Source: Arenibacter antarcticus
GTDB lineage: Bacteria; Bacteroidota; Bacteroidia; Flavobacteriales; Flavobacteriaceae
Assembly (NCBI RefSeq): GCF_041320605.1
Contig: NZ_CP166679.1
Span: 4,574,001 to 4,638,000 of the forward strand
Reading direction: 5' to 3'
DNA: 64,000 nucleotides
The notes under the pieces: model-generated
The model's input: only the letters and a program-made list of their open reading frames with translations
Databases searched by the model: none
What the model was told of the DNA's origin: nothing
Program-made: the position numbers and the translations under genes
In this document: in pieces, positions 1 to 64,000 of the stretch
How the letters are laid out: every line of letters starts with the position of its first letter
Numbering within the stretch: the stretch's first letter is position 1

Positions 1-265
1 TCAATATCCAAGAAAGGTGTAGCATTAAGACCGCCCATTTTTCTTTTCGCAACAATCTATATCGCGATATATTACCAATAAAATTAATGACAAAAAATAC
101 CATGATCGCCTCAAACCAAGTGGCATTATAGATCCATATCCTAGCGGTATCAGTACTATACCAGCTTTCTATAAAGGTTCCAAAAGCCATGGCTGTTGCA
201 AATACAATAAATAAAACGGCCATCAATCGACTGGAAAAGAAAATCTTTTTTAAGAGTTCGGTCAT
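1..265 (-). CDS. Cytochrome c biogenesis protein, CcsA/ResB type (N-terminal fragment)
   Basis: Only the first 88 codons lie in the window; the gene runs off the left edge. The ATG is at 263-265. The protein begins MTELLKKIFFSSRLMAVLF, a membrane segment, and continues with TFIESWYSTDTARIWIYNA and WFEAIMVFFVINFIGNISRY. This TFIE..YgTdtAr..IYnawWFE pattern is what I recall from the ResB-like start of the fused CcsB-CcsA (system II) cytochrome c maturation proteins of Bacteroidota, which carry haem across the inner membrane and attach it to apocytochromes. Two membrane segments are visible, at about residues 12-30 and 55-72. The fusion and full length cannot be checked here. A promoter-like element lies just upstream (295-328). 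Confidence 0.8.
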   Translation of the reverse strand, partial: MTELLKKIFFSSRLMAVLFIVFATAMAFGTFIESWYSTDTARIWIYNATWFEAIMVFFVINFIGNISRYRLLRKEKWAVLMLHLSWIL

Positions 266-679
266 CTTGGAAAGAAAAGTTTAATTCAAAAGCGCAAAAA
301 TACATATTTTAATAGGTTTTATAAGCAAATCTTTTGTTAATTGATAGGGCAATGCCATAATTTCAAAACTAAACTAAAGCGCCTTTGAAATTCTAACTTC
401 CTATGTACAAAAATTGCTATAGGAACAACAATAAATAAACCTTCTAAAAGGAGAAATACAAATCTAAATACCCCAAAAAAACAACATAAGGAAACACTAC
501 CAAGTTGGATACTTTTTTCAGTCCTTGGTTACAAATTTTCCTTGCTAATAAATCTGCATACCGTATTTCCTACCTTTAGCCTATAGACACCGTTCATAAT
601 TCTATACTTCAAAAAAAATAAACGATATGAAAATTTTCTTTTGTCGTAAAACGATGAAGTTTTGGTAGATTAATTACTT
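266..679. other. Intergenic region between divergent genes, no further gene seen
   Basis: This 414-bp AT-rich stretch separates the leftward cytochrome c biogenesis gene from the rightward DUF2520 gene. Apart from the leftward promoter candidate I see no convincing reading frame, RNA or hairpin. A rightward TACTTTTG at 675-682 resembles a -7 element but has no partner upstream and would place transcription initiation almost on the ATG at 686. Confidence 0.6.
295..328 (-). promoter_or_regulatory. Candidate promoter of the cytochrome c biogenesis gene
   Basis: Read on the minus strand there is an exact -7 element TATTTTTG (plus positions 295-302) and an upstream TTG (326-328). The spacing is 23 nt, a little longer than the usual 19-21 nt of Bacteroidota housekeeping promoters. 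The predicted start of transcription is about 25 nt before the ATG. The -7 match and position are good; the spacing makes it tentative. Confidence 0.4.
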
Positions 680-685
680 TTGAAC

Positions 686-1450
686 ATGATATCTATAGTA
701 ATTCTAGGATCGGGCAATGTGGCAAAACATTTGTTCGATACTTTTATGGAACAAAAGGAAGTCAAAATCCTTCAGGTAATCGGCCGAAACAAAGTCAACC
801 TATCCTACTTTAAAAACGCGGTGGAGGTAAGTACTGATTTCAACAAAATTAAAGATGCCGAAATCTACTTAATTGCGGTGAGTGACGATGCCATTGCTGA
901 AGTGGCCAACGCTTTGGAAAACAAAAAGGGGATGGTAGTGCATAGTTCGGGAAGTGTGCCCATAACTGCATTGAGTCACAAAAATAGAAGAGGTGTTTTT
1001 TATCCTCTTCAAAGTTTCAGTATGGGAAAAACCATCGATTTTAAGTCGGTCCCCATTTGCATTGAGGCCGAGAACACAGCGGATGTAGAGTTGGTTGGGC
1101 GCTTGGCTAGGATGATATCCAACAATGTGCAGGAAGTATCTTCGAAGCAAAGGAAATCCCTACATTTAGCGGCAGTATTTGTAAATAATTTCACCAATCA
1201 CCTATTTCATATTGGACATGATATTTGCGAAGATCACAATTTGCCATTCCATATCCTGCTCCCTTTGATCAAGGAAACCGTACAAAAACTAGATTATATG
1301 GCTCCGCTAGATGCGCAGACGGGGCCGGCAAGAAGAAATGACATTAGTACCATTGAAAATCATTTAAATCAACTTAAAAATAAAAATTATAAGGATATTT
1401 ACGCCTTGATAAGCAAATCGATCAGCGAAAAATATGGAAAAGAGCTATAA
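686..1450 (+). CDS. Rossmann-like and DUF2520 domain protein (putative NAD(P)-binding dehydrogenase)
   Basis: About 254 residues. It opens with MISIVILGSGNVAKHLFD: a beta strand followed by the dinucleotide-binding GxGxxA/G loop. The C-terminal half (from about residue 125) matches the DUF2520 helical domain, with KQRKSLHLAAVFVNNFTNH and a GPARRND stretch typical of the family. These proteins resemble 6-phosphogluconate or prephenate dehydrogenases, but the substrate is unknown. I chose the ATG at 686 rather than a TTG at 680 because the hydrophobic strand begins right after it. The end overlaps the next gene by 17 bp, so the two are probably translated from one message. Confidence 0.85.
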   Translation: MISIVILGSGNVAKHLFDTFMEQKEVKILQVIGRNKVNLSYFKNAVEVSTDFNKIKDAEIYLIAVSDDAIAEVANALENKKGMVVHSSGSVPITALSHKNRRGVFYPLQSFSMGKTIDFKSVPICIEAENTADVELVGRLARMISNNVQEVSSKQRKSLHLAAVFVNNFTNHLFHIGHDICEDHNLPFHILLPLIKETVQKLDYMAPLDAQTGPARRNDISTIENHLNQLKNKNYKDIYALISKSISEKYGKEL

Positions 1451-1961
1451 GGAACTATTACAGGATATAACCACATTTATATTTGATGTGGACGGCGTCT
1501 TTACCGACGGTAAAGTTATTGTAACTACCGATGGGGAATTGTTAAGGACTATGAATGTACAGGACGGATATGCCGTAAAGGTGGCCATACAGCAAGGGTA
1601 TAATGTCTGTATAATTTCTGGAGGCACTAATGAGGGGGTGAAATTGCGTTTACGGGGCCTAGGAGTTACCGATATACATATGGGAGCTCATCACAAGATC
1701 GATCCATTTGACGAATACTTGGACCTTTACAATATTGACCCTAAGAACGTATTATATATGGGGGATGATATTCCCGACGTTCCTCCCTTAAAAATAGCGG
1801 GTTTACCCTGTTGCCCCCAAAATGCTGTCCCGGAGGTAAAATCCGTCTCCAAATACATCTCCCATAAAAATGGGGGCGATGGCTGTGTTAGAGACGTCAT
1901 AGAGCAAGTTTTGAAGATAAGGGGCCATTGGGCCGATAATTTTAGCGCAAGAAACGACTAA
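1434..1961 (+). CDS. HAD-family phosphatase, KdsC-like
   Basis: 175 residues, the usual size of 3-deoxy-D-manno-octulosonate 8-phosphate phosphatases of HAD subfamily IIIA. Motif I is DVDGVFTDG (about residues 18-26), with both catalytic aspartates. Motif II is the serine in IISGG, and motif IV is GDDIPDVP, which binds magnesium. The expected role is the KDO branch of lipopolysaccharide core synthesis in the cytoplasm. Related enzymes act on other sugar phosphates, so the exact substrate is inferred. The ATG lies inside the end of the preceding DUF2520 gene, and only 3 bp separate the stop from the following Maf gene. Confidence 0.85.
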   Translation: MEKSYKELLQDITTFIFDVDGVFTDGKVIVTTDGELLRTMNVQDGYAVKVAIQQGYNVCIISGGTNEGVKLRLRGLGVTDIHMGAHHKIDPFDEYLDLYNIDPKNVLYMGDDIPDVPPLKIAGLPCCPQNAVPEVKSVSKYISHKNGGDGCVRDVIEQVLKIRGHWADNFSARND

Positions 1962-1964
1962 TAA

Positions 1965-2552
1965 ATGCTGGAAGATAAATTTCGTAATCACACTATAATT
2001 TTAGCGTCTGCCTCCCCCAGAAGGCAACAATATTTCAAAGAAATGGGGATTCCATTTAAGGTGCAAACCATTCCGGTGGACGAGGTTTATCCTTTAGACT
2101 TGCAAGGGGAACAAATATCCAACTATCTGGCGGTATTAAAAGCCTCACAGTTTAAGGATAAACTTAAGGAAAATGACATCTTGGTGACTTCCGATACCGT
2201 GGTCTGGCATAATGGAAAATCTCTGGCAAAGCCACAAGATAAATCGGAAGCTGTTGCCATGTTAAAAACGCTGTCCAATGACTGGCATCAGGTAATTACA
2301 TCGGTCTGCTTCACGACTCCCCTGAGTCAAAAAGTAGTAGCTCATAAGACCAAAGTGAAGTTTAAGGAATTATCAGAAGGAGAGATTCGTCACTATGTAG
2401 ACCATTATAAACCTTTTGATAAAGCAGGTGGCTATGGGATCCAGGAATGGATAGGCCTAATTGGTATCGAGGAAATCCAAGGCTCCTATTCCAACGTGGT
2501 AGGCTTGCCTACACATTTGGTCTATAAAACGTTAATAGCCATGGTAGACTAG
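1965..2552 (+). CDS. maf: Maf-family nucleoside triphosphate pyrophosphatase
   Basis: 195 residues. Diagnostic motifs are SASPRRQQYFKEMG near the N-terminus, TSDTVVWHNGKSLAKP in the middle with the catalytic aspartate, and FDKAGGYGIQEW followed by GSYSNVVGLP at the end. Maf proteins hydrolyse non-canonical or pyrimidine nucleoside triphosphates to monophosphates, and overproduction blocks septation in some bacteria. The pattern fits the dTTP/UTP (YhdE-like) branch, but specificity is inferred. The gene lies 3 bp after the phosphatase gene, in a run of closely spaced rightward genes. Confidence 0.92.
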   Translation: MLEDKFRNHTIILASASPRRQQYFKEMGIPFKVQTIPVDEVYPLDLQGEQISNYLAVLKASQFKDKLKENDILVTSDTVVWHNGKSLAKPQDKSEAVAMLKTLSNDWHQVITSVCFTTPLSQKVVAHKTKVKFKELSEGEIRHYVDHYKPFDKAGGYGIQEWIGLIGIEEIQGSYSNVVGLPTHLVYKTLIAMVD

Positions 2553-2588
2553 CTTATTTTGAATATTTTTATTGAAAATCCTTTCAAT

Positions 2589-3536
2589 ATGAAATTCAAG
2601 TTAATCCCAGTCTTTTTCGCACTTTGTTTTTTCACCGCAATTGTTTCTTGTAAAAAAGATATAAAATCTACTGAAAGCGGCTTTGTGGGAAACTCGGAAA
2701 TTATCCCCACCAAAACTAAGACCGAAAAAACACCTTTATCAAAAGAGTTTAAGGAATATTGGTATAGCGGAAAGGCAGAAATCACCTCTTACAGACTAGA
2801 GCAAGCCAGATACGGGGAAATTAGGGATGGTAAAGCCGTCCTGATTTTTGTTACCGAACCTTTTATGGCGGATAAACAAGTAAAACCAGACCAGCCCAAT
2901 TCGGACCATATTTCTGTATTAAAACTAAACAGTACCAAAAAATTCTTAACGGGAATATACCCGTACTCCATTATGAATAGTAGCTTCTATCCGGTTTATG
3001 ACAACCAGCATGCTATAAAATTGACCTCTTCCGTACAGGAATGGTGTGGACAAGTCTTTACACAATTAAATAACAGATCGCATTTTGAGGTGAATTCCTA
3101 TTCCTACTTCGAATCGGAAGGAGATCAATATCAAGAATTGGAAAAAGCACATTTGGAAAATGAAATATGGAACAAGATCCGTATCAATCCCAATAATTTA
3201 CCCACGGGAAAGATCAAAATGGTCCCCTCCCTAGAATATCTTCGTTTGGCGCATAAGGAGTTAACGTCTTATGAGGCAAATGTCCACTTAGGGAACAGCG
3301 GCGAAAAAAGTGTTTACACTATTGCATACCCCTCATTGGAAAGAACACTATCTATTACCTTTTCAAATTCCTTCCCCTTTGGCATAGAAAGTTGGACAGA
3401 AAGTTATAAAAGTGGATTCGGACAAGATGCCAAGACCCTCACCTCTACAGCTTCAAAAATAAAAACATTAAAGCAGGCGTATTGGCAGGAAAACAAAAAT
3501 AGTGATGTATTTTTGCGAGATAGCTTAGGACTATAA
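2589..3536 (+). CDS. Conserved lipoprotein of unknown function downstream of Maf
   Basis: About 315 residues. The ATG at 2589 gives a clean lipoprotein signal peptide, MKFKLIPVFFALCFFTAIVSC, so the mature protein would be anchored through Cys21. An in-frame TTG at 2559 would add ten residues before the signal peptide and is less likely. The mature part has no catalytic motif that I recognise; it contains EYWYSGKAEITSYRLEQ and FVTEPFM. As I recall, similar flavobacterial proteins are often called septum formation inhibitor Maf, apparently by carry-over from the neighbouring gene. Nothing in this sequence resembles Maf. Its place suggests co-transcription with maf and the downstream channel gene. 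Confidence 0.75.
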   Translation: MKFKLIPVFFALCFFTAIVSCKKDIKSTESGFVGNSEIIPTKTKTEKTPLSKEFKEYWYSGKAEITSYRLEQARYGEIRDGKAVLIFVTEPFMADKQVKPDQPNSDHISVLKLNSTKKFLTGIYPYSIMNSSFYPVYDNQHAIKLTSSVQEWCGQVFTQLNNRSHFEVNSYSYFESEGDQYQELEKAHLENEIWNKIRINPNNLPTGKIKMVPSLEYLRLAHKELTSYEANVHLGNSGEKSVYTIAYPSLERTLSITFSNSFPFGIESWTESYKSGFGQDAKTLTSTASKIKTLKQAYWQENKNSDVFLRDSLGL

Positions 3537-3544
3537 CTTATTAT

Positions 3545-4093
3545 ATGGAACTACTTTACCTTGAATATAAGAACGAACTTTTTGGCACTATCATATGCTT
3601 TTTAGTATTGATGATACTGAAATATTTAGGTGCCAAAACCATCAGAAAAGTTGGGAAACTTAGTGATATTAATGAGGTTAGGACCCGCTTAATCGTAAAA
3701 TACTCCACTGCTGGTCTAACCGCATTTGGTATTCTTGCCCTGATCCTAATTTGGGGGGTGGATTTTAAAGAAATTGGCCTTGTTTTTTCATCTGTTTTTG
3801 CGGTGATAGGAGTAGCACTTTTCGCACAATGGTCCATTTTGAGTAATATAACCGCTGGGATTATCCTATTCTTCTCCTTTCCCTTTAAGATTGGGGACCG
3901 GATTAAAATTATGGATAAGGAGATAGAATTACCGCACGAAATTTATGTTATTGAGGATATTAGGGCTTTTCACATTCACCTAAGAAGAACCAACGGAGAA
4001 CTCTTTACCTATCCCAACAATCTAATGCTCCAAAAGGCAGTGGGTCTAGCAACAACCTACGAAAAATCTATAGGTAACACCAGTGATTTATAA
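3545..4093 (+). CDS. Small MscS-family mechanosensitive channel
   Basis: 182 residues with three hydrophobic stretches, at about residues 10-27, 52-70 and 77-115. The third carries the pore-helix-like pattern VFAVIGVALFAQWSILSNI, followed by the MscS beta-domain start PFKIGDRIKI. The family opens in response to membrane tension and releases solutes during osmotic downshock. At 182 residues the protein is shorter than E. coli MscS (286) and lacks most of the C-terminal alpha/beta domain. The gene starts 8 bp after the lipoprotein stop and is the last of this closely packed run. Confidence 0.82.
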   Translation: MELLYLEYKNELFGTIICFLVLMILKYLGAKTIRKVGKLSDINEVRTRLIVKYSTAGLTAFGILALILIWGVDFKEIGLVFSSVFAVIGVALFAQWSILSNITAGIILFFSFPFKIGDRIKIMDKEIELPHEIYVIEDIRAFHIHLRRTNGELFTYPNNLMLQKAVGLATTYEKSIGNTSDL

Positions 4094-4170
4094 GTTGTTA
4101 AAGAACTCGTAAATTTTACACCTACCCCATATATCTTTTTATATTTGACAACCAACTAAAACAACACCAT

Positions 4171-6687
4171 ATGCGCTCCTTTTGGGTATTCTTTCTAGGA
4201 ATAATACTATCGTGTAACCTTATTTTTCCGCAATCGCCCAATAAAAGTAGCTCATCGGACATCTACCACGCCATTCAAAAACTCAATTTTTTAGGCACAG
4301 CACTATATGTTGCAGCACATCCAGATGACGAAAACACAAAACTTATTTCTTACCTCTCCAACGAGGTAAAAGCCAAAACCGCCTACCTCTCATTGACCCG
4401 AGGAGATGGTGGGCAAAATTTAATTGGGGCAGAGCTTCAGGAATTGTTGGGAGTACTCCGGACAGAGGAACTATTGGCCGCGAGGCGCATAGATGGCGGC
4501 AGCCAATTTTTCACTAGGGCCAATGACTTTGGGTATTCTAAACATCCGAAAGAAACCCTAAAACTTTGGAACAAAGAAGAGGTGCTAAGCGATATTATAT
4601 GGATTATCCGTAATTTAAAACCTGATGTTATCATCAACAGGTTTGATCACCGCACCCCTGGATCTACCCATGGGCACCATACCTCTTCGGCTATGTTGAG
4701 TGTGGAGGCTTTTGATTTGGCCGCCAATCCAAAACTGTATCCAGAACAACTTAAAACTACAGAGGTTTGGCAACCAAAACGATTATTTTTCAACACCTCA
4801 TGGTGGTTTTACGGGAGTGAGGAAAAATTTAAAAAAGCCAATAAATCCAATATGTTGAATTTGGATGTTGGTGTTTATTACCCCCTCAGCGGATTGTCTA
4901 ACAATGAAATTGCTTCCCTTGCCAGTAGCCAACATCGTTGCCAAGGATTTGGTAGGTTGAACGTTCGCGGAAGTGAAAATGAATATTTGGAGCTTCTAAA
5001 AGGAGACCTTCCCGCTGATAAATCCAATATTTTTGATGGGATAAACACCAGCTGGTCTCGAGTTGAGGGCGGTAAAGCCGTTGGAGAAATTCTTTATAAT
5101 GTGGAGAAAAATTTTGATTTCACCAACCCTTCAATACATCTACCACAGCTTCTTGCGGGCTACAAGGCATTACAGAAAGTAAAAGATGAGCATTGGCGTA
5201 CACGGAAACTTAAGGAGTTAGAAAATATTATCCTTTCAGTAAGTGGACTTTATTTAGAAGCAACTGCAGCAGAACCATCTATGTACCCAGGCGGTAAATT
5301 AGCCGTAAATATAGAAGCCCTAAACAGGAGTGATTCTGGTATTATTCTAAAAAATATCTCCGTGGCCAACCAGCTGCCAGTACATAAAGCGATTCCCTTA
5401 CAGAAAAACATAAAGGAATTGTTTCAAATAGATTTACAGATTCCCAGCAATACCAAATTTTCCAACCCCTATTGGTTAAATAACAAGTGGGGTATAGGTA
5501 TGTATCAAGTAGACGACCAAAGCCTCATTGGAAAACCAGAGACCCCTGCGGCATTCACCGTAACCTTTGAACTGGAATTTAACGGATTTCCGATCCACAT
5601 AAACAAACCTGTGGTATACCGTTATTCTAAACCCGATAAAGGAGAAATATACCAGCCGTTTACCGTTTTACCAGAGGCCACTGCCAGTTTTAAAGATAAG
5701 GTAATTATCTTTTCCGATAACCTACCCAAAGAAATTCCGGTAACCATAAAGGCCCATAAAGATACTATTGAAGGAGAAATTCAACTATGTTTTGGCAATG
5801 GATGGAGCGTAGATCAAGAAACAAAGCCTTTTAAAATTGATAAAAAAGGTGATCAACAGCTAATTCGTTTTCTATTAACTCCCCCTACAACAGAAAATGA
5901 GAATCTTATTTCTCCGATGATACGTATAGACGGCAAAGAGATTTCCAAAGAATTAATTGAGATTGAATATGACCATATTCCCAAACAAACTGTTTTATTG
6001 CCTTCAGAATCCAAGGTAGTGCGTTTAAACATTTTCAAATCAGGGGATCAAATAGGTTATATTAATGGTGCAGGGGATGAAATCCCAGTAAGTTTAGAGC
6101 AAATTGGATATAAAGTTTCTATTATTACCCCAGAATCCATAAATTCAGGATCGTTAAAAAAGTTTGATGCCATTGTGGTAGGAATCAGAGCATACAATGT
6201 AGTAGACGCATTAAAATTTAAACAACGCTATTTATTGGATTATGTAAAGGATGGCGGAAATCTGATCATTCAATACAACACTTCCGGCAGAAATAGTTGG
6301 GACATGGAAGAGTTTGCTCCCTACCCGCTCACTATCGGAAGAGACCGAGTAACGGATGAGGCTTCCGAGGTGAAAATTTTGGATACTGACCACCCACTAG
6401 TAAATTATCCGAATAAAATTACACTGACGGATTTTAATGGCTGGATCCAAGAACGCGGGTTGTATTTTCCTGAAAAATGGTCCAAGGAGTTTACTCCTAT
6501 TTTATCTATGCAAGATAACGGGGAATCTCCTTTAGAAGGAAGTCTGCTTGTTGCTCCTTACGGCAATGGGTACTATGTTTATACAGGATTGAGTTTTTTT
6601 AGGGAACTCCCAGCAGGGGTGACTGGCGCATACAGGTTATTTGCCAATATGCTTTCCCTGACTCAGGAAAAATCAAAAGAGAAATAA
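4171..6687 (+). CDS. Exported PIG-L (LmbE-like) deacetylase
   Basis: 838 residues with an N-terminal signal peptide ending near residue 20. The zinc-binding signature AHPDDE is at residues 49-54, and a third histidine lies in the later cluster STHGHHTSSA (about residue 165). PIG-L enzymes remove N-acetyl groups from amino sugars such as GlcNAc derivatives. The family domain covers about residues 40-290. The long C-terminal part contains a beta-sandwich-like region and, near 650-830, a GATase-like fold (DAIVVGIRAYN, YVKDGGNLIIQYN). This two-part layout is common in Bacteroidota, but substrates are mostly unknown. The next two genes follow at 10 and 1 bp, so a joint role with the symporter is likely: deacetylate outside the cytoplasm, then import. 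Confidence 0.85.
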   Translation: MRSFWVFFLGIILSCNLIFPQSPNKSSSSDIYHAIQKLNFLGTALYVAAHPDDENTKLISYLSNEVKAKTAYLSLTRGDGGQNLIGAELQELLGVLRTEELLAARRIDGGSQFFTRANDFGYSKHPKETLKLWNKEEVLSDIIWIIRNLKPDVIINRFDHRTPGSTHGHHTSSAMLSVEAFDLAANPKLYPEQLKTTEVWQPKRLFFNTSWWFYGSEEKFKKANKSNMLNLDVGVYYPLSGLSNNEIASLASSQHRCQGFGRLNVRGSENEYLELLKGDLPADKSNIFDGINTSWSRVEGGKAVGEILYNVEKNFDFTNPSIHLPQLLAGYKALQKVKDEHWRTRKLKELENIILSVSGLYLEATAAEPSMYPGGKLAVNIEALNRSDSGIILKNISVANQLPVHKAIPLQKNIKELFQIDLQIPSNTKFSNPYWLNNKWGIGMYQVDDQSLIGKPETPAAFTVTFELEFNGFPIHINKPVVYRYSKPDKGEIYQPFTVLPEATASFKDKVIIFSDNLPKEIPVTIKAHKDTIEGEIQLCFGNGWSVDQETKPFKIDKKGDQQLIRFLLTPPTTENENLISPMIRIDGKEISKELIEIEYDHIPKQTVLLPSESKVVRLNIFKSGDQIGYINGAGDEIPVSLEQIGYKVSIITPESINSGSLKKFDAIVVGIRAYNVVDALKFKQRYLLDYVKDGGNLIIQYNTSGRNSWDMEEFAPYPLTIGRDRVTDEASEVKILDTDHPLVNYPNKITLTDFNGWIQERGLYFPEKWSKEFTPILSMQDNGESPLEGSLLVAPYGNGYYVYTGLSFFRELPAGVTGAYRLFANMLSLTQEKSKEK

Positions 6688-6697
6688 AAGGATAACT

Positions 6698-6799
6698 ATG
6701 CACGATAAATTTATTTGGAAGAAAGAATATACCTTGGTCCTTGTCCTCAATGCGATTTATATTTTCATATTTTATTTAATAATGACCGCAAACCAATAA
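6698..6799 (+). CDS. 33-residue single-span membrane microprotein
   Basis: This short frame begins with ATG 10 bp after the deacetylase stop and ends with TAA one base before the symporter ATG. The product starts MHDKFIWKKEYTLVL and then forms one hydrophobic helix (LNAIYIFIFYLIM, about residues 13-29) after a positively charged, aromatic N-terminal stretch. The precise fit between two genes, the charge pattern and the hydrophobic core argue that it is translated. A small accessory subunit of the symporter is the most economical idea, comparable in concept to small partners known for some solute:sodium symporters. That role is inference; I recognise no named family. Confidence 0.65.
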   Translation: MHDKFIWKKEYTLVLVLNAIYIFIFYLIMTANQ

Positions 6800-6800
6800 T

Positions 6801-8507
6801 ATGGCAAGTATAGATTGGATTATACTTGGGGGAACGCTGCTTTTTATAGTTGGTTACGGTGTTTGGAAAACAACTGGGAGCAAAAATGTTCACGATTATG
6901 TACTTGGAGGTAATTCTACCAAATGGTGGACCATAGGCCTATCTGTCATGGCCACACAGGCCAGTGCCATCACCTTTTTATCTACTCCTGGACAAGCGTA
7001 TCATGACGGGATGGGGTTTGTACAGTTCTATTTTGGACTCCCGTTGGCTATGATTATCATCTGTATTGTATTTATACCCCTTTACCATCGACTGAAAGTA
7101 TACACTGCTTATGAGTTTTTGGAAAATCGGTTCGATTTAAAGACCAGGAGCTTGGCCGCAATTCTGTTCCTAATACAACGTGGACTTGCGGCGGGAATCA
7201 CCATTTTCGCCCCCTCTATAATCTTATCTGCGGTATTGGGGTGGGATTTGCGGACACTTAATATCATTATCGGGATATTGGTAATTATTTACACGGTATC
7301 AGGGGGCACAAAGGCTGTAAGTGTAACCCAAAAACAGCAAATGTTTATTATAATGACCGGAATGTTTATCGCATTCTTCTTTATTTTAGGCTATCTACCG
7401 GACAATATTACATTTACCAAAGCCTTAAAGGTCGCAGGTGCCAGTGATAAATTAAATATATTGGACTTCGATTTTAACACCTCAAGTAGATATACATTTT
7501 GGAGTGGTATTACAGGCGGACTTTTCCTAGCCCTTGCTTATTTTGGAACAGACCAAAGTCAGGTACAACGTTATCTTTCAGGAAAATCTGTTCGTGAAAG
7601 TCAATTGGGACTGATATTTAATGGAATACTAAAGATTCCCATGCAATTCTTTATTCTTTTAGTGGGTGTTATGGTCTTTGTTTTTTTTCAGTACAACCAT
7701 TCCCCTTTAAACTTTAATCCAGCAGCCACCAATGCGGTAATGAACTCCCCCTATGCCGAGGATTATCAAATTTTAGAGAAGGAACATCTAAGCCTAGAGG
7801 TCGAAAAAAGAATAGCACAGAACAAATTTTCCGCAGCTTTGGATCTTAAGGAGTACGACGCAACCCAAGACGCCAAGCAGCAGATCATTAACATTAACAA
7901 TAAGGAGAAAATTAATCGGGAAGTCGCAAAGTCACTTATTTCTAAAGCAGATGGTAGTGTTGAGACCAATGACAAAGATTATGTCTTTATCCATTTTATC
8001 CTGCACTACTTACCTAAAGGATTAATCGGTCTTTTGTTGGCCGTTATCCTGTCAGCAGCGATGTCCTCTACCGCCGCCGAATTGAACGCCTTAGGAACCA
8101 TTACCGCCTTAGACCTGTATAAACGCAACAATAAAGGCGAACATACACCTCAACATTACGTAAAAGTATCGAAATTATTTACGTTAATGTGGGGTGTTAT
8201 TGCAATATTGATTGCATGCTTCGCTAATCTCTTTGATAATTTAATACAATTGGTAAATATTATTGGATCTATTTTTTACGGGAATGTTTTGGGCATCTTT
8301 TTAATTGCCTTTTTCTTTAGATTTATTAAAGGGAATGCCGTTTTTGTAGCTGCTCTAATCACCCAAGTTATCGTTATTATGGGATGGTATTTAGATTGGA
8401 TGTCCTATCTGTGGTTAAATGCCTTTGGATGTAGCCTTGTTATATTGCTGGCATTTGTTTTAGAGAGCTTTGACCGTTTGTTAAAGGTATCACCGGTGAA
8501 ATCATAG
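6801..8507 (+). CDS. Sodium:solute symporter (SSS family)
   Basis: 568 residues, mostly hydrophobic, with the expected dozen or more membrane helices. Typical features are a first helix starting IDWIILGGTLLFIVGYG, the GGNSTKWWTIGLSVMATQASAI stretch of helix 2, which shapes the sodium and substrate sites in this family, and SAAMSSTAAELNALGT in a late helix. A charged soluble insertion covers about residues 310-390. The family couples inward sodium flow to uptake of sugars, sialic acid, amino acids or vitamins. The substrate cannot be read off, but the upstream PIG-L deacetylase suggests an amino sugar or its derivative. Confidence 0.9.
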   Translation: MASIDWIILGGTLLFIVGYGVWKTTGSKNVHDYVLGGNSTKWWTIGLSVMATQASAITFLSTPGQAYHDGMGFVQFYFGLPLAMIIICIVFIPLYHRLKVYTAYEFLENRFDLKTRSLAAILFLIQRGLAAGITIFAPSIILSAVLGWDLRTLNIIIGILVIIYTVSGGTKAVSVTQKQQMFIIMTGMFIAFFFILGYLPDNITFTKALKVAGASDKLNILDFDFNTSSRYTFWSGITGGLFLALAYFGTDQSQVQRYLSGKSVRESQLGLIFNGILKIPMQFFILLVGVMVFVFFQYNHSPLNFNPAATNAVMNSPYAEDYQILEKEHLSLEVEKRIAQNKFSAALDLKEYDATQDAKQQIININNKEKINREVAKSLISKADGSVETNDKDYVFIHFILHYLPKGLIGLLLAVILSAAMSSTAAELNALGTITALDLYKRNNKGEHTPQHYVKVSKLFTLMWGVIAILIACFANLFDNLIQLVNIIGSIFYGNVLGIFLIAFFFRFIKGNAVFVAALITQVIVIMGWYLDWMSYLWLNAFGCSLVILLAFVLESFDRLLKVSPVKS

Positions 8508-8737
8508 AATTTCAAGTGAAAAATCAATAATAGACCTTGGTTATAAAAACTATTTAGTCAATAAAATCTTACTTTAGTTTTTCGAGAATCTGCATTTTAA
8601 AAATGTTTTTAAGAGCGAAAGAATATCCTTAAAAATATTCGTCTAACAGTAGGAATAACACTATACTTGGGATAAGATTTTATGGAATTTAATACCACTT
8701 GATCTATTTTATGTGAATCTTTTTTCAACTAAAAGCA

Positions 8738-9778
8738 ATGATTAAAAAAAAGTACACCATTAAGGATATTGCTCAAATGGCAGGTGTTTCCAAGGGCACT
8801 GTGGATAGGGTATTACATAATCGAGGAAAAGTATCAAAGGACGCTTTCGAAAAAGTAGATAGTATACTTAAAAATATCGATTTTAAACCCAATCTCCACG
8901 CAAGAAATCTCAAAAACAACAAAATTTATTCAATAGCCGTTCTGCTTCCAGATCCAAATATAGAATCCTTTTGGAATTCCGCCAACAAAGGGATTACTGC
9001 TGCTTCAAATGAATTTAACCCATTTGGCATACAGGTCAAAAAATATTTTTATGATCCGATTGATAAGTTTTCTTTTGTAGAACAGTCCCAAAAAGCGATA
9101 AAATCTGGTCCAAATGTACTTATAATGGTGCCCACTTTTTTAAAAGAGTCAGAGGAAGTATTAAGAATATGTAAAAACACCAATATCTTCACAATCCTGT
9201 TCAACAACCAACTTAATACGTTAACAGATTATGTTTTTATAGGCCAAGACCTTAATCAAAGTGGTAGGGTAGCTGCCAACCTAATGAATAGGATTATCAA
9301 AGAAAATGACACCATTGCCATTGTCCATATAAACAAAGAACCTCATATGGAGCAAAAGGAAAATGGGTTTAAAAATTATTTTAAAGAACACAGCGGCAGT
9401 AAACATGTTATTACTACGCAAACATTTAAGTCCAACAATGAATTGGTCTTTAGTAAGGCAGTAGCATTATTTCTAAAGGAGAACCCTAAGACAAGTGCGT
9501 TCTACATTACCAATTCCAAAGCATATCTGTTTCTTAACATTTTACAAGATTTGAATAAAAAAGATATTACAATTATTGGATATGATGTATTAAAGGAAAA
9601 TATCAAATATCTAAAAGAAGGTAAAATCGATTTTTTAATCCACCAAAAACCTTACAAACAAGCTTATTTATGCGTTGCAAATATTGCGAAGCATTTCCTT
9701 TTTGGAAAGAATTTACCTACTTTGAAATTCCTACCCATTGATATCATTACCTCCGAAAACGCCCATTATCACCTCTAG
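8738..9778 (+). CDS. LacI-family transcriptional regulator
   Basis: 346 residues. The N-terminal helix-turn-helix with hinge reads YTIKDIAQMAGVSKGTVDRV (residues 6-25), continuing to the FKPN(L)HAR hinge region near 50-56. Residues 60-345 form a periplasmic-binding-protein-like effector domain (SIAVLLPDPNIESFWNSANK). Members with TVDRVLHNRG are common in Bacteroidota next to SusC/SusD genes and sense a sugar or related ligand. The intergenic region just downstream holds a perfect palindrome with a central CG (9835-9864), exactly the type of site this family binds, so control of the downstream susC/susD genes is likely. No operator of the same kind was found directly upstream of this gene. Confidence 0.88.
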   Translation: MIKKKYTIKDIAQMAGVSKGTVDRVLHNRGKVSKDAFEKVDSILKNIDFKPNLHARNLKNNKIYSIAVLLPDPNIESFWNSANKGITAASNEFNPFGIQVKKYFYDPIDKFSFVEQSQKAIKSGPNVLIMVPTFLKESEEVLRICKNTNIFTILFNNQLNTLTDYVFIGQDLNQSGRVAANLMNRIIKENDTIAIVHINKEPHMEQKENGFKNYFKEHSGSKHVITTQTFKSNNELVFSKAVALFLKENPKTSAFYITNSKAYLFLNILQDLNKKDITIIGYDVLKENIKYLKEGKIDFLIHQKPYKQAYLCVANIAKHFLFGKNLPTLKFLPIDIITSENAHYHL

Positions 9779-9834
9779 GTATTTCATATTCCCCTTACAA
9801 AAAAAATAATTAAAACCATAGACGCATTAAGGAA

Positions 9835-9864
9835 TTCATTTTTGTGCTCGAGCACAAAAATGAA
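9835..9864. promoter_or_regulatory. Perfect 30-bp palindrome, probable LacI-family operator
   Basis: The left arm TTCATTTTTGTGCTC (9835-9849) is followed immediately by its exact reverse complement (9850-9864), without spacer. The core TGTGCTCGAGCACA is evenly centred on CG, as in operators of the LacI/PurR/CcpA group. It lies 56 bp after the regulator gene and 93 bp before the susC ATG. No T run follows on either strand and there is no loop, so a terminator is unlikely. Confidence 0.75.
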
Positions 9865-9894
9865 AAATCTATATGATTAAATGAAATTTTAGTT

Positions 9895-9902
9895 TATTTT
9901 CG
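9895..9902 (+). promoter_or_regulatory. Weak -7-like element before susC
   Basis: TATTTTCG differs by one base from the Bacteroidota -7 consensus TAnnTTTG and lies 55 bp before the susC ATG, 30 bp after the palindrome. No TTG is present 19-21 nt upstream, so this would be an activator-dependent or weak promoter if real. The proximity to the palindrome suggests that a bound LacI-type protein could control it. Confidence 0.3.
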
Positions 9903-9957
9903 CCCTTAACATTATTTTAACAAACAACTAATTAACTAACACTAAAAAGATTAAATT

Positions 9958-12900
9958 ATGTTAAAAAAACTCGTATTATTTTTTGTGCTGGTTTTCGGAA
10001 CTTATCCGCTGCTGGCTCAAAGTAAAACGGTGACAGGGACAGTCGTCGACGATTCGGGCGCACAGCTGCCTGGAGTCAATGTCGTAGAAAAAGGAACCAC
10101 GAATGGTACATCAACAGATTTTGATGGCAACTACTCTATTGAAATTTCAAACTCTACTGGCACATTAGTCTATTCATCATTAGGTTATTCCTCCACGGAA
10201 GTTCCAATTAATGGTCAATCTACTATCAATGTAACTTTATCTGAAGATGCTGAGCAACTAGGCGAAGTAGTTGTAACTGCTCTTGGTATTACAAAAGAAC
10301 AACGAAAGGTAGGATATGCAGTTACCACCGTGGATGGTGATAATTTCACCAAAGCGCGTGAGACCAACGTTGCCAATTCTTTGGCTGGACGTGTGGCCGG
10401 GGTTAGTATTAAGGGAACTAGTAGTGGTCCAGGTGGCACCTCAAAGATATTTATGCGTGGTCTCTCTAGTACTTCTGGTGGATCACCATTATTTGTTATA
10501 GACGGTGTACCCTTGGACAATACTCAACGAGGAAGTGCTGGCCAATGGGGCGGTGCCGATGGCGGAGATGGTATTGGAAATATCAACCCGGATGATATTG
10601 ATAAAATGACCGTCCTTAAGGGGCAGTCTGCATCTGCTTTATATGGATCTAGGGCCTCCAATGGGGTGATTTTAATTACAACCAAAAAAGGAAAAAAAGG
10701 TACTGATTGGGAAATCTCTTACAACACTAATTATTCTGTAGAACAAGGGGTTGATTATACAGATTTTCAAAAACAATATGGACAAGGAATAGGTGGTATT
10801 AAACCAGTTACTGCTCCTGATGCACGTACTACGGCAAGATCAGCTTGGGGTGCCAAATTGGACGGTAGCCAAGTTGTCGGTTTCGATGGAAATCAATACA
10901 GCTATGATGTCGCTAAAAATAATTACCTTGATTTTTACAGGACTGGAAGTAATTTCACAAATACCGTTGGGGTTACCAAAGGTTTAGGAAATGGTTCATT
11001 TAGAGCATCTGGTTCCTATCTTGATGCGAAGTCGATTGTACCCAATAGTGGCTTAAAAAGATATAATTTTAGCATTAGTGCAGATCAAAACATTACTGAC
11101 AAATTAAATGTTGCCGCTTCCGTATCCTATATTGACGAGCAAACGGATAATCGTCCAACTCTAAGTGATGGTCCAAGAAACCCAAATAATTTCCTGTTTC
11201 TGGCGCCCAATGTAGATCCTACAATTTATGCTCCTGGATATGACCCTATAACTGGTGCTGAAACGGTATTTAGTGATGATATATATGTTACTAATCCATA
11301 TTTTATTGCCAACCAAGGCGTAAACGATTATGGAAGAAAAAGAACCATCTCTATTTTGTCCACAAAATATAACTTCACTGAGAAGATATATGCTATGGTC
11401 CGTATGGGTAATGACGTTGCAAATGATACGTTCTTTGACGTAGAACCTTGGGGATTGGCCTATACAGCAGATCTTAAGGGTAATCTAAGCAATAAAGGCC
11501 AATCTGAGCGTTCAGAATTTAACTTGGAAGGCTTATTAGGAGGCTCTTTTGTATTTAATCTGGATTTTGAATTAGATGCAATTATAGGGGCCAACTTAAG
11601 AAAGAATAAATATGAGACTGTTGGTGTAGGTGGAAATCGCTTTGTACTACCTTATCTATATTCACCTTTTAATGTAGTAGACATTAGAAGATCTTATGAC
11701 TTTGATAAACGAGAGGTTCAATCAGCTTATTATTCTTTAGATTTAAGTTATAAAAGGTATTTGACTCTAAGTACAACTGGTCGATATGACACCTACTCTA
11801 CCTTACCCGCTGAAAATAGAGAAATATTTACTCCTTCCGTTACAGGTGCTTTTACCTTTTCAGATTTAGTAGATTCAGAGAGCATTACATATGGAAAATT
11901 AAGAGCTTCCTATGCGGTTACTAGTGGTGAGCCTAATGACCCCTATCTAACTTCGGTGTATTATAATTCTGGCAACACCTTTAACGGAATACCCACGGGA
12001 TCTTCACCAACCAGTTTACCTAATAAGTTAAAACCATTTACAATTAGCGAGTATGAATTTGGATTAGATATTAAATTTTTCCAAAACAGACTGGCTTTTG
12101 ATATTTCTTATTTTGATAAGAAAACTAAAAATGAGATTCAAAATGCAAACTACTCCATATCTTCCGGATTTTCTTCTGGTGTAATTGGTAATGGTTCTAT
12201 TCAGAATAAAGGTTTAGAAGTTTTGGTAACCGGTGTCCCAATTCAAAACGATAATTTCTCATGGACAAGTTCAATCAATATAACTACTTTAAAAAATGAA
12301 GTGTTAAAAACTGATTTGGATGATAATCCTATAAACCTTGGTCAGAATAGGGGTACATTGGGTAATGCCGTCACCTCCTTTGTAGTTGGAGAGGCAGGTC
12401 CCCAAATCAGGGCATACGACTATGAATATGATGCCAACGGTGGTATAGTAGTCGACGCTAATGGTCTTCCTGTAAGGGGCGAATTTAAAAATTTTGGTTC
12501 TGTCCTACCTAACCTTTATGGAGGTTGGAACAACGATTTCAATTACAAAGGATTTAATCTTTCATTTTTAATAGATTATAGTTTTGGTAACAAAGTACTT
12601 TCCGCTACTGAATATTATTCAACATGGAGGGGATTAAACAAAACGACTCTACTAGGTAGAGAAGGTGGAGTTACAACCAATGGAATAACCGCAGATGCAG
12701 AAGTTTATTATAAGGCTCTAGCCCAAAATGTTACTGGGACAAGTGTTGTTGATGGTGATTTTATTAAATTACGACAGTTGGTCCTGGGTTATACATTGCC
12801 TTCACAATTATTCCAAAACACAAGTGTACTTAAAGGTGTAAATATCTCCTTGGTTGCTAGAAACTTGGCCATTTTAATGAGAGATTCTAAGAATATTGAC

Positions 12901-13005
12901 CCTGAGAATAATTTTGGTTCCAATGTTAACTATACTGGTATAGAAGGAACAAGTTTACCTTCTACCCGAAGCATAGGGTTAAATGTTAATTTTAAATTAC
13001 AATAA
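9958..13005 (+). CDS. SusC/RagA-type TonB-linked outer membrane transporter
   Basis: 1015 residues. Signal peptide MLKKLVLFFVLVFGTYPLLAQ; carboxypeptidase D regulatory-like domain at about 23-100 (VTGTVVDDSGAQLPGVNVVEKGT); TonB-box-like segment EVVVTALGI near 103-111; plug at about 120-235, with the family motif IRGL/FVIDGVP represented by FMRGLSSTSG and LFVIDGVPLDN; then the 22-strand barrel to the C-terminus. It imports oligomeric nutrients across the outer membrane with energy from TonB-ExbBD, with the SusD partner acting as a lid. The downstream susD gene starts 2 bp after its stop. The substrate is not evident. Control by the upstream LacI-type regulator is inferred. Confidence 0.95.
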   Translation: MLKKLVLFFVLVFGTYPLLAQSKTVTGTVVDDSGAQLPGVNVVEKGTTNGTSTDFDGNYSIEISNSTGTLVYSSLGYSSTEVPINGQSTINVTLSEDAEQLGEVVVTALGITKEQRKVGYAVTTVDGDNFTKARETNVANSLAGRVAGVSIKGTSSGPGGTSKIFMRGLSSTSGGSPLFVIDGVPLDNTQRGSAGQWGGADGGDGIGNINPDDIDKMTVLKGQSASALYGSRASNGVILITTKKGKKGTDWEISYNTNYSVEQGVDYTDFQKQYGQGIGGIKPVTAPDARTTARSAWGAKLDGSQVVGFDGNQYSYDVAKNNYLDFYRTGSNFTNTVGVTKGLGNGSFRASGSYLDAKSIVPNSGLKRYNFSISADQNITDKLNVAASVSYIDEQTDNRPTLSDGPRNPNNFLFLAPNVDPTIYAPGYDPITGAETVFSDDIYVTNPYFIANQGVNDYGRKRTISILSTKYNFTEKIYAMVRMGNDVANDTFFDVEPWGLAYTADLKGNLSNKGQSERSEFNLEGLLGGSFVFNLDFELDAIIGANLRKNKYETVGVGGNRFVLPYLYSPFNVVDIRRSYDFDKREVQSAYYSLDLSYKRYLTLSTTGRYDTYSTLPAENREIFTPSVTGAFTFSDLVDSESITYGKLRASYAVTSGEPNDPYLTSVYYNSGNTFNGIPTGSSPTSLPNKLKPFTISEYEFGLDIKFFQNRLAFDISYFDKKTKNEIQNANYSISSGFSSGVIGNGSIQNKGLEVLVTGVPIQNDNFSWTSSINITTLKNEVLKTDLDDNPINLGQNRGTLGNAVTSFVVGEAGPQIRAYDYEYDANGGIVVDANGLPVRGEFKNFGSVLPNLYGGWNNDFNYKGFNLSFLIDYSFGNKVLSATEYYSTWRGLNKTTLLGREGGVTTNGITADAEVYYKALAQNVTGTSVVDGDFIKLRQLVLGYTLPSQLFQNTSVLKGVNISLVARNLAILMRDSKNIDPENNFGSNVNYTGIEGTSLPSTRSIGLNVNFKLQ

Positions 13006-13007
13006 TT

Positions 13008-14609
13008 ATGAAAAGATACCTTAATATATTTTTTATTGGGTTCATCCTAATTTTATCATCATGTGATAAAAATTTCGATGAAATAAACACTGACCCAAAT
13101 AGAGCTGGCGCGGAAACCTTTGATCCAAACCTAATTCTACCGAATATTCTAGCCAGTTATGCCCAAAACACTACGGGCTACAATGGCTCTATATTGTTCC
13201 AGAGTATGTGGACACAAACTTTGGCGTCAACTACGACTGGAGGGGCCAATTATTATTCCAATGGAGATAAATATGTAGCTTCAGGGAGTATAAATTCTTA
13301 TATACAAAATGTTTGGAACAATGATTTTTCAAATGCCTCTAGAGCTGATCAAATGGAAAAATTGGCGAGTGCCAATCCAGAATTGGTCAACCTACAAGCT
13401 TTGGGAAAAATGATGAAGGTGTTGACATTGTCATTTGTTACGGATATTTATGGAGATATTCCTTATTCTGAGGCTCTAATGGCTGAAGATGGTATTACCC
13501 AACCTGCTTATGATAAGCAAGAGGTATTATATCCTGCAATGTTGCAAGACCTTGAAACAGCTTTGAGTGCTCTGGACAACTCTCAACGCTCTCCTTCCAA
13601 TGACCCTCTATATGGTGGAGACATAACAAAATGGCGTAAGTTTGGATATTCCTTAATGCTTAAACTCGCCATGAGGATGGTGAATTCCAACCCGACCGAG
13701 GCTCAATCTTATCTTGCCAAAGCGTTGTCAGGAGGCATTTTCGAAAATACTGCTGATGAGGCGGTACTAATGATGGATGCGGATAATTTCCCTAACAATA
13801 ATGCTACCTCACTGAGAACAGTGGATGATACTTACGAAGTTCGGTGGAGCAAGCCTTTAATAGATTATCTAGTTTCAAATGGTGATCCAAGATTGGAAAT
13901 ATCCGCGGAGATACCTCCTGCTGGCTTAGCTGCGAACTTTGACCCCAATACTGTTGGAAATTCAGATCCAACTATTCAAATCGGATTGCCAAACGGATAT
14001 GACACTAGTGGTGGTGCTACTGATATTAGTAATCACCCAGATTTTCCAGGACCAACAGGAACGGGAGATAATGTTGCTAAAATAGGCAGCTATTCCAGAC
14101 CTACAGGAATTTATAGGGAAAGGGGAGCTCCAATTTTCCTACTTACTTATGGAGAAATACAGTTATTACTTGCTGATGCTGCCGTAAGAGGCTATACAAC
14201 ACCAGCTACCGCTGCTCAACATTATTCTAACGGAATAGTTGGTGGAATGCTTTCAATGGGTAGTTTTGGTGAGGCCGCTGTAATTAGTGAGGGTGATGCC
14301 CTTAACTTTGCCGCAGCCAGTCCTTTGGACATAAGTTCCACAGAGGCCTCTTTAGAGATGATCAATGAGCAATTCTGGGCTTCAACCGGACTTATGGGTA
14401 ATTTTGTGGAAACATGGAATAATTGGAAAAGAACAGGTTATCCAGTTTTGACACCAGTTAGTTTTTCTGGAAATTTCACCAACGGACAAATTCCATTAAG
14501 GCAAGTATATCCCTCCTCAGAAGGAAGCAATAACCCTGATAATTTCAATGCCGCTGTTTCCAATATGGGCGGCGATACTTGGACAACTAAAATGTGGTGG
14601 GTAAAATAA
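13008..14609 (+). CDS. SusD/RagB-family nutrient-binding outer membrane lipoprotein
   Basis: 533 residues. The lipoprotein signal peptide ends ILILSSC with Cys19 as the lipidation site; the next residues DKNFDEINTDPN are characteristic of the SusD-like family 2 (nutrient-binding) branch. SusD proteins are helical, TPR-based, surface lipoproteins that close over SusC and bind the nutrient. Features such as KMMKVLTLSFVTDIYGDIPYSEA and the late EIQLLLADAAVRG fit the family. It is transcribed with susC and followed by a strong intrinsic terminator at 14658-14684, which should end most transcripts before the VCBS gene. Confidence 0.92.
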   Translation: MKRYLNIFFIGFILILSSCDKNFDEINTDPNRAGAETFDPNLILPNILASYAQNTTGYNGSILFQSMWTQTLASTTTGGANYYSNGDKYVASGSINSYIQNVWNNDFSNASRADQMEKLASANPELVNLQALGKMMKVLTLSFVTDIYGDIPYSEALMAEDGITQPAYDKQEVLYPAMLQDLETALSALDNSQRSPSNDPLYGGDITKWRKFGYSLMLKLAMRMVNSNPTEAQSYLAKALSGGIFENTADEAVLMMDADNFPNNNATSLRTVDDTYEVRWSKPLIDYLVSNGDPRLEISAEIPPAGLAANFDPNTVGNSDPTIQIGLPNGYDTSGGATDISNHPDFPGPTGTGDNVAKIGSYSRPTGIYRERGAPIFLLTYGEIQLLLADAAVRGYTTPATAAQHYSNGIVGGMLSMGSFGEAAVISEGDALNFAAASPLDISSTEASLEMINEQFWASTGLMGNFVETWNNWKRTGYPVLTPVSFSGNFTNGQIPLRQVYPSSEGSNNPDNFNAAVSNMGGDTWTTKMWWVK

Positions 14610-14657
14610 TCTTAAAACATTATTTTGTATCACATTTTACTTCAGTTTATAAGTAAT

Positions 14658-14684
14658 AAAGAGGAGAGGAAACTCTCCTCTTTT
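14658..14684 (+). terminator. Intrinsic terminator after susD
   Basis: An 11-bp perfect stem, AAAGAGGAGAG (14658-14668) with CTCTCCTCTTT (14673-14683), encloses a GAAA tetraloop and runs into TTTT. This is a near-ideal rho-independent terminator between the SusD gene and the VCBS-repeat gene. Confidence 0.9.
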
Positions 14685-14714
14685 CTATTTTTAATAGTTT
14701 AAGACTTTAATAAA

Positions 14715-17700
14715 ATGAAAAATAAAATGCACAGTTTGTTCCATTCTTGGTTCGCCTTGTTTTTCCTTTATTTGCTATCCAATTTCGGATTAGCCCAGAA
14801 TTCTAATCGATTCACTTTACTGAAATCTACTAATACAGGAATAGAATTCAATAATAAAATTAAGGACACCAAGGAAGCTAATATATTACTATACTCTAAT
14901 TTTTATGGAGGCGCAGGTGTTGGGGTGGGTGATTTTAATAATGATGGATTACAAGACCTATATTTTGCCGGAAATTTAGTTCCAGACAAACTATATATGA
15001 ACCAGGGTAACTTTATTTTTAAGGATGTAACAGACTTGGCTGGAATTAATGACGATGGCGGGTGGTCTACTGGAGTCACCATCGCAGATGTAAACAATGA
15101 CGGTAATTTGGATATTTATATCAGTCGTGAACTTTATGATGATAAACCAAATTTGAGAAGTAATCTTTTATACATCAATAACGGGGATGGGATTTTTATA
15201 GAATCTGCAGGGAAAATTGGGATTGCCGATTCCCAAAGAACAAGGCATGCCACTTTTTTGGATTATGATAATGACGGGTTATTGGACTTGTTTTTGTTGA
15301 CACAACCTCCAAATCCAGGAAGTTATTCCAAATTTTCAGGTACTACTTTGCTTAAAGACGAATATCATGTTAAACTTTACAAAAATACCGGCAAGGACTT
15401 TTTTGTTGAAACCACCGAGGAGGCCGGGCTTAAGATAACAGGTTTTCCAAATGGTGTATCGGCAAGCGATTTTAACAATGATGGTTGGACTGATCTTTAT
15501 GTTGCTAATGATTTTAATGCCCCAGATTTTCTACTAATCAATAACCAAGATGGTACTTTTACCAATGTAGGAAACAAAGCACTCAACCATATGTCCTACT
15601 ATAGTATGGGAGTGGATGTGGCCGACATTGATAATGACGGTAATTTAGATATTTTTGTAGTTGATATGGTAGCGGAAGATAACTTCCGCTCAAAATCGAA
15701 TATGGGCGGAATGAATCCGGATGCGTTCTGGAACGTGGTCAATGAAGGAGGCCATTATCAATTTATGTACAATACCCTACAACTTAACAATGGGAATGGC
15801 ACCTTTAGTGATATTGCTCAATTGACTGGAATGGCAGCTACTGATTGGAGCTGGTCTAATCTTATTGTCGATTTAGATAACGACGGTTTAAAGGATACCT
15901 ATATAACCAATGGTCTGCTCCACGATATTAGAAACACGGACGCAGATAAAAAAGTAGGAAAGCTCATCAACGAAACTACTTTTAAATACTTACAGGAAAA
16001 TCCTCAAGGAGGTAATGTAAAAAGTGTCTTCGATATTTTAGACCTAAAGAAGGTGCTTTCTGTACTTCCTTCGCAGCCTTTGAAAAATTACGCCTATAAA
16101 AATATGGGGAACCTTAATTTTAAGAAAGTAATGGATGAATGGGGGCTTAAAGAAGAATCCTTTTCCAATGGTTCTGCATACGCAGATTTGGATAATGATG
16201 GGGATTTGGACCTAATTGTAAACAACATCAATGATAAGGCATTTGTATATAGAAATAATTCAGAGAATTTTGAGGCCAATAATTATTTGCGTATTAAATT
16301 GACCGATTCAATAAATAGACCAGTATTTGGCACAAAAGCTACATTGTATTTAAATGGGGGCAAACAATATTTAGAACATACCAATGTCCGTGGTATTTAT
16401 TCGACAAGTGAACCCATCTTACATTTTGGTACAGGGAATGAATTTTTGATAGACAGTTTAAGGGTTCAATGGCCCAATCATTCAATTACAAAATTATATA
16501 ACATAAAGACCAATCAACTTTTAAAATTAAACATGGCAGGTGGTATGTTTAAACCCTACTTAGCAGCAAATAGCAGTAAAACATTATTTAAAGAATTACA
16601 TGAAGAATCATTCCCCATTGAGTTTGTACACAAAGAAAACGAATTTAATGATTTTGAATATCAAGTCCTCTTACCTCATAAAATGTCACAATTTGGACCT
16701 GCACTTGCTAAGGGTGATGTAAATAATGATGGCCTAGAGGATATCTTTGTTGGTGGGGCTACTGGATTTAGTGCTTCACTTTTCATTTCAGATCAAAATG
16801 GAAATTTCACAGAAATCGTTCATGGTATATGGGATAAAGATGCTGCTTATGAAGATGTTGACGCTTTGTTTCTAGACATAAATGGAGACGGACTTGAAGA
16901 TCTATACGTTGTGAGCGGTGGAAACGAATTTAATGTTAACGACCCACATTATATAGACCGACTTTATTTGAACATGGGAAATGGAGTTTTTTCCAAAGGA
17001 GCCATCTTGAATATTGACCATACTAGTGGTTCTAAAGTGGTGGCCGAGGATTATGACAAGGACGGGGATATAGATCTTTTTGTTGGTGGAAGGCATGTGC
17101 CACATCATTACCCGATGCCTGCTACAAGCATGTTATTAAAGAATGAAAATGGGAAGTTGGTGAACCGTACGTTGGAAATTGCTCCCGAATTTAAAGACTT
17201 AGGCATGGTAACAGATGCCGTATGGAGCGATTATGACAATGATGGCGACATGGATCTCATAGTAGTTGGGGAGTGGATGCAGATAACAGTATTTAAGAAT
17301 GAGCAAGGTAAATTAAAAAAAGAAATAATTCCTTCGTTGGACGCCACAACAGGCTGGTGGTATAGCATTGAAAAAGGAGACTTTGACAAGGATGGCGACA
17401 TGGATTTTATCGTCGGCAATATTGGGCTAAATTATAAGTATAAAACCTCGACCGAGAAACCTTTCGACATATACTTTAACGACTTTGATAACAACGGTAG
17501 TTATGATATTGTGTTGGGTTACTACAACGGTGAAAAGCATTACCCTCTAAGGGGGTTTTCTTGTTCATCTGAGCAAATACCTGGTTTAAAGAGTAAAATT
17601 CAAAAATACGATCTCTTTGCATCTTTGGAAATAGATCAAATATATGGTAAGGAAAATTTAGAGAGGTCACTCCATTATAAAGCTGATACCTTTGCTTCAT

Positions 17701-18059
17701 CCTATATTGAAAATTTGGGAAATGGTAATTTCAAGGTTTCAGCTTTGCCTAACAAGGCACAGTTCAGCAGTATTAATGATATGCTAGTGGAGGATTTTAA
17801 TGGAGATGGGAATCTGGATGTGATTTTGGTTGGAAATATGTTTGTTTCCGAAATTGAGACCCCCAGAAACGATGCCGGTACAGGAGTTTTAATGCTGGGT
17901 AACGGAAAGGGAGATTTTGATTTCTTAACAATAAAAGAAAGTGGATTTTTTGCAAATAAAGATGTCAAAAAAATTATTTCTGTTTCTATTAAAGATAAAG
18001 AATGGATAATCGTTGGAAACAACAACGATAACTTACAATTTTTCGAAAAAAGGAATTAG
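14715..18059 (+). CDS. Secreted VCBS/FG-GAP repeat protein with ASPIC/UnbV domain
   Basis: 1114 residues with a signal peptide ending LSNFGLAQ (about residue 28). I count fourteen DxDxDG-type calcium-binding loops of FG-GAP/VCBS blades, for example DFNNDGLQDLYF, DVNNDGNLDIYI, DLDNDGDLDLIV, DYDKDGDIDLFV and DFNGDGNLDVIL. Seven lie before and seven after an ASPIC/UnbV segment (YLRIKLTDSINRPVFGTKAT, near residue 525), suggesting two seven-bladed propellers. Such proteins resemble CRTAC1 and often accompany SusC/SusD genes in marine Flavobacteriia; the function is not known, and surface binding is plausible. It sits 105 bp after susD behind a terminator, so it may be made in a lower amount than SusCD or from its own promoter. 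Confidence 0.88.
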   Translation: MKNKMHSLFHSWFALFFLYLLSNFGLAQNSNRFTLLKSTNTGIEFNNKIKDTKEANILLYSNFYGGAGVGVGDFNNDGLQDLYFAGNLVPDKLYMNQGNFIFKDVTDLAGINDDGGWSTGVTIADVNNDGNLDIYISRELYDDKPNLRSNLLYINNGDGIFIESAGKIGIADSQRTRHATFLDYDNDGLLDLFLLTQPPNPGSYSKFSGTTLLKDEYHVKLYKNTGKDFFVETTEEAGLKITGFPNGVSASDFNNDGWTDLYVANDFNAPDFLLINNQDGTFTNVGNKALNHMSYYSMGVDVADIDNDGNLDIFVVDMVAEDNFRSKSNMGGMNPDAFWNVVNEGGHYQFMYNTLQLNNGNGTFSDIAQLTGMAATDWSWSNLIVDLDNDGLKDTYITNGLLHDIRNTDADKKVGKLINETTFKYLQENPQGGNVKSVFDILDLKKVLSVLPSQPLKNYAYKNMGNLNFKKVMDEWGLKEESFSNGSAYADLDNDGDLDLIVNNINDKAFVYRNNSENFEANNYLRIKLTDSINRPVFGTKATLYLNGGKQYLEHTNVRGIYSTSEPILHFGTGNEFLIDSLRVQWPNHSITKLYNIKTNQLLKLNMAGGMFKPYLAANSSKTLFKELHEESFPIEFVHKENEFNDFEYQVLLPHKMSQFGPALAKGDVNNDGLEDIFVGGATGFSASLFISDQNGNFTEIVHGIWDKDAAYEDVDALFLDINGDGLEDLYVVSGGNEFNVNDPHYIDRLYLNMGNGVFSKGAILNIDHTSGSKVVAEDYDKDGDIDLFVGGRHVPHHYPMPATSMLLKNENGKLVNRTLEIAPEFKDLGMVTDAVWSDYDNDGDMDLIVVGEWMQITVFKNEQGKLKKEIIPSLDATTGWWYSIEKGDFDKDGDMDFIVGNIGLNYKYKTSTEKPFDIYFNDFDNNGSYDIVLGYYNGEKHYPLRGFSCSSEQIPGLKSKIQKYDLFASLEIDQIYGKENLERSLHYKADTFASSYIENLGNGNFKVSALPNKAQFSSINDMLVEDFNGDGNLDVILVGNMFVSEIETPRNDAGTGVLMLGNGKGDFDFLTIKESGFFANKDVKKIISVSIKDKEWIIVGNNNDNLQFFEKRN

Positions 18060-18198
18060 TTGTTATTTTATATCAAATGAAAATTTGTAAGTCTTTTCAT
18101 TATTTATACTTTTTCAAACGTGTGCCCAATAAAGGAAAATCAGTTCAAAAATTCCAATTACAAAATTTTAAAAAATAAGTTTAAATATTATATTTTAT

Positions 18199-18230
18199 AA
18201 TAAAAGCCCGCTTCTAGGTGGGCTTTTATT
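18199..18230. terminator. Bidirectional intrinsic terminator
   Basis: TAAAAGCCC (18201-18209) pairs with GGGCTTTTA (18220-18228), extended by A-T pairs on both sides, around a 10-nt loop. A/T runs flank both ends, so it can terminate the rightward VCBS gene and the leftward DUF2911 gene, which converge here. Confidence 0.85.
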
Positions 18231-18249
18231 GGTTTTAATTTTATGACAA

Positions 18250-19095
18250 CTATTTAGCTCCCCATTCCTTAAGAGAGTCCTTGTTCATTTTAACGTAATC
18301 TGCGTTACCCGCCGCTTCCGATGCTGCCAAAGATTTCTTTGCCGTTGCAATAGCTTGTTTTTTATCACCGGCCTTAGCATAGATAAGAGATTGTTGTCTT
18401 AACTGCCAAAAAGCTGGTTCTTTGGTCATGGCCATAGCCTTATCCATCCATTCTTTCGCCTTATTGATATCCTTATCAGAATTTAGGTAATAAACCGCTG
18501 CTGCATAGTAATCTCCAGCACCCGGACCATTCATTACATTTTCTATGTTTTTCATCACAGCTTTCTCTGTAGGCACATCAAATTTAACACCTACATAGGA
18601 ATTTTCCCAAAGCAGTCCTAATGTAGCCGAATTATCTGAAAGGTGGTCGAAGGAAATGGTAAAGGTTTCAATCGACATGGGTATTTGATGAACTTCTGCA
18701 GTTACTTTTGCCGCAACCTTGCTTTGATCCAACACTGCGGGCGCTCCACCGCCATCTGCTTCCGTATAAAAAATAATCTCCCAGTTGGAAGCACCTGGTT
18801 GGGTGAAAATAGCATAGGAGCCTGCATTTAGTTCTTGGTTTCCAATCATCACATTATCACTAAAAGTGATTTTCGTCCTTGCGTTGGCTCCAGTTCTCCA
18901 TAATTTATCATAAGGCACCAAATCACCAAAAATGGTTCTCCCTCTCATAGAAGGCCTAGAATATTCTAATGAAACATCAGAAAGTCCAACCTTTTGTGTT
19001 AAAGTAGCAAAAGGACTAGCCTCTGGTGTCACAATTTGCGCTTGTACCCCCATCGATACCGCAAATATTAATGCTAAAATCGTAATCTTTTTCAT
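18250..19095 (-). CDS. DUF2911 domain protein, exported
   Basis: 281 residues. Signal peptide MKKITILALIFAVSMGVQAQ. The DUF2911 domain spans about residues 25-165 and shows the characteristic LEYSRPSMRGRTIFGDLVPYDKLWRTGANA and the later GSYAIFT and WEIIFYT segments. Residues about 200-275 look like TPR helices (AKEWMDKAMAM, GDKKQAIATAKKSL). These proteins are widespread in Bacteroidota and are predicted to be periplasmic; no activity is established. The gene stands alone, convergent with the VCBS gene through a shared terminator. Confidence 0.88.
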   Translation of the reverse strand: MKKITILALIFAVSMGVQAQIVTPEASPFATLTQKVGLSDVSLEYSRPSMRGRTIFGDLVPYDKLWRTGANARTKITFSDNVMIGNQELNAGSYAIFTQPGASNWEIIFYTEADGGGAPAVLDQSKVAAKVTAEVHQIPMSIETFTISFDHLSDNSATLGLLWENSYVGVKFDVPTEKAVMKNIENVMNGPGAGDYYAAAVYYLNSDKDINKAKEWMDKAMAMTKEPAFWQLRQQSLIYAKAGDKKQAIATAKKSLAASEAAGNADYVKMNKDSLKEWGAK

Positions 19096-19303
19096 GGCTA
19101 ATTCTGTTTATTAAGTTTCTGCTAATTTAACTATTTTAAATCAAACTTCACATTGCTATACCCTCAAAACCGCTATGTTAGAAAATTAATCACCTATTAA
19201 TTCAAGCTCCAATTACTAGCCAGTAAATAGATAATTAAATTATGTTTAACTTTTATTATTTTTTGTTAAACAATAATATTTTAACTTTACACAAACAAAT
19301 ACA

Positions 19304-19801
19304 ATGAAACTTTACCAATTACGCTCCAAGCAAATTCTTCCTATATCCAAGGAAATTGCCTGGAAGTTTCTTATAGACCCTAGGAATCTTAAGGTTATAA
19401 CTCCAGATGCTATGGGGTTCTCTATCTTATCTGGAGGAGACAGGCCCATGTTCCCCGGGCAGATTATTCAATATAAAGTTTCACCATTTCCCGGTTATAC
19501 CACCAAATGGACAACTGAAATAACCCATGTTAGGGATGGGGAATATTTTGTGGATGAACAACGCTATGGACCATATGCTCTTTGGCATCACAAACATTTT
19601 TTAACATCGGTTCCAGAGGGAGTGGAAATGGAAGATATCATCGATTACAAGCTCCCATTTGGACTTTTTGGACAACTTGCACATCCATCTGTGGTAAAGC
19701 CGCAATTGCAAAAAATATTCGACTATAGAAGAGAAAAATTAATAGCCCTTTTTGGGGAGGTTCAACACACCACCACATCCCTAGAATTTAAATCGAGTTA
19801 A
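19304..19801 (+). CDS. SRPBCC-fold (START-like) protein next to photolyase
   Basis: 165 residues without signal peptide. The pattern LPISKEIAWKFLIDPRNLKVITPD near the start, WTTEITHVRDGEYFVDEQRYGPYALWHH in the middle and the closing long helix LQKIFDYRREKLIALFG fit the SRPBCC ligand-binding (polyketide-cyclase-like) superfamily. Members bind hydrophobic ligands; no specific ligand is known here. It lies 79 bp upstream of the photolyase gene on the same strand, a pairing that I recall in other Bacteroidota, so a link to light response or pigment chemistry is possible but unproven. Confidence 0.75.
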   Translation: MKLYQLRSKQILPISKEIAWKFLIDPRNLKVITPDAMGFSILSGGDRPMFPGQIIQYKVSPFPGYTTKWTTEITHVRDGEYFVDEQRYGPYALWHHKHFLTSVPEGVEMEDIIDYKLPFGLFGQLAHPSVVKPQLQKIFDYRREKLIALFGEVQHTTTSLEFKSS

Positions 19802-19880
19802 AAAATAATAAACCCAGGAAACGCAAGCGCAACATTAGCGCATGATAGATTAAAACGCAGACAGGGATTAAAAAAATAAA

Positions 19881-21191
19881 ATGAGTGAAAAAATATCAAT
19901 ATTTTGGTTCCGAAGAGATTTAAGGTTAGAGGACAATGTTGGCCTTTATAGTGCATTGAAAGATTCCTTTCCGGTATTGCCTATATTTATTTTTGATGAG
20001 GAAATATTAGAGAATCTATCCAAAGATGACCCTCGGGTAGGCTTCATTTACGATCGATTACAACAGATGCGTTCCCAGCTTCAACAGGAATTTAATTCAT
20101 CCTTGGCCCTCTTCTATGGAAAACCAAAGGAAATATTCCAGAACCTACTCCAAAATTATCAGGTGCAACAAGTAATTGCCAATAGGGATTATGAGCCTTA
20201 TGCCAGACGCCGAGACGAGGAAATTAGCACCATTTTGACAAAAAACAAGCTTGTATTTAAGACCTATAAAGATCAGGTTATCTTTGAAAAGGACGAGACC
20301 GTAAAATCGGACGGGAATCCATATTTGGTATATACACCCTATAAAAATAAGTGGCAAACACAGTTTAACGAAAAATACCATTTAAATAAAAGTAACTCAG
20401 AAGAACATTTAAAAAATTTAGTACAAAATAGCAGACTTCCTAATGTATCACTTTCGGATATCGGCTTTACCACAGCTACTATTAAAGTTCCTGAGTATTC
20501 CCTTAACTCCAAATTGATTAACAATTACGAGGATACCCGGAATTTTCCAGACATTGAGAACGGAACATCCAGAATTGGGCCCCATTTGCGGTTTGGTACG
20601 GTTTCTATCCGACAGGTTATGAAGAAAGCCATTGCCGAGAACAACCACGTTTTCTGGAGTGAACTGATATGGAGGGAATTTTTTATGCAGATATTATGGC
20701 ATTTTCCAAATACTGTGAAGGATGCCTTCAAACCCAAATACGACCGAATTGTATGGCGCAATAACGAAAAGGAATTTGAAAAATGGAAGAAAGGCGAAAC
20801 GGGTTACCCTATGGTAGATGCGGGGATGCATGAATTAAATGCTACAGGATATATGCACAACCGAGTCCGTATGCTGGTGGCTAGTTTTCTCTGCAAACAC
20901 CTTTTGATAGATTGGCGATGGGGAGAAGCCTATTTTGCAGAAAAATTACTGGACTATGAAATGAGTTCCAACGTAGGGAACTGGCAATGGGCAGCTGGTT
21001 GCGGAGTGGATGCAGCTCCCTATTTTCGGATCTTTAATCCTATGACCCAAGCGGATAAATTTGATAAGGACGGGAAGTACATTAAAAATTGGATTCCCGA
21101 CCTAGATAATCTTTCCTATCCAGAAAAAATGGTAGATCATAAGGAGGCCCGTGAGCGATGTCTAAAAGTGTACAAGGAAGCTTTGGAATAA
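19881..21191 (+). CDS. phr: Deoxyribodipyrimidine photolyase
   Basis: 436 residues, typical of class I photolyases. The N-terminal alpha/beta antenna domain (1-130) begins ISIFWFRRDLRLEDNVGLYSA. The helical FAD domain (about 200-436) includes RIGPHLRFGTVSIRQ, WSELIWREFFMQILW, the GYPMVDAGMHELNATGYMHN stretch and NVGNWQWAAGCGVDAAPYFR, which contain FAD and electron-transfer tryptophan positions. It repairs cyclobutane pyrimidine dimers with blue light. A 6-4 photolyase or cryptochrome role cannot be fully excluded, but the motifs are those of the bacterial CPD group. Confidence 0.9.
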   Translation: MSEKISIFWFRRDLRLEDNVGLYSALKDSFPVLPIFIFDEEILENLSKDDPRVGFIYDRLQQMRSQLQQEFNSSLALFYGKPKEIFQNLLQNYQVQQVIANRDYEPYARRRDEEISTILTKNKLVFKTYKDQVIFEKDETVKSDGNPYLVYTPYKNKWQTQFNEKYHLNKSNSEEHLKNLVQNSRLPNVSLSDIGFTTATIKVPEYSLNSKLINNYEDTRNFPDIENGTSRIGPHLRFGTVSIRQVMKKAIAENNHVFWSELIWREFFMQILWHFPNTVKDAFKPKYDRIVWRNNEKEFEKWKKGETGYPMVDAGMHELNATGYMHNRVRMLVASFLCKHLLIDWRWGEAYFAEKLLDYEMSSNVGNWQWAAGCGVDAAPYFRIFNPMTQADKFDKDGKYIKNWIPDLDNLSYPEKMVDHKEARERCLKVYKEALE

Positions 21192-21333
21192 TATCTTTTT
21201 TAGTAAATTTCAGGAATGTAGCATGTTGTTTTTCACTATCTTCAACCAACCCTTTAATTGGCGTATTTATTGTAATGTACGCCCAAGGACATGGAGTATA
21301 GATTTTCAAAGCCTTAACCATAAATGTACAATT

Positions 21334-21924
21334 GTGGAGAATTTTACAAAATACTTAAAAACAAAGGCGAGCGTTTCCGAAACCGAGTTTCTAGAGCTGA
21401 TAAAAAAGGTGGAGTTTAGGGATATAGCGAAAGGAGAAATATTACTTAGGCCCGGGGAAGTATGCACTCATTCTTTTTTTGTGGAAAAAGGCCTTTTACG
21501 TTCTTATACTATAGATTCTTCCGGGAAAGAACATATTATTCAGTTTGGAACTGAAAGTTGGATCGTCGCCGATCGCAGTAGTGCATTTTTTAATGAGCCT
21601 TCGGATTTATTTATAGATACTATCGAAGAGAGTACAGTTGCATTGATTGATTCCGATTTCCTAAATCCGGCAAGTGAAATTAGCAACACTTTTAGAAACT
21701 ACCACCAAATTGCACTTCAGAACCATATTCGGTACCAACAAAAGAGAATCAATTTATTATTAAGTGCAAACGCGGAATCTCGCTACCTAAACTTTATCAC
21801 ATTATACCCCAACCTTACAAAAAGGGCACAGCAATGGATGATTGCTTCCTATTTGGGAATTACTCCGGAGAGCCTAAGCAGAGTTAGAAAAGAGCTGGCC
21901 AGAAAACACTTTAAATCCAATTAA
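21334..21924 (+). CDS. Crp/Fnr-family transcriptional regulator
   Basis: About 196 residues from a GTG start, which gives (M)ENFTKYLKTKASVSETEF, the normal beginning in this flavobacterial group. A longer in-frame reading from 21223 adds 37 residues with no family resemblance. The cyclic-nucleotide-like beta-roll covers about residues 15-110 (GEILLRPGEVCTHSFFVEKG), followed by a dimer helix and a C-terminal winged helix (WMIASYLGITPESLSRVRKEL). No cysteine cluster of the Fnr type is seen and the effector is unknown. The following gene encodes a pirin-type cupin; an inverted repeat lies between the two. Confidence 0.82.
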   Translation: MENFTKYLKTKASVSETEFLELIKKVEFRDIAKGEILLRPGEVCTHSFFVEKGLLRSYTIDSSGKEHIIQFGTESWIVADRSSAFFNEPSDLFIDTIEESTVALIDSDFLNPASEISNTFRNYHQIALQNHIRYQQKRINLLLSANAESRYLNFITLYPNLTKRAQQWMIASYLGITPESLSRVRKELARKHFKSN

Positions 21925-22045
21925 TATATTTCTTATCCCACATCAATGTACCGGAGGTTATTTTCTCCTAATATTGTAACACACAACAATAATTAAAAAC
22001 TATGAAATGAGCATGACCGAAATCTGGTCGCAAATACGAATTAAG

Positions 22046-22062
22046 ATATGCGAATCGCATAT
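22046..22062. promoter_or_regulatory. Inverted repeat upstream of the pirin gene
   Basis: ATATGCGA (22046-22053) and TCGCATAT (22055-22062) are exact reverse complements separated by one base. It lies 30 bp before the pirin ATG, between that gene and a Crp/Fnr-type regulator. It could be an operator; no T run follows, so it is not a good terminator. Confidence 0.4.
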
Positions 22063-22091
22063 GACCGTTAAAAATCAATAAATATCTACAT

Positions 22092-22970
22092 ATGAATAAA
22101 AAAGCTATTGAAATAGTCGTTGCTCCAAGGGAGCCACACTATGTGGGAGATGGATTTAGGGTACACAATTTTATTCCCAGTGGTTTTCGGTTAGATATGA
22201 AAAGGATGGATCCATTTATTCTTATGGATTACAATTCCCCTTTTTATTTTCCCCCTTCAGATGCGCCAAGGGGCGTAAGTGTACATCCGCATAGGGGTTT
22301 TGAGACGGTAACCATTGCTTATCAAGGAAAAGTTGCCCATCACGATAGTTCTGGAAACAGCGGTGTTATTGAGGAAGGGGACGTACAATGGATGACCGCC
22401 GCATCGGGAATTCTACATAAAGAATATCATGAGGAGGGGTTTAGCAAAGCGGGAGGCTACTTTCAAATGGTGCAGTTATGGGTCAACCTTCCGGCCAAAG
22501 ATAAAATGGGTCCCCCTAAATATCAAGGTATTACCAATTCTCAGGTCAATAAGTACCACTTGAAGGATGATATGGGCCTAATAGAGGTAATTGCAGGGGA
22601 ATACGAGAGTATTTTAGGGGCCGCCTCCACCTTTACCCCAGTAAACTTATTGAATGTTAAGTTACAAGAGGGTGGGAAAGCAAATTTCACCTTTCCCGAA
22701 TCCTATACTACCGCCTTGCTGGTTATACAAGGGGAAATTAAAGTAAACAATCAAGAAACCGTGCCTACGGACCACTTTGTTCTATTTGAAAATAACGGCA
22801 CCGATTTCATCCTAGAGGCTACACAAAAGGCCGTAGTGCTTGTATTGAGTGGCGCCCCAATTAATGAACCCATAGCCGCACAAGGTCCTTTTGTTATGAA
22901 TACAAAAGAAGAATTAACAGAAGCGATTAAGGATTATAATTTGGGGAAATTTGGTTCTTTGGAAGAATAA
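22092..22970 (+). CDS. Pirin-family bicupin protein
   Basis: 292 residues. The pirin N-terminal cupin contains the metal ligands in VHPHRGFETVTIAYQG, HHDSSG and the glutamate of the later SGILHKEYHEEG (about residues 60-115). The C-terminal cupin covers about 175-275. Some bacterial pirins (such as E. coli YhhW) open quercetin oxidatively and others interact with metabolic enzymes, so the cellular role here is open. The start at 22092 gives MNKKAIEIVVAPREPHYVGDGF, normal for the family. The adjacent Crp/Fnr gene and inverted repeat suggest regulated expression. Confidence 0.9.
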   Translation: MNKKAIEIVVAPREPHYVGDGFRVHNFIPSGFRLDMKRMDPFILMDYNSPFYFPPSDAPRGVSVHPHRGFETVTIAYQGKVAHHDSSGNSGVIEEGDVQWMTAASGILHKEYHEEGFSKAGGYFQMVQLWVNLPAKDKMGPPKYQGITNSQVNKYHLKDDMGLIEVIAGEYESILGAASTFTPVNLLNVKLQEGGKANFTFPESYTTALLVIQGEIKVNNQETVPTDHFVLFENNGTDFILEATQKAVVLVLSGAPINEPIAAQGPFVMNTKEELTEAIKDYNLGKFGSLEE

Positions 22971-23293
22971 GGTCAATTTAATTTTAAGAGTGCAATCCTG
23001 AAGGAGCTATGCCAATTAAATATGCCATGCACCAAAACGATTTATATAGGATGGCATAAAGCAATATATTGGAAAAGTGTTAAAAAACGATTCCATAGCT
23101 GCAAATTCGCCATAGAAAAATTGGCAAATTAGAACGGAACCAATGTTGCAGTTACGAAAAAACTCATCGGAGCATATGTTTTAAATGGACACAGACAAAA
23201 TATTTACTACCTTTCCAAACACCAATTCCCTATAGATAATTAGTTTTTATTCCATGATATACGATCCTTTCCTATTCTAAAATAATCCAACGA
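22971..23293. other. Intergenic region, nothing recognised
   Basis: A 323-bp stretch between the pirin gene and the TIM-barrel gene, both rightward. Stops are frequent in all frames, and I find no strong hairpin, promoter pair or repeat in it. Confidence 0.5.
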
Positions 23294-23953
23294 ATGAAAA
23301 AAATTCCTTCCTTTGGTAGTCGGCTTAGAAACAATATTGTAACCGTACCTGAAGTTATAGATCAATGTTCAGGAATACGAGTCTTTGGACAGTTATTAAA
23401 GTCGTTTTTATTTAGTACGGATGTGGCCATTATTAGAAACACCAATGCAAGTGCCATTATCGCTGTTTACCCGTTTACCCCACAACCCCTAATCACCCAT
23501 TCGCTTATTCTTGCTTCGGACAAGCCTATTTTCTGTGGAGTTGGAGGAGGAATAACCACTGGGGAAAGATGTGTGGAACTGGCTTTGCATGCAGAATTTC
23601 AAGGCGCACTTGGGGTCGTATTAAACAAACCTACCCCCAATGACCTGATACAACTGCTTAAATCCAAAATTGATATTCCGGTCACTATAACCATAGTTTC
23701 GGAAAAGGACGATATAAAGGGAAGAATTGCTGCAGGAGTGGATATCTTTAATGTATCTGGTGCCACTAAAACGGCCGACATAATAAAAAAAATCCGTGAC
23801 TTGGATCAGAACATCGCTATTTTGGCAACTGGCGGCAAAAATGAAGACGATATTTTAATGGCTATTGAGGCTGGCGCCAACGCCATTTCCTACACGCCAC
23901 CATCTACTAGCGTGCTTTTTAAGGATATTATGATTAAATATAGGGCAGAATAA
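23294..23953 (+). CDS. Uncharacterised TIM-barrel, phosphate-binding protein family
   Basis: 219 residues without signal peptide. It has the order of a small beta/alpha barrel: DVAIIRNTNASAIIAVYPF, IFCGVGGGITTG, GALGVVLNKP, then a closing phosphate-binding pair with ILATGGKNEDDILMAIEAGANAISYTPP (about residues 175-205). This ATGG..ED.....AGAN.I.YTPP ending resembles HisA/HisF, KDPG aldolase and related enzymes. Similar proteins in Firmicutes are simply called hydrolase, without proof that I know of. Substrate and pathway are unknown, and its flanking genes give no clear hint. Confidence 0.6.
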   Translation: MKKIPSFGSRLRNNIVTVPEVIDQCSGIRVFGQLLKSFLFSTDVAIIRNTNASAIIAVYPFTPQPLITHSLILASDKPIFCGVGGGITTGERCVELALHAEFQGALGVVLNKPTPNDLIQLLKSKIDIPVTITIVSEKDDIKGRIAAGVDIFNVSGATKTADIIKKIRDLDQNIAILATGGKNEDDILMAIEAGANAISYTPPSTSVLFKDIMIKYRAE

Positions 23954-24165
23954 CCATATAAATCTTTATATTTAGTGGCGTAGCAACCTGTATGAGGAAG
24001 TATGCCATAACATTAAAAAGGCTATTTTTAAAATAATTTTTATAATCCTATCTAAAAAGTTTAATAAAACTATACCTACCAGATGCAGGTATTGGAGCAT
24101 AAATCAACTTTCCTACAGGTCTTTAATTTGATAATTGCTCCGTTTATAGTTTAATATGTTACTGT

Positions 24166-24465
24166 ATGGATTTAATTTATGGTATTTCAGAAAATATTTT
24201 TGAAAGTATAGGTATCATGGCAGGATTAAGTGCCTGTTTGGTAATTGCAATTCAAGTTTATAAAGAATACAAGTTTAAAGGCCCAAGTAGCCTTTCTAAT
24301 GGCTTTTTATTTGGTTGGGTTTTTATTTATTTGTTCTGGTGTTTGTATGGAGTCAGATTTAATACCATAGCGTTATGGCTTACCAATTCCATTGCCGTTT
24401 TATTACAACTAACACTTTGTTTTATTGTTATTAAAAAAAGTAGAACGACCCCAACCAAACCATAA
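24166..24465 (+). CDS. SemiSWEET/PQ-loop-like three-helix membrane protein
   Basis: 99 residues with three membrane helices at about 15-33, 45-62 and 70-91. The arrangement GLSACLVIAIQVYKEYKFKG, then FWCLYGVRFNT, then LTNSIAVLLQLTLCFIVIKK matches SemiSWEET half-transporters, which dimerise to pass sugars through the membrane. The usual PQ at the end of helix 1 is IQ here. Assignment is by pattern and length, so it is moderate. The next gene's likely ATG lies 19 bp after the stop, and both may share a message. Confidence 0.6.
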   Translation: MDLIYGISENIFESIGIMAGLSACLVIAIQVYKEYKFKGPSSLSNGFLFGWVFIYLFWCLYGVRFNTIALWLTNSIAVLLQLTLCFIVIKKSRTTPTKP

Positions 24466-24484
24466 TATTATCCCGAATTTCAAT

Positions 24485-25174
24485 ATGAGCTTTAAATCAA
24501 TTTCATTTTTACTCGGATATATAATCATTGTCTGCATAGATCTACTATGTGGATATTTGGACTATCAAGAATACAGACTTCTTACCAAGCCGTTGATCGT
24601 TATTTCTTTGATGATCTATTTTGGAATAAAAGGTAAACACCTGCCAAAAAGTATATACGAATATACGGTCTTAGCCATGTTCTTCTCATTAGTGGGTGAC
24701 ACATTGTTACTTTTCGACAATCGTTCACCTTCCTTTTTTATGTTTGGATTGATGTCGTTCTTACTAGCCCATATTGGCTATACCATTGTATTTATAAAAC
24801 AACGAAATACTAAATATTCCAAGGTGTCTTGGATTGTAAGTATAGGTCTTGTTACCTATGGAATTGCCCTATTTAGCTTAATAATAAAGGATTTAAGGGG
24901 ATTAATGATTCCGGTGTCTATATATATTATTGCAATTTTGACCATGGCCATTACATCCCAAAACCGGATGGGTAACGTAAGTAGGCAGAGTTATATATTG
25001 GTATTGTTAGGGGCCTTTTTCTTCATTATTTCAGATAGCATTTTGGCTATCGATAAGTTCCACGTTTCCGTACCAAAAGCACATTTTTTAATCATGGGCA
25101 CCTATGCCATTTCACAGTATCTGATCGTTAATGGTTTATTGGCCAGTATTGACCAAAACATTAAGGAAAATTAA
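24485..25174 (+). CDS. YhhN/TMEM86-family membrane protein (lysoplasmalogenase-like)
   Basis: About 229 residues with eight or so membrane helices. Family motifs are TKPLIVISLM, the FSLVGDTLLLF segment with the catalytic-region aspartate, FGLMSFLLAHIGYTIVF and GAFFFIISDSILAIDKF. TMEM86B of this family hydrolyses the vinyl-ether bond of lysoplasmalogens; bacterial members are less well studied. I chose the ATG at 24485 (MSFKSISFLLGY) because an in-frame codon at 24425 would overlap the previous gene and add a non-hydrophobic leader. Confidence 0.82.
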   Translation: MSFKSISFLLGYIIIVCIDLLCGYLDYQEYRLLTKPLIVISLMIYFGIKGKHLPKSIYEYTVLAMFFSLVGDTLLLFDNRSPSFFMFGLMSFLLAHIGYTIVFIKQRNTKYSKVSWIVSIGLVTYGIALFSLIIKDLRGLMIPVSIYIIAILTMAITSQNRMGNVSRQSYILVLLGAFFFIISDSILAIDKFHVSVPKAHFLIMGTYAISQYLIVNGLLASIDQNIKEN

Positions 25175-25238
25175 AGCTGCGAAAACCTATCTACACAACA
25201 AAAGTAGGTACAGATTATAATCACTATTAAAAATAAAC

Positions 25239-25685
25239 ATGTATAAATCATTAATCTTATTATTTCTACTAATTGGTCTTCAGTCCAATAGTCAATCCTT
25301 TACGTTTTCTATAGACCATTCCTCTCTTATTGTAAATGATCTAGTAACAACAGGAGATTTTTATTCCAACATCCTTGGATTAACAGAAATTCCACATCCA
25401 GATCGCTCGCCAGGATTTCGTTGGTTTTCCATTGATGGGGCATCGCAGATACACCTCATCTATAAGGACACAGTAACGATGAAAAAACACAAAAGCATGC
25501 ATCTTTGCTTGTCCACACCCAATTTAGAAGGGTTTATAGATCATTTAAATAAAAATGATGTGGTCTATGAGGATTGGCCGGGCAAAAAGGGAGCAATTAC
25601 CCTTCGCACGGATGGCGTACAGCAGATTTACCTAAAAGATCCAGAGGGGTATTGGATAGAGGTAAACAATGCCAATCAAGATTAG
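25239..25685 (+). CDS. Exported VOC (glyoxalase/bleomycin-resistance fold) protein
   Basis: 148 residues. A signal peptide (MYKSLILLFLLIGLQSNSQ) precedes a single VOC domain at about residues 22-145, with FSIDHSSLIVNDLVTTGDFY, KKHKSMHLCLSTPN and YLKDPEGYWIEVNN. The metal ligand positions H (in FSIDHSS), H (in KSMHLCL) and E (in YWIEV) are present, so a metal-dependent activity is possible. Export to the periplasm is unusual for the glyoxalase family, so detoxification of methylglyoxal in the cytoplasm is unlikely. Function unknown. Confidence 0.8.
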   Translation: MYKSLILLFLLIGLQSNSQSFTFSIDHSSLIVNDLVTTGDFYSNILGLTEIPHPDRSPGFRWFSIDGASQIHLIYKDTVTMKKHKSMHLCLSTPNLEGFIDHLNKNDVVYEDWPGKKGAITLRTDGVQQIYLKDPEGYWIEVNNANQD

Positions 25686-25749
25686 TTGAACGCATAGGAA
25701 TTGAACCAAATTCAGTAGATTTGATCTTAAATATTTTTTAAAAAAAACC

Positions 25750-26226
25750 ATGACACAGCATAACACATCACCAAACACTATAATTTCTCCGCTTCTATCT
25801 GCCAATCCAATAAACTGGCAGGAGATCTTATCCAAGATTATTGCCCATTTTAATTGCACCACTGGGACCATTCATTTTTTGGACGATAATTCATCACTAT
25901 TAATGCTAAAATCGCATCAAGGAATTCCTCCATTTTTATTGCCTAAACTTTCGGAAATTCCGATTGGAAAGGGAATGGCAGGGATAGCCGCCGAGCGCCG
26001 TGAACCGGTGGAAATGTGCAACCTTCAAACTGATGAATCGGGTGTGGCACGTCCGGCCGCAAAAGAAACAAAAGTAGAAGGTTCTATAGTGGCACCCATG
26101 ATGTGGAACAATACCTTATTCGGCACCTTGGGTGTTGCTAAACCAGTCCCCTACGATTTCACTTCAGAGGAAATTAGTTCCCTTTTAGCATTTGGGGAAG
26201 AGATTTCCGCCTATGTAAAGGAGTAA
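25750..26226 (+). CDS. GAF-domain protein
   Basis: 158 residues, almost entirely one GAF domain (about 20-155). It shows FNCTTGTIHFLDDNSSLLMLKSHQGIP, then IPIGKGMAGIAAERREPVEMCNLQTD and GSIVAPMMWNNTLFGTLGVAKP. The later part matches the GAF pattern for small-molecule sensing. No output domain is attached, so it may act as a free-standing ligand-binding protein or partner of another regulator. It ends 75 bp before the convergent end of the leftward membrane-protein cluster. Confidence 0.85.
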   Translation: MTQHNTSPNTIISPLLSANPINWQEILSKIIAHFNCTTGTIHFLDDNSSLLMLKSHQGIPPFLLPKLSEIPIGKGMAGIAAERREPVEMCNLQTDESGVARPAAKETKVEGSIVAPMMWNNTLFGTLGVAKPVPYDFTSEEISSLLAFGEEISAYVKE

Positions 26227-26300
26227 CGTTATCTCAGATTTACTGAAGGAATAATTTAAGAGCACCTAAGCTAGCTAGAAAACTACCAATTGTTTTCTTA

Positions 26301-28058
26301 CTACTCTTCTTTTGTTAACTTGGGTGCTAACCATAAATACCCTATGCCCAAAATAAAAATACTATAGAACCACAATGGATTCATGAGTTGGTATTGGGAT
26401 GGAATTTTAGCAGCATCCTTTTTTGAATTAAAAAATCTTTTATTTTCCTGAATTAGATCATACCCCCGTAAAGAACTCCAAGAAAGAGTATCCATAACAT
26501 AAAATGCATTATTGGTAGTAGTATCTATTTCCAGTTGCAAACTATTCCAACCAGTTTGCCTGGGAAAAGTGGTTCCAGACCATAAATTTTTCACTTCCAC
26601 ATGCTGCATCAATGGGACGCTATACCCATCACTACTCCTAACAACGGAATCCGCTGTGAAATTATTCAATTTAAAGTTTAAAGGTTCATTTACAAATACA
26701 GGGAAATTTTCCACCTTCCAATCTGCTCCGGGAATATGCCTTTTACCTATAGCCTCAATCACTGTGGTCCAGAACTCCCTATAACCCCGTGAATCACCTA
26801 CTAACAGTAAAGAAAACGTCCCGTGCATTACCGAAGTTCCAACCCTCCCTTTTCCTAAACGCTTATATGCTGTTAACAGCGTATTATGGGATTTGTGAAT
26901 GGGTTCAACTCTCATTTCATCATGAATATGGAAGGGATATTTACTCATTTTGGTTTTTGAATCCTTTTCCCAATCCATTTCCTTTATGTTATCCTTTATG
27001 AAATTAAAATCTAGGAGATTCCCTTGTGATGTATATAAGGTTTCGTTAGGTTGAACAAAAATTCCGAGCCCATTATCCAATACCGAAACCTTCAATACCT
27101 CTAGTGTAGTTTTGGGTAATCCCAAATAAGTTTCGGAATCCATAATCAATAGGTCGAAAGCTTTAAGCAGCGTATGTGAAAGTTGATTGACCACTATTTT
27201 TTCGGTATTGAAGTATTCAAATTTGAATTTCCCTTTGGTCATTTGACTCCTTACTACCAACTCATGTCCGGCTTCTGCCAAAAAGTTTTTTAAATACTTG
27301 GTCTCAAAAGTTGGAAAACCATTTAGTATCAGCACTTTAAATATCTTTTTCTTCCTTATAATTTGCGGCAGAGGTTCCGTACCTACTATAATCCCCATCG
27401 AATCTTTTTCCACTAGAGAAAACAGGAATTGTCCCTGTACCTTACGATCGGAAATCAATGAAAATTCCTGGTTAATATAGTTGCTCATGGCAACGGAATC
27501 CAGACCAGTCCCAGCTGGATCCGTCAAGACCAATACATTGCCCGATTGAGGTTTATTGTAAACTCCCTTAACAATCAATTTTGAGCCTTCGGTCCCTTCT
27601 TGGTCATAATTCAATCGGACGACCCCTGAGGAAAGAGTACCTCCTAGATATGTGGAAGAGCGTTTTTTATATTGCCAAAAATTAAAAGGTGCTATCCCCC
27701 GCCCCAATATATAAACTGGATGTAATAGTGATAAGAAATCGGAAATATCAACTCCATCATCATAGTTCAACACCTTTAAATTATCATGTGTTTTTCTTAA
27801 ACTATCCAATAATTGGACCTGATATCCTGGAGTAAGCACGACTCCTACCATGGGATTATATTTTGAGGGTATCATAGGCTTTAATGCAATTAAGGCCAGC
27901 GCCAACAGGGCCAAAGTTGCAACCAACATCCTTACGAAAAATCTTCCTTTAGGAAATAAGGCACCTTCTTTCCAAATAAAGACACCCCATAAGAGGATAA
28001 GCCCGCCCATAATGAACCAAAACAAACGATCATTCAAAAAATAAATAGGTTCAATCAT
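26301..28058 (-). CDS. Large membrane protein at the end of the MoxR/DUF58/BatA cluster
   Basis: 585 residues. Two membrane segments near the N-terminus (about 12-28 and 40-61), a long extracytoplasmic part and a final helix near 565-580. The middle (about 240-440) looks like a GATase/vWA-type alpha/beta fold: KVLILNGFPTFETKYLKNFL, LLIMDSETYLGLP and a GKGRVGTSVMHGTFSLLLVGDS segment. I recognise no catalytic triad. Proteins of this layout occur at the end of MoxR-DUF58-BatA gene clusters. The start overlaps the preceding gene by 8 bp, so translation is probably coupled. Confidence 0.65.
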   Translation of the reverse strand: MIEPIYFLNDRLFWFIMGGLILLWGVFIWKEGALFPKGRFFVRMLVATLALLALALIALKPMIPSKYNPMVGVVLTPGYQVQLLDSLRKTHDNLKVLNYDDGVDISDFLSLLHPVYILGRGIAPFNFWQYKKRSSTYLGGTLSSGVVRLNYDQEGTEGSKLIVKGVYNKPQSGNVLVLTDPAGTGLDSVAMSNYINQEFSLISDRKVQGQFLFSLVEKDSMGIIVGTEPLPQIIRKKKIFKVLILNGFPTFETKYLKNFLAEAGHELVVRSQMTKGKFKFEYFNTEKIVVNQLSHTLLKAFDLLIMDSETYLGLPKTTLEVLKVSVLDNGLGIFVQPNETLYTSQGNLLDFNFIKDNIKEMDWEKDSKTKMSKYPFHIHDEMRVEPIHKSHNTLLTAYKRLGKGRVGTSVMHGTFSLLLVGDSRGYREFWTTVIEAIGKRHIPGADWKVENFPVFVNEPLNFKLNNFTADSVVRSSDGYSVPLMQHVEVKNLWSGTTFPRQTGWNSLQLEIDTTTNNAFYVMDTLSWSSLRGYDLIQENKRFFNSKKDAAKIPSQYQLMNPLWFYSIFILGIGYLWLAPKLTKEE

Positions 28059-30264
28059 GGCTTTGCAATTCCATTAGTAGTAATTCCTGCATTTCCCCAT
28101 AATATTCATGATCCTTTTTCGGGTCTGGTATTGGTTTGGGCAGAGCAAATAATAGGCCCCGCTGAACTTCCCATAGTATTTGACGCGAATTTTCTCCTTT
28201 TTCCACTAATTTTTTTAAAAGTTGCAAGGTGTTTAAGTATTTCCCAGGTTCCTCAATAGCTTTGGCAGCAAGTTCATGACCCGCTTCACCAAAAATTACC
28301 CTATCCTCCTCGGAAACTATACTACCAGAATCCTTAATTTTCTCCAACCTTACAATGGCAGTACGAATTGAGGGATACGTTATAGGTGCAGCTTTACGAT
28401 CTATCTTTTGATAACTGGCAATATCATCTAACTTTCCACTTAGTCTTACCGTTTCCTTAATAGGAGGTGGATCAAAGCCTATTCTATGCACATAGATACG
28501 GGCACTGTTTTTTATTTCTTGGATGAGTTTTAAAGCGCTGTATTGATAGGGAAGCGACTTCTCAGGAGCAAATAAGCGTAGTTGCAGCTCAGCGTCCCAC
28601 ATTTGATCCATGGCCTGTCTTAGTTTACTTTTAAGGGATTGTGTGAATAAGGTAGATTCCTCGGGGTCATCGTGATTATGGAGGTAACTCTCCAAAGGAT
28701 CTTCCTTCTCCATATGGATTTGTTCCCCTTGATGTTCATGATCCACCAAATTATGGCTATTGTCCCCATCATGATCATGGGTATACTCTTCTAATGGGTT
28801 ATTACTGTTAGTTTCTCCATTATTTACCAAGTTTTCTTCCTCTATGTGACTCCCCATCTCGGTTTCGTCTCCCATAAATTCCCCATATTTAATACGCAGT
28901 GCTTTCTGGTCAAAACCCAACTCGTTACTGGTATAATTAAATTCGGTTTTAGGTAAACTTGATCTGGTACCTATAAGTTTTTCCGTATCTATGATTAATT
29001 GTCGCTGACTCCTAAAATAATCGGGCATTAAATCAGCCCCTAAAGACCCTTCCACGGCGAAGTAACTGGAAACGGTGTCCCTTATTACAGCGAAATAGGT
29101 TTCGCTTCGCGATGTATTTTTATTTGGTTCCTTTTGGTCTGAGGCTTCCACATAAAAGTATAGCTCATCTCCAGCTTCCATTTTTAATTTGTCTAAATCC
29201 AGTTTTTTGGACAACGTCATATTACGACTACCAGTTACCAACCCTTTATCAAAATCCATTTTTACTTCTCGAAATTTTACAGATTCCCCCGTTCCCTTAC
29301 TTACGGTTGCGATAATATAAGCTGCCCCAATTCCATAATCGTCCTTTATATAGACATTAAAATTCAATTCTTTATTCTCATCAATATTAAAGGAGGTAAA
29401 TTGATCTATATCCTGAATTTCAATGGTCGGACTCCTATCATTAGTAACTTCAATTGGATATAATTCCGAAAAAAAAGATTTTCCAGAAGCTCCAACAAAC
29501 CTAAAATTATAAAATCCGGAGGCCCTTAGGACAATCTCCTTCCGATATTCCCCATCATTGAGCTGCATGGGAACACTAGTTCCCATACTTTCTATAAATA
29601 CGCTATCTACGGCTGTATTAAACTGAAGATTCCATGCTACTCTTGAACCTTCCAATGCCTTCACCTCCATTGTAGAGCTGGCCAACATTGGAAGCTTTGT
29701 ATAGGCAGGATAACGAATGGAAAGCCTTTGTTTCTCCAACGCTGGTATAACCGATTGGATTTCAGTGGAATCCTTAGGTTTAAAAGTAATCTGTTGTTGT
29801 GGCAATTGTTCTTGTAACCGCGGTTGTTCTTCGCCGTTGATGGATATACTGAGAATGCCCAACACTATAAATAAACATAATATGATTGTGGCTCTTTTGA
29901 AATGTGTTTCCGGTTTAATATCATTTTTGGCTACTCTTAAGTGTTCCGTTACCTTATATTTTTGCAGCACGGCCAAACTAGACAACTCTTTCTTTGGCAA
30001 GAGCATAAGACCTGTACTATACTCCAGCTGTGCCCAATCTTTATCAATCGTAGCACAGAGTCGGTCCAACGTCAATTTCCAAGGTTTTTTAAGTAGTACC
30101 AGCAGGATCAAAAGACCTCCAAAGGTGATTATAACGACTAATTTACCGACCCCTAGGATAGTAAGAAAAATGGCAGGTCCTAGGGCGTAAAGAAAAACCT
30201 CCAGCGCCCATAAGACCATCCAGCGCTTTCTAATAGCTACCAATATATCCCTTCCCGTATCCAT
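28051..30264 (-). CDS. DUF4175-like membrane protein with a His-rich segment
   Basis: About 737 residues from the ATG at 30264, whose first base is the last base of the upstream stop codon (TAATG). The N-terminus has two membrane helices (about 20-37 and 40-57) and another near 130-150. A long extracytoplasmic region with immunoglobulin-like strands (FNVYIKDDYGIGAAYIIA) follows, then alpha-helical coiled segments. Near residues 490-540 lies a striking run of HDHD, HEHQ and HNHDD motifs, with a repeated PLE(E/S)Y(T/L)H(D/N)HD unit. This resembles DUF4175-type proteins in MoxR-associated clusters. A longer in-frame reading to 30333 would overlap the BatA-type gene and is not preferred. Confidence 0.7.
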   Translation of the reverse strand: MDTGRDILVAIRKRWMVLWALEVFLYALGPAIFLTILGVGKLVVIITFGGLLILLVLLKKPWKLTLDRLCATIDKDWAQLEYSTGLMLLPKKELSSLAVLQKYKVTEHLRVAKNDIKPETHFKRATIILCLFIVLGILSISINGEEQPRLQEQLPQQQITFKPKDSTEIQSVIPALEKQRLSIRYPAYTKLPMLASSTMEVKALEGSRVAWNLQFNTAVDSVFIESMGTSVPMQLNDGEYRKEIVLRASGFYNFRFVGASGKSFFSELYPIEVTNDRSPTIEIQDIDQFTSFNIDENKELNFNVYIKDDYGIGAAYIIATVSKGTGESVKFREVKMDFDKGLVTGSRNMTLSKKLDLDKLKMEAGDELYFYVEASDQKEPNKNTSRSETYFAVIRDTVSSYFAVEGSLGADLMPDYFRSQRQLIIDTEKLIGTRSSLPKTEFNYTSNELGFDQKALRIKYGEFMGDETEMGSHIEEENLVNNGETNSNNPLEEYTHDHDGDNSHNLVDHEHQGEQIHMEKEDPLESYLHNHDDPEESTLFTQSLKSKLRQAMDQMWDAELQLRLFAPEKSLPYQYSALKLIQEIKNSARIYVHRIGFDPPPIKETVRLSGKLDDIASYQKIDRKAAPITYPSIRTAIVRLEKIKDSGSIVSEEDRVIFGEAGHELAAKAIEEPGKYLNTLQLLKKLVEKGENSRQILWEVQRGLLFALPKPIPDPKKDHEYYGEMQELLLMELQSHD

Positions 30265-31559
30265 TATTGTCTGCGGTATTTGGCCAAAATGCGTTCCCCT
30301 ACTAAAAGTACGATCAAAAATGGCCATAGCCAAAGACTTATGTTTTCCGTCCTATAAAAAACAATATCGCTCTCCAGATTAGTAATAATTGGTTCCAATT
30401 CCCTCTTCTCCATTCCCCTAATATCATAAGGTTCTATTTTATTGAATAGGTCTTTACGTAGATTTAGCATGTTCAACAGCGATTCCATTATTCCCTTTTG
30501 GAGGATATTTTCCGAATTAAGTGGTTCAGTAAGATGATACACATTGTTGCGTTTACCATTTACAATCAGTGTATTTGCCATTCCATCGGGCCTATAAACC
30601 AACTGTGGTACATTAACCGGTAAAACAGGTGCTTTGGACAACCAAACCAGCGTATGTAGCCCCGTGGTGTCCAAAGCTTCATTTTCCCTAGCTTCTTCCA
30701 CAATAATATCCCTCCTCAAGAATTTAGATAAGGCTCTATAAGCGTATTTTATGTAGGTCATCTCACTGATAAGGGAATCGTTATAAACAATTAGGATCTT
30801 TAAAGGGGTATCCAACTGTAACGGTACCTGCCTTACGTTTAACCCCCCAAATATTTGCATGCTATCCCTTGTCTCATTTATTTCTATGTTTTTATTATTT
30901 ACGGAAAACGTCTCCTTTTTAAAAGCGAGCTGCATTGCTGTCCCCATGGCGGTAAGTATGGTAACCGAATCCTGGTTGACCCTAGCCTCAACATCTCCGC
31001 TTACCTGATTGGTTGGATTGAGGACCGTCCAATTAATATTAGCTCCTACAATTGGGCGCATTCCTTTTACCCATTTCCTAGATCCTGTGGAAAATACTAC
31101 GATACTGTCCGTTGCAAGGGATTCCATTTCTTTGGCTAGTTGCCAATAATTGGGCGTATGAGCTAAACCCTCTGCACAATTATCTCCTTCCTTTAGGGGA
31201 AGACCCTTCAACAATAATCGTATCTCTCCTTGGGTAATGGTATCCAAAATTGCCTTAACTCCAACATTGTTGAAAAGTGAAGGCTCTACAATATAAGTAA
31301 TCGGTTCTTTTATTGTTGACTTTTTAAAGGTAGGTTCACTGATTATTAGGGTCAAAAGCACCATAATCAACATACGTAAAATTAGTAACGCCCACTCGTT
31401 CAAATTAATGCTACTGGTATGTCTTTGTGGCAAGGCTTCCAGCAATTTGATACTCCCAATCTTAATAACCTTTAATTTTTTCCTATTCCATAGATGAATG
31501 GCGATAGGAATTAAAAGCCCTAAAAATGTCCACAAAAAAGTAGGGTTTCCAAAGTTCAT
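30264..31559 (-). CDS. BatA-domain (aerotolerance-type) membrane protein
   Basis: 431 residues. The N-terminus MNFGNPTFLWTFLGLLIPIAIHLWNRKK is the classical BatA start: a membrane helix followed by the WNRRK-like stop. A second helix is near 59-77 (LLILRMLIMVLLTLII) and a final one near 408-425. The centre is an extracytoplasmic domain with few clear motifs; the vWA metal site DxSxS is not obvious. BatA-type proteins were first linked to aerotolerance in Bacteroides, but the mechanism is unknown. The gene starts one base after the DUF58 gene and its stop shares a base with the next start, so it is firmly part of the operon. Confidence 0.82.
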   Translation of the reverse strand: MNFGNPTFLWTFLGLLIPIAIHLWNRKKLKVIKIGSIKLLEALPQRHTSSINLNEWALLILRMLIMVLLTLIISEPTFKKSTIKEPITYIVEPSLFNNVGVKAILDTITQGEIRLLLKGLPLKEGDNCAEGLAHTPNYWQLAKEMESLATDSIVVFSTGSRKWVKGMRPIVGANINWTVLNPTNQVSGDVEARVNQDSVTILTAMGTAMQLAFKKETFSVNNKNIEINETRDSMQIFGGLNVRQVPLQLDTPLKILIVYNDSLISEMTYIKYAYRALSKFLRRDIIVEEARENEALDTTGLHTLVWLSKAPVLPVNVPQLVYRPDGMANTLIVNGKRNNVYHLTEPLNSENILQKGIMESLLNMLNLRKDLFNKIEPYDIRGMEKRELEPIITNLESDIVFYRTENISLWLWPFLIVLLVGERILAKYRRQ

Positions 31560-31560
31560 A

Positions 31561-32457
31561 TTACAGTATACTACTCCTCGTTTTTATAAATATTTGAAGT
31601 GCTTTTCCGATGGGTTCATCCATCCTAAATAATTGGTACCCTATGTTATGAGACAACAATTCATTCTTCACTGTATCTATCCTAGTATTCAGTAAAGAAA
31701 GATAGAGGTTGCGGGACATCTTTGCATTTACCTTTACACGTTTTCCCGATTCAAGATCCTCAAACAGGATGTTTCCGTTGTAGCTGAAGTCCATTTCCTT
31801 TCCCCCCATAATATGCACTACTACCACTTCATTGGTTGCTTTTTTTAACTGTTTGATGGTCGCTGTTAGTTCTTCCCCCTCTTCATGTAGGTCGGTAACA
31901 AAGAAAATCAGTTCTTTTTGGCCACTATCATGTATTTTTTGAAAGGAATGGGAATCCGTAGGCCATTTCCCTTCATTCTCTATTTGGAGAAGCTGATGAA
32001 GAAACATCTTATAATGTTGTTTTTGTCCTGATGGATAAAGACTATGTAGCTTTTGATCGTTTATTGCAAATAATCCCACCGCATCCCCTTGTTGTTCTGC
32101 CAAATAAGCCAAGGAAGCGATCAATACCCTTGCATGATCCATTTTTGAAATCTCTTTTTCCTTGTGGGCCATGGATTTACTTGCATCCAAAATAAATTTC
32201 ACGGTTATATGGGTATCAATTTCTGATTGCTTTATATAATACCGACCCGATCTAGCCAACATTTTCCAATCCATTAGGCGCATATCATCACCGGGCTGGT
32301 ACGCTCTATACTGACTAAACTGAAGCCCCTGCCCTACTCTTCTACTTTGATTTAAGCCAGTAAAATGCCCCTCCACAATAACCTTGGCAATAAGGGAAAG
32401 CCCAGAGATACTATTAATTATTTCGGGCTGTAATAGCTGATGATAATCTTGCTTCAC
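31561..32457 (-). CDS. DUF58 protein (vWA-like)
   Basis: 298 residues, no signal peptide. The hallmark is SQYRAYQPGDDMRLMDWKMLARSGR (about residues 48-72), the DUF58 signature with its D..R.IDW-type core. A vWA-like fold follows, starting FILDASKSM (metal-site DxSxS) and continuing with ELIFFVTDLHEEG. DUF58 proteins are almost always encoded beside MoxR ATPases, and are thought to be adaptors or substrates of them. Here the MoxR gene ends 12 bp upstream and the BatA gene starts 1 bp downstream. Confidence 0.9.
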   Translation of the reverse strand: MKQDYHQLLQPEIINSISGLSLIAKVIVEGHFTGLNQSRRVGQGLQFSQYRAYQPGDDMRLMDWKMLARSGRYYIKQSEIDTHITVKFILDASKSMAHKEKEISKMDHARVLIASLAYLAEQQGDAVGLFAINDQKLHSLYPSGQKQHYKMFLHQLLQIENEGKWPTDSHSFQKIHDSGQKELIFFVTDLHEEGEELTATIKQLKKATNEVVVVHIMGGKEMDFSYNGNILFEDLESGKRVKVNAKMSRNLYLSLLNTRIDTVKNELLSHNIGYQLFRMDEPIGKALQIFIKTRSSIL

Positions 32458-32469
32458 TTGTTAGTGTAC

Positions 32470-33471
32470 TTAGTTTGTAATTGCAGTGGACTTTAAAAGG
32501 TGTTGGGTGACCATGTCTGAAGTAATGCCTTCCGCCTCAGCTTTAAAATTCACTATTATCCTATGTCTCAATACTGGCAAAGCTACTTTTTTAACATCAT
32601 CCAAGGTTACTGAAAGTCTGCCTTGTTGTAATGCCCTAGCCTTGGCAGTTAGGATCATCGCCTGGCCGGCACGCGGCCCGGCACCCCAACTTACCCATTC
32701 CTTTACATACGCTTCGCTGGTGGTTTCTGGCCTTGTAGCCCTTACAACCATACTTACATATTCTACCAGCTTATCACTAATAGGTACTTCTCTAACTAGT
32801 TTTTGTAATTTAAGTATCTCCTCCCCGCTTATAACAGCTTGTATGACTTGATCCTTTATTCCGGTAGTGTGCTTTAAAATTTGTATTTCCTCCTGAGCTG
32901 TGGGATATGCTATTTTAATATAGAAAAGAAATCGATCCTGTTGGGCTTCGGGCAATGGGAAGGTACCAGATTGTTCAATGGGGTTCTGGGTAGCTAGAAT
33001 AAAAAAGGGCCTATCCAATTTATAGGTCTTCCCGGAATAGGTTACCTCAAACTCCTGCATAGCTTCCAATAGGGCCGCTTGGGTCTTTGGAGGGGTCCTG
33101 TTGATCTCATCCGCCAAAATAATATTGGCGAAAATTGGACCTTTGTTAAACTCGAAAAACTTTCTTCCCGTACTGTGGTCCTCCTCTAAAATTTCGGTTC
33201 CTATGATATCTGATGGCATAAGATCGGGGGTAAATTGGATGCGCTTAAACTTTAAATCTATGGCCTGTGCCAGCGTCTTGATCATTAATGTCTTTGCTAA
33301 ACCGGGAACCCCTTCTAAAAGGGCATGCCCTCCCGCTAAAAAGGCAATCATCAACTGCTCTATGGTTTCTTCCTGCCCAACTATTACCTTGGCAATCTCG
33401 TTTTTAAGATCCAGAAGTTTAGCGGTTAGTTGGTCTATCTCGGTTTTTATATCCATCAATTCCTTATCCAT
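32470..33471 (-). CDS. MoxR-family AAA+ ATPase
   Basis: 333 residues. Walker A is GVPGLAKT (54-61), Walker B is IILADEINRTPPKTQAALLEAMQE (about 115-138), and sensor 1 is FILATQNPIEQSGTFPLPEAQQDRF. The C-terminal lid domain closes with LPVLRHRIIVNFKAE. MoxR proteins are chaperone-like ATPases that mature vWA-containing proteins, such as methanol dehydrogenase in Paracoccus. The natural partner is the DUF58/vWA protein encoded 12 bp downstream. The start at 33471 is 11 bp after the DUF4159 stop. Confidence 0.95.
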   Translation of the reverse strand: MDKELMDIKTEIDQLTAKLLDLKNEIAKVIVGQEETIEQLMIAFLAGGHALLEGVPGLAKTLMIKTLAQAIDLKFKRIQFTPDLMPSDIIGTEILEEDHSTGRKFFEFNKGPIFANIILADEINRTPPKTQAALLEAMQEFEVTYSGKTYKLDRPFFILATQNPIEQSGTFPLPEAQQDRFLFYIKIAYPTAQEEIQILKHTTGIKDQVIQAVISGEEILKLQKLVREVPISDKLVEYVSMVVRATRPETTSEAYVKEWVSWGAGPRAGQAMILTAKARALQQGRLSVTLDDVKKVALPVLRHRIIVNFKAEAEGITSDMVTQHLLKSTAITN

Positions 33472-33482
33472 TTATTTTCTAT

Positions 33483-34103
33483 TTAAGAAGTAAGTGCGTA
33501 CATCACAATATTTACTCCAAAGCGGGTATTGTCTATTTTATACCAGCGTTTATTTCTAAAATCATAATCCCACTCGCAGCCATAGTCCTTATTACTGTAT
33601 AACACACCAATTCTTCCGTCTATTTCAATAGCCTTTAAATACTCGTGTACCAAATCATCGCCCCAACCGTTGAGTTCCTGTGAGGTTGTAGGCGGACCGT
33701 CTTCAAATTCAAAAAAAATAGAATAGAGCTCATGGTCATTCGGAATTTTTTTCAGTGTCCCCGTGCCAAAAATATCATCCATCTGGCGTTCAAAAGATTT
33801 TGCGAACAAACCATCTATATCGTGATTGCAATCATCGGCAAAGACAAATCCACCATTCCGTACATACTTTTCAAAGTTCTCCCTTTCTTTTTTGGTAAAC
33901 TGTACTAGTTTATGGCCAGAAATATAGCAAAAGGGACACTCAAAAATATCATCACTTGCCAAAGGAATAATATTTTCTCGGGTATCTACCGCCAAGGTAG
34001 TATACTCTACCAAAGAATTAAGTAGGTTGGAAGGCATACGCTGATCCACATCCCAATTTCCTGATTCATATTGTAATCTCGTAAAAAAAAACTTATTGCT
34101 CAA
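33483..34103 (-). CDS. DUF4159 domain protein
   Basis: 206 residues. It begins FFFTRLQYESGNWDVDQRMPSNLL, the characteristic DUF4159 opening (R..Y.GG.W...). A GATase-like core follows, with FCYISGHKLVQFTKKERENFEKYVRNGGFVFADDCN; the pattern of small residues around the central strand is typical. No signal peptide is visible, although many DUF4159 proteins are exported. The family has no known activity and is repeatedly found with MoxR/DUF58/BatA genes, as here. It heads the second leftward unit, after the terminator that follows TldE. Confidence 0.85.
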   Translation of the reverse strand: MSNKFFFTRLQYESGNWDVDQRMPSNLLNSLVEYTTLAVDTRENIIPLASDDIFECPFCYISGHKLVQFTKKERENFEKYVRNGGFVFADDCNHDIDGLFAKSFERQMDDIFGTGTLKKIPNDHELYSIFFEFEDGPPTTSQELNGWGDDLVHEYLKAIEIDGRIGVLYSNKDYGCEWDYDFRNKRWYKIDNTRFGVNIVMYALTS

Positions 34104-34180
34104 TGCTTATGTAGGTTCCTTAAGTTATTTATCGTACTAATGTTCCCACATTAAGGTGCTATAAAAACCTTACCATGGAA

Positions 34181-34222
34181 AATAAAAAACTGGTTACTTA
34201 TGAATGTCATAGCAACCAGTTT
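34181..34222 (-). terminator. Intrinsic terminator after tldE
   Basis: Read on the minus strand, AAACTGGTT (34222-34214) pairs with AACCAGTTT (34195-34187), with further pairs ATGA/TCAT inside, and is followed by a T-rich tract (34189-34181). It lies just after the TldE stop at 34240. It separates TldD-TldE from the DUF4159-MoxR unit. Confidence 0.75.
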
Positions 34223-34239
34223 AACAGTATTAATTTGTT

Positions 34240-35553
34240 CTATACGGCATCGGACAAGCTAGTAAAGGTAAAATCCCTAACCTTCATATAAGGGATTAAA
34301 TCACCGTTCATCCTAACCTGTTTCCCAAGGGTTTCAAGGTTATTCAGCATAATTATAGGACTTTCATTAAACCTAAAGTTTTTCACAGGGTGCTTAATCT
34401 TTCCATTTTCAATATAAAAAGTTCCATCACGTGTAAGACCAGTGTAAAGCAATGTTTGCGGATCTACACTTCTAATGTACCACAATCTGGTAACCAAAAT
34501 TCCCTTTTTAGTGTCTTTTATCAGGTCTTCCAAGGATGCCGAACCACCTTCCATAATAAAATTGGAAGGATAAGGCACAGGGCTAACGCCTTTCTGTTCT
34601 GCCCAATATCGACTATAAGAAAGGTTTTTTACCACCCCATTTTCTATCCAGCTCATTTTCTTAAGGGGTTGTCCTTCTCCATTCCAAGTAGCTGTTGGGA
34701 CTTCGGGATGCAGGGGATCTGACCAAATATTCACCCTTTCGTCTACAATCTTTTGACCTAATTTATTGCCCCCATCTTTGGACATAAAGCTTCTTCCCTC
34801 ATCCGCTCTTCTAGAATCGAAAGAACCAAACATATTGCGAAGCAAATCTGCGGAAGCCGCGGGTTCTAAGATTACCGTATATCTCCCTGGTTCTATCGCT
34901 TTCGCCTCCTTGGACATCAAAGCTTTCTCCATGGCAATTTTTGAGGCTTCTGAAGCATCAAATTTAGTTATATCGTTAAAATCCCTGGATACCCATCCGG
35001 AACCGGTACCATCATTGGTTCTCATAGTTACGGTGAAATCAGAATCCGTTGATTTATTATAGGCGAAAAGCCCGTTAGAATTCATCATCGCACTAAATCC
35101 TGAAGAGTCGTTAAAAAACCCTGCAGCCGTCACCTCATTCATTGTTGCTGGGTCAATACTACTACTGGCCACATTGGCCCGATATTCCGGGGTTATATTT
35201 GCTGTTTCCTCATTATAACTAATGGAGTCGTCATAGGACTGCGGACCTAATGGCTCCATAAATTCAGGGTTTTCAGGCGATAATTTAGCCAGTTCCTCTG
35301 CTCTTCTAACCACCTTTTCCAAAGAAACATCATCGAACTCATCTATAGTAGCTGTACCAGATTTTTTACCAAAGCTAGATTGTATAGACAAGTTTTGATT
35401 TGATCGGTGACCAGAGGTAGAAACCGTATTCCGGGCATATCTAATATTGCCACTCTCACTGCCATTCATATTAATTTCGCAAGCATCCGCTGTGGAAAAG
35501 CTCATTGCTTTTTCCATGATACGCTTAGCTTCATCCTTTGTATATATTGCCAT
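34240..35553 (-). CDS. TldE/PmbA-type protein, partner of TldD
   Basis: 437 residues. It has the TldD/PmbA fold, with RYARNTVSTSGHRSNQNLSIQSSFGKKSGTA near the N-terminus, VILEPAASADLLRNMFGSFDSRR (about residues 225-247) and the glycine-rich FIMEGGSASLEDLI. The zinc-site HExxxH is absent, as expected for TldE, which forms a heterodimer with the metal-binding TldD. Together, E. coli TldD-TldE process peptides such as microcin B17 and the CcdA antitoxin. No signal peptide is present, unlike the TldD gene 29 bp upstream. A terminator follows at 34181-34222. Confidence 0.87.
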   Translation of the reverse strand: MAIYTKDEAKRIMEKAMSFSTADACEINMNGSESGNIRYARNTVSTSGHRSNQNLSIQSSFGKKSGTATIDEFDDVSLEKVVRRAEELAKLSPENPEFMEPLGPQSYDDSISYNEETANITPEYRANVASSSIDPATMNEVTAAGFFNDSSGFSAMMNSNGLFAYNKSTDSDFTVTMRTNDGTGSGWVSRDFNDITKFDASEASKIAMEKALMSKEAKAIEPGRYTVILEPAASADLLRNMFGSFDSRRADEGRSFMSKDGGNKLGQKIVDERVNIWSDPLHPEVPTATWNGEGQPLKKMSWIENGVVKNLSYSRYWAEQKGVSPVPYPSNFIMEGGSASLEDLIKDTKKGILVTRLWYIRSVDPQTLLYTGLTRDGTFYIENGKIKHPVKNFRFNESPIIMLNNLETLGKQVRMNGDLIPYMKVRDFTFTSLSDAV

Positions 35554-35582
35554 AATATTAAAATTATTTGTCGTAAAATATG

Positions 35583-37223
35583 TTAGATAGTCCTACCGGT
35601 ATTGATTACGTTAACGTTTTTAAATCTGGAAGTAGCACTCCCATGTGATACCGCACTGACTTGGGAGGGCTGCCCCTTCCCATCGAAAAATGATCCAAAT
35701 TGGCGATAATCGGTTTCATCACATATTTTAACGCAGGAATTCCAAAACTCCTGTGTGTTGGATTGATAAGCAACGTCATCTAACATGCCAACGATTTCCC
35801 CATTTTTTATCTCGTAACATACGGTGCCTCCAAATTGGAAGTTATACCGTTGTTGATCTATGGAATATGAACCTCTTCCTACGATATAGATACCTTTCTC
35901 CACATCTTTGATCATTTGGTGTATGGAATATTTATCCTTGCCTGGTTCTAAAGAAACATTGGGCATACGTTGAAACTGTACATCGTTCCAACTCTGTGCA
36001 TAACAACAACCATGGGATTCATTCTGATCTATCATATGCACTTGATCCCGGATTGCCTGATAATTGGTCAGGATACCGTTACGGACAAGATCCCATTTCT
36101 TGGTCTTAACCCCTTCATCATCATACCCTACTGCTCCTAACGAGCCGGGCTGAGTTTTATCTGCTACCAAGTTTACAATATCACTTCCGTATTGAAAATC
36201 CTTTGACTTCCACTTATCCAAGGTTGCAAAACTGGTTCCCGCGTAATTGGCCTCATAACCAAGTACCCGATCCAGTTCCAATGGATGTCCCACAGATTCA
36301 TGAATGGTCAATCCCAAGTGGTTGGGCTCCAATACTAGATCATATTTACCAGGATCCACAGATTTGGCAGTAAGCATTTCCTTTGCTTGCTTTGCCGCCA
36401 TAGCAGCATCCTCAATCATATCATAACTATTTCTATACAAAATAAGTCCGGCTGGACCCTCCAATTTCTCGGAATCCAAACCGTCCATATACTCATACCC
36501 CATACCCATTGGTGCGCTTAATGCCTGTCGCGATTTAAACTTGCCTGCTACACGATCTACCGCGGTTACTCCAAAAGTTGGCCAAATACGATGAATATCT
36601 TGATCGATATAAGAACCGTCGGTGGAAGCAAAATATTTCTGCTCATTGACCATAAATAGTGCAGAATTGGCGAAATTTGCTCCATTTTCCATTGCTGCTG
36701 CATTGGAACTCAACAAAAGATCTACCTTTTCCGAAACTGGAACTTCCTTAAAATCCTTTTTAATCGGTGTTTTCCATGAAACTTCTCCATAAGCCATAAC
36801 CGGGGCCAGCTTTACTGGATCTTTCTGAATCTTGGAGTTCGCTTTGGCAATGGCGACCGCCTTTTCAGTAGCTTTTTTAATACCATCTTGGGAAACATTA
36901 TTTGTAGAGGCAAAACCCCATGTCCCATTAGCGATTACCCTGATACCAATCCCAAAAGATTCTGTATTTACCACATTCTGTACCTTATCTTCCCTAGTAA
37001 ACACATACTGATTGAGGTATCTGCCAATTCTGGCATCCGCATAAGTGGCCCCTAGCGACTTTGCTGTGTTTAAGGCCACATCGGCCATGATTTTTTTGGT
37101 GATCTTATCCATGCCAGGTTCTAACAATGCCTGCTCGGGAATATTATTTCCCATAAAAAGAGATGGCATCAATAAAGCCCCGGCACCCAATCCCGCATAT
37201 TGAACAAAATTTCGTCGTTTCAT
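35583..37223 (-). CDS. tldD: TldD-type metalloprotease with Tat signal
   Basis: 546 residues. The N-terminus MKRRNFVQYAGLGAGALLMP has the twin arginine, a hydrophobic stretch and A/G-rich region of a Tat signal peptide. The zinc-binding HExxxH is HESVGH (near residue 308) in LGLTIHESVGHPLELDRVLG, with the distal region ESHGCCYAQSWNDVQF also conserved in kind. TldD-TldE are metalloproteases acting on unfolded peptides; known cases are cytoplasmic. The Tat signal suggests export of folded protein. The longer length (about 480 in E. coli) reflects the signal and small insertions. TldE follows at 29 bp. Confidence 0.88.
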   Translation of the reverse strand: MKRRNFVQYAGLGAGALLMPSLFMGNNIPEQALLEPGMDKITKKIMADVALNTAKSLGATYADARIGRYLNQYVFTREDKVQNVVNTESFGIGIRVIANGTWGFASTNNVSQDGIKKATEKAVAIAKANSKIQKDPVKLAPVMAYGEVSWKTPIKKDFKEVPVSEKVDLLLSSNAAAMENGANFANSALFMVNEQKYFASTDGSYIDQDIHRIWPTFGVTAVDRVAGKFKSRQALSAPMGMGYEYMDGLDSEKLEGPAGLILYRNSYDMIEDAAMAAKQAKEMLTAKSVDPGKYDLVLEPNHLGLTIHESVGHPLELDRVLGYEANYAGTSFATLDKWKSKDFQYGSDIVNLVADKTQPGSLGAVGYDDEGVKTKKWDLVRNGILTNYQAIRDQVHMIDQNESHGCCYAQSWNDVQFQRMPNVSLEPGKDKYSIHQMIKDVEKGIYIVGRGSYSIDQQRYNFQFGGTVCYEIKNGEIVGMLDDVAYQSNTQEFWNSCVKICDETDYRQFGSFFDGKGQPSQVSAVSHGSATSRFKNVNVINTGRTI

Positions 37224-37690
37224 ATAAAACTCGTTTTTATTTAATGTTTACTAATTTCAGTCTAAATTGATTGATCCTTTCAGAAGCATCATTTATCCGC
37301 TGCCGAGAAAGGAATCCTGAATTAAAGTATGGCAAGTTCTACCAATAGTTTTTAAGAATATATTGCCAGAAAATAGATGGGCTATTGGACTTCCAAAAAA
37401 CATAAGCCCCATTTAATTATCTCTAATCCGTTTCTAAAAATAGTGATTTTATATAAACTATCAATATTTAACAGTGAGTTCGTTTTTTGTTATGAATTTA
37501 CTATAGGAAGAAAAATAGGAAGCCATAACTTGATATAGCCCAATATTTTCATTTGTTGAAGGATTTTATTGGAATTTAATAAGGCAATCAACGCAAACAG
37601 CCCATTTAGAGTAGAAGCGGGTAAGTTTGTGTTGGAAATCTATGTATAGGATTGTACTATGCCATTAGGCACCCCTCCAGATTGGTTAAT
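37224..37690. other. Intergenic region, nothing recognised
   Basis: 467 bp between the leftward TldD start and the end of a leftward hypothetical gene. It is AT-rich with many stops. I found neither a clear promoter pair for tldD nor a strong hairpin or reading frame. Confidence 0.5.
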
Positions 37691-38083
37691 CTATTGAAAA
37701 GGATCTAAAGAGTGTTCCTTGGGGTTTTCATTATTGCTCAATATTCCCTTTTCTTTGAACAGCCTATAGATCATTCTCTTTTCTTCCAAACTAAAGGAGC
37801 GATCAGCAAACCAATCCCTCACGGCTATTTTTTCATTTTCCGCTTCTGCTCTCTGCAGTATTTCTTCGGAAACCAAATACCAGTAAACCCATCGGTTGTT
37901 GGCCTGGGAATAACAAAAATCGTTATCTAGCGCCGAGGTAGTCTTGATATTTCTTATTCTTTCACCATTTTCCAAAATAGCCAAGGTTTTAGTCAATCGC
38001 ACAACTTCAGAAAAGGTATATCGCATAAAATCGCTGAATCCATTCTGACTAACATTATATAGCTTATCGCCTACTTTTAGCAT
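37691..38083 (-). CDS. Hypothetical small soluble protein
   Basis: 130 residues, without signal peptide or membrane segment. It opens MLKVGDKLYNVSQNGFSDFMRY, which resembles a small beta-barrel, and includes GERIRNIKTT and a W-rich stretch NNRWVYWYLVSEEILQRAEAENEK. The C-terminus is charged and helical (EEKRMIYRLFKEKG). I do not recognise a named family. A TATTTTTG -7-like element (plus 38107-38114) lies 24 bp before the ATG, without a matched TTG. Its neighbours give no functional clue. Confidence 0.6.
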   Translation of the reverse strand: MLKVGDKLYNVSQNGFSDFMRYTFSEVVRLTKTLAILENGERIRNIKTTSALDNDFCYSQANNRWVYWYLVSEEILQRAEAENEKIAVRDWFADRSFSLEEKRMIYRLFKEKGILSNNENPKEHSLDPFQ

Positions 38084-38291
38084 GTATAATTCTTTTTAGA
38101 GGGGTGCAAAAATAGCCCGCTTTACCTTCTTAAGGAATCGTAAAACTTAGAACTTATAAACATTGGAAAGTCACATTTTTACTAGAGAAATGGGATTAAA
38201 TAATTAGCGTGTTCCAAAACCCTATTTTTCAAGCTTATATAGCGCCTATTAATACAATTCGTGTAATTTTGTTGCTCTAAAATATATAATA

Positions 38292-38870
38292 ATGAATATT
38301 GAGCGCGAATTGGGAAAAAGAAGCAATCATAAATGTGAGCTCTGTACCAGCACCGAAAAATTAGAAGTATTAGAAGTTCAACCTGCAAAAAATAATGGAT
38401 TAGATGGCAGTCTTTTGGCGTGTTCTATCTGTAAGGATCAGGTAGAGAATCCAGATAACACTGATCCAAATCATTGGCGATGTTTAAATGATAGTATGTG
38501 GAGCGAACATACTCCTGTAAAAGTTATTGCCTGGAGAATGCTTAGCAGGCTTAGAAATGAAGGTTGGCCACAAGATCTTTTGGATATGATGTATCTAGAA
38601 GAGGATGAGTTGGAATGGGCCAAAGCCACTGGGGAAGGTGCCCCTTCCGAAAATCAAATTATTCATCGCGATAGCAATGGTGTAGTAATTGAAGCTGGGG
38701 ACAGTGTGGTACTTATAAAAGATTTACCAGTAAAGGGATCTAGTATGATCGCCAAAAGAGGAACTGCCGTAAGACGTGTTTCCTTGGATCACGAAAATGC
38801 AGAATTTATAGAAGGTAAGGTAGATGGACAACAAATTGTGATCCTGACTAAGTTTGTAAAAAAACTATAG
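38292..38870 (+). CDS. PhnA/YjdM-family zinc-ribbon protein
   Basis: 192 residues. Two CxxC pairs, Cys15/Cys18 and Cys44/Cys47, form the N-terminal zinc ribbon (KRSNHKCELC...ACSICKD). The C-terminal PhnA domain (about 125-190) reads DSNGVVIEAGDSVVLIKDLPVKGSS, with KRGTAVRRVSLD. The linker between them is longer than in E. coli YjdM. Despite its name, PhnA/YjdM is not proven to act in phosphonate breakdown; the function is unclear. A TAATTTTG -7-like element at 38264-38271 lies 20 bp before the ATG, without a clear partner. Confidence 0.85.
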   Translation: MNIERELGKRSNHKCELCTSTEKLEVLEVQPAKNNGLDGSLLACSICKDQVENPDNTDPNHWRCLNDSMWSEHTPVKVIAWRMLSRLRNEGWPQDLLDMMYLEEDELEWAKATGEGAPSENQIIHRDSNGVVIEAGDSVVLIKDLPVKGSSMIAKRGTAVRRVSLDHENAEFIEGKVDGQQIVILTKFVKKL

Positions 38871-38880
38871 GACGATTTAG

Positions 38881-38945
38881 TAGTAGAACTGAGTATTGAG
38901 TCCTTCCCTAGGGCAAGGCCCGAGAACACGGACTTTAGCTTACAG
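38881..38945. repeat. Degenerate intergenic repeat, copy A
   Basis: Starting 10 bp after the PhnA stop: ACTGAGTATTGAGTC (38888-38902), later GGCCCGAGAAC and GGACTTTAGCTTACAG. Copy C at 44550-44612 has the same words in the same order with scattered changes. Confidence 0.55.
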
Positions 38946-39064
38946 AATTTTGGGTATTTTTATGGAAATAAGGGGTTATAAGGGGTATGCATGTGGTAAT
39001 GTTGAATTCATAAATAAACAATAAATTAGATCCTCCAATTTCTTAGGAATCAACTATTAGACCA

Positions 39065-40336
39065 ATGACCAGGAACGATGCTTATGCCGCATTAAGATAC
39101 AAGGAATTCAATATTTTTTTGTTGGTGCGTTTTGCAATGGTATTCGCATGGTCCATGCAATTCATTGTTATAGAATGGGAGGTATACTCCCTCACCAAGA
39201 ATCCTTTATCCCTAGGAATTATAGGTCTTATGGAAGTAATACCTGCAGTTTCCCTAGCACTTTTCGCTGGGCATATTGTAGATCAAAAAGAAAAAAAGGG
39301 ATTGCTTATAAAATGCATTTTAGGCTTTTCTGTGATCAGTCTGGGGCTTTTTTTATTGACTTGGCCAGTTGTAGTGGGCGATTGGTCCAAAAATAAAATA
39401 TTGTACTCCATTTATTTTTTAGTCTTCCTAGGTGGAATAGTTCGCGCTTTTTTAGGACCGACTATTTTTTCGCTGTTCGCATTAATCGTACCAAAAAAAG
39501 TGTATCCAAACGCTGCAACATGGAGCAGTTCAGTATGGCAAATGGGTGCAGTGTTGGGACCGGCCTTAGCAGGATTTAGTATTAACTGGATTGGGGTGCA
39601 CTGGTCCATGTGCCTTATATTTTCCTTTTCTTTAATGGCCATACTTACGCTTACCAAAATCAAAAAAAAGCCCATCTTAAATCCTAATATCGGGGAACCG
39701 GTGATAAAAAGCCTTAAAGAAGGGATTAAATTTGTATTTGGCACCAAAATTATTCTTGGTGCGTTGACATTGGATATGATTGCGGTCCTTTTTGGTGGCG
39801 CTGTGGCACTTCTCCCCATCTATGCCCAAGACATTTTAAAAGTAGGCCCAGAAGGCTTTGGTGTTTTAAGGGCCGCTCCGGCAGTAGGTGCCCTGATCAT
39901 AATGTTCACCTCAGCCCATTTCCCCTTAAATAAAAATGCTGGAATGAAATTATTGGGGGCTATTTTTGGATTTGGAATCTGTATCATTGTTTTCGGTGTT
40001 TCTACCTGGTTTTGGGTGTCGGTAATTGCCTTGTTTTTAAGTGGGGTTACAGATGGCATTTCCATGGTTATACGGCAAACCATCCTACAATTAAGGACAC
40101 CCGACCATATGCGCGGTAGGGTAGCCTCTGTAAATTCCATGTTTGTAGGTTCCTCTAACGAATTGGGCGCTTTTGAAAGTGGACTTACCGCCAAGCTAAT
40201 GGGAACTGTTACCGCTGTGGTCTTTGGTGGTTGTATGACGCTGGCAACGGTTTTCTTTACTGGAGCCATTTCCCCAACTTTTAGAAAATTGGATTTACGT
40301 AAAGATCTCGAAGATCATGAAAACAGTACACAGTGA
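39065..40336 (+). CDS. MFS transporter (EntS-like)
   Basis: 423 residues with about twelve predicted membrane helices. It begins with the ALRYKEFNIFLLVRFAMVFAWSMQF helix and has the loop GHIVDQKEKKGLL, a variant of the conserved MFS D-R/K-x-G-R-R motif between helices 2 and 3. The second half shows APAVGALIIMF and the helix containing TDGISMVIRQTILQLRTPDHMRGRV, which is typical of the MFS_3 (enterobactin exporter-like) branch. Export of a small molecule is likely, substrate unknown. It stands alone: 194 bp precede it, and sdaA begins 126 bp after it. Confidence 0.88.
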   Translation: MTRNDAYAALRYKEFNIFLLVRFAMVFAWSMQFIVIEWEVYSLTKNPLSLGIIGLMEVIPAVSLALFAGHIVDQKEKKGLLIKCILGFSVISLGLFLLTWPVVVGDWSKNKILYSIYFLVFLGGIVRAFLGPTIFSLFALIVPKKVYPNAATWSSSVWQMGAVLGPALAGFSINWIGVHWSMCLIFSFSLMAILTLTKIKKKPILNPNIGEPVIKSLKEGIKFVFGTKIILGALTLDMIAVLFGGAVALLPIYAQDILKVGPEGFGVLRAAPAVGALIIMFTSAHFPLNKNAGMKLLGAIFGFGICIIVFGVSTWFWVSVIALFLSGVTDGISMVIRQTILQLRTPDHMRGRVASVNSMFVGSSNELGAFESGLTAKLMGTVTAVVFGGCMTLATVFFTGAISPTFRKLDLRKDLEDHENSTQ

Positions 40337-40462
40337 ACAGAATATTGTTAATTATTACTACTCTAGAAAAGGCCACCCTAATTTCAACACATAGCATTTG
40401 GTAGGCCACAAAACCCAATTTATAGTCCTATATTTACCTGTCAATAAAAGATAGATAGGGAG

Positions 40463-41887
40463 ATGGAATGCATCAGTGTTTTCGACATGCTCAAAATTGG
40501 GATTGGACCATCTAGTTCCCACACTTTAGGGCCGTGGCGTGCCGCAGAACGATTTATAGGGGAGCTAAATGCGAAAAATGTATTTCACTCCATAACTAGT
40601 ATACGGATAGAAGCTTACGGCTCCTTGGCCCTTACAGGGAAAGGACATGCTACCGACATCGCTTTAATGATGGGATTAACAGGTGCCGATCCAGTAACCG
40701 TGCCCATTGAAAATATAGAGGGAATCATTCAAAAAATTAAGGAACTAAAAATACTTCGTTTAAACAATACTCTGGAACTTCCATTCGACCCTAAGTTAGA
40801 CATTGTCTTTGTTCGGGAATTCCTACCCTTTCATGCCAATGGAATGATCTTTAAAGCTACACTCGCTAATGGCAAGAAAATCAAGGAAACCTATTATTCT
40901 ATTGGTGGGGGATTTGTAGTAAAAGAAGAAAGGGCCATCTCCAAAAAAAATATTAAAGTATTTAAAACCTTTCCGTTTCCTATACAAAACGGGGTAGAAC
41001 TTTTGGCAGCTTGTAAAACTGAGCAAAAATCCATCTCGGAACTAGTTCTGGAAAACGAACGTTCCCTTCGTACCGATGCGGAAATAGATGAAGGCTTACA
41101 TCATATCTGGGATACCATGTTAGGTTCTATGTACACTGGCTGTCATACCGAAGGCCATTTGCCCGGTGGCCTCAACGTTAGGAGAAGGGCATACGACTCA
41201 CATTTAAAATTAATTGGGGACCATCCCTACTCCACTCCGGAGGAATGGCTACAGACCATACGTAAAACAGAGGTGAAATTTCGTTCTATCCTTAAGTGGG
41301 TGAGTTGTTTTGCACTTAGTGTCAATGAGGTAAACGCCTCTTTGGGAAGAGTGGTAACTGCTCCCACCAACGGAAGTGCAGGAGTTATCCCAGCTGTTCT
41401 CATGTATTATATGGTAATTGAAAACCACGAAGCTAGCTTTGATCACATAAAACAATTTCTGCTTGTTGCGGGAGAAGTAGGCAGTATCTTCAAGAAAGGT
41501 GCCACCATCTCTGCAGCCATGGGTGGGTGTCAGGCCGAAATTGGAGTTTCTTCCTCTATGGCAGCTGCAGCCTTGACCGAACTTATGGGCGGCACCCCAG
41601 AACAGGTGCTAATGGCAGCAGAAATTGCTATGGAACACCACCTCGGACTCACTTGTGACCCCATAGGTGGATTGGTGCAGATTCCATGCATAGAACGCAA
41701 CTCCATGGGTGCCATAAAGGCTATTAATGCGGCGGAACTAGCACTGGACTCAGACCCTTCAAATGCTAAGGTCCCCCTAGACAAGGTAGTGAACACTATG
41801 TGGGAAACCGCCAAAGACATGAGTACCAAATACAAGGAAACCTCGGAAGGAGGCCTTGCTGTAGGAGTGTATTTAAGTGATTGTTGA
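40463..41887 (+). CDS. sdaA: L-serine ammonia-lyase (iron-sulfur type)
   Basis: 474 residues, the single-chain type combining beta and alpha domains. The opening [23 protein letters not shown] is the classical SdaA start. The three cysteines that hold the 4Fe-4S cluster are visible in [17 protein letters not shown] and [11 protein letters not shown] (about residues 355, 397 and 412). It converts L-serine to pyruvate and ammonia in the cytoplasm, feeding carbon into central metabolism. As a 4Fe-4S enzyme it should be oxygen-sensitive. A degenerate repeat sits in the sequence after its stop. Confidence 0.94.
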
Positions 41888-42297
41888 TTTTGATTCGTAT
41901 CATGCAGGGTGTATTGAGTCCCCCCTCAGGCCTTAAAAAATGAACTTTATTAAACCAACTTATTAGTACACTACTACATTAGTTTAATTTCAAATCTTCA
42001 AATTAGCACATCTTCAAATTAACTCATTTTAAAACTACCCCATTGTTCCATTTTTACATTGTTTCCATTGCTACATGAACCATTAGTATCCATTTCCAAA
42101 TCTTCACATTAACTCATTTTCAAATTGTTAATCTCAATAATCCTAACATCCTGACTACATAGAAATGTCGCATTCTGATAATTAAGTCAAAATACAATGT
42201 AAATCATGTAAAATATACGAGGTATAGTAATCGTAAACAAGGTTATTTTGTAATGGAGTAAAATGTGCTCTTTTAATCAACCAAAATTTATATTGAC
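41888..42297. other. Intergenic region with degenerate repeats
   Basis: 410 bp after sdaA with no gene. It contains the word GTATTGAGTC (41911-41920), shared with the sequences after two other genes, and an AT-rich direct repeat at 41991-42127. No clear promoter for the next gene is seen. Confidence 0.6.
41991..42127. repeat. AT-rich imperfect direct repeat
   Basis: The word CTTCAAATTAACTCATTTT ends at 42030 and recurs as CTTCACATTAACTCATTTT at 42102-42120, each preceded by CAAAT-type sequence. Short related words (CATTGTTCCATTTTTACATTG) fill the space between. It is not a CRISPR: unit length varies and there are no constant spacers. Confidence 0.6.
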
Positions 42298-44535
42298 ATG
42301 AGAACTTATTTCAAAAATTTAGCATGGTCCCTCCTGTTGCTATCCCTTGCCTGTGCAAAAGCTCCAAAGCAAGATGATTCAACCGCATCCATGCCAGTAT
42401 ATAAGGATGTCCCCTACCCTCAGGATTACAGCATTAAATATGCAATCAATAAGGAAGACCTAAACTTATTTTCGGCCCATATGGATAGGAATCAATTAAT
42501 TCAGGTTGCTTCCTCACAAGGCATACTACGCACCCACGACGGTCAATTCCTTTATCCAGGAATTCTAATGGAGGATAAAACCTACAGACCACTAACTGAT
42601 AAAAAAATTACCGCCATTACTCTGTACAAAAATCAATTTATTTATTTAGATGATAAAGCGGTACTAAGCAATGCTTGGGCAGGAACCTTATATCTAAAAC
42701 ACAATTTACCCAGGGCCACCATTTTTTCTGCTGGAAAGGATTTTGGTTTTTTAATAAGCGACGGTGGGACCCTTCAATATGTATCCAAAAGCAATAATTC
42801 ATGGACAGGGGCATTCGCCAATGATACTGTACTTACTATTAAATTTGACCACAACTCCAACACTTTCTATATCCTGGGGAAAAATTCAATTGCTGCTTTT
42901 GATCCCCAAAAGCAAACCTTGACAACAATTTTTAAAGGGGAAAAATTTAATTCCTTGGCCATTTTAGGCAACAAATTAATTGTCGGCACCTTGGATGGAT
43001 ATATGGAAGTAGCATCGGACACTGGGAAAAAAATTGGGGAAACCCATAAAAATTTACCGTGGACAGAAATAACTTATATAGAGAATATAGATGGAAATCT
43101 ATGGTTTGGCTCTACAAAAGGTGCTTTTATGTTGAGGGAAGACGGCAAATTTAATTACTATTACGGGAAAAGGTGGTTGCCGGGAAATATGGTCAATCAT
43201 ATTTCAAAAGCAAACGATGGTTCTATCCTAATCCTTACCGATGCTGGACTAGGTCAGATTGTATATAAGGAAATGACCCTTTATGATAAAGCACAGTATT
43301 ATGAAAAACAAGTTCGGAATAGGCACATTCGCTTAGGGTTTAATTCCTCACTAGTGGATCTGGATAATGGAAATATTGATTCTGGCCGACTTTCTGATTC
43401 CGATAACGATGGACTTTGGACGACAATGTGTTTGGCAGGAGAAGTATTCCGTTATGCCGTTACAGAATCGGAAGATGCCCTGCAGAACTGTATGGAATCT
43501 ATGGATGCCATGGAACGTCTTTTCAATATAAATAAAGTTCCCGGATTCCCTTCCCGTTCCTTTGAGCGCAGTGGGTATATAGAACGTCTAGGAGATCCTG
43601 AAAGATGGCAGCATACAGATGATCCTGAATGGGACTGGAAATCTACTACCAGCAGTGATGAGGCTATAGGCCATATATTTGCCTATGGTGTAATGGCAGA
43701 ACTAATGGATAACGAGTTGAAGGACCGTGCCATTGTGCTGATTGACACCCTTATGAGCCACATCGTGAGGAATGACATGTATATGGTGGACTTTGATGGC
43801 AAACCTACCACTTGGGGAAGATGGAACCCTGAATATGTAAATGCACGCCCCAAGATGGTGGGCGATAGAAAGATAAATGCTTCCAATATTATTGGGATGT
43901 TGCAAACGGCCTATCATTTTACTGGTAAAGAAAAGTATAAGGAGAAAGCCTTCGACCTAATGGAAAATCACGGGTATTTAGACAACCTTATGTGGCCTAT
44001 GAAAGATGTTGCCATGGCTCCGGATGATGCGGACGACTGGAGTAAAATGCTATCTGAATCCTGGAACCATTCCGACGACGAAATGTATTTTGTAGGATAT
44101 TGGGGCCTGTATAAGTATGCCTTTAACGATACCCTTAAAACAAAATTCAAGGAAGCTATCATAGACCACTGGGAAATTGAAAGACCAGAAAAAGAAGGCG
44201 CTTGGAATATTATGACTGCATTGACAGGCACACAAGAATTTGATCTAGAAGAAGCTGCATGGTATCTTAGGGAGCACCCTATGGATCTCGTGACTTGGGA
44301 TATTATGAACAGTCACAGAAAGGACATCACCTTTATGGAACCCAATTTTAGAAATCAAACTATCACCGAAGTGTTGCCACCGGATGAAAGGCCTGTACAA
44401 CGCCACAATGGCAATATGTTTCGGTTAGACAGGATTGGAAAGGATGGCGGAGAAGAATATTCTGCAGGGGATATTTGGCTCCTCCCCTATTGGATGGGAA
44501 GATATTTGGGTGTGATCAGTGCACCGGTTAATTAG
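42298..44535 (+). CDS. Exported lipoprotein, propeller plus helical-barrel-like domain
   Basis: 745 residues. The lipoprotein signal peptide ends LLLSLAC, so Cys19 is the likely lipidation site. Residues about 45-330 contain repeated short strands with WF.ST.GAFML, ILGKNSIAAFD and SILILTDAGLGQI, fitting a two-component-regulator-type beta-propeller. Residues about 350-740 are rich in Trp and helices (WTTMCLAGEVFRYAV, WGRWNPEYVNARPK, WNHSDDEMYFVGYWGLY), which suggests an alpha/alpha toroid, the fold of several glycoside hydrolases and lyases. I do not recognise a named family; both assignments are tentative. It stands alone between two repeat-bearing gaps. Confidence 0.55.
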   Translation: MRTYFKNLAWSLLLLSLACAKAPKQDDSTASMPVYKDVPYPQDYSIKYAINKEDLNLFSAHMDRNQLIQVASSQGILRTHDGQFLYPGILMEDKTYRPLTDKKITAITLYKNQFIYLDDKAVLSNAWAGTLYLKHNLPRATIFSAGKDFGFLISDGGTLQYVSKSNNSWTGAFANDTVLTIKFDHNSNTFYILGKNSIAAFDPQKQTLTTIFKGEKFNSLAILGNKLIVGTLDGYMEVASDTGKKIGETHKNLPWTEITYIENIDGNLWFGSTKGAFMLREDGKFNYYYGKRWLPGNMVNHISKANDGSILILTDAGLGQIVYKEMTLYDKAQYYEKQVRNRHIRLGFNSSLVDLDNGNIDSGRLSDSDNDGLWTTMCLAGEVFRYAVTESEDALQNCMESMDAMERLFNINKVPGFPSRSFERSGYIERLGDPERWQHTDDPEWDWKSTTSSDEAIGHIFAYGVMAELMDNELKDRAIVLIDTLMSHIVRNDMYMVDFDGKPTTWGRWNPEYVNARPKMVGDRKINASNIIGMLQTAYHFTGKEKYKEKAFDLMENHGYLDNLMWPMKDVAMAPDDADDWSKMLSESWNHSDDEMYFVGYWGLYKYAFNDTLKTKFKEAIIDHWEIERPEKEGAWNIMTALTGTQEFDLEEAAWYLREHPMDLVTWDIMNSHRKDITFMEPNFRNQTITEVLPPDERPVQRHNGNMFRLDRIGKDGGEEYSAGDIWLLPYWMGRYLGVISAPVN

Positions 44536-44549
44536 TCATTAGTACGTAG

Positions 44550-44612
44550 TATGAAGTACTGAATATTGAGTCACTAGATCCGGGCCCTGAAAGCGAGCTT
44601 TAACTAACATTT
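44550..44612. repeat. Degenerate intergenic repeat, copy C
   Basis: ACTGAATATTGAGTC (44558-44572), GGGCCCTGAAAGCGAGC and TTTAACTAACAT follow each other as in copy A (38881-38945). A shorter piece GTATTGAGTC occurs at 41911-41920. All three sit downstream of rightward genes. Confidence 0.55.
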
Positions 44613-44729
44613 ATTCCAGAATCGGAAATTGCGCCTAACTGCCTGCAGGTAAGCGTAACTGAAAACTCGATTAACGACAGCAGACCTAAAGCACGTATTA
44701 CCAAATAATTAAAAAGAAGACTTTTAGAT

Positions 44730-44763
44730 ATTGATTTAGCGAAGTTGACTTCGCTAAATCAAT
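44730..44763. terminator. Perfect 16-bp hairpin, likely terminator
   Basis: ATTGATTTAGCGAAGT (44730-44745) and its exact reverse complement (44748-44763) flank two bases, TG. The right arm runs into TTTT. It lies 195 bp after the lipoprotein stop and 183 bp before the next ATG, so it could end the upstream transcript; the tight two-base centre also allows a protein-binding inverted repeat. Confidence 0.65.
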
Positions 44764-44946
44764 TTTAACAACAAACTATACATCACGCGTCTTTGGTATT
44801 TGATATCGGACGGTATAGTATTTTTATTAGTATCCTTTTACTTTTTAACCTTTCTAATTTAGATCTTAATAAAGCATAACCATATTATATCAGCTTTCTA
44901 GACAATAAACACCAATTATTTCCCAAAGTAATATCACCCTAAAAAA

Positions 44947-46341
44947 ATGGTAGGTTTATCAATATTAATAAAAATACTATTCCAAGAGAGGTCCCTATTA
45001 CTTCTAATAGCAATAAATATGATATTGAATAGCTGCGACCAAAAACAGTATAAAGAGGAGCATCAACTTACGAACGATCTATCCTATAATCACGATTTAG
45101 ACAATAACGATAATTTCTCGCCAGACGACCAATGGTTGGTGTACGATACCAGAACAGTCGAAGGCGGAATTGGGACCAATGGTAAGATTGAAAAAGTAAA
45201 GGTAGAGACTGGGGAAAAAAAAGTCCTTTACCAATTAAATCAAAATACAGTCTATGGTCCTGGGGTAGGTGCTGTCAGCTATAGTCATACCGATAACGAA
45301 GTCGTGTTTATCCACGGCCTTAAAAACTGTAGTCCAAATCAACCTTATGAGCAATGGCGAAGGACCGGGGTAATCGTCAATGACAACACCCCAAACCTAC
45401 CCATTTTTATGGATGCTAGGGATACTTCTATCCCTTTTACACCTGGGGCACTACGTGGAGGAACACACCGACATGAATTTAGCGGTGACGGGCAATGGAT
45501 TGGCTATACCTATAATGATGCCCTAATGAAAAAAATGGAAGACAAAACGGGACTTCCTTATAACCTAAGAACTATAGGCGTATCCAAAAAAAATATAACT
45601 GTAGCCGTTTCCCAAACCAATACGGGAGAAGATTTTTCTGGGGAGTGGTTTAGCGCCCTCGTTGTAACCGTAGTTCCCGATCCCTTACCGGGTAGCGACC
45701 AGATCAATAAGGCCACCGGTGACAGTTGGGTTGGACATTCCGGATATCAAAAAATAAATGGCGATCTTCAACGGGCCCGAGCCTTTATAGGTACGGTGAA
45801 AAACACCAAAGGAGTAGCCGTTGATGAAGTATTTATAGTGGATATCCCTGCCGACATCAGCATTGCAGGAATTGGTCCCTTGGAAGGCACGGCCACCACC
45901 ATGCCCTCTCCTCCAAAAGGTGCCCAACAACGAAGGCTGACCTTCACTGCCAAAAGAGATTTTCCCGGTTGTGAGGGAATTGTACGATCATCTTTTGATG
46001 GTAGTTTATTGGGTTTTGTCGCCAAGGACAATCAAAATATTAAACAGGTATTTACCCTATCACCAATTGGAGGCACGCCCCTTCAACAAACCTTTCATGC
46101 TACCAATGTGATGGGTGGAATTCGATGGCATCCAAAAAAAAATAGCTTGATATACATTTGGGACAATGCTTTAGTCCTACTAAAAATAGGGGATAAAAAG
46201 GGAGAAATAATAACGAAACCATCCACCAATCCGCCTACAAATCCGGTTTGGTCCCACAATGGTGAAAAAATTGCTTTTAACCGAAGTATTTCCAATAAAT
46301 CGGGGCACCCAATGAAGCAAATATTTACTGTCAATTTCTGA
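44947..46341 (+). CDS. DUF3748-family exported beta-propeller lipoprotein
   Basis: 464 residues. The N-terminus has a hydrophobic helix followed by IAINMILNSC, a lipobox with Cys30. The body is a beta-propeller: FSPDDQWLVYDTRTVEGG, GVGAVSYSHTDNEVVFIHG, the strongly conserved PFTPGALRGGTHRHEFSGDG and QWIGYTYNDALM, and a closing blade WSHNGEKIAFNRS. The GALRGGTHRHE core matches E. coli YidR and the DUF3748 family, whose function is unknown. TolB/WD40-like PD40 repeats would be detected as well. No partner gene is nearby. Confidence 0.82.
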   Translation: MVGLSILIKILFQERSLLLLIAINMILNSCDQKQYKEEHQLTNDLSYNHDLDNNDNFSPDDQWLVYDTRTVEGGIGTNGKIEKVKVETGEKKVLYQLNQNTVYGPGVGAVSYSHTDNEVVFIHGLKNCSPNQPYEQWRRTGVIVNDNTPNLPIFMDARDTSIPFTPGALRGGTHRHEFSGDGQWIGYTYNDALMKKMEDKTGLPYNLRTIGVSKKNITVAVSQTNTGEDFSGEWFSALVVTVVPDPLPGSDQINKATGDSWVGHSGYQKINGDLQRARAFIGTVKNTKGVAVDEVFIVDIPADISIAGIGPLEGTATTMPSPPKGAQQRRLTFTAKRDFPGCEGIVRSSFDGSLLGFVAKDNQNIKQVFTLSPIGGTPLQQTFHATNVMGGIRWHPKKNSLIYIWDNALVLLKIGDKKGEIITKPSTNPPTNPVWSHNGEKIAFNRSISNKSGHPMKQIFTVNF

Positions 46342-46585
46342 AATTCGACAGCCAACAATCGAGTCAGGTAAAAATTGAATATTTTATATGGGCGTTTCTC
46401 CTTACGCCTAGTGCCAGTGATTTAGATAATTTTCCATGACCCTTGGGTATTAATCACATTTGGATAAATTTATGGATCCTCTATCAAAAATAAGTTAAAA
46501 ACAAAGGCCTTATCCACAAAGTCCTATGAATACCATCAATTTTTACAACAAATCTCCTTACTTTTATCGATCTAAAAAAAATTAC

Positions 46586-47404
46586 ATGTCTGTCGCCAAA
46601 AAAGAATACAAAAGAGTTACTGTAAAATCGCTTGTTGATATGAAGCAAAACGGCGAGAAAATATCCATGCTGACCGCTTATGATTATTCTATGGCGAAAA
46701 TTGTGGACGCTGCCAATGTAGATGTAATATTGGTTGGCGATTCTGCCAGTAATGTAATGGCCGGTCATGAGACTACCCTACCCATCACCTTGGATCAAAT
46801 GATCTATCATGCTTCTTCCGTAATTCGGGCAGTGCACAGGGCACTTGTTGTTGTAGATATTCCTTTTGGCAGTTATCAAAGTGACCCTAAGGAGGCTTTG
46901 CGATCTGCTATTCGCATCATGAAAGAAAGTGGAGCCCATGCCGTAAAAGTTGAGGGCGGACAAGAAATTAAGGAGTCTGTTAAGCGAATTTTAAACGCAG
47001 GTATTCCCGTAATGGGGCATTTAGGCCTTACTCCACAGTCTATTTACAAATTTGGCACCTACACCGTTAGGGCAAAAGAAAAGGACGAGGCACAAAAATT
47101 AAAGGATGATGCCAAAATGCTGGAAAAAGCAGGTTGTTTTGCCATTGTCCTCGAAAAAATCCCCGCTACACTGGCCAAAGAGGTAGCAGAAAGTGTTTCT
47201 ATCCCCATAATAGGCATAGGTGCGGGTAATGGAGTAGATGGACAAGTATTGGTGGTGCATGATTTATTGGGAATTACACAAGAATTTAATCCTAGATTTT
47301 TACGTAGATACCTAAATCTTTACGAAGAAATGAGCAATGCCATTTCTCAATATGTAGAAGACGTAAAAACTAAGGACTTCCCTAACGATGAAGAACAGTA
47401 CTAG
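46586..47404 (+). CDS. panB: 3-methyl-2-oxobutanoate hydroxymethyltransferase
   Basis: About 272 residues from the ATG at 46586, which yields [20 protein letters not shown]. An upstream in-frame ATG at 46526 adds 20 residues with no family resemblance. Family motifs: [29 protein letters not shown] (metal-binding aspartates), [21 protein letters not shown] (active-site glutamate region), GHLGLTPQS and [17 protein letters not shown]. It makes ketopantoate from 2-oxoisovalerate and methylenetetrahydrofolate, the first step to pantothenate and coenzyme A. The pseudouridine synthase gene follows after 53 bp. panC and panD are not in the window. Confidence 0.94.
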
Positions 47405-47457
47405 TCGCTACAAATAGTCGGCAAGAAATCTATTTAAACCCTTTATCCAGATCCGCA

Positions 47458-48165
47458 GTGTCAGTAGACGTACAGAAAGAACATTCCAACCCCTCCAATT
47501 TACAGGTAATCTTTGAGGACAATCACCTAATTGCCATAAATAAAAGGGCGGGCGATATTGTACAGGGAGATAAGACCGGAGATACTCCCTTAAGTGAAGT
47601 GGTTAAAGAATACTTGAAAATTAAACACAATAAGCCTGGTAACGTTTACCTTGGTGTGGCCCATAGACTGGACAGGCCCACCACTGGTATAGTCGTATTT
47701 GCAAAAACCTCAAAGGCATTGCCCAGGTTAAATAAGTTATTTGCGGAAAAGGACGCTAAAAAAACCTATTGGGCCATTGTTAAAAAATATCCGGAAAAGG
47801 AAAATGACACCTTAGTGCATTGGTTAAAGCGCAATCCGAAACAAAATAAATCTTACGCCCATAAAAACGAGGTGCCAGACAGTAAGAAGGCAATTTTAGA
47901 CTATTTAGTCGTGAAGAAACTGGACCGTTATACTCTTTTAGAAATCGATTTAAAAACAGGGAGGCACCATCAGATCCGATCACAGTTAGCAGCATTGGGA
48001 TGCCCTATAAAAGGAGATTTAAAATATGGTTCGGACAGGAGTAATAAAGATGGCAGTATACATTTACATGCCAGAAAATTAACCTTTGTTCATCCTGTTA
48101 AAAAAGAGCTTTTAGAGTTAGTTGCCCCCTTACCCAAGGAGAGCCTATGGGACGCATGTATGTAA
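47458..48165 (+). CDS. RluA-family pseudouridine synthase
   Basis: About 235 residues from a GTG at 47458. The catalytic motif is HRLDRPTTG (near residues 70-78), the aspartate being the nucleophile. Other signs are VIFEDNHLIAINKRAGDIVQGD at the start, and KTGRHHQIRSQLAALGCPIKGDLKYG toward the end. The N-terminal S4 domain of RluC/RluD is missing, so it belongs to the shorter RluA branch that modifies specific rRNA or tRNA uridines. The target site is not predictable. It ends 9 bp before the convergent end of the helical-repeat gene. Confidence 0.9.
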   Translation: MSVDVQKEHSNPSNLQVIFEDNHLIAINKRAGDIVQGDKTGDTPLSEVVKEYLKIKHNKPGNVYLGVAHRLDRPTTGIVVFAKTSKALPRLNKLFAEKDAKKTYWAIVKKYPEKENDTLVHWLKRNPKQNKSYAHKNEVPDSKKAILDYLVVKKLDRYTLLEIDLKTGRHHQIRSQLAALGCPIKGDLKYGSDRSNKDGSIHLHARKLTFVHPVKKELLELVAPLPKESLWDACM

Positions 48166-48174
48166 TATTTAAGT

Positions 48175-49719
48175 TTATCTGGTATTGGATGCTGCCTTCT
48201 CCCGTATAACTTGTGCAACTGGTTTATTCTGTAAGTGGCTTTCCAACCAAGAAATTATATCCAAGTACAAGAAAGCTCGTTTTTCATATGGATGGTTTTC
48301 ATATTTTTTTAATTCTATATAAAGCTTTTGGAATTCATTAGGTAATTCATGGGGAAAAATATCTCCCAAACGTCTTAAAAATTTGAGCATTTCCTTCTGT
48401 ACCGCATGGAGGTCGTTCATTTTCAACAAAAACTTATAAGTGCTCTTTAGTTGAACCTCCAAATGGTAATCCATACCGGCTTCATAGTGCGCTATTAAAC
48501 TTAAAACCCTAGAAAAACACATGAGATCCTCGCGCATTTTCAGGTTCTTATTGTTAATGATACGTTTTAAATATTGTATACAGGTCTTATTGTCTCCCAC
48601 TCCAAAATAGAGACAGGCAATTTTGTAATACAGTATCATAATATGGTGTTCGTCTATCCGATCCTTGTGTTTGCCAATCCCATATTCTATAATTTTAACC
48701 AGATATAACCCCTTTTCAAAATTCCCTTCCATAAAATGAAGGTTCAACTTGTTGGAATTGATATAGATAAAAGCAAGTGACGCAATATTGTCATTGGCAG
48801 GAAAATCTTTACTGACCACAATTTCCTCCAATTGCTCCAATGTCTCTTTAAACTGAGAGCTATACTTAACATAGAATAAGGATTCCAACAAATAATGGTT
48901 CCCTTTTAGAAAGAATACTGGGTTAAGATGAATCATCTCCTTGTTCTCGTAAAATAGGTCCACCCATTTACTAGAATACTTATAACAGGACAAAAAATCT
49001 TGGGTTAAGAAACTATACCAAAGATGGGCCTTATATAACCATAATTTTTCACGAAAGCCAAGATCTTTCAATTTGACTTTAGGCAGGTGCTTATCGAAAT
49101 ATTTCTTCACCCTTATAAAATCCTCGTCGCTACGTACATAGCCTATTTTAAGCATTTGTCCGTATAATTGTAAGGAGAGGTTTGAAAGCTTACTAGTCAT
49201 TACATTTTGTTCCGATAATTGCTTTGCCTGTACCGCAAGCTCATCTGCCCTATCGGGAATACTTCGGGTAATGTATTGGGTCTCAATAACTTTTTCCAGT
49301 TCCACAATCTCATAGGCTACGTTCTTCTCCTCATTTTCTATAGCAGTAGCCTTCGCCTTATCCAAAATTTTTAAACTTTGTTTATATAGGCCTTTTTGAT
49401 AAAGTATAGTGGCGAAATCCAACTGCTCCCTTAACTGCACCCTTATGTTCTGGTTAACTGGATTTAGTCTAAGGCTCACTAGAATCTGTTTGTACAAATG
49501 TGCCTTAAGATTGGACAATTGGGCTTTTTTAACAATGCCATTTTCTAGTATTAACTTTTCATCATAGACCTTAATTTTGTCCAATAAATTAAATAGTGCC
49601 AAAAATTTCGCATCGGTATTAACGCCCAAGCGACCAACGTATAATTTAAACTGACGTTTTTCTGACTTTGAAAGCGATTTAACCAAAACAAATAACGCAT
49701 CTTTATGAGCATTTGTCAT
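48175..49719 (-). CDS. Hypothetical alpha-helical repeat protein
   Basis: 514 residues, no signal peptide. It starts with KDALFVLVKSLSKSEKRQFKLY and is built of amphipathic helices rich in Lys, Leu and Tyr throughout (YQKGLYKQSLKILDKAKATAIEN, KIACLYFGVGDNKTCIQYLKRI), resembling TPR or related helical solenoid repeats. No catalytic motif is seen. I know of unannotated flavobacterial proteins of this appearance. A scaffold role is the only general suggestion. It is transcribed against both the pseudouridine synthase gene (ends meet) and leuA (divergent). Confidence 0.65.
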   Translation of the reverse strand: MTNAHKDALFVLVKSLSKSEKRQFKLYVGRLGVNTDAKFLALFNLLDKIKVYDEKLILENGIVKKAQLSNLKAHLYKQILVSLRLNPVNQNIRVQLREQLDFATILYQKGLYKQSLKILDKAKATAIENEEKNVAYEIVELEKVIETQYITRSIPDRADELAVQAKQLSEQNVMTSKLSNLSLQLYGQMLKIGYVRSDEDFIRVKKYFDKHLPKVKLKDLGFREKLWLYKAHLWYSFLTQDFLSCYKYSSKWVDLFYENKEMIHLNPVFFLKGNHYLLESLFYVKYSSQFKETLEQLEEIVVSKDFPANDNIASLAFIYINSNKLNLHFMEGNFEKGLYLVKIIEYGIGKHKDRIDEHHIMILYYKIACLYFGVGDNKTCIQYLKRIINNKNLKMREDLMCFSRVLSLIAHYEAGMDYHLEVQLKSTYKFLLKMNDLHAVQKEMLKFLRRLGDIFPHELPNEFQKLYIELKKYENHPYEKRAFLYLDIISWLESHLQNKPVAQVIREKAASNTR

Positions 49720-49866
49720 CGTAATAAAAAAGGTTTATATGATTGATAATCAGTGTTTTAACTACTATAAAAAGTTCATCACCATTGTAAATATTCAATT
49801 TAATCCACAACGATGGAACCTAATGGTCCTATATTCGTATTGCGCCTATAAAATTACGTAAATATA

Positions 49867-51039
49867 ATGAGCAAAGATAAGGTACATATATTTGATACAA
49901 CGCTAAGGGATGGGGAACAAGTACCCGGATGTAAATTGGATACAGAGCAAAAATTAATCATAGCCGAGAGATTAGATCTTTTGGGAGTTGATGTAATTGA
50001 AGCTGGTTTTCCTATTTCCAGTCCAGGGGATTTTAATTCAGTTCATCAAATTTCTAAATTAGTTAAAAATGCTATAGTATGCGGGCTTACCCGTGCCGTT
50101 AAAAAAGATATTGAAGTAGCAGCCCAGGCCTTACAAATGGCAAAAAGACCAAGAATTCACACTGGGATTGGCACTTCAGATTCACATATTAAATTCAAGT
50201 TCAATTCCAATAAGGAGGCCATTATTGAAAGGGCCGTAGCTGCAGTAAAATACGCGAAGACCTTTGTGGAAGATGTGGAATTTTACGCAGAAGATGCCGG
50301 AAGAACAGATAACGAGTTTTTGGCAAGGGTTTGTGAAGCTGTGATAAAGGCTGGTGCAACCGTTTTAAACATTCCAGATACCACGGGATATTGTCTGCCA
50401 GATGAATATGGGGCAAAAATAAAATATTTAAAAGAGAACGTTACTGGTATACACAAAGCAATTCTATCTTGCCACTGCCATAATGATCTTGGATTGGCCA
50501 CAGCCAACTCCATTGCAGGGGTCATTAACGGAGCCAGACAAATAGAATGCACCATCAATGGTATTGGTGAAAGGGCAGGGAATACTTCTTTGGAAGAGGT
50601 AGTAATGATTCTAAGACAGCATCCTACTCTAAATCTTGATACTAATATAAACAGTAAATTATTATATGATACCAGTCAAATGGTATCTCAAAAAATGGGT
50701 GTATTGGTACAGGCTAATAAAGCCATCGTTGGTGCCAATGCCTTTGCCCATAGTTCGGGAATCCATCAGGATGGGGTTATTAAAAATAGGGAAACCTACG
50801 AAATCATAAATCCAGCCGATGTTGGTGTCAACGAATCCTCCATTGTCCTAACAGCCAGAAGTGGAAGAGCAGCATTGGCATACCGTGCTAAAATTGTAGG
50901 TTATGAACTTACAAAAACCCAATTAGACCTAGTTTATCAAGAGTTTTTAAAGTTCGCTGACAGGCAAAAGGAAATTTTGGACAAGGACATCCATGACATT
51001 ATTGTAAAAAGTGGTATTTCAATTGAAAGCATTGCATAA
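49867..51039 (+). CDS. leuA: 2-isopropylmalate synthase, short form
   Basis: 390 residues. [12 protein letters not shown] (about residues 10-21), which binds metal and substrate, and [15 protein letters not shown] with the second metal histidines (about 198-212) define the family. [17 protein letters not shown] follows. It joins 2-oxoisovalerate and acetyl-CoA at the start of leucine synthesis. The protein ends near residue 390, where the regulatory LeuA dimer domain of long (about 520-residue) enzymes would begin; leucine feedback through that domain is therefore absent. Homocitrate or citramalate synthase cannot be fully excluded. The leuB gene begins on the next base after the stop. leuC and leuD are absent from the window. 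Confidence 0.85.
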
Positions 51040-52158
51040 ATGAATCTAAAAATTGCAGTTTTAGGGGGAGATGGAATTGGACCTGAGGTTTTGGCCCAGT
51101 CCATAAAATGTCTACGTGCCGTAGAGGAAACCTTCCACCATCATTTTACCTTTACGGAGGGAGACATAGGTGCCGTGGCCATGGAAAAATATGGTAAGCC
51201 CTTACCAGAAGCTACAACAGCACTCTGCAGGGCGTCAGACTCCATCCTTTTTGGTACTATTGGTACCCTAAAATACGATGAGAACCCTAGTGCCAAGGTA
51301 CGTCCAGAACAGGGCCTACTTCAATTGAGACAAGAGCTGGAACTATTCGCCAACATTAGACCTGTAAAAGTCTTTCCTACACTGGTAAACAAATCGCCCT
51401 TAAAAAAGCATGTCATTTTCGGAACCGATTTCATTATCTATAGGGAGCTGACCGGAGGAATATATTTTGGGGAGAAAAAATTGAGCAAAGACGGTACCTT
51501 AGCTTCAGACCTATGTGAGTATTCCGAAAAAGAAATCAGTAGGATTGCCCATTTCGCATTTAAGGCCGCCAAAAATAGAAGAAAGAAATTAACCTTGGTA
51601 GACAAGGCTAACGTCTTGGAAACTTCTCGACTATGGCGTAAAGTAGTTTCCAAAATTGGGGAAAGTTATCCAGAGGTACAACTGGAATACCTTTTTGTGG
51701 ATAATGCTGCCATGCAGATGATGCTACATCCAAATCATTTTGATGTTATATTAACGGATAATATGTTTGGGGACATCCTTTCTGACCAAGGGAGCGCAAT
51801 ATGTGGTACCAAAGGATTATTGCCTTCTGCCTCTATAGGGAACGATCATGCCATGTTTGAACCTTTTCACGGATCATACCCGCAAGCGGAAGGAAAGAAC
51901 ATTGCCAATCCTGTTGCCTCAATACTATCTACCGCAATGATGCTGAGTCATTTTGGATTACATGAGGAATCTAGGTCGGTTGTGACCGCTGTGGATAAAT
52001 CTATGAGAAAACAAATAGTTACCCAGGATCTTAATGTCTCCAGCAAGTATGGCACCAATGAGGTAGGCGATTTTATCGCCGCAAACATCATAGATTCGGA
52101 AGATAATTACAATTACAATTACGAAAATATTGGACTGGGGAAATCTACCATTATATAA
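51040..52158 (+). CDS. leuB: 3-isopropylmalate dehydrogenase
   Basis: 372 residues. It starts NLKIAVLGGDGIGPEVLAQS. The LeuB-type substrate loop is LLQLRQELELFANIRPVKV (about residues 88-106), with the arginines that bind isopropylmalate. Further signs are LVDKANVLETSRLWR and the metal aspartates in DVILTDNMFGDILSDQGSA. It oxidises and decarboxylates 3-isopropylmalate to 2-oxoisocaproate with NAD. The start directly abuts the leuA stop, so translation is coupled. The last 20 residues (with NYNYNYEN) extend beyond the usual end. The gene ends 23 bp before a convergent lipoprotein gene. Confidence 0.9.
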   Translation: MNLKIAVLGGDGIGPEVLAQSIKCLRAVEETFHHHFTFTEGDIGAVAMEKYGKPLPEATTALCRASDSILFGTIGTLKYDENPSAKVRPEQGLLQLRQELELFANIRPVKVFPTLVNKSPLKKHVIFGTDFIIYRELTGGIYFGEKKLSKDGTLASDLCEYSEKEISRIAHFAFKAAKNRRKKLTLVDKANVLETSRLWRKVVSKIGESYPEVQLEYLFVDNAAMQMMLHPNHFDVILTDNMFGDILSDQGSAICGTKGLLPSASIGNDHAMFEPFHGSYPQAEGKNIANPVASILSTAMMLSHFGLHEESRSVVTAVDKSMRKQIVTQDLNVSSKYGTNEVGDFIAANIIDSEDNYNYNYENIGLGKSTII

Positions 52159-52181
52159 AATATTCCCCAAGCCCCCATTTT

Positions 52182-53417
52182 CTACTTTTCAGCCAATAAT
52201 TGATCCATATAAGTGTAAAAATCTCTTTTAAAACTACTATAATGGTTCCCTGTAGCGGGACCATTAAATCCACTATGGATTTTCCTGACCACTCCTTTTC
52301 TATCCAACATTATTGTAGTGGGGTAGGATAGTATATGGTTTAACATTGGGAGTTTATCCTCGGCTAAGGATTTATCGGAACTAGCGTACTGTGCTAATAA
52401 AACGGGGTACTTCACGCCGATTCTTTTTACCAGTCTGTCAATCGCCTTAAAGGCCGCTTCCGGCGTTTTTGCGTATTCAAAGGCCAAAGCCACTACGCTG
52501 ACATCCTTATTCTCATTGTCCTTCAAATATTCTACCAAAAATTTGGTTTCATCTAAACAATTGGGGCACCAGGTTCCCATAATTTGCACTACAACTACCT
52601 TATTCTCAAATTCTGGATCGTCTAGAGACACCATCTTTCCAGATGCATCAGGGAAGGAAAACTCCAACTTGTCATATCCCTTTTTTAAAAAGGTCACTCC
52701 ATCTCCAAGCGGCAACTCAAAATTTTCATTCCTTAATGCCGTAAAAGGCGCCATATAATGATTCCCAGAATAAAATTCACCCTCCATAATGCTATCTGAA
52801 ACCTTCGCCGCAAACAAATAGGCATGGGCTCCATCAAAAGTAGAGAGCTTAACGGAATCACCTTGAAGCACTCCCTCCAGGTACCTATAATCCCCTGTTG
52901 CCGTCCTAAAAGTTCCACGAACCTTATTACCTATCTGTTTAAATATTCCTTTAGCCATATAACTATCCTCGGTATTGGGGCTAAATTCTGCTTCCCAATC
53001 ACCTGTTATATTGTACTCTGGTGTCTTACCATCGGCAAACCGCTCGTTTATTCCAAAAATGGCACTAAAAGGCACTACCCTATCCAAAGATTCTATTACA
53101 AAAACGCCATTAATACTATCTGGCGTAAATTTCCCAGCAATATAACCTTCAAAAACCGGTAGTTTTATTACAATGGAATCCTTTTTAACTGTAATCTCAT
53201 CTACATATATTATCTCCTCTGCATTGTAAAGCTCTAGGGTGTATTTTCCTTTTTCATCAAGAATCATTTTAAAATTAAAAGGCAAGTATTTATCATTCAA
53301 GGTTTGGAGCTCTGCCAACCAGAATCCCTCCTTTAAATTAGAATTTTGGGGAGCTACACAAGAAAGCATTAATAACATCAAGGAAGAAACTAGAGCAATT
53401 CGATTTTTGGTATACAC
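52182..53417 (-). CDS. TlpA-like thioredoxin-fold lipoprotein
   Basis: 411 residues. The signal peptide ends LMLLMLSC (Cys20 lipidated). Residues about 25-235 have the beta-rich, extracytoplasmic character seen in two-domain TlpA-like proteins of Bacteroidota. The redoxin domain at about 265-410 holds the active site GTWCPNC (near 281-287), with intact CxxC, and the cis-proline strand SYPTTIMLD. It should reduce or isomerise disulfides or take part in cytochrome maturation outside the cytoplasm. A TAGTTTTG -7-like element (plus 53452-53459) lies 35 bp before the ATG without an upstream match. Confidence 0.88.
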   Translation of the reverse strand: MYTKNRIALVSSLMLLMLSCVAPQNSNLKEGFWLAELQTLNDKYLPFNFKMILDEKGKYTLELYNAEEIIYVDEITVKKDSIVIKLPVFEGYIAGKFTPDSINGVFVIESLDRVVPFSAIFGINERFADGKTPEYNITGDWEAEFSPNTEDSYMAKGIFKQIGNKVRGTFRTATGDYRYLEGVLQGDSVKLSTFDGAHAYLFAAKVSDSIMEGEFYSGNHYMAPFTALRNENFELPLGDGVTFLKKGYDKLEFSFPDASGKMVSLDDPEFENKVVVVQIMGTWCPNCLDETKFLVEYLKDNENKDVSVVALAFEYAKTPEAAFKAIDRLVKRIGVKYPVLLAQYASSDKSLAEDKLPMLNHILSYPTTIMLDRKGVVRKIHSGFNGPATGNHYSSFKRDFYTYMDQLLAEK

Positions 53418-53600
53418 TTTTAAATATGTCTTTAGGGTTATTGTTCAGGAACAAAACTACAATATAGGTCTCAAACTTTTAAAGGTTGACTACTAGAATT
53501 CTAATTTCAAGTTTCAGGTAAATTTAAAATCGCACGATCCTAGGTTTAAAAGTACAAAAGACATAGCTATAAAAAATAAGACAATTCAATGCGCTACCTG

Positions 53601-53631
53601 TTGAATGTCTACTTGCATTGTTTTATATTTG
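53601..53631 (+). promoter_or_regulatory. Housekeeping promoter of pheT
   Basis: TTG at 53601-53603, 20 nt, then TATATTTG at 53624-53631, an exact fit to the Bacteroidota consensus. Transcription would start about 15 nt before the pheT ATG. Confidence 0.8.
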
Positions 53632-53650
53632 ACCTCTCTAAAAATAAGCA

Positions 53651-56077
53651 ATGAAAATATCGTATAACTGGTTAAAACAGTTTTTAAAAATTGACTGGGA
53701 TTCTCAAAAGACAGCGGAATTATTAACAGACTTAGGTTTAGAGGTTGAGGGTATTTCCGCTTTCGAATCCATTAAAGGTGGGCTAAAGGGAATTGTGGTA
53801 GGTGAAGTAATGACCTGCATAAAACACCCTAATGCAGATAAATTAAAATTGACAACGGTAGATATTGGTCTAGAACAACCCTTACAAATTGTTTGTGGAG
53901 CCCCCAATGTTGCTGTTGGCCAGAAAGTACCGGTAGCCACAATAGGGACCACATTATATACCAAAGAAGGCGAAGCCTGGGTTATAAAGAAAGGGAAAAT
54001 TAGAGGGGAAGAGAGCCATGGAATGATATGTGCGGAAGATGAACTTGGTATTGGGGAAGGACATGAAGGCATTTTGGTGCTTTCTGATACCCTAAAGCCA
54101 GGAACCCTTTGCTCAGAGATATTTGACGTGGAAAACGATGAGGTTTTTGAAATTGGCCTTACTCCCAATCGTGCCGATGCCATGAGTCATTTTGGTGTTG
54201 CTAGGGACCTTAAAGCTGGTTTTAAGCAGAAAGACATTCATAAGGAATTAATTACGCCCCCCATTTCTAATTTCAATATCATTAATAGATCTTTAAAGAT
54301 CGATGTTGAGGTAGAAAAAAGTGAGTTAGCACCAAGGTATTGCGGAATTACAATTAGTAACCTTATAGTACAACCCTCACCAGATTGGTTAAAAAATAGA
54401 TTAAGGGCAATAGGTATCACCCCAAAGAACAACGTAGTGGATGCCACCAATTACGTATTGCACGAATTGGGACAACCATTACATGCCTTTGATGCTGCTA
54501 AAATAAAAGGCAATAAAATCATCGTTAAAACGCTCCCCAAAGGCACCAAATTTACAACCTTAGACGGTGTTGAAAGAACCTTGAGCGAAGAGGACCTCAT
54601 GATTTGCGATACCGAAAAACCACTGTGTATTGCAGGTGTTTTTGGGGGTGAAAATTCTGGAGTTACAGAATATACTAATAGTATTTTCCTTGAAAGCGCA
54701 TTTTTTAACCCCGTTAGTGTCCGTAAAACTGCCAAAAGACACGGACTAAGTACCGATGCTTCCTTTAGATTTGAAAGAGGGATTGATATAGACAATGTAG
54801 AATATTGCTTAAAACGAGCTGCATTATTGATCCACGAAATCACCGGAGGTGATGTCACTTCAGACATCGTGGACATTTATCCAAAGAAAAAGGACGACTA
54901 CCATGTATTCCTGACCTTTGACAAAATCAATAAATTAATCGGTCAAGATATACCTAAGGACACCATAAAATCTATTTTAGCCTCGCTAGACATCAAGGTA
55001 AAAAACGTTACAGAGTCCGGGTTGGGACTATCCATTCCTTTCTATAGGGTAGATGTACAACGAGAAGTAGACGTAATTGAGGAAATACTACGTATATTCG
55101 GCTATAACAATGTAGAGTTCACAGAAAAACTCAACGCTTCTATTGCCCCGACATCCAAATTTGAGGATTATAAGATTCAAAATATCATAGGTGATTTACT
55201 GGCTGCCAAAGGATTTAACGAGATATTAGCCAACAGTCTTACCTCTCCCCTTTATAATAAATTAACAGCGGATATAAAAGAGGAACAAACCATTAGCATG
55301 CTCAATCCTCTAAGCACCGATCTTTCGGTTATGAGACAATCCATGCTTTTCACTGGGTTGGAGGCTGTAGAGCATAATACCAATAGAAGAATGCACAATC
55401 TTAAATTCTTCGAATTTGGTAAAACATACCACCAATATCCAGAAAATAGAGAAGAAAAAAAGCATTTAAGTCTTGTTGTTACCGGAAACAGAGCAGAAGA
55501 CAACTGGACCACCCCCACCAAAAAATCGGACTTCTTTTATCTGAAATCCATTGTGGTTAGTATTTTGACCAGATTGGGCCTTCCAGAATTCCAATCAGAA
55601 CCCACTGACAGAACTATTTTCTCCGAAGGAATCAGCCTAAAAATCGAAGGTCATGAAATTGTGTCACTGGGAATAGTTGAAAAATCTGTAGCAACAGAAT
55701 TCGATATTAAGGAAGAAGTGCTTTATGCCGATTTTAATTGGGATACTATTTTGGAATTGATTCTAAACAATCAAATTGTTTTTAAGGAAATTACGAAGTA
55801 CCCTGAGGTAAAACGCGATTACGCTTTGTTAGTTAACGAAAATATAAGCTTTAAACAGATTTATGATATCGCTTTGCAAACTGAAAATAATTTCCTAAAG
55901 AGTGTAAATCTATTTGATGTTTACACTGGGAAAAGTCTGCCCGATGGCAAGAAATCATATGCGGTAAGTTACACCTTGCGCAATGAGGAAGCTACATTGA
56001 CAGACAAGCAAATAGATGGTATTATGAATAAATTACTAAAGCGATACCAAGAAGATCTAGGAGCAGAACTTAGATAG
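53651..56077 (+). CDS. pheT: Phenylalanyl-tRNA synthetase, beta subunit
   Basis: 808 residues, full length. It starts MKISYNWLKQFLKIDWD. A tRNA-binding OB domain at about 40-150 contains HPNADKLKLTTVD and GAPNV. B3/B4 with the editing site runs about 210-390; the B5 domain is at about 405-475; the C-terminal anticodon-binding FDX-ACB domain (YPEVKRDYALLVNENISF) spans about 716-808. It forms an alpha2-beta2 enzyme with PheS to charge tRNA-Phe and edit misacylated tyrosine. pheS is not adjacent. An exact housekeeping promoter precedes it. It ends 4 bp before the convergent fasciclin gene. Confidence 0.96.
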   Translation: MKISYNWLKQFLKIDWDSQKTAELLTDLGLEVEGISAFESIKGGLKGIVVGEVMTCIKHPNADKLKLTTVDIGLEQPLQIVCGAPNVAVGQKVPVATIGTTLYTKEGEAWVIKKGKIRGEESHGMICAEDELGIGEGHEGILVLSDTLKPGTLCSEIFDVENDEVFEIGLTPNRADAMSHFGVARDLKAGFKQKDIHKELITPPISNFNIINRSLKIDVEVEKSELAPRYCGITISNLIVQPSPDWLKNRLRAIGITPKNNVVDATNYVLHELGQPLHAFDAAKIKGNKIIVKTLPKGTKFTTLDGVERTLSEEDLMICDTEKPLCIAGVFGGENSGVTEYTNSIFLESAFFNPVSVRKTAKRHGLSTDASFRFERGIDIDNVEYCLKRAALLIHEITGGDVTSDIVDIYPKKKDDYHVFLTFDKINKLIGQDIPKDTIKSILASLDIKVKNVTESGLGLSIPFYRVDVQREVDVIEEILRIFGYNNVEFTEKLNASIAPTSKFEDYKIQNIIGDLLAAKGFNEILANSLTSPLYNKLTADIKEEQTISMLNPLSTDLSVMRQSMLFTGLEAVEHNTNRRMHNLKFFEFGKTYHQYPENREEKKHLSLVVTGNRAEDNWTTPTKKSDFFYLKSIVVSILTRLGLPEFQSEPTDRTIFSEGISLKIEGHEIVSLGIVEKSVATEFDIKEEVLYADFNWDTILELILNNQIVFKEITKYPEVKRDYALLVNENISFKQIYDIALQTENNFLKSVNLFDVYTGKSLPDGKKSYAVSYTLRNEEATLTDKQIDGIMNKLLKRYQEDLGAELR

Positions 56078-56081
56078 ACTC

Positions 56082-56618
56082 CTAAAGCATTTCAGGCAGG
56101 ATAACAGCGTCAATTTTGTGGATCACACCGTTTCTTTGGTTAAAATCTGCAGTAGTTATTTTGGCGCTGTTGCCAAATTGATCCGTTAAGACAATGTCTA
56201 ACCCATGCATGGATGCAAATATTTTATTGCCCTGCACAGTTGTAAAACTAGCCTTCCCATTACCCCTACTCATTGCCAATAACATTTTTGAAGCGGTAAG
56301 GTTGCCTGCAACCATATGATAGGTTAAAAGAGAAAATAGCTCTTTTCTATTTTCCGGCTGCAAAAGCACCTTCATTTTGTTCTTGGACATCTTTGCAAAA
56401 GCCTTATCTGAGGGGGCAAATACGGTAAACGGCCCATCTTCATTTAATATTTGCTCCAAATCAGCTGCTTTTACCGCCTGCAACAATGTACTGTAACCAG
56501 ATTCCGAGGTACTTTCTAAAATGGAGTTTTTACGGAGCTGTTTGTTTGATGATATCTGCGCATGGCCATATAAGACCACGAAGAAAAGTAGGACAAAAAA
56601 GGAGGCAACAGTTTTCAT
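56082..56618 (-). CDS. Secreted fasciclin (FAS1) domain protein
   Basis: 178 residues. The signal peptide is MKTVASFFVLLFFVVLYGHAQ. One FAS1 domain covers about residues 38-176, with the H1-motif-like FTVFAPSDKAFAKM near 68-81 and the H2-type GVIHKIDAVILP at the end. FAS1 domains mediate adhesion or carbohydrate contacts on the cell surface. A single domain without an anchor is typical of Bacteroidota. It faces the end of pheT closely, so transcription from one could interfere with the other. Confidence 0.9.
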   Translation of the reverse strand: MKTVASFFVLLFFVVLYGHAQISSNKQLRKNSILESTSESGYSTLLQAVKAADLEQILNEDGPFTVFAPSDKAFAKMSKNKMKVLLQPENRKELFSLLTYHMVAGNLTASKMLLAMSRGNGKASFTTVQGNKIFASMHGLDIVLTDQFGNSAKITTADFNQRNGVIHKIDAVILPEML

Positions 56619-56871
56619 AAGATTCAGGGCTTGAATTTACAAAATCATCGACGAACGGTAGATTTATTCGGCAATATACAATAATGAGTGTACTTAATGG
56701 GAAATCTCTTCTATATTAGGCCGTTATCTAACAAAAAATTAACACTAGCAATCCCTTAAACGTACATTTCAAAGGGTAATAGACTTCATTATTTTTTAAT
56801 AATTTATGAATTACGAAGTAATTTGGAATCCATAATTTATTAACTTTATAAGCATTGCAAAAAAAAGGACC

Positions 56872-57591
56872 ATGTTATTGCAAAAAACCAACATTCAGAA
56901 AAAACTTATCCTTGCAAAACAAAAGGATAATTCGTCTGAATTTTTAATGCAAGAGGTTTTTGACATCCTCAAAGAAGTAGATACTACACAAAAAAGGATT
57001 GTACAAAACTTGACGGTCAGGTCTCCAAAAGTTGTCAATCATTTTGATTTTAATCGATTAGAAACTTCAGAGATTTATCATATAAGTCATATTAAGAAAA
57101 TTGCGATAAACTATAGGCTTCGGTTTCTGGATTCTCATTATTTTAAAGGCGTGATTCCCAATGAAGCCATTTCAAAAATCCGAAGTTTAGAAAAAGCACA
57201 TGGAATGGAACTCCAGGGTTTCAAAATTCTTGCCCCTTCAAAACTCTTTAAACTAGAGGATCGGGACGATCCCATTTTATTTGCACCAATTGATAACGAA
57301 TATTACTATTTGATTCATAAATGGGGAAATGACCTTCATCCATTGAGAAAAACACTGATGTGGTCATTTAAGAGCATTGGAAACCTGTTTATCACCGTAG
57401 TAGCCATAAGCTACCTATTAACTTTAATGGTTCCGGATGGCTTGTTATCCAAATCGAGTTCCGTAGCCCAATTTTGGATTATTTTCTTTTTTATGTTTAA
57501 AACCATTGCCGCAATTGTGATATACTATGGCTTTGCCAAAGGCAAAAACTTTAATCATGCTATCTGGAACAACAAATATTTGAAAACATAA
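56872..57591 (+). CDS. Hypothetical membrane protein with two C-terminal helices
   Basis: 239 residues. The first 155 residues are soluble and charged (LQKTNIQKKLILAKQKDN, DTTQKRIVQNLTVRSP), with strand-like segments such as FKILAPSKLFKLEDRDDPILF. Two membrane helices follow near 165-185 and 200-220, joined by a short loop. No family is recognised. A helix pair at the C-terminus with a cytoplasmic domain before it suggests an inner-membrane protein of unknown job. It is convergent with the ABC-F gene; a long hairpin lies between them. Confidence 0.55.
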   Translation: MLLQKTNIQKKLILAKQKDNSSEFLMQEVFDILKEVDTTQKRIVQNLTVRSPKVVNHFDFNRLETSEIYHISHIKKIAINYRLRFLDSHYFKGVIPNEAISKIRSLEKAHGMELQGFKILAPSKLFKLEDRDDPILFAPIDNEYYYLIHKWGNDLHPLRKTLMWSFKSIGNLFITVVAISYLLTLMVPDGLLSKSSSVAQFWIIFFFMFKTIAAIVIYYGFAKGKNFNHAIWNNKYLKT

Positions 57592-57634
57592 TAAGGCTGT
57601 ATATCCTTGGATTGAAATTCTGAAAAACAAGAAA

Positions 57635-57699
57635 TCTTTATCCTTTCACCCTTTGTATCTCCTTACGGATATACAAAATTAGGGATCAAAGGATAAAGA
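57635..57699. terminator. Long two-part hairpin between convergent genes
   Basis: TCTTTATCCTTT (57635-57646) pairs exactly with AAAGGATAAAGA (57688-57699). Inside it TTTGTATCTCC (57652-57662) pairs with GGATATACAAA (57667-57677) with one mismatch around a TTAC loop, plus CCC/GGG in between. It lies between the ends of two convergent genes and can serve both as terminator, although the flanking T runs are modest. Confidence 0.6.
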
Positions 57700-57768
57700 C
57701 TTTATAATTTTCCTGAAGGCGACCACCGGCACACCAAGAGGACTTTCCGAAAATCTTAGCTCGAATGA

Positions 57769-59397
57769 TTATACCGTAACCGAGTACATTTTATTTCGCT
57801 GTTCCTTGATAGTTTTGTCGGACATGTATTCATCGAAGGATAAATAACGATCTATACAACCTTTGGGTGTCAATTCTATTACCCTATTCGCCACAGTTTC
57901 CGCAAATTCATGATCATGGGTAGTGAACATTACTGTTCCTTTAAAGTTTTTCAAGGAATTGTTAAATGTAGTAATACTCTCCAGATCCAAGTGATTGGTA
58001 GGTTCATCCAACATAAGCACATTGGCCCTCATCAACATCATCCTACTTAACATACACCTCACCTTTTCCCCTCCAGAAAGTACGGTACATTTTTTCAGGG
58101 CTTCTTCTCCACTAAAGAGCATTTTCCCCAAAAAGCCCCTAATACTAACTTCTTCGCGCTCTTCTTCAGTTTTAGCCCATTGCCTCAACCAATCTACCAA
58201 GTTGATGTTTTCATTAAAATATTTGGAGTTATCTGCCGGTAAATAGGAATGATTGGTGGTTATCCCCCATTGAAATTCCCCATCATCGGCTTTACGGTTA
58301 TCGTTTAGAATTTCATAAAAGGCAGATGTTGCCCTAGAATCTCTTGAAATTATTGCAACCTTATCGCCTTTTGCCAGATTAATATTGATGTCTTGAAACA
58401 AAATTTCTCCTTCCTCAGTTTTAGCCGAAAGCTTCTCCACATTCAATATTTGATCACCAGCTTCTCTTTCCCTATCAAAGATTATTGCAGGATACCTTCT
58501 ACTAGACGGCTTTATATCTTCAATCTTCAACTTAGAAAGCATCTTTTTTCTAGAAGTTGCTTGTTTACTCTTCGCCACGTTTGCGCTAAATCGCTGAATG
58601 AATTCCTGTAATTCCTTAGCTTTTTCCTCTGACTTTTTATTTTGTTGCGCCCTTTGTCTGGCTGCCAATTGACTACTTTCATACCAGAAAGTATAATTCC
58701 CCGAGTAAAGGTTCATTTTACTGAAATCTATATCCGCTATATGAGTACATACAGCATCTAAAAAGTGCCTATCGTGAGAAACAACAATTACGGTATTTTC
58801 GTAATCCGCTAGAAAATTTTCCAGCCAGTTTATTGTCTCGTAATCCAAGTCGTTGGTAGGTTCATCCATAATCAGGACATCTGGATTACCAAACAATGCT
58901 TGTGCCAACAACACCCGCACCTTTAGCTTGGAATCCACATCGGCCATAGTGGTATTGTGTAGTACTTCTGCAATTCCCAAATTGGACAGCATAGCGGCAG
59001 CATTACTATCGGCGTTCCATCCGTTCATTTCCTCAAACTGAACCTGCAATTCCCCTATCCGATCCGCATTTTCATCACTGTAATCAGCATAAAGCGCATC
59101 TATTTCCTGTTTGATCTTAAACAATGGCTTGTTTCCCATAACCACACTTTCCAAGACCGTATTCTCATCATAGGCGTTGTGGTTCTGTTCTAGGATGGAC
59201 ATCCGTTTTCCGGGCTCCAAATGTACCTGTCCCGAGGTAGGATCAATCTGCCCTGACAAGATTCTTAAGAAAGTGGACTTACCTGCGCCATTGGCACCAA
59301 TAACACCATAACAATTACCTTGGGTAAACGAAACGTTTACTTCGTCAAAAAGGATTCGTTTTCCAAATTGTACAGATAAGTTTGATACTGATAGCAT
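57769..59397 (-). CDS. ABC-F family ATPase, YbiT-like
   Basis: 542 residues with two ATP-binding domains and no membrane segment. Domain 1 has Walker A GANGAGKST (about 34-42) and Walker B DEPTNDLD. Domain 2 has the signature LSGGEKVR and DEPTNHLD, but its Walker A region reads AIISRDSRATSAF, lacking the glycines and lysine. The signature of domain 1 is also degenerate (VDSKLKVR). ABC-F proteins bind ribosomes and act on stalled or antibiotic-bound complexes. The YbiT branch is an inference from layout. An exact housekeeping promoter precedes it. Confidence 0.9.
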   Translation of the reverse strand: MLSVSNLSVQFGKRILFDEVNVSFTQGNCYGVIGANGAGKSTFLRILSGQIDPTSGQVHLEPGKRMSILEQNHNAYDENTVLESVVMGNKPLFKIKQEIDALYADYSDENADRIGELQVQFEEMNGWNADSNAAAMLSNLGIAEVLHNTTMADVDSKLKVRVLLAQALFGNPDVLIMDEPTNDLDYETINWLENFLADYENTVIVVSHDRHFLDAVCTHIADIDFSKMNLYSGNYTFWYESSQLAARQRAQQNKKSEEKAKELQEFIQRFSANVAKSKQATSRKKMLSKLKIEDIKPSSRRYPAIIFDREREAGDQILNVEKLSAKTEEGEILFQDININLAKGDKVAIISRDSRATSAFYEILNDNRKADDGEFQWGITTNHSYLPADNSKYFNENINLVDWLRQWAKTEEEREEVSIRGFLGKMLFSGEEALKKCTVLSGGEKVRCMLSRMMLMRANVLMLDEPTNHLDLESITTFNNSLKNFKGTVMFTTHDHEFAETVANRVIELTPKGCIDRYLSFDEYMSDKTIKEQRNKMYSVTV

Positions 59398-59419
59398 AAA
59401 AGAAGATTTAAATTTTGTG

Positions 59420-59451
59420 CAAAAATAACGAAAATTACCCCTTCAAACCAA
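59420..59451 (-). promoter_or_regulatory. Housekeeping promoter of the ABC-F gene
   Basis: On the minus strand: TTG (plus 59449-59451), 21 nt, TATTTTTG (plus 59420-59427), matching the Bacteroidota consensus. The start of transcription would be about 20 nt before the ATG. Confidence 0.75.
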
Positions 59452-59570
59452 GTATATTGTCATCGCATTACCCCCCACTTTACGGAGTATAGGAGATATT
59501 TAACTCACTATTAACAGCCATTATCTATGGAGTTTGTTAGATTTGTTCACAATAAAGTTGCTATTCGCAT

Positions 59571-60959
59571 ATGAATAAACCTTTACTCTACGCTTTTATA
59601 CTTGCTTTTGTAAGTTGTGGTACAAAAGTTAAAAAGTCCCCAAACGTATTCTTTGCTGGTGAAATAGTCAACCCAACGAGTGAATATGTGGTGCTTTTTA
59701 AGAACGAAGTTATTATTGATTCCGCAAAATTGGATAGCGATAACAGATTCTCCATCCGATTGGATTCTGCTGTTGAAGGTTTATATCACTTTGATCATCA
59801 TCCCGAGTTACAGTACATTTACCTAGAGCAGGGCGACAGCCTGATGATTCGATTAAATACCGAAGACTTTGACGAATCTCTTATATTCTCTGGTAGAGGG
59901 GAAGAAATAAACAATTTTCTACTGGATATGTTTTTGAGCACTGAAGAAGAACTTCCTCTAATCTATTCTTATTCCCATCTTCAACCTGCCCAATTTGATC
60001 ATAAAATAGATTCCCTACAGGATTTAAAAACCAGCGCACTTAAGGAATTGCGCAAAGAGGTGGATCTTTCCAACAATGCTATATTAATTGCACAGGCAAG
60101 TATCATCTACAATTACTATACCTATAAAGAGAAATACCCGTTTTGGAATAGGCGGATCACCGGTGAAAAAGCTATCCCCGATTTAGACGAGAAATTTTAT
60201 GATTATAGAAAAACGCTCGATTACAACATTGACGAACTTGCCTATCACCGCTATTACTACAATTTCTTAAAAACCCATTTTGACAACCTATCTTATATGC
60301 ACTGTGTAACGGGTTGCCATGTAAAACATTTGGAAGTTGTTAGCAACAAACTTCATTTTAATCAGCATAAATTAAAATTGATAGACAGCTTAGTGAATAC
60401 AAAAAATCTTAGGGACAACCTATTTAGGAGCGTTGCCATAGATTATCTCCTAAATGTTCACGATAGCGAAGAAAATAACAATGAATTTATTGCCGATTTT
60501 AAAAAGTATTCTCCCAACAATAGACATATAAAAGAAATAGAAGCGGTTTACCAAGGCGTGAAAAATATGCAACCGGGCAAGAAATTACCAGAAATACTAG
60601 TGATGGATAGCGGAGGCAATAAAATAGCTCTTCAGGATATTGCCGAGAATGATACGAATACCGTTTTCTATTTCTGGTCCGGGACCCAAAAGCTGCATTT
60701 TGAGAATATCAGCCGAAGGGTAAATCAACTTAAAAAGATTAAGCCTAAATTTACTTTTATAGGGATTAATTGCAATACCGAAATGAAACGTTGGCAATCT
60801 ATGTTAATTACCAATCAATTGGATTTAGACTATCAGTACCGGACCGATGATTTTGAAAATTTAAAAAACAATTTAGTAATAGGCGGACTCAATAAAGGCA
60901 TAATAACCAAGGACGGTCTTATTGTAGATGCATTTGCCGATCTCTACAGCAGCTTTTAA
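59571..60959 (+). CDS. Lipoprotein with degenerate thioredoxin-like domain
   Basis: 462 residues. Lipoprotein signal MNKPLLYAFILAFVSC (Cys16). Residues about 25-120 resemble the DUF4369-type N-terminal domain of TlpA-like proteins (SAKLDSDNRFSIRLDS, YIYLEQGDSLMIRL). Residues about 120-325 are helical. The end (about 330-455) follows the thioredoxin order, but the active-site segment is VFYFWSGTQKLHFEN, without the CxxC. The fold is inferred from the strand pattern and IGINCNTEMKRWQSML. It is therefore unlikely to be a disulfide reductase; a binding or scaffold role is possible. Confidence 0.7.
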   Translation: MNKPLLYAFILAFVSCGTKVKKSPNVFFAGEIVNPTSEYVVLFKNEVIIDSAKLDSDNRFSIRLDSAVEGLYHFDHHPELQYIYLEQGDSLMIRLNTEDFDESLIFSGRGEEINNFLLDMFLSTEEELPLIYSYSHLQPAQFDHKIDSLQDLKTSALKELRKEVDLSNNAILIAQASIIYNYYTYKEKYPFWNRRITGEKAIPDLDEKFYDYRKTLDYNIDELAYHRYYYNFLKTHFDNLSYMHCVTGCHVKHLEVVSNKLHFNQHKLKLIDSLVNTKNLRDNLFRSVAIDYLLNVHDSEENNNEFIADFKKYSPNNRHIKEIEAVYQGVKNMQPGKKLPEILVMDSGGNKIALQDIAENDTNTVFYFWSGTQKLHFENISRRVNQLKKIKPKFTFIGINCNTEMKRWQSMLITNQLDLDYQYRTDDFENLKNNLVIGGLNKGIITKDGLIVDAFADLYSSF

Positions 60960-60985
60960 ACCTCGTAATGGTAGTTTAAGCATTT

Positions 60986-61035
60986 GCAAATAAAATAGCC
61001 TCGCAACCAAATGGTCACGAGGCTATTTTATTTGC
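60986..61035. terminator. Bidirectional intrinsic terminator
   Basis: An 18-bp perfect stem (60986-61003 with 61018-61035) contains GCCTCG/CGAGGC next to A/T runs that act as U tracts in either direction. The 14-nt loop can pair further (ACC/GGT). It lies between the convergent lipoprotein and transaldolase-like genes. Confidence 0.92.
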
Positions 61036-61052
61036 TTAGTTAGCGGAAGAGA

Positions 61053-61706
61053 TTAATTCCCCTTTTGGTAATCTTCCAAGAATTTAGCCAATCCACTATC
61101 GGTTAATGGATGCTTTAGCAAACCTTCTATAGAAGACAACGCACCGGTCATTACATCAGCACCAATTTTGGCACAATCTATTATATGCATTGTATGCCTA
61201 ATAGAAGCTGCCAATATCTCAGTTTTAAAACCATAATTATCATAGATAAGTCTAATTTCAGAAATCAGATTCAGACCATCCGTAGAAATATCGTCTAACC
61301 TACCGATAAAAGGAGAAACATATGACGCTCCAGCTTTTGCTGCAAGCAAAGCCTGACCAGCAGAAAACACCAAAGTACAATTGGTCCTTATCCCCTTATC
61401 AGAAAAATATTTAATAGCTTTTATACCATCTTTAATCATGGGAATCTTAACCACGATCTGTTCGTGCAATTCCGCTAATTCTTCACCTTCCTTGATCATG
61501 GATTCTAGGTCGGTCGATATAACTTCTGCAGAAACATCTCCATCCACAATGTTACAGATATCTACATAGTGCTTTAATATATTATTCCTTCCAGTGATCC
61601 CCTCTTTTGCCATTAGTGATGGATTGGTAGTTACCCCATCCAATACCCCTAATTCTTGGGCTTCTTTTATTTGCGCTAAGTTTGCCGTGTCAATAAAAAA
61701 CTTCAT
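61053..61706 (-). CDS. Transaldolase / fructose-6-phosphate aldolase-like protein
   Basis: 217 residues, the short form. It starts MKFFIDTANLAQIKEAQELG and contains DGVTTNPSLMAKEG, the Schiff-base lysine region VVKIPMIKDG (Lys near residue 86) and the late ASIRHTMHIIDCAKIGADVMTG. This subfamily includes both small transaldolases (TalB-like short forms) and fructose-6-phosphate aldolase; which activity applies cannot be told here. The usual role is in the non-oxidative pentose phosphate pathway. A shared terminator follows it at 60986-61035. Confidence 0.92.
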   Translation of the reverse strand: MKFFIDTANLAQIKEAQELGVLDGVTTNPSLMAKEGITGRNNILKHYVDICNIVDGDVSAEVISTDLESMIKEGEELAELHEQIVVKIPMIKDGIKAIKYFSDKGIRTNCTLVFSAGQALLAAKAGASYVSPFIGRLDDISTDGLNLISEIRLIYDNYGFKTEILAASIRHTMHIIDCAKIGADVMTGALSSIEGLLKHPLTDSGLAKFLEDYQKGN

Positions 61707-61782
61707 GTTATTCGATTTTTAAAAATTATTAATGCTAAGAACAGGTCCAATATAGACCCAACTATATAAAGGTTATGTAAAA

Positions 61783-62592
61783 TTACAATTTATAATGGTT
61801 CAATAGGAGTTTCTCGTATACTTTGTCCGGTAATATCTTTTTGAGAATCAGGGATATTTTTTGCATAAACTCCCCTACCTTATAATGTACTTTAGGGTTT
61901 TTAGTATTGATTATCTTAAATACCATACGAGCAACAAGCATAGGATCTTTTCCGCTCTCCACATGTTCATCCATCATTTTCAAAGTATTGCCATAAGGTT
62001 CCCTGTAAGGCGACTTCTCCGAAACTGGTGCATGATATCTTCCTGCAGCAATGTTGGTTGCAAAATCTCCAGGAGCTAGATTCGTAAAATGTATCCCAAA
62101 ATCCTTTGTTTCCATTCTTAACGCTTCTGTAACCAATTCTAGGGCTCCTTTGCTTGCCGAATAAATTCCTCTATAAGGCAACCCCATATAACCTGCAATG
62201 GAAGTGATATTGATAATCAGGCCCGATCCTTGTTTCCTCATATAGGGCAAAACTGCCTTGGAAACATGGAGTGGACCATTAAAATTTGTGTCGAATGCTT
62301 TTAGGATTTCTTCGTGTGGTGTTTCTTCTATTGGTCCCGTAATCCCAATTCCGGCATTATTAACCAACACATCTACCCTACCCTCCTTGGCTATAAGTTC
62401 TGTAACCGAACGCTTAACGCTGTCTGGATTTCTAACATCCAATTCCAAAAGATCAAATTCCTTAAAATTGGAATAATTGGTCAAATTCCTGGTAGTTCCA
62501 TACACCTTATATCCCTTAGATTTTAAATAAATCCCAATAGATTTACCAATCCCCGATGAACCACCTGTCACCAGCACTACCTTTTGTTCCAT
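61783..62592 (-). CDS. Short-chain dehydrogenase/reductase
   Basis: About 269 residues from the ATG at 62592, giving MEQKVVLVTGGSSGIGKSIG; an in-frame ATG 7 codons upstream lies before the Rossmann strand and is less likely. The glycine motif TGGSSGIG, NNAGIG, the catalytic Ser in ITSIAG and the YxxxK of YSASKGALE are all present, as in classical SDRs. The C-terminal part has a longer helical tail (KISLILKKILPDKVYEKLLL). Substrate unknown; sequence of this type includes ketoreductases and sterol/fatty-alcohol enzymes. It stands alone between the transaldolase-like gene and the SRP RNA gene. Confidence 0.88.
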   Translation of the reverse strand: MEQKVVLVTGGSSGIGKSIGIYLKSKGYKVYGTTRNLTNYSNFKEFDLLELDVRNPDSVKRSVTELIAKEGRVDVLVNNAGIGITGPIEETPHEEILKAFDTNFNGPLHVSKAVLPYMRKQGSGLIINITSIAGYMGLPYRGIYSASKGALELVTEALRMETKDFGIHFTNLAPGDFATNIAAGRYHAPVSEKSPYREPYGNTLKMMDEHVESGKDPMLVARMVFKIINTKNPKVHYKVGEFMQKISLILKKILPDKVYEKLLLNHYKL

Positions 62593-62708
62593 GTAATTTG
62601 AATAAGACTGCAAATTAACAAATAAAAGAGGAATTAGATTGAGAAGTAGGCTTAAAAATATGGATAACTATCAATCCACATCATTCTCTTAAGCTAAATT
62701 TAGGGTAG

Positions 62709-62812
62709 AAAAAATGGCAAGCTACCTACATCGCACCGCTACAACCATATACCCTTGCTGCGTTCCCACCCTGGGGGATTCTACAGGAGCTGGTCGTGTA
62801 GGACTTGCCGAT
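62709..62812 (-). ncRNA. ffs: Signal recognition particle RNA (4.5S type)
   Basis: The minus-strand sequence contains the universal SRP RNA tip GGGAACGCAGCAAGGG (plus 62752-62767), where Ffh binds. The two ends pair in a long rod: GGCAAG and CCTACA at the 5' side pair with TGTAGG and CTTGCC at the 3' side. CTTGCC is followed by a run of six T (plus 62709-62714), an intrinsic terminator formed with the closing stem. Length is about 100 nt, typical of the small bacterial form. With Ffh it targets membrane and exported proteins to FtsY. The ends are estimated from pairing and promoter position, to within a few bases. Confidence 0.92.
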
Positions 62813-62813
62813 G

Positions 62814-62843
62814 CAAATATACAAACTTTTAATTTTTATGCAA
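62814..62843 (-). promoter_or_regulatory. Housekeeping promoter of the SRP RNA gene
   Basis: On the minus strand TTG (plus 62841-62843), 19 nt, TATATTTG (plus 62814-62821): an exact Bacteroidota housekeeping promoter. It places the RNA 5' end around 62808-62812, just at the base of the rod stem. Confidence 0.85.
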
Positions 62844-63020
62844 TCCTTTTCCCGTCTTAATTTTATTAAATATCTTGCCCCTAAATCGCTAAATAAATTA
62901 TTTGTTCATGAAGTTTTGATTCTTAGGCTCCTATAAATAGTCGCCTTAAAAAAAATGCACTAATACTCCGTGAAAAATCAAAAATACCATTCTTTTCATC
63001 ACTACAAACACCCGCTAACA

Positions 63021-64000
63021 ATGAACTCTTTAAAAGTAAATTTCCTATTCCTGATTCCTTTATTCTTTATGGCATGCGGCGGGAACTCAGATCCAAATCA
63101 GCTTTTTGAAATTCAATTGGATGGAAAAAGATCAGAATTCCAACAAAACGAATTGATTAATATCTCTATAATCAACAAAAAGGAAGTGAAAATTGACCAG
63201 GTCACCTACCACATAAACAACACCGAAATTAAACCTGTTGACAGTAAGATTAAACTTAATCTACCACAACTTGGAGCAAAAACTATATCTGCCAATATTA
63301 GTTTTAATGGTAGTACGGTGGAAATAAGTAAAAATATAAAACTATTGGCCGAAAAAGCCCCAGAAATATACACCTATGAAATAGTCAATGAATTTCCGCA
63401 CGACCAAACTGCCTACACACAAGGCCTTGAATTTTATAAGGACACTCTTTACGAAAGCACGGGAAAAAAAGGACAGTCTTCTTTACGAAAGGTAGATTAT
63501 AAAACTGGCCAAGTATTGCAAAAAATAGCGTTGGAAGACCATTATTTTGGGGAAGGAATCACCATTCTAAACGATAAAATCTATCAACTAACTTGGCAAA
63601 GTGGGGTGGGTTTTATATACGATCTTACCCAATTTAAGAAAATAGATAGTTTTAAATACGATCAGAGCAAGGAAGGCTGGGGCTTGTGCAATGACGGAAC
63701 CAAAATCTTTAAAAGTGATGGAACCGAGAAAATATGGTTTTTAAATCCTCAAACTATGGCGGAGGAAGGATATTTTGAAACGGTTACCAACACCTCTATT
63801 TTTAATAAAGCCAATGAGTTGGAATATGTTGATGGAAAAATTTACGCCAACGTTTACCAAAAGGAAAGCATGATGATTATTGATGCAAAAAGTGGCGCGA
63901 TAGAAGGCGTTATTAATTTTGGAGGTTTAAAGGATAAGGTCACCCAACATAAAGATCTAGATGTTCTTAACGGTGTCGCCTATCATCCAGAAAGAAAAAC
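63021..64000 (+). CDS. Glutaminyl-peptide cyclotransferase, lipoprotein (C-terminus outside window)
   Basis: The first 326 codons are present and the gene runs off the right edge. The lipoprotein signal ends LIPLFFMAC (Cys19). Residues about 25-110 form a beta-rich N-terminal domain. From about residue 115 the sequence is a five-bladed propeller of the plant/bacterial glutamine cyclotransferase type: NEFPHDQTAYTQGLEF, GKKGQSSLRKVD, FGEGITILNDKIYQLTWQ, NELEYVDGKIYANVYQ. The enzyme cyclises N-terminal glutamine to pyroglutamate on exported proteins; type IX or Tat substrates outside the cytoplasm could be targets. Catalytic residues after position 326 are not visible. Confidence 0.9.
   Translation, partial: MNSLKVNFLFLIPLFFMACGGNSDPNQLFEIQLDGKRSEFQQNELINISIINKKEVKIDQVTYHINNTEIKPVDSKIKLNLPQLGAKTISANISFNGSTVEISKNIKLLAEKAPEIYTYEIVNEFPHDQTAYTQGLEFYKDTLYESTGKKGQSSLRKVDYKTGQVLQKIALEDHYFGEGITILNDKIYQLTWQSGVGFIYDLTQFKKIDSFKYDQSKEGWGLCNDGTKIFKSDGTEKIWFLNPQTMAEEGYFETVTNTSIFNKANELEYVDGKIYANVYQKESMMIIDAKSGAIEGVINFGGLKDKVTQHKDLDVLNGVAYHPERK

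Follow-up and report, generated by a model that had tools for sequence, protein, structure and literature searches.

Related systems

Systems built on a MoxR ATPase and a vWA protein are widespread, with few clients known to us, and mxaRSACKL of methanol dehydrogenase is a metal- or cofactor-insertion system akin to NorQD. TldD and TldE have, to our knowledge, few known roles beyond microcin and antitoxin processing, and the Escherichia coli pair is taken to be cytosolic. The cmdA–cmdD operon of Rhizobium leguminosarum presumably includes a gene for a DUF58 protein along with a BatA-N/DUF4159 fusion, and we know of no TldDE in it. In the locus analysed here, which lies in a 64,000-nucleotide window (the whole stretch of DNA analysed) of the Arenibacter antarcticus contig NZ_CP166679.1, MoxR/vWA components and TldDE are united in a recurring eight-gene set; the protease bears a putative export signal, and co-occurrence is strict among the genomes sampled.

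In NorQ/NorD, a MoxR ring with a vWA adaptor is described as remodelling a membrane client (PMC9976466); the module shares with it the MoxR ATPase and the DxSxS vWA protein, and adds three membrane proteins together with the TldDE protease. E. coli TldD/E is described as a stable heterodimer, inactive unless both subunits are present, and is proposed to accept unfolded peptides starting from the N-terminus (PMC5810440). The same paper notes that an active TldD homodimer has been reported from Sulfolobus solfataricus, so TldE need not accompany TldD. Like E. coli TldD/TldE (PmbA), the module combines a HExxxH-bearing TldD that has a conserved Cys with a TldE that lacks HExxxH; it differs from the E. 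coli pair in the Tat-like signal of its TldD and in the tie of TldD to a MoxR module. The Bacteroides aerotolerance (Bat) operon shares the MoxR–DUF58–BatA core, and has membrane proteins with domains outside the membrane. Where the Bat operon of the window genome has VWA, TPR and BatD genes, the module instead has TldDE, DUF4159 and a DUF4175-like gene.

The Rhizobium operon (RL3499–RL3502), headed by a MoxR of the MRP subfamily and comprising four genes against the module's eight, is reported to be required for an intact membrane and for normal cell morphology (PMC3893208, PMC5700661), and RL3499, RL3500 and RL3501 are listed with growth defects in transposon screens (PMC5118466, PMC4255674). 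If its content is as given above, cmdA–D, likened to the module by description, is its closest relative for which a phenotype is described, and points to the envelope. This lead fits the envelope part of the reading developed below, but does not discriminate between that reading and the alternatives and leaves their relative standing unchanged.

The original prediction took the locus for a candidate undescribed system, which is not wholly the case, as RNA-seq of Stenotrophomonas maltophilia has already brought to light an operon (NIPOLPBK_01784–01792) whose content matches; it is called not yet characterized there, with some genes downregulated in biofilms of all isolates (PMC7688217). Its content is given there as a MoxR-like ATPase, two TldD, a putative protease, a membrane protein and three hypothetical proteins. 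Matched by this description, and with the Luteimonas and Lysobacter copies reported below, it is probably the same module. Elsewhere TldD and MoxR are named as separate proteome spots (PMC4287336), and the term DUF4159 was not found in the literature searched.

Gene content and layout

Six minus-strand reading frames are present at 26301–34103, exactly where the original prediction placed them. The tight packing it gave is also borne out, with gaps of 11 bp between DUF4159 and MoxR, 12 bp between MoxR and DUF58 and 1 bp between DUF58 and BatA, while the 760-aa and 585-aa frames overlap by 8 bp. As listed, the 760-aa frame has a TTG start and overlaps BatA by 70 bp; an in-frame ATG at 30264 has one base in common with the BatA stop (TAATG), as had been noticed, and is the more likely start, so that the DUF4175-like gene would span 28051–30264. 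The proposed unit of six genes proved too small. The conserved unit has eight and includes two same-strand genes that had been missed: TldE lies upstream of DUF4159 at a distance of 136 bp, and TldD upstream of TldE at 29 bp.

Read along the minus strand, the module opens with a TldD-type metalloprotease subunit of 546 aa (35583..37223), which has an N-terminal Tat-like signal (MKRRNF...) and a HESVGH motif, followed by a TldE/PmbA-type partner subunit of 437 aa (34240..35553) with neither signal nor HExxxH; both contain Pfam PmbA_TldD domains. The DUF4159 protein (206 aa, 33483..34103; PF13709, 8e-53) has no signal in the window copy. It is followed by a MoxR AAA+ ATPase of 333 aa (32470..33471; AAA_3 2.1e-63, AAA_lid_2 1.4e-17), a vWA-like DUF58 protein of 298 aa (31561..32457; PF01882, 6.8e-35) with DxSxS in the form DASKS, and a BatA-N (two_anch) membrane protein of 431 aa (30264..31559; PF07584 2.3e-16, TIGR02226 5.1e-17). 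The last two genes encode a DUF4175-like membrane protein of ~737 aa from the ATG (28051..30264), whose PF13779 match (2.1e-6, 26.5 bits) falls just below the cut-off of 27.3, and a 585-aa membrane protein (26301..28058) with two N-terminal TM segments, beta-sandwich parts, a GATase1/GIFT-like domain (238–443) and a C-terminal TM segment.

Promoter-like sites are as frequent as in shuffled sequence (36 against 35.2), terminator-like sites likewise show no excess (5 against 9.3), and no match to the Bacteroidota-type promoter pattern was found between 26301 and 37700. A search with PADLOC profiles for anti-phage defence gave only a weak DolB match to MoxR (16.1 bits), and with this single match a known anti-phage defence system was rejected.

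Distribution and conservation

When 392 Bacteroidota genomes were searched with the window DUF4159, 33 of them, the window genome included, proved to have a close copy, defined as one of at least 68% identity; the other matches, among those listed, are distant (28–38% identity). Synteny was compared over 111 loci with close DUF4159, comprising those of the other 32 genomes, one from a further relative (G025), 77 named loci (the best 80 of 595 from a scan of species genomes, with three duplicates dropped) and the window itself. Gene content was called with profiles built from the window's eight proteins.

All eight genes are present in 77 of the 111 loci, and in 62 of these 77 they lie on one strand in the order TldD–TldE–DUF4159–MoxR–DUF58–BatA–DUF4175-like–585. 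In thirteen full loci DUF4159 and MoxR are divergent, and TldDE is found next to DUF4159, past the 585-aa gene, or in both places; in two the order is broken by an extra frame. From MoxR to the 585-aa gene the five-gene order is the same in 88 of the 89 loci having all five. By manual count, the cluster lies no more than 1.1 kb from an end of the stretch in 23 of the 34 loci that are incomplete; seven of the 111 show DUF4159 alone, two of them near a stretch end, and in some lineages DUF4159 is thus unlinked. Conserved synteny, as the original prediction expected, is thus what these loci display.

Outside Bacteroidota, Luteimonas (L137) and Lysobacter (L138) have all eight genes, and TldE, DUF4159 and MoxR are seen in a bin assigned to Gemmatimonadales (L129, 3.6 kb); the per-genome counts of presence and absence cover Bacteroidota, with Xanthomonadaceae and Gemmatimonadota standing outside the counted spread. 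The plasmid collection gave no DUF4159 match.

Median identity to the window is 73% for DUF4159, 71% for TldD, 66% for MoxR (over 100 copies) and 63% for TldE, against 40% for DUF58, 30% for the DUF4175-like protein, 22% for the 585-aa protein and 21% for BatA. By this sequence measure DUF4159, TldD, MoxR and TldE are the most constrained parts. No conserved ninth gene was found, the widest unassigned family (at least 70 aa) occurring in four of 34 loci, a set that leaves the named loci outside.

The surroundings of the module bear on one alternative, namely that the genes serve peptide maturation of a RiPP- or PQQ-like kind, with TldDE cleaving a small precursor. There is precedent in microcin B17, which is described as matured by TldD/E (PMC5810440), and in a TldD/E role in Gluconobacter PQQ supply that its authors offer as speculation (PMC8602642). 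Against it, no widely conserved precursor-like small frame lies near the module: when 2528 small frames nearby were clustered, the widest cluster reached eight loci, and the clusters, among those listed, look like shadow frames of other genes. PQQ maturation was rejected in its own right, with PqqE (TIGR02109) above cut-off in none of the 34 module genomes (30 of which gave weak matches, and the controls were also without a positive). We consider a peptide-maturation cluster very improbable.

Co-occurrence of TldD and DUF4159

A TldD search at E 1e-20 covered 392 genomes, by their equal number and shared labels presumably the same sample as for DUF4159. TldD of at least 61% identity occurs in 33 of them, exactly the 33 with close DUF4159, which in this sample is never found without close TldD; the Fisher value of 9e-49 for this co-occurrence treats the genomes as independent, which they are not. 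The two genes are at most 10 kb apart on one contig in 25 of the 33 genomes. In three others (G363, G332, G324) TldE adjoins DUF4159 and TldD is on another contig, and in five (G182, G293, G194, G137, G411) TldD and DUF4159 lie apart, by ~530 kb in G411, with neither TldD nor TldE seen next to DUF4159 in the stretch retrieved. Since the genes are apart in these five, linkage alone cannot explain their co-occurrence.

Eight of the 392 genomes have a TldD at 49–55% identity without close DUF4159, as do four with a TldD at 25–28%. Seven loci from the former group (L176–L182) are lone TldD–TldE pairs with no module, all with a Tat-like TldD, from which it follows that TldDE can work alone.

TldD, TldE and DUF4159

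The window TldD matches the E. coli TldD structure 5nj5_A at 4e-13, and TldE matches the PmbA-type structures 1vpb_A and 5nj5_B. Over 104 copies of TldD the metal ligands H308, E309 and H313 are conserved at 1.00 and C497 at 0.98; HExxxH is absent from every TldE copy among those listed. Tat-like signals were called by a simple motif test, which asks for a twin-arginine motif and then a hydrophobic stretch at the N-terminus. TldD passes in 102 of 104 copies (90 with RR, 12 with RK or KR), the two others (L116, L118) having RS instead of RR, and TldE in none of 98. This N-terminal pattern, with the signal on TldD alone, suggests that TldE is carried along as its partner. TatC is encoded in all 34 module genomes and in 11 of 14 control genomes; because it is so common in the controls, its presence gives weak support for export.

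DUF4159 is 66–91% identical to the window protein over its 111 copies, with C92, H94, H64 and H124 conserved at 1.00 and C176 and H153 at 0.99, and has a solved relative, 4i66_A, at 4.9e-16 by profile. Eleven of the 111 copies have a Tat-like signal, the named ones being Chlorobiales-type (L079, L080) and from Balneolaceae (L120). Since copies without a signal are 68–79% identical to a signal-bearing one (L044), the two kinds probably share a compartment, judging by sequence. In the window genome a distant DUF4159 paralogue reads HIDDNYG where the module protein has FADDCNHD. Profile comparison gave no link between DUF4159 and the 585-aa protein (hhalign probability 0.6%), and a common fold for the two was dropped for that reason.

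Were the Tat-like N-termini non-functional, TldDE, DUF4159, MoxR and DUF58 could make up a cytosolic ATP-fed protease, with MoxR unfolding clients for a TldDE shell. This would agree with the description of E. coli TldD/E as a shell protease that takes unfolded clients (PMC5810440), and with the lack of signals on TldE and most DUF4159 copies. Against it stand the signals on nearly all TldD and on 11 DUF4159 copies, as well as the three partners with large domains between TM segments, and we judge it improbable.

MoxR, DUF58 and the membrane proteins

Pfam matches and motifs support the pairing of a MoxR ATPase with a vWA-like DUF58 protein foreseen in the original prediction; the two are adjacent, and the DUF58 protein contains DxSxS. 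MoxR has the Walker motifs GVPGLAKT and LADEIN; in DUF58 the VWA_2 match (2.8e-4) is below cut-off, and DxSxS is found in 95 of 96 copies. The expected set of membrane proteins with large domains outside the membrane is likewise predicted here, as TM segments enclose the large domains of three of the partners.

The BatA-like protein has TM-like segments at 51–69 and 407–425, the latter a C-terminal TM, and a large middle domain. The DxSxS that follows the BatA-N domain in Bat-type proteins is absent from it (0 of 93 copies) and present in the canonical Bat operon elsewhere in the window genome (L009), which has VWA, TPR and BatD genes; Pfam finds in the module's eight proteins no VWA beyond DUF58, no TPR and no BatD. 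The module is therefore not the Bat operon of this genome. It might instead be a second, Bat-like stress-tolerance operon with TldDE as a passenger, given the common MoxR–DUF58–BatA core and the reported effect of the Bat operon on oxidative and heat tolerance in Riemerella (PMC11834572). The missing Bat genes and the pairing of TldD with the module DUF4159 in 33 of 33 genomes, which is unlike a passenger, make this unlikely. The window genome also has a third MoxR–DUF58 cluster, with DUF4350 (L011).

For the DUF4175-like protein, an AlphaFold2 model of the 760-aa frame (pLDDT 77.5, below 50 in the loop 490–560) shows TM helices, two beta-sandwich (Ig/FnIII-like) domains, a helical C-terminal part and a disordered His/Asp-rich loop. 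Foldseek returned mostly multi-domain beta-sandwich proteins at low TM-scores. H554 is conserved at 1.00 in 92 copies. The 585-aa protein matches no Pfam or NCBIfam family above cut-off; its residues 238–443 have, as modelled, a GATase1/GIFT-like fold, and this domain would be periplasmic.

The loop bears on the main rival to the reading set out below. MoxR/DUF58 and the membrane proteins might insert a metal or cofactor into a periplasmic enzyme, with TldDE removing a propeptide or failed apo-protein. The MoxR and DxSxS vWA pair, the His/Asp-rich loop with its one invariant His, the invariant Cys/His of DUF4159 and the NorQD precedent (PMC9976466) all suit such a role. Against it, no recurrent metalloenzyme gene accompanies the module, the four-of-34 family above being the widest unassigned one nearby, and the His-rich stretch of the loop is down to one His in nine of 57 sequences compared. 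Metal insertion is thus a doubtful though serious candidate, and could be the work of the same machine with a different client.

A possible transmembrane maturation machine

The reading tentatively favoured here, which we hold with a little less than even confidence, is that the eight genes encode a transmembrane maturation or quality-control machine, with Tat-exported TldDE and DUF4159 on one side of the membrane and a MoxR/DUF58 motor in the cytosol. It builds on which genes are present and in what order, on their co-occurrence, on signal-like N-termini, on the conservation of catalytic and DxSxS motifs and on TM-like segments, with E. coli TldD/E, NorQ/NorD and Rhizobium cmdA–D as precedents. 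Counting against it are the lone TldD–TldE pairs, the TldD copies with RS, RK or KR in place of RR, the S. solfataricus TldD homodimer reported as active and the lineages with unlinked DUF4159. Export and topology are inferred, as are the formation of a complex, hitch-hiking, the coupling of the two sides of the membrane and the client.

TldD would be folded and metal-loaded in the cytosol and then exported by Tat, and TldE, itself signal-less, would leave the cytosol with it as its partner. DUF4159 would probably follow the same route, using a Tat signal of its own in those lineages where it has one. Once in the periplasm, TldD/TldE would trim unfolded polypeptides, with DUF4159, in view of its invariant Cys/His, as a companion enzyme or metal-site protein. 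The BatA, DUF4175-like and GIFT-domain proteins would be anchored in the inner membrane, their large domains facing the periplasm, where they may present or remodel the client. ATP-driven force would come from the cytosolic MoxR ring, for which the DUF58 vWA protein would serve as adaptor, and the net task would be to mature at least one extracytoplasmic protein or to control its quality.

A bolder version is a transmembrane AAA+ protease of new layout, in which the cytosolic MoxR/DUF58 motor acts through the GIFT-/Ig-domain membrane proteins on a periplasmic TldD–TldE–DUF4159 complex that crosses as one folded Tat passenger on TldD's single signal. We think this rather unlikely; if true, cytosolic ATP would drive proteolytic maturation in the ATP-free periplasm. 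With the maturation machine as the working reading, the vague annotations DUF4159, DUF58 and DUF4175 become a testable hypothesis on ATP-powered envelope processing.

Genus relatives and the empty site

The original prediction that similar clusters occur in Bacteroidota stands as regards recurrent synteny; the distribution is patchy (33 of 392 genomes), and the module is absent from all 17 other same-genus genomes, making the window genome its only holder among the 18 examined. Each of the 17 relatives has one DUF4159, the core paralogue. In 15 of them the stretches compared (1.5 kb either side, one shorter) contain no module gene, and the right-hand neighbours were not reached or are lacking.

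In the two remaining relatives (L159, L160) the site is empty, with the left and right neighbours adjacent. The GC content of the module (0.396) shows no foreign base composition against its flanks (0.370 and 0.400), so the empty site alone cannot tell gain from loss. This patchy distribution, including module-less relatives within the genus, offers a natural comparison for finding the client. The empty site is flanked on the left by a GAF-protein gene and on the right by 130-aa and 192-aa genes, with ~200 bp between the two sides.

Related genes in the Arenibacter antarcticus genome

The highest-scoring DUF58 protein encoded outside the eight-gene module in this genome, with 289 bits against the module DUF58 profile versus 258 for the DUF58 protein of the canonical Bat operon, is the product of a gene at L010:8633-9562 (C1, about 1020758). 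MoxR was not found in L010, the 19-kb stretch around this gene, and an adjoining frame (L010:8039-8374) may be a transposase fragment. A third MoxR-DUF58 cluster lies at L011:8874-13188 (C1, about 2990098), and includes a DUF4350 protein and a sub-threshold match to DUF4129.

Close to the module, a gene at window positions 24425-25174 encodes a membrane protein, a candidate YhhN/lysoplasmalogenase type when judged by eye. Its relatives adjoin the GAF gene, the left neighbour of the module, in most of the same-genus stretches that lack the module.

TldD-TldE and DUF4159 genes in other loci

In several loci TldD and TldE occur in two or three tandem copies, adjoining the module or each other (examples are L043, L057, L058, L069, L098, L106, L110, L113, L117, L122, L135, L141-L143, L149, L187 and L190). 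TldD-TldE pairs also stand alone, without the MoxR module, in L176-L182, where the TldD N-termini are Tat-like; in L178-L181 the pair is flanked, in the same order, by topoisomerase-like and recombinase-like genes, named by eye.

A differing DUF4159 architecture, with proteins of 464-529 aa, was observed in L074, L075, L076 and L077, all without module genes. In L074 and L076, inspection by eye suggests that one DUF4159 copy is membrane-anchored via an N-terminal TM-like stretch, and that the other is a putative lipoprotein.
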